A DNA stretch of 30,923 bases, from positions 1-30,923 of IMG/VR virus record IMGVR_UViG_3300010370_000150. The stretch is one strand, 5' to 3'. Within the stretch, counting starts at the first letter, position 1. Every line of letters starts with the position of its first letter. Shown here one piece after another: positions 1 through 30,923 of the stretch. Source of the DNA: a virus. Under the pieces are notes generated by a model. It was not told the DNA's origin. It made no database searches and was given only the letters and a program-made list of their open reading frames with translations. The translations under genes and the position numbers were made by a program.

Positions 1-3000
1 ACAACTTCTCCATTGAAAGTTGAACCCCCAGTAACAGAAAGTGAATCTGAACTCGTACTAATAATTCTAACCTTATCATTAAATGTGGATTGAGACTTTG
101 CTCGAATATCTTTGTTAAATGTAACAGGACCATCAAATTGTGATAGTACTTGACCAGATTCTCCACCTTCAACTAATAATCTTTCTTTAATTGTAACTTC
201 ATCAAAGACTACGCTTAACTTATTTGATCTATCTCCAGTTACAGTTGGATTTGGAATGTCATAAGAAATAACTTCACCGCTGGTCGCAGATGTCTTAGTA
301 TTACCATTATAGAAATCTCCAGAGTTGTCCATACCAGTATAAACAACAACACCACAGGAACGTTCTTGTGAATTTGCCAAGAAGTTTTCCTTATCATTTA
401 GAGTTCTTACTTGAACTTGAGGTAGACCAGTTGAATAATTACCTGGACCATATCCAAGATACTCAAAGGTGTGACCTGATGCACGAATGATAGATGGTCT
501 ACGAAACTCAATTGCAATTGGATTAATTTTGCGAATTAGTGAGTTAATATCATGAGATTCTTGGCGTGTTCCTAAAACACCGCGAAGAACAGTTGCTGAT
601 GTTGAATTGTTAGTACTTGTGACTCGTATGATCTCATTATCAATTTGTAGATAAGATCCTAATGGAAGTCTTTGTTCCGTTCCAATTCCAGAACTCGTAA
701 TATTAATTGTTGTTTCAGTTGTAATTGCAGTTGTAAGTTTAAATGTTTCATTATCATAGAAGGTGACTTGACGAGTTCCAAGATTTTCGGAACGATTATC
801 AGAAATTGCTTCATTTGATGAGAGACCATGCTTTAGAATATATCCATCAGTTGCAGATAGAGTTTTATTTGTAACTGCTGTAAATGATGTAATACCTAGT
901 TTAGAATTTACAATATAATCTCCAAGATTATTATTATTGGAATCAATTACTCTAAAAGAATTACCCGCCAAAAGACCATGAGTATCTGTCGTATAGAATG
1001 TTGAAATACCAGTTGCAGAATCATATGGAGTTATAGATTGAATTTTTGATGAAGGTCCAATTATCAATCCATATTGACTTGTAGTAATTGTAGGATCACC
1101 TGATGTTTTAGCAATTGCTACTGATGTTGATGATGGAATAGATGTAACTCTATAATATCCATCGGATGTTGTACCAGATCCAGTGATCTGAATTACATCA
1201 CCAATATTTGTTGAAATACCTGCTGTAGTAATTGTATATCTCGCAGATCCATCTCCAGATCCAATTCTGGTTTGATCAAAATATAATGCAGTTGAAGTGT
1301 ATCCAGAACCTGAAGACATGATATCGGCGGAAGTCACAATACCTGCAGACACGACTACCTTTGCTGTTGCACCATTCCAAGTTCCAGTTTGAGAACCATT
1401 TAAAAGTTTTACATTATAATAAGTTCCATTGTTATATGAAGCACCAGGAGTAATACTTCCAGTTACTATTCCAGATAAACCATGGAATCTTGAGAATGAA
1501 ATAGTAGCAATTCCTGAAGTTGAGGATACAGTGGAAATGGTTAAACCAATTCCAATTTCCTTCATCACAAGATCTACTGATTCTCTAGTAATACTCTTTT
1601 TAAGATCGTTTGTAACAACTTCACCAATAGGGAAACGTTTAGCAAAAGTCTTTGTAGAAGGTGGGTTTGCATCAACATTGTCTCTATCGAGTTGTGGATA
1701 CAGATCAGTGGGAGGTTGACTATACTTAAGATTAGTGAAGTGATTGGTGATGGAATTATTTGAATTTAAAACATAAACATGATAAATTCCATCTTGTTGA
1801 TTGTAAATATATGGAGAAATAACTTCATTTCGATAGACATAGAGATTTGCCTGCCAATCATTTCTCTCAAATCTAGGTAGATTTTCATCTCTCGTTGCAG
1901 TGGTATCAGTAAATGTTCCAACGCTATGTGTGATTCCAGTTACATCTGTAGTTGAATATCTAAATGTATGAGAATCTACAACATTAGTAACAGTAAAACG
2001 TCCATTATAACCTAGGTCATCGGTTCCAGTTGTATTTGTGGAACTCTTGATATTACGAAGAATTACAATTTCTCCAATTTGAAGATTATGAGGAAGTTCA
2101 GAGATTACTGTTACAGTTCCTGAACTTTCTGAACAGGTTGAAATAAATCTTGGATTTTTGAAATATGAATTAAAGTCAGATGAATCAATAGTAGATCTTG
2201 TAAATTCAGAACTATTTTTGACTCCAGTTGTACTGGATTCTTGAAGAATAAATCCTGATTCGGGATCTTTACCATTTAATGTTTCTTTTGGTATAACAAC
2301 TCTTAACTTATAGATCTTTTCATCTAAACTTCTTTCATCTGAGATTCTTTTAACATAAGCAAGTTCTGTGGTTGTACCATAAGTTGCAGTTCCCCCAGAT
2401 GCAAAAGCATTGTAGATCTGATTGTTTGAATTTACATGAATAAACCAATTCTTATTTTGAGAGTCAAATTGAATTGGGGAACCAAGATCTCCAGACTCTT
2501 TATCAGATACCCGACTTAAAATTGTAAGATTTGTTCCACCGTATACATTGATTGGTTGAGTTTGAATTGCATTAGTATAAGTAGATGCCAATTTAACTGT
2601 ATTATTGTCACCATTATTAATGACATAATAAGACTCATGAGCATTAATATTTTCTGGAAGATCTCCATCATCACTAATGACTTTAACTTTCTCTCCAGTA
2701 AGAAGATTATTTACACCAATCGTAAATGAATTTGAAGTTGGACCTGATGTAACTCGATGTGACTTTATGGAACTTGTTGAACCCAATGCAGTTGTCAGTC
2801 CAGAAGCACTAATAATATTGTCACACATGTAGATTGATGCTTCGCTTGTACCAGCACCTAATTTTACATATAATTTATCATTTTGTCTTGCACCAATTCT
2901 ATATCCTTGAGTTAGAGTTGATGGGGCATTATCTATAGAATTAAATCCATAAAGATAAAGATGACTTGAAATACCAATCTGAGTTGTGAGTCCAACATTT

Positions 3001-4715
3001 AATGACAACCATTCAATATCATCTTCACTTTGAATAATTGCTCTTGGTGGAATAACTGATGTAATAAATGCTGTATTATCTTTATCAAATGCAGTTTTTT
3101 TGAATCCTGTTGAATTTAATGAAATTTGACCAAAGTTAGAGTTTGAGTTGGTGATAGATGCATCTCCACCTGACTCGGCATCAAAATGCTTATTAAAACC
3201 AATCGCAAAGACTGAAACGATTTGAATAAATGCATCGTTTGAGAATTTAATATGACTGGTTTCCCAACCACTACGATAAATTGCTTCAGGATCTAAGTGA
3301 TAAACTTTATTTGAATCTGTTTGAGAAGCACCGGAAGGTAATGCGCTTCCATTTACAGTAGTATAATCAATTTTTTGATAGGTTCTGGTTTCAGCATCGT
3401 ATTTTACAAATGCTCTATCATCTTTTTGTAATGAAATTGCAGTAAACTGTGCTACAACAGTGCTTCGGAATCCTGATGCTTTACTACCGTCTGCATGAAG
3501 ACCATTCATACCCCATACTGAACGCAATGAGCAATTGAAAATATATGGGGATGAACCACTAACTGTATCAGTCTCAATCGTAACTGTTGCAGATGCTGAA
3601 CTTGGATTTGGATTAAGTGTGATGTAGGATTGGAAATCTGGTAATAGATAAGTAAATGATGTAGATGAAATTACATTTTGTACGGTTGTTGAAATATTAT
3701 AAGGTTGAGTTACACCACTTCCAGAAACTCCACGAACTTTAATGGGAGTACCTACATTTAATCCATGAGATTTCTCTGTGGTTACAGTAACTAAGGCACT
3801 TGCAGTTGAACCATTACCAGAAATGATAGATGAAATTTTAATTGGATCTGTTGCAAATGCACCTACAATTTCCCATTCTGGATTTCTCTTTGCAAATCCT
3901 AAAGTTTCTGATGGGAACTTTTGATCAATTTCCCTATATGCATTATAAGCATTTGATACCTTACTATAATACATATCCAGATCAGTAAGACCTGTTGCGA
4001 CATCATTTGGTAATGTGATTTTATTTACACCATCACAGAATTCAAAGCAAGTTAGTTTATGATGTGAAAAATTAGGTGTTGCCTGATAGATTGAACTAAA
4101 ATTATTTGGATTTGTGTAAACTAAATCACTTGGGTCTGCATCAAAAATGGAAAATTGCCAGAAATAACATGAACCTGTAATTCTAAAAATTGCTGACTTA
4201 TCAATTGAATCGTCAGTTGGATTTGGAACGTATTTTGGACGAATCTTTGTTTTTCTGAGATCAAGACTAACGATTGAAGTTCCTCTTGGGACTACAATAC
4301 CTCCATAATAACTATTAAACTTATAGAGAATATTATCTTCTTGAGTTAAATCAAAATTAGAATCTAAACTAAGTGAAAGAACTGATGATGCTAAAACACC
4401 AGTTCCAGTTGAACCTCTAGGTAAAACTTTTGCATCACTACCATCAGAATAAATTGCATATCCAGGTCTGTTGTCAATAACATGCTCACCTGGGAAAAGA
4501 AGAATTGTAGTTTTTTCAATTAAGTCGTTATTATTACCCTTTTGATAGGAAAATCTCGCTGACTCTATTAGCGCCCTTTGTACAGTTTTAAAAGGAGTTA
4601 TTAAACTAGTACCATCATTTGTAATTGCATCCGTTGCATTAATATCGCTTGGATTAACAAAGATAATGCGACCATCAGTTGAACGAATGAAATTTTCTAA
4701 CTTATTGAGGGTCAT
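1..4715 (-). CDS. Giant virion structural / fibre-like protein (3' end outside window)
   Basis: Starts at an ATG at 4715 and stays open to the window edge, giving about 1,571 codons without a stop; the C-terminus lies outside. The N-terminal ~75 residues (FIRSTDGRIIFVNPSDIN, then TPFKTVQRALIESARFSYQ and LLFPGEHVIDNRPGY) match the start of the very large structural proteins of marine T4-like phages, resembling the lead-in of a pectin-lyase-like beta-helix. Further on, modules of the type 'HGL..G..V.I.G...YNG.F.V..V.S.TSF.Y' recur (for example TTEKSHGLNVGTPIKVRGV and SELPHNLQIGEIVILRNI), resembling the FCCH-like beta modules of cyanophage tail proteins. The last visible part has short 'TFN..V' repeats like a fibre shaft. 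It is not a known enzyme; attachment to the baseplate or tail is inferred from family and position. A CTAAATA motif lies 29 nt before the start codon. Confidence 0.85.
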   Translation of the reverse strand, partial: MTLNKLENFIRSTDGRIIFVNPSDINATDAITNDGTSLITPFKTVQRALIESARFSYQKGNNNDLIEKTTILLFPGEHVIDNRPGYAIYSDGSDAKVLPRGSTGTGVLASSVLSLSLDSNFDLTQEDNILYKFNSYYGGIVVPRGTSIVSLDLRKTKIRPKYVPNPTDDSIDKSAIFRITGSCYFWQFSIFDADPSDLVYTNPNNFSSIYQATPNFSHHKLTCFEFCDGVNKITLPNDVATGLTDLDMYYSKVSNAYNAYREIDQKFPSETLGFAKRNPEWEIVGAFATDPIKISSIISGNGSTASALVTVTTEKSHGLNVGTPIKVRGVSGSGVTQPYNISTTVQNVISSTSFTYLLPDFQSYITLNPNPSSASATVTIETDTVSGSSPYIFNCSLRSVWGMNGLHADGSKASGFRSTVVAQFTAISLQKDDRAFVKYDAETRTYQKIDYTTVNGSALPSGASQTDSNKVYHLDPEAIYRSGWETSHIKFSNDAFIQIVSVFAIGFNKHFDAESGGDASITNSNSNFGQISLNSTGFKKTAFDKDNTAFITSVIPPRAIIQSEDDIEWLSLNVGLTTQIGISSHLYLYGFNSIDNAPSTLTQGYRIGARQNDKLYVKLGAGTSEASIYMCDNIISASGLTTALGSTSSIKSHRVTSGPTSNSFTIGVNNLLTGEKVKVISDDGDLPENINAHESYYVINNGDNNTVKLASTYTNAIQTQPINVYGGTNLTILSRVSDKESGDLGSPIQFDSQNKNWFIHVNSNNQIYNAFASGGTATYGTTTELAYVKRISDERSLDEKIYKLRVVIPKETLNGKDPESGFILQESSTTGVKNSSEFTRSTIDSSDFNSYFKNPRFISTCSESSGTVTVISELPHNLQIGEIVILRNIKSSTNTTGTDDLGYNGRFTVTNVVDSHTFRYSTTDVTGITHSVGTFTDTTATRDENLPRFERNDWQANLYVYRNEVISPYIYNQQDGIYHVYVLNSNNSITNHFTNLKYSQPPTDLYPQLDRDNVDANPPSTKTFAKRFPIGEVVTNDLKKSITRESVDLVMKEIGIGLTISTVSSTSGIATISFSRFHGLSGIVTGSITPGASYNNGTYYNVKLLNGSQTGTWNGATAKVVVSAGIVTSADIMSSGSGYTSTALYFDQTRIGSGDGSARYTITTAGISTNIGDVIQITGSGTTSDGYYRVTSIPSSTSVAIAKTSGDPTITTSQYGLIIGPSSKIQSITPYDSATGISTFYTTDTHGLLAGNSFRVIDSNNNNLGDYIVNSKLGITSFTAVTNKTLSATDGYILKHGLSSNEAISDNRSENLGTRQVTFYDNETFKLTTAITTETTINITSSGIGTEQRLPLGSYLQIDNEIIRVTSTNNSTSATVLRGVLGTRQESHDINSLIRKINPIAIEFRRPSIIRASGHTFEYLGYGPGNYSTGLPQVQVRTLNDKENFLANSQERSCGVVVYTGMDNSGDFYNGNTKTSATSGEVISYDIPNPTVTGDRSNKLSVVFDEVTIKERLLVEGGESGQVLSQFDGPVTFNKDIRAKSQSTFNDKVRIISTSSDSLSVTGGSTFNGEV

Positions 4716-4744
4716 GTTCTTATTTTGACATACCTATTATGTTA

Positions 4745-4751
4745 TATTTAG
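4745..4751 (-). promoter_or_regulatory. Late-promoter-like motif CTAAATA before the giant structural gene
   Basis: On the minus strand CTAAATATAACATAATAGG lies about 29 nt before the ATG at 4715 and overlaps the stop codon of the 95-aa gene upstream. It resembles the T4 late -10 motif TATAAATA, and the same heptamer recurs at similar distances before the starts at 14800, 14843 and 30220. The motif is seen; promoter function is inferred. Confidence 0.5.
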
Positions 4752-5035
4752 TTGTAATAGACTTCAAGATCTTCTGGTAAATCCTCTGGATTCTCAATCT
4801 CAACATCAAAGAAACAAGGATGTACTTCCTCTACAATAAGATAAGATGAAGAGACATATAAGTCTTCTGGTTCAAATGTTCGATTCTTATCCGCTTCTCT
4901 ACAAAGGTCCTGATCATATAAGTGACCTTCAGGTAATTCATCAAATGTAAATGGAGATGAATTAATAAAGTACATAAGAACTATTTGAGTTCCTTCGTTG
5001 TACCAACAATAACCCTTTGTGATCTTATACGACAT
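4748..5035 (-). CDS. Hypothetical protein, 95 aa, acidic
   Basis: ATG at 5035, stop at 4748. I do not recognise a family. The protein begins MSYKITKGYCWYNEGTQIV, has a hydrophobic beta-like first third, then a Glu/Asp-rich second half ending in ENPEDLPEDLEVYYN, with three cysteines (C10, C45 and C74). No membrane segment or signal peptide is apparent. It lies between the tRNA-Leu terminator and the giant structural gene, so it may be expressed by read-through or from an AT-rich stretch just upstream (TAAATATAAG at about 5052-5061 on the minus strand) that could be a weak promoter. The clean ORF, position and spacing support a real gene; its function is unknown. Confidence 0.65.
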   Translation of the reverse strand: MSYKITKGYCWYNEGTQIVLMYFINSSPFTFDELPEGHLYDQDLCREADKNRTFEPEDLYVSSSYLIVEEVHPCFFDVEIENPEDLPEDLEVYYN

Positions 5036-5072
5036 CGGAGTTTGTCTGACATCTTATATTTATTTTGATACT

Positions 5073-5105
5073 AAAAAGGGAGCATTTCTGCTCCCACTTT
5101 TTTTA
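5073..5105 (-). terminator. Rho-independent terminator downstream of tRNA-Leu (bidirectional shape)
   Basis: A 7-bp GC-rich stem (GGGAGCA / TGCTCCC, 5078-5084 and 5089-5095) with a TTTC loop is flanked by five A on one side and a run of T after AC on the other, so either strand gives a hairpin followed by U. Read on the minus strand it closes the transcript that starts at 5671 and carries the 66-aa ORF, the antitoxin and the tRNA. Confidence 0.8.
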
Positions 5106-5111
5106 TTATGA

Positions 5112-5191
5112 TCCACATTTCCAGACTCGAACTGGAACCCCGAAGGAGAAGTTTTTGAGACTTCCGCGTTTACCAATTTCGCCAAATGTGG
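5112..5191 (-). tRNA. tRNA-Leu, anticodon CAA
   Basis: An 80-nt cloverleaf folds cleanly: acceptor CCACATT / AATGTGG, T8 G9, D stem GCG/CGC with loop AAATTGGTAAA, anticodon stem GAAGT/ACTTC with loop CTCAAAA (anticodon CAA, reads UUG), an 11-nt variable arm (TCCTTCGGGGT), T arm TCCAG/CTGGA with loop TTCGAGT, discriminator A. The 3' CCA is not encoded. The extended variable arm and discriminator A fit tRNA-Leu. The first acceptor pair is C1-G72, which is unusual for bacterial tRNA-Leu. It is cotranscribed with the antitoxin and 66-aa ORF from a strong promoter and is followed by a terminator. Confidence 0.92.
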
Positions 5192-5230
5192 TTGAAAACC
5201 AAATCATTATATCAGATTTGGTTGAGTTTT

Positions 5231-5404
5231 TCAAGGTGCTTCGTTGTTGGTATCAACGTAAAGTCTCATCAACTCATCATCAGCAGGTAACATGACTGCT
5301 GCTCGACCATTTTCATCCACAATTCCGATATTCTCACCATTTTCAACTCGATTAACAAGTTCATCAAAACGATCTTGAAATTCTTTCACTGTAAATACTT
5401 CCAT
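5231..5404 (-). CDS. Phd/YefM-type antitoxin, 57 aa, without an adjacent toxin
   Basis: A short ORF with ATG at 5404 and TGA ending at 5231. The protein starts MEVFTVKEFQDRFDELVNRV and continues ENGENIGIVDENGRAAVMLP. This is the Phd/YefM N-terminal fold: a first strand, a helix with the 'F...ELV.RVE.GE' pattern, then a two-strand hairpin ending in 'G..AV.LP'. In the family, this domain dimerises and binds operator DNA, and a C-terminal tail blocks the toxin; here the tail after residue 40 is only about 17 residues. No RelE, YoeB or Doc-like toxin is next to it: upstream is a 66-aa ORF of unknown type, downstream the tRNA. It may neutralise a host toxin or act as a small repressor; both are inferences. 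A CTAAATA sequence lies 10 nt before the start. Confidence 0.8.
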   Translation of the reverse strand: MEVFTVKEFQDRFDELVNRVENGENIGIVDENGRAAVMLPADDELMRLYVDTNNEAP

Positions 5405-5413
5405 ATTAATGTT

Positions 5414-5614
5414 TTATTTAGAACATGTTGCAATATCCAAATATTGAATTTGACAAGGATCTAGACTACTGGTTGCGAATTGTAAAACATTCATAAATTC
5501 ATCAATTGTATCACACTCAAGCATACGTCTACTTCCTTGGTCACCCAAAAGAAGAAATGACCGAGAACATAGGTCAATTATGAGTCCAAGGGGATATTCA
5601 CTTTCATCACTCAT
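5414..5614 (-). CDS. Hypothetical protein, 66 aa
   Basis: ATG at 5614, stop at 5414, first gene behind the strong sigma70 promoter at 5643-5671. The product reads MSDESEYPLGLIIDLCSRSF, then LLLGDQGSRRMLECDTIDEF. It has a beta-like N-terminal half and a helical middle (IDEFMNVLQFA), with four cysteines (C16, C34, C54 and C64). It has the look of a short conserved marine-myovirus protein but I cannot assign a function. It ends 9 nt before the Phd-type antitoxin, so the two are probably cotranscribed. It does not resemble RelE/ParE, Doc or other known partners of Phd, though a role as partner cannot be excluded from sequence. Confidence 0.7.
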   Translation of the reverse strand: MSDESEYPLGLIIDLCSRSFLLLGDQGSRRMLECDTIDEFMNVLQFATSSLDPCQIQYLDIATCSK

Positions 5615-5642
5615 TCAAAGAGGGTTCGGGGTTTACTCCGGT

Positions 5643-5671
5643 ATTATAGGACATTTGAGGGCGGGTGTCAA
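5643..5671 (-). promoter_or_regulatory. Perfect-consensus sigma70 promoter for the antitoxin/tRNA cassette
   Basis: On the minus strand TTGACA (5671-5666), a spacer of exactly 17 bp and TATAAT (5648-5643) match the bacterial sigma70 consensus in all twelve positions. Transcription would start near 5636, about 20 nt before the 66-aa ORF, and run through the antitoxin and tRNA-Leu to the terminator at 5073-5105. This is typical of strong early phage promoters read by unmodified host polymerase. Confidence 0.9.
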
Positions 5672-5685
5672 GGGGTCTTTAAAAA

Positions 5686-6258
5686 TTATACTACTGCATC
5701 AACAACAGTATCAATAATAGATCCGAAGACTTTACCTACTATAGAATTAATATCTGAAATTCCTACGTGACTTCCCTCAAATACTTTCTTTGTAAAATCT
5801 AAACCAAGAGATGATATCAAATTTCCACTAATTCCTTTAAAATCAATTTTTTGTCCGTCCAACATAATGCGACCGGATCCACTTTTTAAATTAATATTTC
5901 TTCCTGCTTTAAAGTGTATATCTTCTTCTGCTTCTATCATAATATTAGTTGCATAAATTCTCACCATTCCATTTGCAGAAACGGATACATTTCCATTATT
6001 TCCAATAATAACAACATCTTCTCTTCCAGAATCGTTTTTAGTTCCACCTGATATTTGAATTGTATGATCATTGTAAATTGAAAATAATCCACCACTACTT
6101 AAAGAAATGGATGATTGATTATCTCCATTATCAGTTACACCATAAATTTTATAAACATCAGTTCCAGTTAAACCCATCTGAGGATTTGCAGTATCAATTC
6201 TAAAGTTAGGATTGAAACTGATAAGTTGACGCTTAAAAATATTTTTATCTCTTTCCAT
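5686..6258 (-). CDS. Baseplate central spike / needle protein (gp5 C-terminal beta-helix-like, encoded separately)
   Basis: 190 aa from the ATG at 6258, four bases after the gp5 stop. A GTG at 6300 would add 14 residues and overlap gp5 by 38 nt; I prefer the ATG because of spacing. The middle of the protein is made of short alternating strands rich in Asn, Gly and Ile (NIMIEAEEDIHFKAGRNINL, then KSGSGRIMLDGQKIDFKG), the pattern of the triple-stranded beta-prism in T4 gp5C and VgrG spikes. The role inferred is a trimeric membrane-piercing needle below the gp5 hub. In T4 this part belongs to gp5 itself; here it is a separate last gene of the hub operon. No metal-binding His-x-His tip is visible, and the C-terminus is a hydrophobic SIIDTVVDAVV. 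Confidence 0.75.
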   Translation of the reverse strand: MERDKNIFKRQLISFNPNFRIDTANPQMGLTGTDVYKIYGVTDNGDNQSSISLSSGGLFSIYNDHTIQISGGTKNDSGREDVVIIGNNGNVSVSANGMVRIYATNIMIEAEEDIHFKAGRNINLKSGSGRIMLDGQKIDFKGISGNLISSLGLDFTKKVFEGSHVGISDINSIVGKVFGSIIDTVVDAVV

Positions 6259-6262
6259 CGTA

Positions 6263-8221
6263 TTAGATTGGGCAATCGATTGAAGTTTGAATATCTCCAC
6301 TGAATTTAGGTGATCCTAAAACAGGTCTCAATATTGCACCCGAACCAGTATTTGATGCAACATTAAGAATTGGAAGACTTTCTACAATGTTATTTAGAGG
6401 TATTACTCGATCAATTCTACCATCAACAATTTGATAATCATAAGTATTACCTAAGTTATCTGTGACAATAGCATCTTTATAATCAGCACCACCATCCTCA
6501 ATGAGAACATTGAGAACTGAATATTCTTCAATATTTCCAACTGAATAATTTTCACCTTCAGATACAATGTAAATTGATTCAACTTCTCCTTTTTGATTTA
6601 AAACTGATCTAGCAATGGCACCGTAACCCTGATCATTATCATCTATAATTTCTATAAAGGGTGGATATTTATACCCAGTTCCAGAATTTGTAACTTGAAC
6701 TCCTATAATACTTGCAGTAATTTTATCGTCAGAACGTTGAATAAGATTACCAAAAATAGGAATAGCAGTACACCCAGATCCTAATCCACCAAAGATATTA
6801 ATTACAGGTGGACTTGCATACTGCAGAGAGTCTGTAAAACACTCCTGAACATCTTTAATATTCACTCCAGAATTTACAATGTCAGCAATACCTTTAATTG
6901 AATTATAAGTATTGACCATTGATCCAACTAAAGTTGAAGTTGATCCTGAAGGACCAGAACCAATTTTCCACTCATTAACTAAACCCTTAAAATTGGAAAG
7001 ATCTTGATTACAACCAAATCCGACTCCAAACTCTGATAATAATCCAATACCTTCTCTCAAAATATTACCTAAATTAAAATCACTAAAAAATTGTAGAATT
7101 TTTTCAATTCCATTTAAAGGTCCATTCATGAATAGTTCAATAGATCCAATAATTGAGTTCAATAAAGTACCAGCAAATTGATCTGCAGCACAACTAACAA
7201 AACGATCTACATTATCTAAAACTGAATATAAAAGATCGGATACAATTCCTTTAAGTTCATTCAGAACAGATCCAACAATGCATGAGAAAGATTCTTCCAA
7301 TTCTCTTACAGGTAAAACCATTGCAGTTTGCGCTGCAATTCCAGCAGCTTCTGCTGCTATTGGATTTCCAGTTGCAGCAAGAACTTGACCATAAACTAAA
7401 TTGTATAAAAGACTTAAACCTTCTTTTAGTAATCCTATTAAACCTTTAAATTCCTCATCTCCGTAGATTAAATACTCAAAAATTCCTCCAATAAAATCAT
7501 TACATAAAGTAACTATACTATCTGCTGCTCGTCTAATATCATTTTTAATTTTTTCAATGTCACCTTGATATTTTTTAAGTTTTCGAATTAAATTTTGTAC
7601 AGTGGATTTGATTTTATCAAGTTGAGTATTCTTAACTGTATTTGCCAAAGGAATTAAATTTCCAATTGCACCATTTTCCGAAATAATTTGTTGTTTAGTT
7701 TCAATTGATCTTTGTTTTGCTTGTTCTTCTGAAATACTTTCAGGTGATCTCTGAGAATTTTCTTTTACTTCATTTGATTCTGAAGTTGATGTTGTTTTTG
7801 AATTTTTCTTGATTGGGTTAGAAAAACCTGTGAATCCATCAAAAGGATATCTATAATCTGTAGATGGAACTTGATCAGTTCTTCCGAATGTTGCAAGAAT
7901 TACTGGAATCTGTGCATTATCTCCATCTAAAAAGAAACCTAAAACAATATCTCCTTGTTGAAGTTGAACTCCAGTAGAAACATTTGCGGCACCAGATCCA
8001 GCAGTCGTTGGAATTAAACATTGTGCCCATGGTAGGTCTTCATTTGGTAAATCTACCTCACTGTATGGATGATAACCAAGAATTCTTACTTTGAATCTAT
8101 TACCCCAACCTTGACCATCAATTTGTTTACCCATAGATTCAAGTGGTGGAATTTGCCCAATCCACCATCTAAATCCGTCTCTACCTATAAAATGACTTTG
8201 AATTAATGATTGATCTAACAT
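6263..8221 (-). CDS. 5: Baseplate hub subunit gp5, OB-fold N-terminus, lysozyme domain absent
   Basis: 652 aa, ATG at 8221 directly after the gp27-like stop. The first ~125 residues are the gp5 OB-fold signature of marine T4-like phages (FIGRDGFRWWIGQIPPLES, GWGNRFKVRILGYHPYSE, LPWAQCLIPTTAGSGAANVS, FFLDGDNAQIPVILATFGRT). In T4, gp5 has an OB fold, a lysozyme and a needle; here no lysozyme motif follows. Instead there is a charged linker (about 140-190), a long helical and hydrophobic section (about 200-400), and C-terminal beta repeats of the 'G.GY..PP.I.I....GYGA.A......G.V..I.....G..Y' type. It forms the centre of the tail tip with the gp27-like protein and the separate needle. Cell-wall hydrolysis has probably moved to the 644-aa protein two genes upstream. 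Confidence 0.9.
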   Translation of the reverse strand: MLDQSLIQSHFIGRDGFRWWIGQIPPLESMGKQIDGQGWGNRFKVRILGYHPYSEVDLPNEDLPWAQCLIPTTAGSGAANVSTGVQLQQGDIVLGFFLDGDNAQIPVILATFGRTDQVPSTDYRYPFDGFTGFSNPIKKNSKTTSTSESNEVKENSQRSPESISEEQAKQRSIETKQQIISENGAIGNLIPLANTVKNTQLDKIKSTVQNLIRKLKKYQGDIEKIKNDIRRAADSIVTLCNDFIGGIFEYLIYGDEEFKGLIGLLKEGLSLLYNLVYGQVLAATGNPIAAEAAGIAAQTAMVLPVRELEESFSCIVGSVLNELKGIVSDLLYSVLDNVDRFVSCAADQFAGTLLNSIIGSIELFMNGPLNGIEKILQFFSDFNLGNILREGIGLLSEFGVGFGCNQDLSNFKGLVNEWKIGSGPSGSTSTLVGSMVNTYNSIKGIADIVNSGVNIKDVQECFTDSLQYASPPVINIFGGLGSGCTAIPIFGNLIQRSDDKITASIIGVQVTNSGTGYKYPPFIEIIDDNDQGYGAIARSVLNQKGEVESIYIVSEGENYSVGNIEEYSVLNVLIEDGGADYKDAIVTDNLGNTYDYQIVDGRIDRVIPLNNIVESLPILNVASNTGSGAILRPVLGSPKFSGDIQTSIDCPI

Positions 8222-9565
8222 TTATGACACTCTCTCCTCATTATTAATACCAAAGGTATCTCGAATTAGTTTCATAGAAGTATATGAACTTTCAACGCTA
8301 AAATGATGACATAACTCCTTAATCATATAAAAACCACTTTGCTCTTTATCAATTTCCTTTGCTTGAGATTGAGTAATCTTAGGAAAATTACACTCTATAA
8401 TATCACCTGCTCTCAAATTTGTATTTGAGGGTACTATAATATTTATGGATTGAGTGAACATCGTGTTATATTTCATCAGAGACTGAGATTGATATAATTT
8501 TGGATCAGAATTCAAATCAGTTGACACATCTTTATCCATCGTCCCAATATCTAAAACTGCAGTAATGATTCTTGATGGTATATCACCTAGAGTTTTATCT
8601 GACTCGTCAGATATTAGAGGAAGTTTGAATCTTCCACCTAAATTTTTTGTTTTATTTACATAATCTGACTGTTTAAATATACCATCTTCTGGTCTTGAGA
8701 ATGTAAAGTTTAGCGGATTAAAAAACATCCTATGACTTGAATATGTTCCTAGACGAAGTTTTTCAATCAAATTTTGATTTTTATCCGTATAGTAATTTAA
8801 AATTTTGAAATTATTATTAATCTTTTTTCCACTTTCATCATAAGAATCTTGAGATTCCGTGTATGTATAGACTGCTTTTGGTGATTGAATCATTAAATCA
8901 TTTAATGATCTAAATTGAAATCCATCCTTTGTTTGATAAAATAAAAATCCAGCGGAAGAATTATTTGATTTCTCTGAGACTGCTTTTGATGCCAACCAAA
9001 TCAAAACTGTAAAAGGTTTTCTCATATTTCCAATGAATCCATATTTATTAGATGATATGTCAATGGTACCAATTTTAGAAGTCTTTAAATTTTCTTTGAG
9101 TATTTTATCTACAGAATCACTGATTCTTAATGATGTAGGAAATTTTTTGGAAATTCTTTCAGTCTCATTTGTAATTGCCTCTCTTGAAACTAAATGTAAT
9201 GTGAAAGATTCTCTGTTAGTTTCTGATATTACATCAGTTATACTGGACACGTAAAAATAGTCTGAAGATTTTTTTGAGAAATCTAATCCAGGATTTGTTG
9301 ATGAATTTCCAGCAATTTTTAGTGAAATTCTTTCACCTCCTCTAAGAGGTAAACCATTATAAATGGATTGTTTATCTCCATCTGGATTATCTACTGGAGA
9401 AATTACATTTCCATTATTAACAATCTTAATTTTTGCAGTGATTGTAGGTGAAAAAATATCTTCATAATACTCAAATAGAATTGTAGCGCCTATAAGATCA
9501 ATCGTCCTAGAAAGATCATTAGATTCTATAATAATTTCTTCATATATAGACTTTTTAATTGACAT
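8222..9565 (-). CDS. Baseplate hub protein, gp27-like
   Basis: 447 aa, ATG at 9565 sharing one base with the upstream stop (TAATG), so translation is coupled. The N-terminal part (YEEIIIESNDLSRTIDLIGA, then the FSPTITAKIKIVNNG strand, GLPLRGGERISLKI, SFTLHLVSREAITNE) has the beta-rich layout of gp27-type hub proteins. This family forms the trimeric torus that joins the gp5 spike to the tail tube. A middle section (FTVLIWLASKAVSEK, then GFLFYQTKDGFQFRSLNDL) is also typical, and the C-terminal region (IVPSNTNLRAGDIIECNFP, then FYMIKELCHHF) is the late hub beta domain. Position directly before gp5 supports the call. Pairwise similarity to T4 gp27 itself is likely low; the assignment rests on pattern and context. 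Confidence 0.75.
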   Translation of the reverse strand: MSIKKSIYEEIIIESNDLSRTIDLIGATILFEYYEDIFSPTITAKIKIVNNGNVISPVDNPDGDKQSIYNGLPLRGGERISLKIAGNSSTNPGLDFSKKSSDYFYVSSITDVISETNRESFTLHLVSREAITNETERISKKFPTSLRISDSVDKILKENLKTSKIGTIDISSNKYGFIGNMRKPFTVLIWLASKAVSEKSNNSSAGFLFYQTKDGFQFRSLNDLMIQSPKAVYTYTESQDSYDESGKKINNNFKILNYYTDKNQNLIEKLRLGTYSSHRMFFNPLNFTFSRPEDGIFKQSDYVNKTKNLGGRFKLPLISDESDKTLGDIPSRIITAVLDIGTMDKDVSTDLNSDPKLYQSQSLMKYNTMFTQSINIIVPSNTNLRAGDIIECNFPKITQSQAKEIDKEQSGFYMIKELCHHFSVESSYTSMKLIRDTFGINNEERVS

Positions 9566-11499
9566 TATACGTACACTAAATCGAGAAGAAGTTTATTTTT
9601 GATGAAATTATTTAACACTTTAGATTCATGAATCATTGATGGTGATGACTGCACTTGAGATACTGGATAAGACAATTGTGGCGGTGGTGGTAGTGGAGGT
9701 GGAGTATCATCAATTACTACAATTTGAGGTCCTTTTCGTTCAGATCTAATTTCTTCAGATACTGGTGTTCTTGGTTGAGGTGTAATTTGTGCTTGCTGTT
9801 CAATTGCACCAGATGGCATTCTCCCAGATACCAATAAAGAAATATAATCTTTAATTACATCATCTGGTGCTTGAATGTGAACGTGAGTACCCTCAACTCC
9901 AGAAGGAACTGTTCTTCCACTATGACCTTGTAATCCCAAAATTGTACCAATGGATACTTTATCACCTTGACGAACTTTTAATGAATTGAAATGCCCAAGT
10001 TCGACTAATCCGCGTTGAGATTGAATTTCAACCCAATTTCCACCGTTTCCAGCATATCCTGCAAAATTTACTGTGCCATCAACTGGAGATGGTACAGGAA
10101 TATTTAAAAATTGTCCGCCTTTAAAAAGAGTAAAATCTACTTTCAATCTATTTCCACCATAAGTAGTTCTGGTTCCTTTAGAATGAGGTGGCAATTGCTT
10201 ATAATTTGTAATATTTCTACCATCGTTGGTGACCTTATATCCACTAATTCCTGTTGGTTGTCTTTGTGAATTTGATGTATTAACTTGATTTAAATATTTT
10301 TGATACTCAGATTTTAAATCTTGTATTTTTTTGGTTGGTTGATTATAATTATTACCTGGAAATGGTGCCCATTCTGGAGACAGAAGTTTAATAACTCTGT
10401 CACTCATACCTTCTCGCCTTAAAACCTCGGCAGTAACACCTCTACTCTCAGCAAGTTTAATTGCCATCTCATCCTGAAAACTTTGATCAAATTTTCGATT
10501 CATATTCATGCCCAATGATCTTGCTTTTAGTGTAATGTTAATAATTTGATATGCACCAACTGCCGCTGATTGCCCACCATCAAATCTTGATTGTGGATCG
10601 TTTAAGAATTTTGTTACTAATTCTTCAACTTCATTAGCAGTTAATTTTGTAATATCTCCATACTTTGCTTGACCATATCTGTCACCAAAAAACATACTAT
10701 ATCCAGTTGGTCCTGCAGTACCTTCAGCATATCGAATTGTTTTTAATAGTGCCTGTTGTTCTTTTGTTCCAATTCCAGATGTAGTAGGTCCACCAGAACT
10801 TGGAGTATATAAACTATCAGGTCTCACTTCATCTAATTCTGGTGCTCGTTCACCAGTTGTTAAAGATTGTGTTAAAGGAGTTGTAAATAATTTAAATGTA
10901 TCTGAGAGTTTATCCCCTAAATCTTGTATTGAATTGTTGAATTCTTCAAATGTTTTTGTAACATTACCTTCACCTGAAAAACTATTAAAATCTAAACGAA
11001 TTATTGCGTTCAATGAATTTTGTAGAGTTTCACCGAAAAGATTCATAGTATAGTTCATATTTCCAATCATGTTATACATGGAAGATCCAAAAGATTTAAT
11101 TCTAGATATAAATTCTTCACCCATGAACATCCAAGTTGGAAGATTTTCAATAATCCAACCTGCAGTTGTAAATCCCAGAAAACTAATTAAACGACTCAAA
11201 GGTCCACCTTGACCCTTATTTGCAAAGGATAATCCACTTCTAGTGTTTGTGGATACTTTTCTATATTCTGTTTTATCTTCTAATTCTTGTCTTCTTGACG
11301 CCTCTTCTCGTCTTGAAATCAATAAATTTGATCTCTCAGTTAAGATTCTTTTATTTTTTGTATTAGTTGAAATGATTTTTGAAATATTTTCAACTGAATC
11401 ATTTACACTTGAAACACTTCTTCTCGTTAATCCTAAAGATTTAGAGATATTATCAATACTATTTGACGATCTTCTAAAAGTGTCTGAGATTAGTGACAT
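9565..11499 (-). CDS. Tail-tip peptidoglycan hydrolase: transglycosylase (lambda R/GH104-like) plus M23-like domain
   Basis: 644 aa, in order: a charged helical N-terminus (1-95); a hydrophobic stretch near 100-125 with an AGWIIENLPTW motif; helices to about 200; a lysozyme-like domain (about 247-395) with catalytic-type Glu259 in TIRYAEGTAGPTGYS, a GAYQI segment and SPEWAPFPGNNYNQ, which parallel the EGT, GRYQ and LPGAGYGQ parts of lambda R; an M23 LytM-like domain (about 420-545) with Asp455 (LKVDF), His503 (LGHF) and His539-x-His541 (HVHIQ); and a proline-rich tail. The first zinc-ligand His of the usual H-x-G-x-D motif is replaced (RLKVD), so M23 activity is doubtful. The protein probably opens the cell wall during injection, standing in for the lysozyme missing from gp5. 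It is coupled to the gp27-like gene by a TAATG overlap. Confidence 0.82.
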   Translation of the reverse strand: MSLISDTFRRSSNSIDNISKSLGLTRRSVSSVNDSVENISKIISTNTKNKRILTERSNLLISRREEASRRQELEDKTEYRKVSTNTRSGLSFANKGQGGPLSRLISFLGFTTAGWIIENLPTWMFMGEEFISRIKSFGSSMYNMIGNMNYTMNLFGETLQNSLNAIIRLDFNSFSGEGNVTKTFEEFNNSIQDLGDKLSDTFKLFTTPLTQSLTTGERAPELDEVRPDSLYTPSSGGPTTSGIGTKEQQALLKTIRYAEGTAGPTGYSMFFGDRYGQAKYGDITKLTANEVEELVTKFLNDPQSRFDGGQSAAVGAYQIINITLKARSLGMNMNRKFDQSFQDEMAIKLAESRGVTAEVLRREGMSDRVIKLLSPEWAPFPGNNYNQPTKKIQDLKSEYQKYLNQVNTSNSQRQPTGISGYKVTNDGRNITNYKQLPPHSKGTRTTYGGNRLKVDFTLFKGGQFLNIPVPSPVDGTVNFAGYAGNGGNWVEIQSQRGLVELGHFNSLKVRQGDKVSIGTILGLQGHSGRTVPSGVEGTHVHIQAPDDVIKDYISLLVSGRMPSGAIEQQAQITPQPRTPVSEEIRSERKGPQIVVIDDTPPPLPPPPQLSYPVSQVQSSPSMIHESKVLNNFIKNKLLLDLVYV

Positions 11500-11500
11500 C

Positions 11501-13075
11501 TTAAATTACCACATTATAACTTAATTGGGAATATAGTACATAAAAATTATCTGGATTTGAAGAGTTTATCAAAGGAACATCTGTCAATGATCCAATTGAT
11601 GATGTTGAAGTTTCTTGTGGTTGAACTGAATTTGCAGTTTTAATTATTGTTAGTTCAGGTTTTGGTGGAGGTAATTGTCCAATTTTTTGTGTGTCTTGAG
11701 GTGGAACTGATATTTGTGCAAGAGGTGTAGTTGGTTTTTCGGGTTGAGATTGAGATTGAAGTTGACTAATACTAATTGAGTCAGTAACTCCCACACTCGA
11801 CATATTAGGTTGTTGAAGAGGAGTCGCAGTTTGATTATTGATTAAGTTTTGTGTATTACTAGGAGTTGTGGATGCAGTTGCAGGTGCTATAGAAGTTGCT
11901 GCAGGTGAAGGTAATTCTGAAGGAGTTCCAGTTGCAGGTGCTATAGAAGTTGCTGCAGGTGAAGGTAATTCTGAAGGAGTTCCAGAAGACTCACGTTTTA
12001 TCTTTTCTAATTCTTCTCGTTTTTTTCTTAATAGTTCTGGATCCGCCCCGGTTAGATTACTTCCTAGAAGTTCAGCAATTTGATCTAAACTAAAAACTGT
12101 ACCAGATGCAATTCGAATCCCTCTAAAAATTCCTCCACCTGGCACAAATGTCAATAAAGATAAGATCGTATCAATATTCTCACCATTTAAAAAGTTCATC
12201 GCTCCTGATGCACCAGTTATCATTTTACCAATAAGACTTAAAAATCCACCACCAGAACTAGGTGGACTTGGTGATCTTGGAGAATTTGTTGGAGCATTGG
12301 GTAAACCTGGTATTGCATTTCGAATACCACCTAAAAGATTACCAAATAATATTGATGCTGCAACTAATGGTTTTACAACGAGTAATCTTGTTAGTCCAGA
12401 TGCTATACCTTTAATCGTATTTGTGATAAGAGAAAATCCCTTACGAATTGCAAATAATCCACCAAAAGCAATTCCAATATTCTTAAGAATATTTAATTTA
12501 ACCTGATTGAATAAATTTGTATTATTATCTTCAGATGCCTGTATTCCTTTTACAACTTGATTTGTTAACCATCCACCAAACAAAAATCCAAGAGCAGTTC
12601 CAATTCCACCAAAAATATTTTGGACTTTTGGTACTAATTTTTGAACTGGTTCTAAAATAGAGTTTTGTATTTGTTGTTCTAATTTGTCTTCTTTTCCAAT
12701 TCTAATTTTTCTTTCAGTAAGTCTTCTTTGATTTTCTTGCTCAGATTCAATACGATTTCTTTCTTCTGCGCCATCTTGTTGTAAAAGTAATGCAATTGTA
12801 GAAAGACCAGTTCCCAGTTTATTGATTCCAAGTCTTAAATCTTGAATATTGGAATTGAATCCAAGTAATGCTTGCTCTTGACCCTGAATCGATCTTAAAT
12901 TCTGTAATTCCTCTTGGGATCTTTTATTTTCAATGGTTGCAAGTTCACTTTTAATTAAAGATGAATTGACAATGGATTTTTTTAATAAAACTTCTCTAAC
13001 TTCCTTAGATAAAACAGATCCCGTAATTGGATCAACTCCTGATCTTCCAACTTTTTCGGGATCTATTTCAGCCAT
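11501..13075 (-). CDS. Tape-measure-like tail protein with coiled coil and hydrophobic segments
   Basis: 524 aa, ATG at 13075 overlapping the small upstream ORF by 8 nt and ending 1 nt before the next gene. Residues 20-145 are charged and helical (QSEQ-type coiled coil, for example RIESEQENQRRLTERKIRI). From about 150 to 260 come hydrophobic helices (GTALGFLFGGWL, NIGIAFGGLFAI, VVKPLVAASILFGNLLGGI). A Pro/Ser/Thr-rich C-terminal part contains two identical 18-residue units (GTPSELPSPAATSIAPAT). A gene right after a tail assembly chaperone pair, with helical and membrane-active character, is where tape measures sit in many tailed phages; T4 gp29 is of similar length (about 590 aa). No sequence motif proves this, so it could also be another hub component. 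Confidence 0.65.
   Translation of the reverse strand: MAEIDPEKVGRSGVDPITGSVLSKEVREVLLKKSIVNSSLIKSELATIENKRSQEELQNLRSIQGQEQALLGFNSNIQDLRLGINKLGTGLSTIALLLQQDGAEERNRIESEQENQRRLTERKIRIGKEDKLEQQIQNSILEPVQKLVPKVQNIFGGIGTALGFLFGGWLTNQVVKGIQASEDNNTNLFNQVKLNILKNIGIAFGGLFAIRKGFSLITNTIKGIASGLTRLLVVKPLVAASILFGNLLGGIRNAIPGLPNAPTNSPRSPSPPSSGGGFLSLIGKMITGASGAMNFLNGENIDTILSLLTFVPGGGIFRGIRIASGTVFSLDQIAELLGSNLTGADPELLRKKREELEKIKRESSGTPSELPSPAATSIAPATGTPSELPSPAATSIAPATASTTPSNTQNLINNQTATPLQQPNMSSVGVTDSISISQLQSQSQPEKPTTPLAQISVPPQDTQKIGQLPPPKPELTIIKTANSVQPQETSTSSIGSLTDVPLINSSNPDNFYVLYSQLSYNVVI
11877..11984 (-). repeat. Perfect tandem duplication, 2 x 54 bp, in frame
   Basis: Positions 11877-11930 and 11931-11984 are identical over all 54 bases. 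The unit is divisible by three and encodes 18 residues (GTPSELPSPAATSIAPAT) twice in the tape-measure-like protein. Perfect identity points to a recent slippage or unequal exchange event, or to expansion tolerated in a flexible linker. Confidence 0.95.
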
Positions 13076-13238
13076 TGTTGTTTCTTAACTCTTCTTCTTC
13101 GATTCTTTGTTTAATCAACGCAATAATAATCTCTCTTTCCCATGGGATCAGGTTGCCAATATCCTCTAACGAATATTTATAATCATTTATTAAGGAAAAA
13201 TTTGTCTTATAGTATGATTCAAGATTTTCATGAATCAT
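13068..13238 (-). CDS. Short hub/tail chaperone ORF, 56 aa, possibly expressed as a gp26 frameshift fusion
   Basis: The ORF from ATG 13238 to TGA at 13068 encodes MIHENLESYYKTNFSLINDY, then KYSLEDIGNLIPWEREIIIA and a charged helix (LIKQRIEEEELRNNNG). It starts three bases after the gp26 stop and lies in the -1 frame relative to gp26. The frame is open upstream through that stop, back to a slippery heptamer at 13247-13253. A short helical protein with a 'PWER' motif between a chaperone gene and the tape-measure position resembles the T part of lambda-type G/GT tail assembly chaperones. It could also be made on its own from the ATG, though no strong ribosome binding site precedes it. I know no T4 gene name that clearly applies. 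Confidence 0.75.
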   Translation of the reverse strand: MIHENLESYYKTNFSLINDYKYSLEDIGNLIPWEREIIIALIKQRIEEEELRNNNG

Positions 13239-13240
13239 AC

Positions 13241-13960
13241 TCAACCGAAAAAACTTTGAAGTCCCTCTAGTTTAACTTCACTTTCAACCTTAGTCTTTGG
13301 ATTTTTTACATTAAAAGTATGTAAAAGTTTTGGCATTGTATTAAAGAATTTATCTATTTCTTTAAACTTTTGAGGACTTAGTTCTTCAATAAAGTCTTCA
13401 AGTTCTTTTCTTGTGCAATCTGATGCTGCCCAAGATTCTTTTTCACTATAAACTTGCTCAATACAGGAGATAATTAAATCAAATGTTTCATTTATACTTA
13501 GATCCCGATTTTGAATGAAATTTGCCTTAACGAAATCATTTACAGACGGATACTTCATTCTTAATGTAAGATTGTCATCTAACTTGATATCTCTGGAATG
13601 ATTCTCATCAATTTGAACTTGAATTTCATCAATATTAATATTGACCTTAACTTTGGTTTCTTCGTCGTCTGGGCAAGTACATAAAAATTCAATACTTTCC
13701 CCTACAGATTTTCCTCGAATATTTAAGAACAGATATTCTATATCAAACGTTGCTAATTGATCAATTTTGATTCCACGAGTTAAAATACAGTTATTGATTA
13801 CAGTTTTAACTGCATTTGCAATTTGTTCTGGATCCTCACTTTCTTGTGCAATGATGAGAATTTTCTCTTCTTTTACAAGAAATGGTCTATATTTAATTTC
13901 TTTTTTAAGTGAAGGAATAACTAAGGTATACTGTGGAGTTACAACTCTAGGTAATGGCAT
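13241..13960 (-). CDS. 26: Baseplate hub assembly protein gp26
   Basis: 239 aa, ATG at 13960. The N-terminus MPLPRVVTPQYTLVIPSLKK, followed by EIKYRPFLVKEEKILIIA, is the signature of gp26 of T4-like phages (the T4 baseplate protein family that acts in hub assembly). The body is mixed alpha/beta with a helical C-terminal half (ELEDFIEELSPQKFKEIDKF) and ends LEGLQSFFG. The last codons, CAA AGT TTT TTC GGT TGA, contain the slippery heptamer T TTT TTC, so some ribosomes may shift to -1 and continue into the 56-aa ORF. It is the second gene of the hub operon, 24 nt after the tail-tube-like gene, and possibly has its own AATAAATA late-type motif at 13986-13993. Confidence 0.9.
   Translation of the reverse strand: MPLPRVVTPQYTLVIPSLKKEIKYRPFLVKEEKILIIAQESEDPEQIANAVKTVINNCILTRGIKIDQLATFDIEYLFLNIRGKSVGESIEFLCTCPDDEETKVKVNINIDEIQVQIDENHSRDIKLDDNLTLRMKYPSVNDFVKANFIQNRDLSINETFDLIISCIEQVYSEKESWAASDCTRKELEDFIEELSPQKFKEIDKFFNTMPKLLHTFNVKNPKTKVESEVKLEGLQSFFG
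13247..13253 (-). promoter_or_regulatory. Candidate -1 ribosomal frameshift site T TTT TTC at the gp26 end
   Basis: In the gp26 frame the codons are AGT TTT TTC GGT TGA. The heptamer T TTT TTC fits the X XXY YYZ rule: both Phe codons re-pair as TTT after a -1 slip. The stop follows one codon later. In the -1 frame translation continues as FFRLSMIHENL into the 56-aa ORF. The sequence pattern is seen directly; frameshifting itself is inferred. Confidence 0.6.
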
Positions 13961-13984
13961 TTTTAAATCAAAATCAGTTATGAA

Positions 13985-14800
13985 TTATTTATTAGATGAT
14001 TTACCATATAAGTATTCATATAGGGGTTGACCACTCGGAACCATTTCAACTCCATTCGAAGGAATTGATCCAGGGGATCTAGGTATTAATAATTGTTGAG
14101 GTTGTCTAGGTTGTGTAGGTTGAGGTTGAGGTTGATTGAAATCTTTATTATTGTCTTCATTTCGAATAATATCAAGACTTAATGACTTTCCGATTACATA
14201 ACGATCAATCTTAAATGTCACAGACATTTTTAATACATCGGATTGAGCATATGAAACTGGAATTGATGCAATATTATACGGATAAAGTCCTATGAATGTA
14301 TATTCAATTTCTTTATTGTAATCACGATCAAATTTTACAATTTTTGTTTTATTTGATTTATAATATTTGGGATATTGCATTCTAATGAAATATCCATCAT
14401 CAACGTTACTATTAATCGGAGGATTATTACCTTCAATTGGATTAGAAGCACCACTTGAAATAAATTCCATCCAGTGTTCAAGGAACTTTAAACTTTTATA
14501 ATTTTTATCAACATAAAAATCAAAACTAATATCTTGAAATTGTCTTCTGTGTGCAAAAGTTTCTGTAATTCCAATATAATTACCAGACACATCAACAGTT
14601 GATAATTGAGTTGTAGGTAAGATGCCATTATAACATAAAAGTCCAGCATCTTCAGAAATGAATCTTGAAGTAATTCCTTTACTACCTAGATATGACACTA
14701 ATTCGGTTGGCAATCCACCAAATTTAACTTCATAGTGTGTGGTCTGAGCAAGATTTGTGAATAGAGGTTTAATATCTGATATTCTACGTGGTTTTGCCAC
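13985..14800 (-). CDS. Tail-tube-fold baseplate protein, probably gp54-like tube initiator
   Basis: 271 aa, ATG at 14800, first gene of the hub operon. Residues 20-200 have the layout of myovirus tail-tube proteins: HYEVKFGGLPTELVSYL, then ITSRFISEDAGLLCYNGILP, ETFAHRRQFQDISFDFYVD, and KSLKFLEHWMEFISSG, followed by strands ending near KMSVTFKID. The tail-tube fold is shared by gp19, gp48 and gp54; since gp48 is recognisable at 15877-16869 and this gene belongs to the hub operon, gp54 (tail tube initiator) is the best guess. The C-terminal 60 residues are Pro/Gln-rich (QPQPQPTQPRQPQQ) and probably disordered. A CTAAATA motif lies 33 nt upstream. Confidence 0.7.
   Translation of the reverse strand: MAKPRRISDIKPLFTNLAQTTHYEVKFGGLPTELVSYLGSKGITSRFISEDAGLLCYNGILPTTQLSTVDVSGNYIGITETFAHRRQFQDISFDFYVDKNYKSLKFLEHWMEFISSGASNPIEGNNPPINSNVDDGYFIRMQYPKYYKSNKTKIVKFDRDYNKEIEYTFIGLYPYNIASIPVSYAQSDVLKMSVTFKIDRYVIGKSLSLDIIRNEDNNKDFNQPQPQPTQPRQPQQLLIPRSPGSIPSNGVEMVPSGQPLYEYLYGKSSNK
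13986..13993 (-). promoter_or_regulatory. Weak late-promoter-like motif AATAAATA before gp26
   Basis: On the minus strand AATAAATA overlaps the stop region of the tail-tube-like gene, about 25 nt before the gp26 ATG. It differs by one base from the T4 late consensus TATAAATA. In such AT-rich DNA a chance match is quite possible. Confidence 0.3.
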
Positions 14801-14801
14801 T

Positions 14802-14808
14802 CTAAATA
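14802..14808 (+). promoter_or_regulatory. Late-promoter-like CTAAATA driving gp4 (plus strand)
   Basis: CTAAATACC begins at 14802, two bases beyond the start codon of the opposite gene and 34 nt before the gp4 ATG at 14843. It forms a near-symmetric pair with the minus-strand copy at 14834-14840. Both resemble T4 late motifs; function is inferred from position and repetition. Confidence 0.55.
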
Positions 14809-14833
14809 CCTATTATGAGTTTATTAGTTTAAG

Positions 14834-14840
14834 TATTTAG
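14834..14840 (-). promoter_or_regulatory. Late-promoter-like CTAAATA driving the hub operon (minus strand)
   Basis: CTAAATAC on the minus strand starts at 14840, two bases from the gp4 start codon, and lies 33 nt before the ATG at 14800. It would launch the operon from the tail-tube-like gene to the needle gene. It pairs with the plus-strand motif at 14802-14808 in the 42-bp divergent intergenic region. Confidence 0.55.
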
Positions 14841-14842
14841 TC

Positions 14843-15283
14843 ATGTCATACAAAGGTAAATACAAACCAAAGAACCCACAAAAATATAAAGGAGATCCTG
14901 TTAATGTGATATACAGATCTTTATGGGAAAGAAAATATATGGTGTATTGTGATACAAGTGATGAAATTTTAGAATGGTCTTCTGAGGAAAAATCAATTCC
15001 CTATCGCTCACCAATGGATGGTAAAGTACATAGATATTATCCAGATTTTCTTATAAAGAAAAAAGAATCTGATGGTACAATTAAAAAATATATGATTGAA
15101 ATTAAACCTAAAAAGCAAACCGTACTTCCACCAAAACCTAAAAGACAAACTCAAAAATATTTGAATGAGGTTTACATGTATGCTAAAAATCAATCAAAAT
15201 GGGATGCAGCAAGAGAGTGGTGTGCGGATCATGGTTACGAATTTCAAATTCTCACGGAAAAAGAATTAAATATAAAATACTAA
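14843..15283 (+). CDS. 4: Head completion protein gp4 (PD-(D/E)XK nuclease-like fold)
   Basis: 146 aa, ATG at 14843. MSYKGKYKPKNPQKYKGDP, followed by NVIYRSLWERKYMVYCD, then HRYYPDFLIKKKESDG and KKYMIEIKPKKQT, match the T4 gp4 (gp50) head completion family of marine T4-like phages, which joins heads to tails. The sequence carries an intact nuclease-like set: Glu30 (LWER), Asp68 (YYPDF) and Glu86-x-Lys88 (EIK), the pattern of TnsA/PD-(D/E)XK folds. That suggests this protein may cut or bind packaged DNA ends, though for the family the main known role is structural. It is the first gene of the plus-strand island, followed after 1 nt by the next gene. Confidence 0.88.
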   Translation: MSYKGKYKPKNPQKYKGDPVNVIYRSLWERKYMVYCDTSDEILEWSSEEKSIPYRSPMDGKVHRYYPDFLIKKKESDGTIKKYMIEIKPKKQTVLPPKPKRQTQKYLNEVYMYAKNQSKWDAAREWCADHGYEFQILTEKELNIKY

Positions 15284-15284
15284 A

Positions 15285-15857
15285 ATGAAACTTACTGGTT
15301 ACGAGAAAAAATTATCTGAATATACTAAGGAAGAATTAGTACAAATTGCTGTAGATTATTCAATCTATTACACAACGGCAACTGGTCAAGGAAGACTTAG
15401 TGGATATGAAAGACTAACAAAAAGTCAATTAATTAGTCTAATCTCAAATGATCGTGATTACAAAAGAAAAAATCCAAAAAATCCAGTAAATTGGACAACC
15501 ACAAATAGATTCATTAAGTTTAAAGAATCTCTTTTTGGTACAGAAACACCTGAAGAACTTATGGATGAAATTATGAATCTCGCAAAAGATACTGAAAGAT
15601 CATTCCCAGTTCCAGGTAAGTATTATACGTACATTTATTATGCAGTGACTCCAGGAATCATATACGATCGTCATCCATTGGTTAAAATTAAAAATATATT
15701 GCCAAGAGGATTCTCTGCTTTCAATTTTCACTGGACTAAATATCGTCAATATAATACCAAAGATGGAGATAGATTATTAAGTGGTTTGTTTGAATTAAAC
15801 TCTAAAGAAGTTCAAACTCTAAGATCTGTACCTTATGCTAGAAAAGTTAGAATCTAA
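15285..15857 (+). CDS. Conserved hypothetical protein with SAP-like N-terminus, 190 aa
   Basis: ATG at 15285, one base after the gp4 stop. The first 60 residues (EKKLSEYTKEELVQIAVDYS, then GYERLTKSQLISLIS) look like a small helix-extended loop-helix (SAP-like) nucleic acid binding segment. The C-terminal half has the pattern PGKYYTYIYYAVTPGIIYD, RHPLVKIKNI and GFSAFNFHWTKYRQY, which I recall from T4-like phage proteins but cannot name. Its position between gp4 (head completion) and gp48 (tail tube cap) suggests a late structural or packaging role, perhaps at the DNA end or neck. That is inference only. Confidence 0.75.
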   Translation: MKLTGYEKKLSEYTKEELVQIAVDYSIYYTTATGQGRLSGYERLTKSQLISLISNDRDYKRKNPKNPVNWTTTNRFIKFKESLFGTETPEELMDEIMNLAKDTERSFPVPGKYYTYIYYAVTPGIIYDRHPLVKIKNILPRGFSAFNFHWTKYRQYNTKDGDRLLSGLFELNSKEVQTLRSVPYARKVRI

Positions 15858-15858
15858 C

Positions 15859-15866
15859 TATAAATA
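15859..15866 (+). promoter_or_regulatory. Exact T4-type late motif TATAAATA before gp48
   Basis: TATAAATA at 15859-15866 matches the T4 late -10 consensus exactly. It lies only 10 nt before the gp48 ATG at 15877, in the 19-nt gap after the preceding stop. If used, the transcript would be almost leaderless; no Shine-Dalgarno sequence is visible. A chance match in AT-rich DNA is possible. Confidence 0.45.
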
Positions 15867-15876
15867 ATTAAAAAAA

Positions 15877-16869
15877 ATGGTTGACGGATATCAGTTAGCA
15901 TCTCAAAATATTAAACTCAATGAGAGAACGCCAACTACACCACAAAAAAATACATCACAAGAAATATTGCGATATCCTATTAAGCAAATAGGAAATCAAG
16001 ACGATTATTTTAAAATACAGATTATTAAGTACAAACCTCCGAGTTTTCAAAATACTGGAACATTTGCACTTAAAACTACAGAAGATGTATTAAAACAATC
16101 TGAAAGCATTAAAACATCCATTGCTACAATTATTCTTCCAATGCCTTCTAATATTCAAGATAATAGTAGTGCAGATTGGGGAAGTGCGACATTAGATCCA
16201 GCATCTGCTGCATTGGGGAGGGCAGCATATAATGGGGCTTTAAGTGATCAATATCTTGCTAGTGTTGCAAATTCAATTGGGAGTGCCTTAGGAAATGTTG
16301 CATCACTTATAAAAACTGGGGAAGGTCAAAAATCATTTGCCGCTGGTACTGCTGCTGCCGGTATTAAAGCGGTAATGGGTCAAGGTGACATCACTCAAAT
16401 AGTTTCTAGAGCAACGGGTCAAGCATTCAATCAGAATGTTGAGTTGTTATTCAATGGTGTAAACATGAGACCTGCATTTAATTTTACATTTGATTTAGTT
16501 CCTAGATCAAGAGAGGAATCCGAACGAATTAAAAAAATCATTCGAACCTTTAAGGTTCATATGACTCCTAAAAAAGGCAGAACAGATATTTCAGGTGGAG
16601 GACTTTTTGTTGGGGCACCAGATGTATTTAAATTGGAGTATATGAGTGGAGGAGAATTACATCCATTTCTACACACATTTAAACCCTCTGCTCTGGTTCA
16701 AATGAATGTTGATTATAATGGATCTGGTCAATATGCATCTTATTCTGATGCTACTCCAGTTCACATGAGATTAACCTTACAGTTCCAAGAACTTTCTCCA
16801 ATTTATCGTGAGGATTATTTGGATGGAGATGATATTAATCAATTCAAACTTCCAGGAACAGGATACTAA
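15877..16869 (+). CDS. 48: Baseplate tail tube cap gp48
   Basis: 330 aa, ATG at 15877. The N-terminal section (LRYPIKQIGNQDDYFKIQII, then KTSIATIILPMPSNIQDNSS) and the C-terminal tail-tube-like half (FNQNVELLFNGVNMRPAFNF, then TFDLVPRSREESERIKKIIR, HLRLTLQFQELSPIY-type end) match gp48 of marine T4-like phages. The Ala/Gly-rich middle (about 100-175) contains helical insertions. In T4, gp48 sits on the baseplate with gp54 and starts tail tube polymerisation. The stop shares one base with the ATG of gp53 (TAATG), so translation is coupled. Confidence 0.88.
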   Translation: MVDGYQLASQNIKLNERTPTTPQKNTSQEILRYPIKQIGNQDDYFKIQIIKYKPPSFQNTGTFALKTTEDVLKQSESIKTSIATIILPMPSNIQDNSSADWGSATLDPASAALGRAAYNGALSDQYLASVANSIGSALGNVASLIKTGEGQKSFAAGTAAAGIKAVMGQGDITQIVSRATGQAFNQNVELLFNGVNMRPAFNFTFDLVPRSREESERIKKIIRTFKVHMTPKKGRTDISGGGLFVGAPDVFKLEYMSGGELHPFLHTFKPSALVQMNVDYNGSGQYASYSDATPVHMRLTLQFQELSPIYREDYLDGDDINQFKLPGTGY

Positions 16870-17555
16870 TGTACTACTTTAGAGAACTACAAAATTTAGA
16901 ATATCAATCATTTCTAAGTGATAAAAAATCTTCAGATGAATATCTTTTAGTAAAGAATTTATTTCGTAGAGTTAAACTTAGAGATGATTTAAATAATGTC
17001 TTTACTATTTTTGAAAAGTATCAAATATCTGATGGAACAAGACCAGACTTAGTTGCAGAAGAACTTTATGGTAGTAGTCAGTATGATTGGGTGGTTTTAA
17101 TCACTGCTGGAATCACTAGAGTTAGAGATCAGTGGCCTCTTTCAGATAGACAGATTTATGATTACTCTGAAGAACTTTATGGTGCAGATATAAATTCAAT
17201 ACATCACTATGAGACTATTGAAATTAGAGATTCTCAAAATCGTTTAATTTTACCTGCAGGAAAAGTCGTAGATGCAGATTTTAAAATCTCGTATTTCGAT
17301 GATGGTAAAGTCTACACTAATGATCTTTCACTCGGAGTGGATGTTTATAACATTCCGAATCCTGTAATTGGAATTAGCAATTATGAATATGAAATTCAAA
17401 AGAACAATGAAAAGAGAAGTATTTACGTTCTTAAACCAAGATACTTACAACAAGTATTGACAGACACTAAAAAAGCGATGACCTATAGTGAGTCATCGCA
17501 GTATGTAAATGATAAATTAATTCGAACTGAGAATACTAGAGCGTTGGGTTCCTAA
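16869..17555 (+). CDS. 53: Baseplate wedge subunit gp53
   Basis: 228 aa, ATG at 16869 overlapping the gp48 stop by one base. The N-terminal part (VFTIFEKYQISDGTRPDLVA, EELYGSSQYDWVVLITAGIT and WPLSDRQIYDYSEELYG) is the gp53 signature: a disordered-to-folded wedge protein that holds the baseplate wedges around the hub in T4. The C-terminal third is beta-rich (VGVDVYNIPNPVIGISNYEY-type region). It is the last gene of the plus-strand island, and its stop abuts the stop of gp32 on the other strand with no space for a separate terminator. Confidence 0.88.
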   Translation: MYYFRELQNLEYQSFLSDKKSSDEYLLVKNLFRRVKLRDDLNNVFTIFEKYQISDGTRPDLVAEELYGSSQYDWVVLITAGITRVRDQWPLSDRQIYDYSEELYGADINSIHHYETIEIRDSQNRLILPAGKVVDADFKISYFDDGKVYTNDLSLGVDVYNIPNPVIGISNYEYEIQKNNEKRSIYVLKPRYLQQVLTDTKKAMTYSESSQYVNDKLIRTENTRALGS

Positions 17556-18476
17556 TCAATCGTCTAGTGCTAGTTTTTTGAAGTATGAGAGATCTGAATC
17601 ATCGTCGTCATCATCAGAATAGGAACTTGAAGGACTGAGATTGCTAAGTTCATTACGAAGTTCAGATTCTAGTTCACGAGTAGGACCACGGTAGTTTTCC
17701 TCATCTTCAACTTCTTCATCAATACGATTAGAAGTCTTAGTACCAAGAACAAGATCTAGACGACGTTTTAGTTCATCATAAGACTTGAACTTATCTGGAG
17801 TAACAAATTCCTGAAGAGAATATTCCTTCTTCCAGAGTGCTTCAAGTGCATCATCGTCATCAAATAGTGCTGATGGTGCTGCGAATTCACTTGAATCATA
17901 GTTACGATATCCAGCAACATTCTTTGCTTTCAGTTTGAAATTAGCACCAGTCCAGAAATCAAATGGATCAATAGCCTCTTCATCTTCAAACTCTGGTTGC
18001 ATTGCAGCAGTGATCTTATCGAAGATTTTCTTACCATACTTGAAAATAAAGTTCTTACCTTCATTTTCAGGATTTGCTGGATCTTTGACAACGTAAATAT
18101 TAGAAATATAAGTTAGTTTACGCTTTTGCTTTCTTGCCTGCTCTTTACCTGCATCAGTACCGTTATTCCAAAGTTGTGTATTATACTCACCTAGAGGATC
18201 TTTCTCACCGATAGTAGTTCGACTTAGTTCTAGATACCATCCACCAGGACCTTGGAATCCATGAGAATAGACTTTCACAAATGGTAGATCCTCACCATCA
18301 GGGGTAGGAAGAAAGCGGATGACTGCATATCCATTACCGGATTTATCACAGGATAGTTTCCATACACGATCATCAGTTGTACTATTAGAATTATTCATTT
18401 TCTCAACTTCTTTCACCAGTTTTTCGGTGAGAGAACCAAGTTTGGATTGCTTTTTAAGATTTGCAAAGTTGGACAT
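17556..18476 (-). CDS. 32: Single-stranded DNA binding protein gp32
   Basis: 306 aa, ATG at 18476. The core (WKLSCDKSGNGYAVIRFLPT, then PFVKVYSHGFQGPGGWYLEL, KRKLTYISNIYVVKDPANPE, KNFIFKYGKKIFDKITAAM) is the gp32 OB-fold. The N-terminal basic segment (FANLKKQSKL) fits the cooperativity domain, and the acidic tail (six Asp, then SDLSYFKKLALDD) fits the domain that recruits gp59 and polymerase. Only one cysteine (C43) is present, so the H-C-C-C zinc site of T4 gp32 is absent. It has its own sigma70-type promoter at 18520-18548 and a leader with repeated ATCCAA elements that may serve autogenous translational control. No Shine-Dalgarno sequence is obvious. Confidence 0.93.
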   Translation of the reverse strand: MSNFANLKKQSKLGSLTEKLVKEVEKMNNSNSTTDDRVWKLSCDKSGNGYAVIRFLPTPDGEDLPFVKVYSHGFQGPGGWYLELSRTTIGEKDPLGEYNTQLWNNGTDAGKEQARKQKRKLTYISNIYVVKDPANPENEGKNFIFKYGKKIFDKITAAMQPEFEDEEAIDPFDFWTGANFKLKAKNVAGYRNYDSSEFAAPSALFDDDDALEALWKKEYSLQEFVTPDKFKSYDELKRRLDLVLGTKTSNRIDEEVEDEENYRGPTRELESELRNELSNLSPSSSYSDDDDDDSDLSYFKKLALDD

Positions 18477-18485
18477 AAGATTTTT

Positions 18486-18519
18486 TTAGATTAATTGGAT
18501 TTGTTTGGATTACTTGGAT
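18486..18519 (-). promoter_or_regulatory. Repeated ATCCAA elements in the gp32 mRNA leader (possible translational operator)
   Basis: On the minus strand ATCCAA occurs at 18519-18514, 18510-18505 and 18500-18495, followed by ATCTAA at 18491-18486, at 9-10 nt spacing. They fill the short leader between the promoter and the gp32 start codon. T4 gp32 represses its own translation by cooperative binding to an unstructured leader. The regular repeats here look suited to the same job; this is inferred. Confidence 0.5.
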
Positions 18520-18548
18520 ATCATACCAGAGACTCGCTCAGAAGTCAA
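18520..18548 (-). promoter_or_regulatory. Sigma70-type promoter for gp32
   Basis: Minus strand TTGACT (18548-18543), a 17-bp spacer and TATGAT (18525-18520): five of six matches in each hexamer. It overlaps the last codons of the 110-aa gene upstream and would start transcription near 18513, giving gp32 an independent transcript with a leader of about 36 nt. Confidence 0.8.
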
Positions 18549-18870
18549 GCGTCCTCTTGAGGTAATCGATGGTCTTAGATATGTTACTAAAAACAGTATT
18601 CATGTCAATGTTTGATGGGTATCCCAACATAGTCATTGACGTATGAATATTCTCTCTCATCTGAATTGCTTTAGGGTCATCAGACAGAGACAGTCGAGTA
18701 TACATGATTCGTTGCTTTTCTAGCAAGCAACTCAATGTATCGATGTGCTTCAATCTTTGATCACGAGAGTTCAACAGATTGTATAAAGGTAAATCTAAAA
18801 TTTTATTCTGAAGTTCTTGAATTTCATTCAATTCCTCTTGAATAATATCGGAATCAAAAAAATTACTCAT
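18538..18870 (-). CDS. Conserved hypothetical protein between gp59 and gp32, 110 aa
   Basis: I start it at the ATG at 18870, which overlaps the gp59 stop by 8 nt and has GAGAG about nine bases upstream; a TTG two codons earlier (18876) is possible. The protein is almost fully helical with likely coiled coil: MSNFFDSDIIQEELNEIQEL, then KHIDTLSCLLEKQRIMYTRL. No enzymatic motif is visible. Its place inside the gp33-gp59-gp32 unit and translational overlap with gp59 suggest a role in replication or late transcription, but I cannot name it. The promoter of gp32 lies in its 3' end. Confidence 0.75.
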   Translation of the reverse strand: MSNFFDSDIIQEELNEIQELQNKILDLPLYNLLNSRDQRLKHIDTLSCLLEKQRIMYTRLSLSDDPKAIQMRENIHTSMTMLGYPSNIDMNTVFSNISKTIDYLKRTLDF

Positions 18871-19453
18871 AAACAATATCTCTCAAAAGTTTTTTATATT
18901 GAAACACATCAATATTTATGAATGGTTTGTATTTGTGAATTTTTAAACTTACAGTTTCCCAAATTGGATCTAAAAGTTTCTTATCAAAATCTTTTGAAAA
19001 ATTTAAGATTTTGTCGTAAATGACTAAGTTTTCTAAGTATAGACTTCCGCTTAGATACTTTTTGAGTATTACTGGATGACCCTTGATACAACTCAAAGCA
19101 TCGTCTAATTTTGTCTGAGAGAACAATTCTGCTGATTGCTCCTTGAATAAGTACGTCAAACTTTGCTGACGTTTCATCCATTCGATGTAATTTTTTTCTC
19201 CAGAATTGATAATTTCTCCAATCCATAAGTTACCTGAATTATTTGAGGAAACAAAGTTTGAAACAAAAAAGTCAACAATTTCTTTGTCTTTATATTTTCT
19301 AGATACTTTTTCGAAAAAGTATCTATCGCTGCGTTTATGATACGAGTCTAATGATGCTCTAACCTTTTTATTATATTTAAAATAATCGTATTTTGGATTA
19401 GTGAAATGTGATTTAAGTGCAAGATAATTGCAAAAAACTTGAAAAGGTTCCAT
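18863..19453 (-). CDS. 59: Loader of gp41 helicase, gp59
   Basis: 196 aa from ATG at 19453, in a TGATG overlap with the gp33 stop. MEPFQVFCNYLALKSHFT, then NPKYDYFKYNKKVRASLDSY and KRSDRYFFEKVSRKYKDKEI are the characteristic N-terminal pattern of gp59. In T4 this protein binds gp32-coated forks and loads the gp41 helicase onto single-stranded DNA. Length is close to T4 gp59 (217 aa). The protein is basic and helical, as expected. Its neighbours gp33 and gp32 are the same as in related marine phages, which supports the call. Confidence 0.88.
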   Translation of the reverse strand: MEPFQVFCNYLALKSHFTNPKYDYFKYNKKVRASLDSYHKRSDRYFFEKVSRKYKDKEIVDFFVSNFVSSNNSGNLWIGEIINSGEKNYIEWMKRQQSLTYLFKEQSAELFSQTKLDDALSCIKGHPVILKKYLSGSLYLENLVIYDKILNFSKDFDKKLLDPIWETVSLKIHKYKPFINIDVFQYKKLLRDIVYE

Positions 19454-19758
19454 CAAAATGGTAAACGCGCTTTCGAACTTCGTTTCATAAAGTTGAGATT
19501 AATTGCATCATTTTTTAGACGTTCCTTAAGAGTCTTCGTTACCAATTTTGCAACAGACTCTACTTCTAGTTTGTGAATATCACAATACATTATAATTGCT
19601 TCAATGTAATTTACCTGTTCTAATGCAACAAGATTTTCAATTTCTTGAGCAAACTTTACTGGAGTTAGAAATTTACTCTCGATAACTTGTTCTAGTTCAG
19701 TTGTCGGTTCCATATATTCGATTTTGATATCTAAAAATGCTTCTAGTGGATTTCTCAT
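19453..19758 (-). CDS. 33: Late transcription coactivator gp33
   Basis: 101 aa, ATG at 19758. The segment IENLVALEQVNYIEAIIMYC, then DIHKLEVESVAKLVTKTLKE and RLKNDAINLNFMK, follows the helical pattern of gp33, which in T4 links RNA polymerase to the DNA-tracking sliding clamp for late transcription. T4 gp33 is 112 aa with similar helices and ends in a hydrophobic/acidic clamp-binding tail (LDFLL). Here the end is basic (RSSKARLPF), so clamp contact may be weaker or use only the final LPF. Its stop overlaps the gp59 start. A near-consensus sigma70 promoter precedes it, fitting early or middle expression. Confidence 0.75.
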   Translation of the reverse strand: MRNPLEAFLDIKIEYMEPTTELEQVIESKFLTPVKFAQEIENLVALEQVNYIEAIIMYCDIHKLEVESVAKLVTKTLKERLKNDAINLNFMKRSSKARLPF

Positions 19759-19778
19759 AAAATCACGAACAATTATTT

Positions 19779-19807
19779 ATTATAGGACACTGAACATCTG
19801 GCGTCAA
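19779..19807 (-). promoter_or_regulatory. Sigma70-type promoter for gp33-gp59-orf110
   Basis: Minus strand TTGACG (19807-19802; five of six), a 17-bp spacer, and a perfect TATAAT (19784-19779). The -35 box overlaps the stop codon of the upstream exonuclease gene. Transcription would start about 15-20 nt before the gp33 ATG. Confidence 0.85.
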
Positions 19808-20481
19808 GCACTCATAAGTTCTAAACGATCGTTGACAAATTTTTTAATATATTTAACTACTAGTTTCATATATTTGTCAAAGTCTTTTTCCTCATATACT
19901 ACACATTCACCATTTTCACATGCCATGATAATGACAAGTTTTTTAATTCTAGTTCCAGTCATTTCATAGTATGCCATACCATAAAACATTGCCTGAACAA
20001 AGTAATTTTCAATCCAGTCTCTAGGTTTTGGTTTCTTGGAAGTTTTAAAGTCAATAACAGCAAGTTCTCCATTATATTCAGCAATACAGTCTGTTGTTCC
20101 AGCAACACCTAAATGTTTGCTAAACAATGCTCCTTCCAAGCAATGAATGTTGTTGATATTATTCAGTTCTGGTTTTGAGATCTTAAAAAGAAAGTCTGAA
20201 AGAGGTTGAACAGAAGGAAGATCCCGATTATAAAGATAGTTCTCTACAAGAGAGTGCATATCTGTTCCACGACTTGTTGCCGCTTTTGTGATGCGATCTG
20301 CTTCTTCTTCACCAACTCTATTGCGCCATTTAACAAAGATTTCTTTATTAAAATGACTAGTCACTGAAGTAATGGAGACCATCTTAAGAAGTTGGTCTCC
20401 ATCAGGAATTGAATAATATCTTACATTATCTATAGTTGTTCTTTCCAGTTTGGGAAGAATCACATCAATATGATTAAACAT
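19804..20481 (-). CDS. PD-(D/E)XK (RecB-family) exonuclease
   Basis: 225 aa, ATG at 20481, 4 nt after the phoH stop. The sequence carries the RecB nuclease motifs in order: His76 in SRGTDMHSLVENYL, Asp131 in GVAGTTDCIAEYNG, Asp144-x-Lys146 in AVIDFKTSKK, and Gln163 in YFVQAMFYGMAYYE. All four catalytic positions are present, so an active DNA exonuclease is expected, of the type found next to phoH in marine T4-like phages. The likely role is degradation of host DNA or recombination-linked end processing. The gp33 promoter -35 box overlaps the stop codon. Confidence 0.87.
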   Translation of the reverse strand: MFNHIDVILPKLERTTIDNVRYYSIPDGDQLLKMVSITSVTSHFNKEIFVKWRNRVGEEEADRITKAATSRGTDMHSLVENYLYNRDLPSVQPLSDFLFKISKPELNNINNIHCLEGALFSKHLGVAGTTDCIAEYNGELAVIDFKTSKKPKPRDWIENYFVQAMFYGMAYYEMTGTRIKKLVIIMACENGECVVYEEKDFDKYMKLVVKYIKKFVNDRLELMSA

Positions 20482-20485
20482 TAAA

Positions 20486-21241
20486 TTACAGTCCTAATGA
20501 TTTTTTAGCGATTACAAATTCACGAACTAAGTTTGAGCGAACAATATCATCAACACCAAATTCAATTTTTTCAAAGGATGGCATTGCTTCAATTACACGA
20601 ATAAAATCAATAATACCAGTCTTTTCACTTTGCTTGATCAAATCACTTTGCTCAATATCACCCGCGAACATAATTTTAGTATCTTCACCACATCTTGAAA
20701 TTACTGAAAATGATTCATGACTAGAAAGATTTTGTGCTTCATCTACGATAACAATGGCATTGTCAAGAGTGACACCACGAATAAAAGAAGTACACCAAAA
20801 AGAAATTGTATTTTGTGCTTTTAGATTTCCATATAACATTTCAAAGTCGGCATCAGAAGGCATCTGAAACATGTACTTTACCATGTTCTTATATGGTATT
20901 TCGAAAAGAGTTTTTTTCTGATCCTCATCACCAGGCATAAAACCAATTTCTCTTGTTTGAACCAATGACCTTACGATATAAATCTTTTCGTAAGGTGTTC
21001 TTTCATCGAGAACTTCTTTTAATGCTTTATAAAGTAATATAAATGTTTTACCAGATCCTGGAACACCGTGAGCGAAAATATTTTTTCCCTCATCGTAATA
21101 ATTGTATAATAACTTCTGATTTTCAGTGAGAGGTTCAATATCAATTAGGTAATCTAAACTAATTGTTTTTTTACGCTTCGCTTGACGAGTAGTAAGACCA
21201 ACACCGATTGGTTGATCATTCGTCCTTCTTTTTCTTGCCAT
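20486..21241 (-). CDS. phoH: PhoH-like ATPase
   Basis: 251 aa, ATG at 21241, 1 nt after the preceding gene. Walker A is GVPGSGKT (59-66), Walker B IVIVDEAQ (163-170), with the PhoH-specific segments IYIVRSLVQTREIGFMPGD and TSFIRGVTLDNA between them and MFAGDIEQSDL after. It is an RNA-helicase-related P-loop ATPase of the PhoH family, carried widely by marine phages and sometimes linked to phosphate starvation; the true function in phage is unsettled. The N-terminus is basic (MARKRRTNDQ, RQAKRKK), which fits nucleic acid binding. It is cotranscribed with the downstream exonuclease. Confidence 0.92.
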   Translation of the reverse strand: MARKRRTNDQPIGVGLTTRQAKRKKTISLDYLIDIEPLTENQKLLYNYYDEGKNIFAHGVPGSGKTFILLYKALKEVLDERTPYEKIYIVRSLVQTREIGFMPGDEDQKKTLFEIPYKNMVKYMFQMPSDADFEMLYGNLKAQNTISFWCTSFIRGVTLDNAIVIVDEAQNLSSHESFSVISRCGEDTKIMFAGDIEQSDLIKQSEKTGIIDFIRVIEAMPSFEKIEFGVDDIVRSNLVREFVIAKKSLGL

Positions 21242-21242
21242 A

Positions 21243-21485
21243 TTAGAGTTTTTTTACAGTTGATCCCGGCATTTTGCTTGCTTTTGACAAGACTTCGTTC
21301 CATGAAGGGTGTTTAGAGGTTAATTTATTCCTCCAATCACCGACTTCCTGGGAGGCAGCGCACCCTTTACTCCAATCTTTATCCCAGTCCGGATTATCTT
21401 TTCTCCACTGGTCATAATCAGCAATAGACATACTCAATTCTTTTTCTTCACCTGTTTTAAGGTTTTTAACGGGGTATAAAGGCAT
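21243..21485 (-). CDS. Small conserved protein upstream of phoH (FmdB-like N-terminus, no zinc cysteines), 80 aa
   Basis: ATG at 21485. MPLYPVKNLKTGEEKELSM, followed by DYDQWRKDNPDWDKDWSKG, resembles the small marine phage proteins near phoH that are often labelled FmdB-like, starting 'MP.Y...N..TGE...'. True FmdB proteins have four zinc-binding cysteines; this one has a single cysteine (C43), so a zinc ribbon is excluded. The C-terminal half is charged with conserved-looking Trp residues (DWRNKL, HPSWNEVLSKASKMPG). It is the first gene after the promoter at 21549-21577 and lies 1 nt from phoH. Function unknown. Confidence 0.75.
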   Translation of the reverse strand: MPLYPVKNLKTGEEKELSMSIADYDQWRKDNPDWDKDWSKGCAASQEVGDWRNKLTSKHPSWNEVLSKASKMPGSTVKKL

Positions 21486-21548
21486 TTTTCAAAAGTATTA
21501 TATAAAAAAATATTTATTTACATTTCTAGAAAAGGTTCTTCCTCCCCC

Positions 21549-21577
21549 ATTTTACCTGAAATGTGTCACCAAGTCAA
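21549..21577 (-). promoter_or_regulatory. Sigma70-type promoter for the phoH-exonuclease unit
   Basis: Minus strand TTGACT (21577-21572), exactly 17 bp, then TAAAAT (21554-21549); each hexamer matches at five of six positions. It lies just after the thyX stop and before a leader of about 55 nt that is purine-rich, then strongly AT-rich, ahead of the ATG at 21485. Confidence 0.7.
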
Positions 21578-21583
21578 TTTAGA

Positions 21584-22231
21584 TCAAATAACCCAATCCG
21601 CTTCTCCGCCAAGTGCTTCATAACAAGATGGAAATTGTTCTGCAAAAATTTTTTTACATTCTTTTGCAATTTGCATATGTTCCTTTTGAGTTCCTGATTT
21701 TTCACGAAGAGAAATATAAGTGATCCAAGAACGACAAGAACCCGTCATATAGATGCGTGTGGGCGTTGCCAGAGGCAATACAAATCGAGCACACTCCTTT
21801 GCCACCCCCTTATCAAGAAGTTCCTTATAGAGTTCCATAGATGCCTGAAAATGATCATTAATCTTCAACCAAAGATCCTCTTTCATATCTTCGGAGAAAT
21901 CATCAATAGAATTCTGACGATTCTTGGTATCCTGACGGCGGAGATCAGGTACAGGAATATCACCCAATAAGGAAGAATCTGCATAACGCTGAGAAAACTC
22001 TTGGAATGTGAAACTGCGATGACGCAGAATCTGTGCGGCAATACCACGGTTTGTTTCAATCGCAAGAGTCATAGAAGACTGTTCAAAAACTGACCAATGA
22101 TTATGCTTAATACAATAAGCAAGTAACTTGGCATAGTTCTCCGAACTCTGATTACTTGGGTTAGAAACTCGTGCAATAAATGCCATTGTTTTTTCTGCAT
22201 CTGGTGTTACACTAATGAGTTTTACGGTCAT
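21584..22231 (-). CDS. thyX: Flavin-dependent thymidylate synthase ThyX
   Basis: 215 aa, ATG at 22231 in a 4-nt overlap with the upstream gene; GGAAAG upstream is a fair ribosome site. The ThyX signature RHR-x7-S is present at Arg70-His71-Arg72 ... Ser80 (QILRHRSFTFQEFSQRY). The N-terminal RVSNPSNQSSENYAKLLAYC and HWSVFEQSSMTLAIET, and the C-terminal PLATPTRIYMTGSCRSWITY are also typical. The enzyme makes dTMP from dUMP using methylenetetrahydrofolate, NADPH and FAD. In marine phages it supports nucleotide supply for replication. It closes the unit starting at the promoter 22578-22607. Confidence 0.95.
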   Translation of the reverse strand: MTVKLISVTPDAEKTMAFIARVSNPSNQSSENYAKLLAYCIKHNHWSVFEQSSMTLAIETNRGIAAQILRHRSFTFQEFSQRYADSSLLGDIPVPDLRRQDTKNRQNSIDDFSEDMKEDLWLKINDHFQASMELYKELLDKGVAKECARFVLPLATPTRIYMTGSCRSWITYISLREKSGTQKEHMQIAKECKKIFAEQFPSCYEALGGEADWVI

Positions 22232-22392
22232 TTCTTTCCAAATCCTTTTGATGTTTTTGCTTCTAGGTCTGCGAGTTCCTGTTTTACTACTCGCAGTTGT
22301 TTTTTCATTTCAATAAGTTTTTCTTCAGGATATAAATGATCTTGTTTTGTAAGTTTCTCCAGTAACTTTACAAGTTCCCTCGCTCTAGTCAT
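22228..22392 (-). CDS. Small coiled-coil protein upstream of thyX, 54 aa
   Basis: I start it at the ATG at 22392 (MTRARELVKLLEKLTKQDHL), which overlaps the previous stop by 8 nt. An ATG at 22422 would add ten residues and overlap more. The product is a charged helix or coiled coil (EKLIEMKKQLRVVKQELADL) with a basic tail (KTSKGFGKK). Similar short 'R.RELVKLLE' proteins occur in marine T4-like phages; no function is known to me. Its end overlaps thyX by 4 nt (ATGA), so the two are translationally coupled. Confidence 0.72.
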   Translation of the reverse strand: MTRARELVKLLEKLTKQDHLYPEEKLIEMKKQLRVVKQELADLEAKTSKGFGKK

Positions 22393-22552
22393 ATAGTTCA
22401 CTGTCCTCGAAAATTTCATCATAATCTGTAATTAGTGGGGGTGATACATCCATCTTTAGATGTTTAATCTCATTCTTATAAACTTCTGACTTTAGATTAT
22501 CTAAAAGAAGTTCCATATTTCGAATAATCAACTTCACTTTTTCTAAATCCAT
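22385..22552 (-). CDS. Small hypothetical protein, 55 aa
   Basis: The start is the ATG at 22552 (MDLEKVKLIIRNMELLLDNL) because it follows a strong Shine-Dalgarno-like GAGGTGAGA directly upstream. A TTG at 22573 would also be in frame but lacks this. The N-terminal half is a helix, followed by the acidic C-terminus (ITDYDEIFEDSELYD). It is the first gene after the promoter at 22578-22607 and overlaps the next gene by 8 nt. No family recognised. Confidence 0.7.
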   Translation of the reverse strand: MDLEKVKLIIRNMELLLDNLKSEVYKNEIKHLKMDVSPPLITDYDEIFEDSELYD

Positions 22553-22577
22553 TCTCACCTCACGTGACTTCAAAATG

Positions 22578-22607
22578 AATATACTACACTGACCCCCGAT
22601 CTGTCAA
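22578..22607 (-). promoter_or_regulatory. Sigma70-type promoter for the thyX unit
   Basis: Minus strand perfect TTGACA (22607-22602), an 18-bp spacer and TATATT (22583-22578; five of six). It lies directly after the terminator of the upstream unit (22618-22647) and starts the 55-aa ORF, 54-aa ORF and thyX transcript. Confidence 0.8.
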
Positions 22608-22617
22608 GGGGTCATCG

Positions 22618-22647
22618 AAAAAAAAACCTAGAGATTTCTCTAGGTTT
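22618..22647 (-). terminator. Strong rho-independent terminator
   Basis: On the minus strand AAACCTAGAG, loop AAAT, CTCTAGGTTT form a 10-bp stem ending in a run of nine or more T. It ends the transcript carrying the 121-aa, 202-aa and membrane protein genes, immediately before the thyX-unit promoter. Confidence 0.9.
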
Positions 22648-22653
22648 AAACAA

Positions 22654-23019
22654 TCAACTTTTTCTTTTCTTTTTTTCAGGTTTAGAAAATCCCCATAGTT
22701 TAGGATTTATTCTTCCATACCCCCAATCAATATTGCGAATAACTGATCCTAAATTATCATAATACATATCAAAAATACTTGATCTCTTACTTGAACGAGT
22801 CAAGTCATAATGAATCTTACCATTAATCTCATATGTCACAATATAAGCATCATTGGGAACATTCTTATCCTTTGCTTCTTCTAACGTGCAATTTTGCTTT
22901 AAAATTTCACACCCATATTGAGACTTAAACAATTCCTTTTCTTGTGCGGTCCAAGAATGATTTGAGTCTGATTTAGGTTTATCTTCCATCTTCGGTTTTT
23001 CTGCAAGTTTTTTACCCAT
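22654..23019 (-). CDS. Conserved hypothetical protein, 121 aa
   Basis: ATG at 23019 with GGAG about ten bases upstream. The N-terminus is lysine-rich and probably disordered (MGKKLAEKPKMEDKPKSDSN). The centre is folded (WTAQEKELFKSQYGCEILKQ, then DAYIVTYEINGKIHYDLTRS and SIFDMYYDNLGSVIRNIDWG), ending in GRINPKLWGFSKPEKKKRKS, a strongly basic tail. It could bind nucleic acid. The type looks conserved in marine T4-like phages, but I cannot assign a function. It is the last gene before the terminator at 22618-22647. Confidence 0.72.
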   Translation of the reverse strand: MGKKLAEKPKMEDKPKSDSNHSWTAQEKELFKSQYGCEILKQNCTLEEAKDKNVPNDAYIVTYEINGKIHYDLTRSSKRSSIFDMYYDNLGSVIRNIDWGYGRINPKLWGFSKPEKKKRKS

Positions 23020-23037
23020 TATATGAACTCCAAAAAA

Positions 23038-23646
23038 TTATGAACGTCCACCCCACTGAATATCAGGGTAAGCTTGAGCAACAATATCCATTGTAATTTT
23101 ATATTTTTCACTTAGTCTTTTATCTTTGACAAGACATAAAATTTCTGCTTCAAGTGGATGAAGACCCTGAAGAATATTAATAAACATAGTTTCTCTACGA
23201 AGAGAACTTAAACTGTCGTTACCACCTTTAATAAAGTTATAAAATCTCTCATATTCTTTACGAATGGATGAGAATCCTTGATCTTGTGAACCTAAAGAAT
23301 TGCTTCCAAGTTCACCCATTTTTGCAACTGCATCTCCAATTTTTTCAGATACAGTACCACTAAAGGAATTCTGTTCACCCACACTAGAATAAGGAACCTC
23401 TCCAGGGGGGAGAACTGAAATTACACTTTCATCAAAGTTCCAAATAAAAATTGCTTTAAGTGATGGATGTTCATACTTTTGTAGAACTTCCACTTTTTTT
23501 GCATTGGTTCTTTGTTTTGATGCCAGTTGAAGAACTTCAAATGCAAACGGATTTGCTGGAAGATCTTTCATTACAGGTTCTACAGGTTTTGCTGTAACCG
23601 CTTTAGATTTTACTGCTACGGGTTTCTTTTTTGCTGATGTTGTCAT
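23038..23646 (-). CDS. Conserved hypothetical protein of marine T4-like phages, 202 aa
   Basis: ATG at 23646. The first 30 residues are Lys/Ala/Val-rich (SAKKKPVAVKSKAVTAKPVE). The core begins NPFAFEVLQLASKQRTNAKK and continues with YEHPSLKAIFIWNFDESVIS and LPPGEVPYSS. A helical C-terminal part (RKEYERFYNFIKGG, LHPLEAEILCLVKDKRLSEK, YKITMDIVAQAYPDIQWGGR) follows. I recognise the pattern as a protein widely shared by these phages without a proven function; a role in replication or virion DNA handling has no direct support here. It is 18 nt from the next gene, so cotranscribed. Confidence 0.8.
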   Translation of the reverse strand: MTTSAKKKPVAVKSKAVTAKPVEPVMKDLPANPFAFEVLQLASKQRTNAKKVEVLQKYEHPSLKAIFIWNFDESVISVLPPGEVPYSSVGEQNSFSGTVSEKIGDAVAKMGELGSNSLGSQDQGFSSIRKEYERFYNFIKGGNDSLSSLRRETMFINILQGLHPLEAEILCLVKDKRLSEKYKITMDIVAQAYPDIQWGGRS

Positions 23647-23670
23647 ATAAAAAAATAATTTACAATTTAG

Positions 23671-23904
23671 TTATTCATCGTCATCGTCATCCATATCATC
23701 ATCTAGAAAGTAATCAGGATTAAAACTTACTGCAACTACTTCATCTGCAATTACGTTTCCATTACCATCAAAAAATTCTGGATGTAGTTTTGGTTTGTCT
23801 TGATAGTTCATCATGTATTCTCTAGTAACCCAACCAATCACAAGACCAATAATGAGATATAATATAGCCAAGAAGGAACCAAAAACTAAACTAACTGCTA
23901 ACAT
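23671..23904 (-). CDS. Small single-pass membrane protein with acidic tail, 77 aa
   Basis: ATG at 23904 after a clear Shine-Dalgarno (CAGGAG, six bases before). Residues 3-26 (AVSLVFGSFLAILYLIIGLV) form one strong transmembrane helix, followed by a short polar stretch, and the C-terminus is a run of Asp/Glu (DDDMDDDDDE). The orientation is likely N-terminus in the membrane and the acidic tail in the cytoplasm. No family beyond small phage membrane proteins is evident. Confidence 0.75.
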   Translation of the reverse strand: MLAVSLVFGSFLAILYLIIGLVIGWVTREYMMNYQDKPKLHPEFFDGNGNVIADEVVAVSFNPDYFLDDDMDDDDDE

Positions 23905-23924
23905 GTTTTTTCTCCTGAGGGAAA

Positions 23925-24113
23925 CTATTTTTTCCTGGATTGAATAAAAAATTCAAAATAGATAGTAAATTCCCTTTTAAATAAAGAAACTATCTTCTTA
24001 TGAATAATACGAAACGGTTGAGTTTGTTTTGTTTTACCTCCATATAATAAAACTTCAACTCCACGATTACGATAATCTTCTTTTTTATTTAGGTATTCAG
24101 GTCTTGATGACAT
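23925..24113 (-). CDS. Small basic hypothetical protein overlapping glutaredoxin, 62 aa
   Basis: I choose the ATG at 24113 (MSSRPEYLNKKEDYRNRGVE), which overlaps the glutaredoxin end by 17 nt; the ATG-like start at 24152 would overlap by 56 nt. The product is basic with a beta-like middle (GVEVLLYGGKTKQTQPFRII) and ends FFIQSRKK. It is a plausible short conserved phage protein, but no function is known to me. It lies downstream of the intragenic promoter at 24244-24273. Confidence 0.6.
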   Translation of the reverse strand: MSSRPEYLNKKEDYRNRGVEVLLYGGKTKQTQPFRIIHKKIVSLFKREFTIYFEFFIQSRKK

Positions 24114-24339
24114 GGTGTTCCTTGAGGAATTTGATCGTGTCAGTGCAACCACCTAACTTTTTATTATCGCAAATAACTTGTGGAAATGTGGAACCTTCTC
24201 CAAATTCAGAATAGAATTCATCTTTAGTGAAGTGCTCATCAAGATTATACACCACGTACTTGCTTCCTGTCAAATCTAAGACTTGTTTTATTTTATAACA
24301 ATATTTACAATCATTTTTGGTATATACTGCAAAGTTCAT
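24097..24339 (-). CDS. Glutaredoxin
   Basis: 80 aa, ATG at 24339. It has the glutaredoxin set: active-site Cys11-Lys-Tyr-Cys14 (NDCKYCYKIKQVL), the cis-proline segment STFPQVI (Pro53), and KLGGCTD (Gly63-Gly64) near the end. It reduces disulfides using glutathione and probably supplies electrons to ribonucleotide reductase, as T4 NrdC does. No ribonucleotide reductase gene lies in this window. The coding sequence contains a perfect sigma70 promoter pair for downstream genes. Confidence 0.93.
   Translation of the reverse strand: MNFAVYTKNDCKYCYKIKQVLDLTGSKYVVYNLDEHFTKDEFYSEFGEGSTFPQVICDNKKLGGCTDTIKFLKEHHVIKT
24244..24273 (-). promoter_or_regulatory. Intragenic sigma70 promoter inside glutaredoxin
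   Basis: Minus strand TTGACA (24273-24268), an 18-bp spacer, then TATAAT (24249-24244): all twelve hexamer positions match. It would start transcription near 24237 inside the glutaredoxin gene and serve the 62-aa, 77-aa, 202-aa and 121-aa genes down to the terminator at 22618-22647. Confidence 0.6.
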
Positions 24340-24371
24340 AGTAATTATAGGATTTATATTAATTTATAAGA

Positions 24372-24402
24372 ATAGGAGGATGACTGTGTGCCACCCTCCT
24401 AT
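24372..24402 (-). other. Hairpin at the end of the glycosyltransferase operon (possible terminator)
   Basis: Eight-base arms ATAGGAGG and CCTCCTAT enclose a 15-nt loop between the 83-aa gene stop and the glutaredoxin start. On the minus strand the following bases are TCTTATAAATT, not a clean U tract, so termination is uncertain. The 100-nt gap holds no ORF. Confidence 0.35.
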
Positions 24403-24440
24403 CATAGCATCATTTTTTGAGGGTGTAAACCCTTTATACA

Positions 24441-24692
24441 TCAAATATCATCTATCTGATAATCATTTTCATCAACCAATTCTATAATTTCTTCATCAGT
24501 TGTTTCTATAATTTCTTCAGAAACTTCAGGAACTGGTGTAGTAATTGTCGCTTCTATTTCATATGCAGGACCATGTTCCTTCAACATTTCGGTTATTTGT
24601 TCAATTGTATATCCCGTATCATTTGCAGAATCTGCAGTAAGATGATATAGATGACTTAAAGGAAGTGTGATAGTTACTGTTTTTGTAGACAT
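24441..24692 (-). CDS. Small acidic protein at the end of the glycosyltransferase operon, 83 aa
   Basis: ATG at 24692, directly adjoining the stop of the glycosyltransferase upstream with no gap. The N-terminus has a beta strand (KTVTITLPLSHLYHLTADSA), then a helix (IEQITEMLKEHG), a short strand (YEIEATITTPV) and a long acidic tail (SEEIIETTDEEIIELVDEND). It has no catalytic motif. Operon position hints at an accessory role or simple co-expression, but no function can be assigned. Confidence 0.65.
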   Translation of the reverse strand: MSTKTVTITLPLSHLYHLTADSANDTGYTIEQITEMLKEHGPAYEIEATITTPVPEVSEEIIETTDEEIIELVDENDYQIDDI

Positions 24693-26546
24693 TTAACCTT
24701 TTCTCCATAGTTCTTTGGAAAATTGGACCCACTGTTCAATACGTGTGTCCCAATTGTAGTATTTATTAATTGCTTGTACTTGTAATGAGTTATCAAATTT
24801 ACCTTCACGATATTCCACAATTGTCTTTTTCAATTCTCTTGCAAATCTTTCGATGTGTTTTTGTCTATCTGGAATAAATCCATAATGTCGTGAAAATCCA
24901 AGTCCAGTTTCAGGTAGAGCGGCAAGATTACTCGAAAGAACAGAACATCCAGCAGCAAGTGCCTCAATCATACAAATGCAAGATGTTTCCATGAAATATG
25001 CTGGATAAGCAAAGATATGAGTTTTCATTAATTGCTCTCTTACTTTTGAATTGTTGGTACGAGTATGTCTAACAATTCTCTTATCATTATTCGCTAATCT
25101 CAAACAATAACGAAGAAATTCTTCTTCTTGTTGCCCAACATGAGAATATTCATAAGTTTGAATTCCTTCTAAATGTTGTTTCTTTCGTTCATCTGGATCG
25201 AGTTCATGAAAGATATGAAGATCAAAATCCTCTTCGGGTATTAACTTAATTGCTTCAAGAAGAATATCAAGACCTCGAATTGGATTTGGATGGAACATCA
25301 ACTGCAACTTTCCTTTTGGTTTTTCATGAATCTCAAAAGGTTTAATTGCATTTTTAAGTACATGACACTTTTCCGTTGGAAGTTGAAATCTTTCCATGAA
25401 TCTTTCATACTGCCAATCAGACACAAAGACATATGCCTTAAAGTGTTTCTGGAATTGTTTGTCCATCAATTGCTCTAGACCTGCCTCCATATGATGAGGA
25501 TGTAACCACACAATATTTGAGTTGTCTGGTGCAATGATATTGTCACCTGGAATTACACACCAGTGCCAATCTGCAAGATCTGGAGCAGCAGGGAGAACAT
25601 AATCTTGCCAGGCACGACCCATAATCTCGGTTCCACCAGTTCCATCTGGATTTAAAGATGCCTCTAGAAGTGGTGGCATATTATTGTGAAGATACTCAGG
25701 TTTTGTAGTTACTTTGTCAGTCATTTCATAAAACTCCTTTGGAAATATTTGTGCAATAAGATTTCTTAGATTCTCTGGGTAATTTAGAAAATTATATGCA
25801 ATGAATTGCTTGTTTTCATGTGTGCGATTCAAAATATCTTTTTTATTTTGAATCGCACTGAGAAGATTCTCTTCATTTTTGATCTCATCCCGATTGAATT
25901 CTTGATGTGCATAAGATTCTAATTTATCTTGAATCTGAGAAATACCACCAAAAAATGTAAAGTGCCAACCCCCATTTTCAAAGAAAGGAAATTCATAAGA
26001 GTGACTTCTTAAAAAATCCCCACCCTTATCTAGTGCTGTTTCGATATTTGTAAATACTGTCCCACCCCAAGTACTGTTCTCATATGTTACAAAATTATAA
26101 TAAAGATTATGACATTTTGCGAGAGCAAGATTATTTTCTGGGAGACCATTTTGTTTTACATGTTGAACTAACTCCTTACATGGAATTTCGTCAACATCAC
26201 TTAACATAAACAAATCATTTTTGGAAAAGTTTTTAAGAACTTCCAATATATGATTTCTTTGCCCTCTTTCTAATTTCCAAAATCCAGATGTAAAGTCACA
26301 TTCAGTTTTGTTTGAAAAATCATAATTAGTAATATCAGGTTCATAATGAACTGATATAATTTTTGCACGCAAAACCTCATCGAATTCATTTAAAATTTGG
26401 TCTAGGTAATATGGTTTTGTATCTCCAGAATGAGTATAATTACATTCGGATATAACAAAATAATCAACAATATCACGAAGATATTCCAAACGAAGTTTTA
26501 GAATATCAAATTCATTAAAAAATGAAAAACCGTCAATAACTTTCAT
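24693..26546 (-). CDS. Two-domain glycosyltransferase: GT17-like plus GT4-like
   Basis: 617 aa, ATG at 26546 in a 4-nt overlap with the gene upstream. Residues 1-270 match the GT17 (N-acetylglucosaminyltransferase-like) family: KVIDGFSFFNEFDILKLRLE, then VDYFVISECNYTHSGDTKP, LERGQRNHI and the acidic motif SDVDEIP (Asp117-Val-Asp119), with GGWHFTFFGG later. Residues about 290-617 are a GT-B enzyme of GT4 type: GTGGTEIMGRAWQDY, YVFVSDWQYERFMERF, HPNPIRGLDILLEAIKLIPE, and the E-x7-E motif Glu520...Glu528 (METSCICMIEALAAGCSVLS). The fusion suggests two sequential sugar transfers by one protein. Acceptor and sugar donors cannot be read from sequence. Confidence 0.88.
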   Translation of the reverse strand: MKVIDGFSFFNEFDILKLRLEYLRDIVDYFVISECNYTHSGDTKPYYLDQILNEFDEVLRAKIISVHYEPDITNYDFSNKTECDFTSGFWKLERGQRNHILEVLKNFSKNDLFMLSDVDEIPCKELVQHVKQNGLPENNLALAKCHNLYYNFVTYENSTWGGTVFTNIETALDKGGDFLRSHSYEFPFFENGGWHFTFFGGISQIQDKLESYAHQEFNRDEIKNEENLLSAIQNKKDILNRTHENKQFIAYNFLNYPENLRNLIAQIFPKEFYEMTDKVTTKPEYLHNNMPPLLEASLNPDGTGGTEIMGRAWQDYVLPAAPDLADWHWCVIPGDNIIAPDNSNIVWLHPHHMEAGLEQLMDKQFQKHFKAYVFVSDWQYERFMERFQLPTEKCHVLKNAIKPFEIHEKPKGKLQLMFHPNPIRGLDILLEAIKLIPEEDFDLHIFHELDPDERKKQHLEGIQTYEYSHVGQQEEEFLRYCLRLANNDKRIVRHTRTNNSKVREQLMKTHIFAYPAYFMETSCICMIEALAAGCSVLSSNLAALPETGLGFSRHYGFIPDRQKHIERFARELKKTIVEYREGKFDNSLQVQAINKYYNWDTRIEQWVQFSKELWRKG

Positions 26547-27388
26547 TCAATAACCTCTTCTAAAAATTTATCCATTGGCGATTTCTTAAAGATTTCTAGA
26601 CCTCTTTCTGTCTGAGCATCAAGTTCTTCAGGTTTTTTAAGAAGTTTATATGCAGTATCCACAAAACGATTATAAGTTGAAGTGAATACAGTTCCTTCCA
26701 TATAATCGGGAAAGTCTGTAGTATCATTTCTTTCACAGAGAACAGGAACTTTATTTTGGATTAAATGTGATACACGAATAATTTCAAAGATTTGATTATC
26801 ATGATTATGTAAATTAATTACTAACTTTGCTCTTTTGATTAGTTGGTCTCTATCATCACCATAAGTAGATTGAACAGAAACAAAATTAATTTTTTTATTA
26901 TTCGCAAATTGGTCCATAATGTGAAGTCTTCTTGCAGATGGAGACATATATGCAAGAATATCAATATCTCTATCTTCAGGTTTGTTTCTTTCAAAATATG
27001 AAATCTCTGGAACATAACCAACCTTACAATGCTTTATATTTTCTACCCCTGCTTTACGTAGAACATCAACATTTCGCATCGAATAATCCCATACTTCTAG
27101 TCCACGATACTTACGACACCAACGAACACATTCTGGTTGATCTCTCATTTGTTCCAGAGAGTAAATAATTGTATCTTTTGGAATATCATGTCTTACAACA
27201 TCTACTGGGCAATGGTGCATTCCAAAAACAATATTTCGTCTTCCGGGTTCAAAAGTATTGATGCTATTTGTTACATCATATCCTAGTCTTTGTAATGAGA
27301 AAAACACTGATGCTTCAATTTCATGAAACACATTGGAATGGATATAAAATCCATTATCTGGAACAATTCTTACTAAATTAAATTTCAT
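26543..27388 (-). CDS. Glycosyltransferase-like protein (GT-B type), 281 aa
   Basis: ATG at 27388, overlapping the upstream gene by 4 nt and the downstream gene by 4 nt. The N-terminal part (KFNLVRIVPDNGFYIHSNVF, then IVFGMHHCPVDVVRHDIPKD and TIIYSLEQM) and C-terminal part (DIDILAYMSPSARRLHIMDQ, AKLVINLHNHDNQIFEIIRV, HLIQNKVPVLCER) follow the GT-B layout of glycan-forming enzymes with a Rossmann-like C-terminal half; 'FEIIRVSHLIQNKVPVL' is the usual nucleotide-sugar binding end. It is shorter than typical GT4 proteins. Sugar donor and acceptor are unknown; its operon position links it with the other four enzymes. Confidence 0.75.
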   Translation of the reverse strand: MKFNLVRIVPDNGFYIHSNVFHEIEASVFFSLQRLGYDVTNSINTFEPGRRNIVFGMHHCPVDVVRHDIPKDTIIYSLEQMRDQPECVRWCRKYRGLEVWDYSMRNVDVLRKAGVENIKHCKVGYVPEISYFERNKPEDRDIDILAYMSPSARRLHIMDQFANNKKINFVSVQSTYGDDRDQLIKRAKLVINLHNHDNQIFEIIRVSHLIQNKVPVLCERNDTTDFPDYMEGTVFTSTYNRFVDTAYKLLKKPEELDAQTERGLEIFKKSPMDKFLEEVIE

Positions 27389-28806
27389 TGAATAAACTCC
27401 TCAAAGTTTTTATTAATTTCATGAATTAGATTTATATTCTTACTTATAACTCCTAATCCATTACAATGTTTGAAGTTTGTTTTTGGAAGTTTAATTTCGT
27501 TGAAGAAGTCTTTAACTCCAAAATTCTCAATCATTGTGTCGTGCAATAAGATTATGCCATTTTCTTTCACAAATGGTGACCACTTTTCATAATCATTTTT
27601 AACTGCTTCATAAGTATGAAGTCCATCAATATGAAGAACATCAATTTCTTTATTCCATGTTTGGACTACATCATCAAAAAATCCTCTAATAAATGTAATA
27701 TTACTCAATTCCAATTCTCTTTGTTTTTCTAAGACATAATCATAAGTATTTCTGATTCCTGCATGTTCATCACCCTCAAAACTATCAATGCCATAGATAT
27801 GACCAATTTCTGGAAGAGCAAAACAGAATGTTGAATATCCGTAATCAACTCCTAAGTCCACAACAACGTCTGGTTCAACTCTACGAATTAACCAGTCTGC
27901 AAAGTCTCTATGATCTCTCCAATTAAAGTTTCCCATTGAACCAACTTCAGTAAGAGTGTGGATTTTACCATATCGTCTCTTCTCTTCATCACTCTTCATG
28001 CTCTCATCATACATCTCTCTCGGATAGTAAATAAAATATCTTTCAAGTCCTTGGTTATCATATTGATGATGACGACGATAATGAAAACAATATTGATTTG
28101 GAATTCCAGTTGCCATCCAAAGTTCAAAACAATAACGATAATTTTGAAGTTCTCTTAACATCGCATCAACATCCATATACTCTTCAATCTTGAGGGGATG
28201 TTTGAGTTTGCGAATATAATCATTTCGTGCCCACCAGAAGTTCCCTGCATAATGCTGAACTACAAAGTCAAGTTTAATATCGTGTCGTTCTACCCAATCA
28301 ACACCACAGCAATCATATCCTTCATCAAGTTTAGCAATACATTCTTCCCATTTCTCAAGATTGAAATATTGCATATAATGCCTCCAATCCTTAAGAGCAC
28401 CAGGAATATGAGTTGTGTATGAACTTATACCCTTATTATGAAAATAAAAGACATAACCATCATCATCTTGGCAATGCTCATATATCTTTGTGAGAGTTTG
28501 CCCTTCGTAAAGATTAGGTTGTTCTCCAACATTCCTCATATCAATAATGTTGACAAATGGATAACGATCTTTAATATAATTAGTTACCATTTGATCATAA
28601 GAATGACCAGTTTTAGAATTATAAAGTCCAAGAGGAAGAGTGATACACATATTGACAGTTGCTTTATCAGAAAGACCAACCGATTTCAATAAACTCATTT
28701 GTTCATCCACCCACCAAATCCACATATTGTTGGTATCTGGAATGAAGAGGTGATAAAAAACGGCAATAGTTTTTTTCACTTTCTTTTCATTTTTGTAATT
28801 TAACAT
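27385..28806 (-). CDS. Glycosyltransferase-like / SAM methyltransferase fusion
   Basis: 473 aa, ATG at 28806, overlapping the upstream gene by 7 nt. The N-terminal half (about 12-265) resembles capsule-type transferases: YVFYFHNKGISSY, then LKDWRHYMQYFNLEKWEECI, GYDCCGVDW and HYAGNFWWARNDYIRKL. The C-terminal half (about 300-473) is a class I SAM-dependent methyltransferase: VVVDLGVDYGYSTFCFA (314-330, glycine-rich SAM site), IYGIDSFEGD, DVLHIDGLHTYEAVKNDYEK (389-408) and IILLHDT (418-424), the Methyltransf_24 pattern. Fusion of transfer and methylation suggests a capping methyl group on the glycan. The N-terminal leader MLNYKN matches those of the two genes upstream. Confidence 0.85.
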   Translation of the reverse strand: MLNYKNEKKVKKTIAVFYHLFIPDTNNMWIWWVDEQMSLLKSVGLSDKATVNMCITLPLGLYNSKTGHSYDQMVTNYIKDRYPFVNIIDMRNVGEQPNLYEGQTLTKIYEHCQDDDGYVFYFHNKGISSYTTHIPGALKDWRHYMQYFNLEKWEECIAKLDEGYDCCGVDWVERHDIKLDFVVQHYAGNFWWARNDYIRKLKHPLKIEEYMDVDAMLRELQNYRYCFELWMATGIPNQYCFHYRRHHQYDNQGLERYFIYYPREMYDESMKSDEEKRRYGKIHTLTEVGSMGNFNWRDHRDFADWLIRRVEPDVVVDLGVDYGYSTFCFALPEIGHIYGIDSFEGDEHAGIRNTYDYVLEKQRELELSNITFIRGFFDDVVQTWNKEIDVLHIDGLHTYEAVKNDYEKWSPFVKENGIILLHDTMIENFGVKDFFNEIKLPKTNFKHCNGLGVISKNINLIHEINKNFEEFIQ

Positions 28807-29492
28807 ACAATATTACTCTTAATGTGTCCAACAACAACTGAAGAATCTACATAAACCTTATATCCATTTTCCGTGACTCTCTCACAGAAATACAAATCTT
28901 CACCCAATGGAAGTTCATAGGTTACTCCATTAACTTCTTGAATTACTTTACCTAGTCCATACCAAGGTCTCTTGAGAGATTCAAACACACCAGATTTGAT
29001 GCACATAAAACCAAGACCGACACCATAAACTGGAAAAACTTCTCCTATTTGATTTAGATTAGAAATTTCATCTCTAGTCATTGGGCGATAATCATCTTTG
29101 CTTCTATGAATCATTGCGTCTTCACCCCGTGCTTCAAAATAAACACCAGAAATTAAATCCTTATCTGATTGTAATAGTTTGATAAAATGTTCTGGATTCC
29201 AAACAATATCACTATCAATACAAAATATTTTATCGTAAGTATATTGACCTTTGCCAGGACTACTATTAAATACCTCTAAATTTTTGGACCCAGTAATCGT
29301 TGCTTCTCTCGCATTTGTTACAAGAGATGCATACTCATTCTGAAACAACCAAGAAATATTATTTGCCTGAAGAACATGAATTGTTCCAAGTAATGACTTT
29401 ACATATCCTGATTCCAATTGATTGCCTGGAGTTGCAATTACCACATTGAAGTGTGGTCTTGTAGGTTCAACATTATTTGAATAATTTAACAT
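28800..29492 (-). CDS. GT-A type glycosyltransferase, 230 aa
   Basis: ATG at 29492, 8 nt after the upstream stop. After the leader MLNYSNNVEP come FNVVIATPGNQLESGYVKSL, the DxD motif IFCIDSDIVW (Asp93-Ser-Asp95), GVYFEARG, GVGLGFMCIKSGVFESL, and GEDLYFCERVTENGYKVYVD before a final His223 (VGHIK). This is a GT-A/GT2-like layout with metal-binding DxD, a 'G.G....K.GVFE' acceptor segment and 'EDL.FC.R....GYK'. It is clearly paralogous to the next enzyme upstream, with DxD at the same residue numbers. Donor and acceptor unknown. Confidence 0.85.
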   Translation of the reverse strand: MLNYSNNVEPTRPHFNVVIATPGNQLESGYVKSLLGTIHVLQANNISWLFQNEYASLVTNAREATITGSKNLEVFNSSPGKGQYTYDKIFCIDSDIVWNPEHFIKLLQSDKDLISGVYFEARGEDAMIHRSKDDYRPMTRDEISNLNQIGEVFPVYGVGLGFMCIKSGVFESLKRPWYGLGKVIQEVNGVTYELPLGEDLYFCERVTENGYKVYVDSSVVVGHIKSNIVC

Positions 29493-29500
29493 ATTTTTAA

Positions 29501-30220
29501 TTATAGAATTACCATTTTTTGATGACCGACTCGAATCTTGGGATTACACCAAATTTCAAATCCATAACTTCTTAAGTCCTCACACATTGCAACATCTTCA
29601 GAACACATATCCTCAAGTATTGTACCATCATCCTTAATAAGTTGAACTTTTTTGGGAGCAAACCAAGGATAAGGAATTTTTTCAAATACACCTTTTTTCA
29701 TAAGAACCCATCCAAATCCACAGTAATCAACTTTAAATGGTCCGGGTCGTCTTGCCATTTCTTCAATTGTCTCAAAATGATAAGAACCTTTAGACATTAA
29801 AAGTTCTTTGTCCATTTTTTCGACAACAGTGGACTGATTGCAAATTGGAGTTCCATTTGATTGCACATACCAACCAGTAGCAACATCCTTATTCATCATT
29901 AAAAGTTCCATTAAATCTTCAGTTTTAAAAATAATATCACTATCAATCCACATAATGTAATCATAAGGAACATTCCCCCTCCAAGGAGTTAACATTGTTC
30001 CTGCAAAATTATCCGCTTCTAAACAATCAGTTCTGGCAAAATTTACCATAGAACTATAACGTTGAGAAATGTAAAAGTTAATTCCCATTTGATTCAAATC
30101 AAATAATAATCGAATCATTTGGGTCATAAAAGTTCCAGAATAATAAAATCCTGGAAGACAAAATGCGATTGTTTTTCCTTTAAAATTATTTTTCGGTTGA
30201 TTTGTATAATTCAGAGACAT
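29501..30220 (-). CDS. GT-A type glycosyltransferase, 239 aa (paralogue of the next gene)
   Basis: ATG at 30220, first gene of the operon, 31 nt after a CTAAATA motif. The leader MSLNYTNQPKN is followed by KTIAFCLPGFYYSGTFMTQM, YIMWIDSDIIFKTEDLM (Asp93-Ser-Asp95), GWYVQSNGTPI, GFGWVLMKKGVFEKIPYPWF, and SEDVAMCEDLRSYGFEIWCN ending at His233 (VGHQK). The layout is the same as the 230-aa paralogue downstream. It is a predicted nucleotide-sugar dependent transferase; acceptor unknown. The adhesin gene lies directly upstream. Confidence 0.85.
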   Translation of the reverse strand: MSLNYTNQPKNNFKGKTIAFCLPGFYYSGTFMTQMIRLLFDLNQMGINFYISQRYSSMVNFARTDCLEADNFAGTMLTPWRGNVPYDYIMWIDSDIIFKTEDLMELLMMNKDVATGWYVQSNGTPICNQSTVVEKMDKELLMSKGSYHFETIEEMARRPGPFKVDYCGFGWVLMKKGVFEKIPYPWFAPKKVQLIKDDGTILEDMCSEDVAMCEDLRSYGFEIWCNPKIRVGHQKMVIL

Positions 30221-30251
30221 AAAACGAAGTCAATGTAAATTCATTGTACCA

Positions 30252-30258
30252 TATTTAG
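30252..30258 (-). promoter_or_regulatory. Late-promoter-like motif CTAAATA before the glycosyltransferase operon
   Basis: Minus strand CTCTAAATATGG lies in the 45-nt gap between the adhesin stop and the ATG at 30220, with 31 nt between motif and start codon, as before the starts at 4715, 14800 and 14843. A TACAAT sequence follows just downstream but lacks a good -35. Function inferred. Confidence 0.5.
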
Positions 30259-30265
30259 AGTCATT

Positions 30266-30923
30266 TTACCACCAGGTAATCTTGACATATCCATCACCAC
30301 CATTACCACCAACACCAAATCTGTTAAGTTCTGATGAATATGCACCTCCACCTCCTCCACCTCCACGAGTACCATTTCCACCATTTCCTGCAAATGATAC
30401 TGAAGTTAATGATGCTGAAGATAAAATCCCTGAACCACCACCAATTGCGAAAAGTCCATTACCAAAAACTGAAGATTGTATTGTACTAGTAGAAAAATTT
30501 GAAGTCCTCAATCTCCAATTAATTGCATCAGTTGAATATGCTAAAGTTCCAGAAGCACCAGAAGCAATATAAGTATTAGAAGTATAAGATAATCCGTAAA
30601 TATTAGTTGCACCTACTCCAGAAGTTCTTAAAGTCCATTGAATTCCATTAGTTGAAGTATTAAGAACTCCACTAGCACCAGCAACAACATAAACATTACC
30701 ATAAAGAAGTTGATAAAGTGCTGCTGTAGTACCAGATGTTCTTGAAGTCCATTGAATTGCATCTGTTGATGTTTGAATTGCTCCAGCGGCACGACAGTTT
30801 AAATAATACTCAGTAGTGGCAGTAGAATATAAAAGTGAATTAATAATATTAGTAACGTTACCTGTAGTTCTTAAGGTCCATTGAATTGCATTAGTTGAGG
30901 TGGCAATTTCTCCAGCGGTTGCT
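30266..30923 (-). CDS. Phage adhesin / tail fibre, C-terminal part with Asp-box-like repeats and Gly-rich tip (5' end outside window)
   Basis: The reading frame enters at the window edge (first full codon at 30922) and ends at 30266: 218 residues, N-terminus missing. Four repeats of about 40 residues end in TSTDAIQWTSRTSGT-type units (STNAIQW, STDAIQW, STNGIQW, STDAINW), each followed by a hydrophobic 'Y.N..YVA.G.SG' strand; this resembles Asp-box beta-propeller motifs (S-x-D-x-x-x-W). After the last repeat comes a glycine-rich section (GNGGNGTRGGGGGGGAYSS) and the end GGNGGDGYVKITWW. Glycine-rich ends of this type occur at the receptor-binding tips of T2-like gp38 adhesins and other fibres. 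The role as host-recognition adhesin is inferred. Confidence 0.8.
   Translation of the reverse strand, partial: ATAGEIATSTNAIQWTLRTTGNVTNIINSLLYSTATTEYYLNCRAAGAIQTSTDAIQWTSRTSGTTAALYQLLYGNVYVVAGASGVLNTSTNGIQWTLRTSGVGATNIYGLSYTSNTYIASGASGTLAYSTDAINWRLRTSNFSTSTIQSSVFGNGLFAIGGGSGILSSASLTSVSFAGNGGNGTRGGGGGGGAYSSELNRFGVGGNGGDGYVKITWW
30501..30900 (-). repeat. Degenerate repeats in the adhesin, about 40 residues each
   Basis: The element reading (G)TCCATTGAATT on the plus strand, coding for IQW/INW, recurs at about 30513, 30633, 30747 and 30876, giving steps of 120, 114 and 129 bases (40, 38 and 43 codons). The repeats differ in sequence between units and continue past the window edge. Confidence 0.8.

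Follow-up and report, generated by a model that had tools for sequence, protein, structure and literature searches.

A predicted programmed -1 frameshift cassette in gene 26 of a T4-like virus and its relation to T4 genes 26 and 51

It is highly likely that gene 26 of the T4-like, cyanophage-type virus analysed here harbours a cassette for programmed -1 ribosomal frameshifting, which would yield two tail assembly chaperones, one short and one long, in the manner of lambda G/GT. The window (i.e., the whole stretch of DNA that was analysed) comprised 30,923 nucleotides, positions 1 to 30,923 of IMG/VR record IMGVR_UViG_3300010370_000150. The observations consisted of signals in the sequence, their conservation among related loci, covariation in a structure and homology to gp51 of T4. 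Judged by these sequence comparisons, the frameshift site is real and widely conserved, and slippage very probably takes place in this virus. The lambda tail assembly chaperones G and GT were reportedly described by Levin, Hendrix and Casjens in 1993 and by Xu, Hendrix and Duda in 2004. The features of the locus were as follows:

13985-14800, minus strand: upstream neighbour, tail tube protein (phrog_45, E = 2.7e-34; PF23849)
13241-13960, minus strand: gp26 homologue, the 0-frame product and predicted short tail assembly chaperone, 239 aa, ending GLQSFFG and stop (PF12322, E = 3.4e-70; phrog_150, E = 3.7e-76)
13262-13267, minus strand: Shine-Dalgarno-like GAGGGA, putative 5' stimulator, 8 nt upstream of the heptamer (predicted anti-Shine-Dalgarno duplex energy, 146 representatives)
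13247-13253, minus strand: slippery heptamer T TTT TTC (T TTT TTN retained in 326 of 327 loci)
13211-13241, minus strand: downstream hairpin (-14.0 kcal/mol, z = -4.3; compensatory changes; above the synonymous-codon null)
13068-13247, minus strand: -1 frame extension, a gp51-type 'PWER' domain, predicted C-terminal part of a 297-aa fusion (phrog_634, E = 6.3e-21)
11501-13075, minus strand: next gene, 524 aa, placed where a tape-measure or tail-hub protein would be expected (unmatched in PHROGs and Pfam)

The last codons of gp26 read AGT TTT TTC GGT TGA on the minus strand, and T TTT TTC fitted the X XXY YYZ pattern of slippery heptamers, correctly phased with the gp26 frame, as an earlier note on this DNA had stated. 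The same note placed the 'PWER' ORF in the -1 frame, open from the slip and overlapping the next start; this was confirmed, the -1 frame being without a stop codon from 13247 down to 13068-13070, and the extension overlapping the ATG of the 524-aa gene by 8 nt. After a slip the reading would be RLSMIHENLESYYK...RNNNG, adding 59 residues for a predicted fusion of 297 aa, with the gp26-PWER peptide SFFRLSMIHENLESYYK; a free protein from the second ORF would begin MIHENL. As in lambda G/GT, therefore, the second ORF was in the -1 frame and open through the junction. With regard to a G/GT-type gene order, a tail tube gene was confirmed upstream; the downstream 524-aa gene was without a family match. 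A tape-measure-like gene had been claimed at this point; a gene did adjoin and overlap the extension, but the 524-aa ORF matched none of the PHROGs or Pfam profiles and can only be called 'tape-measure-like'. In phiN3, a gene near the cassette matched tape measure profiles. The gene directly after the cassette varied greatly in size and label (compared in the window, L094, L095, S-BM3 and S-SCSM1), from 524 aa in the window to more than 1000 aa in S-PM2 and S-BM3, and was labelled 'endolysin', 'chitinase' or hypothetical in other genomes.

The earlier note had proposed an alignment of gp26 3' ends as a check on whether the heptamer and the -1 relation were conserved, and both were. The same heptamer and frame relation occurred in 79 of 79 close relatives (viral contigs in which the 3' end was complete). 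T TTT TTN stood in phase in 326 of the 327 loci that carried both gp26 and the extension, the sole exception being VAP7 (Ackermannviridae); K352, likewise without the heptamer, stood outside the 327 because its second part fell below profile detection. In 325 of the 326 loci having the heptamer, the -1 frame ran uninterrupted from there to the end of the domain. Elsewhere in gp26, in-phase X XXY YYZ heptamers occupied 0.46% of codon positions. The wider set with T TTT TTC or T TTT TTT plus a -1 extension included cyanophages, Methylophilales phage Melnitz-3, Sinorhizobium phiN3, Pseudomonas Astolliot, Vibrio KVP40 and D479, Stenotrophomonas Moby, Aeromonas Asswx_1 and Rhizobium LG08; with KVP40 gp26 as query, only two loci were found.

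Codons at the site were compared across 146 representatives (<85% identity), and changes were counted by parsimony on a tree of 145 of these (S-SCSM1 omitted), thereby allowing for shared ancestry. The codon preceding the heptamer took eight forms, encoding seven amino acids, but its final base was T in all 146 representatives; at least 46 changes were counted at this codon, every one of which left the final T intact. The first heptamer codon was TTT in all 146 (background 70%), while the second was TTC, TTT, TTA or TTG (Phe or Leu) and slippery in every case. On the tree, the second codon changed at least 11 times, and heptamer position 1 and the first codon not at all. A control Phe-Phe pair approximately 25 codons upstream, present in 129 representatives, had undergone at least 36 and at least 17 changes, against 0 for the first heptamer codon in the same 129. 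Since the second codon swapped between Phe and Leu yet remained slippery, it was slipperiness that was kept and not the 0-frame residue. In one marine clade (L222-L264) T TTT TTA replaced T TTT TTC, which turned the 0-frame residue into Leu and left the site slippery. With the heptamer in 326 of 327 loci against a background of 0.46%, and with no changes to the first codon or the preceding T, conservation was far beyond chance, and chance was rejected as the origin of the heptamer.

The junction contains a homopolymer run of six T, and the fusion might be attributed to RNA polymerase slippage at this run, rather than to ribosomal frameshifting. However, six T is short for transcriptional slippage, the run was not lengthened in most relatives, and the second codon varied at its last base; slippage by the ribosome, moreover, fits the phase as well as the Shine-Dalgarno-like element and the hairpin. 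Transcriptional slippage was therefore rejected as the main explanation, and its probability is considered very low.

In most representatives, a GAGGGA-type element was situated 8-11 nt upstream of the heptamer. Its mean duplex energy across the 146 representatives was approximately -7.1 kcal/mol, compared with -1.9 elsewhere in gp26. Synonymous recoding, using pooled codon usage from the same loci for the null, gave -5.67 +/- 0.27, so the observed pairing (-7.15) was stronger than expected. The Shine-Dalgarno-like element is a predicted stimulator flanking the heptamer. On the other side, a downstream stem-loop, which had been suggested as a further check, was found. In the window it had an 11-bp stem, AGTATGATTCA (13241-13231) / TGAATCATACT (13221-13211), and a 9-nt loop, beginning after a spacer of 5 nt from the heptamer (-14.0 kcal/mol, z = -4.3). 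Among 145 representatives the stability of the region exceeded that of synonymous recodings, again based on pooled codon usage from the same loci (mean z = -2.0; control region, z = -0.15). In a clade of 43, picked from protein sequence alone, 9.72 of the 11 pairs formed where 6.16 +/- 0.25 were expected from the synonymous null, and the arms showed compensatory changes (GCTCA/TGAGT, GCGCA/TGCGT, GCACA/TGTGT and ATTCA/TGAAT). S-PM2 and S-N03 had different hairpins in the same place. In some of the representatives the hairpin was weak or missing, which counts against a frameshift, and an Rfam search at the site gave chance-level matches only.

In the bacterial dnaX cassette for -1 frameshifting, an internal Shine-Dalgarno, a slippery heptamer and a hairpin occur in the same order as here and with similar spacing. 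The heptamer is A AAA AAG in dnaX but T TTT TTC here, and slippage in dnaX yields the shorter product, whereas here it would yield the longer.

A different account of the second ORF is that it represents a separate small gene (gp51), translated through termination-reinitiation at an ATG after the gp26 stop, the heptamer being incidental. In the window a start did lie directly after the stop (TGAGTATG), an ATG fell within the first codons in 94 of 145 representatives, TAATG or TGATG overlaps were seen in KVP40, Moby and VAP7, and public records, which label the second ORF 'baseplate hub assembly catalyst', assume that it has its own translation. A possible start codon was correctly placed in 109 of the 145 representatives (the window has TTG and ATG), but 36 lacked any ATG, GTG or TTG close to where the ORF begins. 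In the window, and in the clade sharing its 11-bp hairpin, the ATG was buried in the 5' arm, and the sole Shine-Dalgarno-like element lay approximately 24 nt upstream of this ATG, too distant for initiation but suited to frameshift stimulation. A separate gene would also explain neither the conserved heptamer nor the homology between T4 gp51 and the fusion. For these reasons, independent initiation was rejected as the main explanation and is thought very unlikely; a mixed outcome, with some free gp51 produced by reinitiation alongside the fusion, could occur.

The gp26+PWER fusion was homologous to T4 gp51 from end to end. BLASTP aligned T4 gp51 with the fusion across the junction (E = 6e-7, a value from a single comparison that applies to this one pair only). 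The fusion matched positions 5-278 of phrog_150 in a single stretch, its extension also matching phrog_634, the label of which is 'baseplate hub assembly catalyst', i.e., gp51; T4 gp51 matched phrog_150 (3-248) and PF12322, and T4 gp26 and gp51 were paralogues. In T4, gene 51 is separate and divergent from gene 26, and gene 26 has no slippery site, whereas here a single gene is combined with a predicted frameshift. The T4 arrangement, with the long form encoded by its own gene, was not seen in the window or its Kyanoviridae relatives, where the domain was a -1 extension of gene 26. T4 gp26 and the other T4-type gp26 sequences retaining both Phe had TTC TTT after GAG or GAA, which is non-slippery. 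Slippery codons were therefore kept in genomes whose domain continues gp26 in the -1 frame, and lost in those that encode the domain elsewhere. Together, the comparisons of heptamer, frame and stem-loop and the homology to gp51 support the proposal of the earlier note that a programmed -1 frameshift joins gp26 to the 56-aa ORF; the Shine-Dalgarno-like element, the gp51 identity and the disappearance of the slippery site from T4-type phages were absent from that note.

By sequence, gp26 belonged to a different protein family from lambda G/GT, although its modelled fold showed a weak similarity to a chaperone of HK97: a Foldseek search with the AlphaFold model of gp26 (pLDDT 87.7) gave the tail assembly chaperone 2OB9 the top probability (0.82), but not a significant E value (0.74). 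The long form was modelled through a T4-type gp51 from a viral contig, standing in for the window fusion. The junction fell within a helix of this model and was followed by three added helices; the model had no significant match in the PDB.

There were exceptions to the common pattern, which count against the proposed frameshift. S-SCSM1 (NC_070962, 1977-2020) kept the heptamer but had approximately 11 extra nt after the stop, with the gp51-type domain in the +1 frame; the exact sequence of this insertion occurred in none of the viral contigs searched. A -2 or +1 shift, independent initiation at an ATG close by, or an error in the sequence could each explain this. Among Ackermannviridae, the -1 relation was kept without a canonical heptamer. 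A MPWHLD/APWQ-type domain was found in the -1 frame behind gp26 (L348, L349 and L350, i.e., Kuttervirus and Taipeivirus, after 1998; L089 and L093); it was unannotated in Marshall and Menlow, and in Kuttervirus it had no early start codon. Another recoding signal, or reinitiation, is possibly responsible for its expression. The gp51-type extension was itself unannotated, or was started at an internal ATG with loss of its N-terminal part, in Asswx_1, S-BM3, ACG-2014b, S-PRM1, Melnitz-3 and D479. In cyanophages, what is annotated as 'gp51' or 'baseplate hub assembly catalyst' most likely forms the end of a frameshift product rather than a free protein. This would correct a widespread annotation, the small gp51 of cyanophages being missing or cut down in many records.

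Vladimirov, Gautam and Davidson (2022, Virology 566:9) are cited, in the relevant passages of PMC10885494 and PMC12846349, both for the assignment of T4-like chaperone genes and for polyT frameshift signals within them. Going by those passages, this arrangement has already been reported for T4-like phages, of which the earlier note did not know. The general kind of frameshift is for this reason already known, and the present locus adds one case; possible additions to that work are the Shine-Dalgarno-like element, the hairpin with its covariation and the figures for codon conservation. So far as the T4-like gp26/gp51 chaperones are treated there, they belong to the same family as the present pair (PF12322, phrog_150), with a short and a long form in both.

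We infer slippage, its rate, the stoichiometry of its products and their chaperone function along the following lines. The internal GAGGGA would pair with 16S rRNA, and the 11-bp hairpin, 5 nt past the heptamer, would hold the ribosome on T TTT TTC, where two Phe-tRNAs would re-pair one base back. A minority of ribosomes would then continue through the gp51-type domain. The products would be a major short gp26 (239 aa) and a minor long gp26-gp51 fusion (297 aa), which, by analogy with lambda gpG/gpGT, would represent short and long tail assembly chaperones. The extra domain would give the long form a distinct task, probably the delivery of tail tube or baseplate components to the tape measure. 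In T4-type phages this pair would come from the two paralogous genes 26 and 51.

In a review of T4, gp26 and gp51 are hub assembly chaperones; gp51 is essential and absent from the particle, and its function is given as not known (PMC3004832). It seems reasonably probable that an ancestral cassette of three parts (Shine-Dalgarno-like element, T TTT TTN and hairpin), which provides both tail chaperones from one gene, is common to T4-like phages from several families, and that the T4 branch swapped it for a duplication into genes 26 and 51. In that case, the 'catalytic' behaviour in low amounts that has long been attributed to gp51 would belong to the minor, long chaperone.
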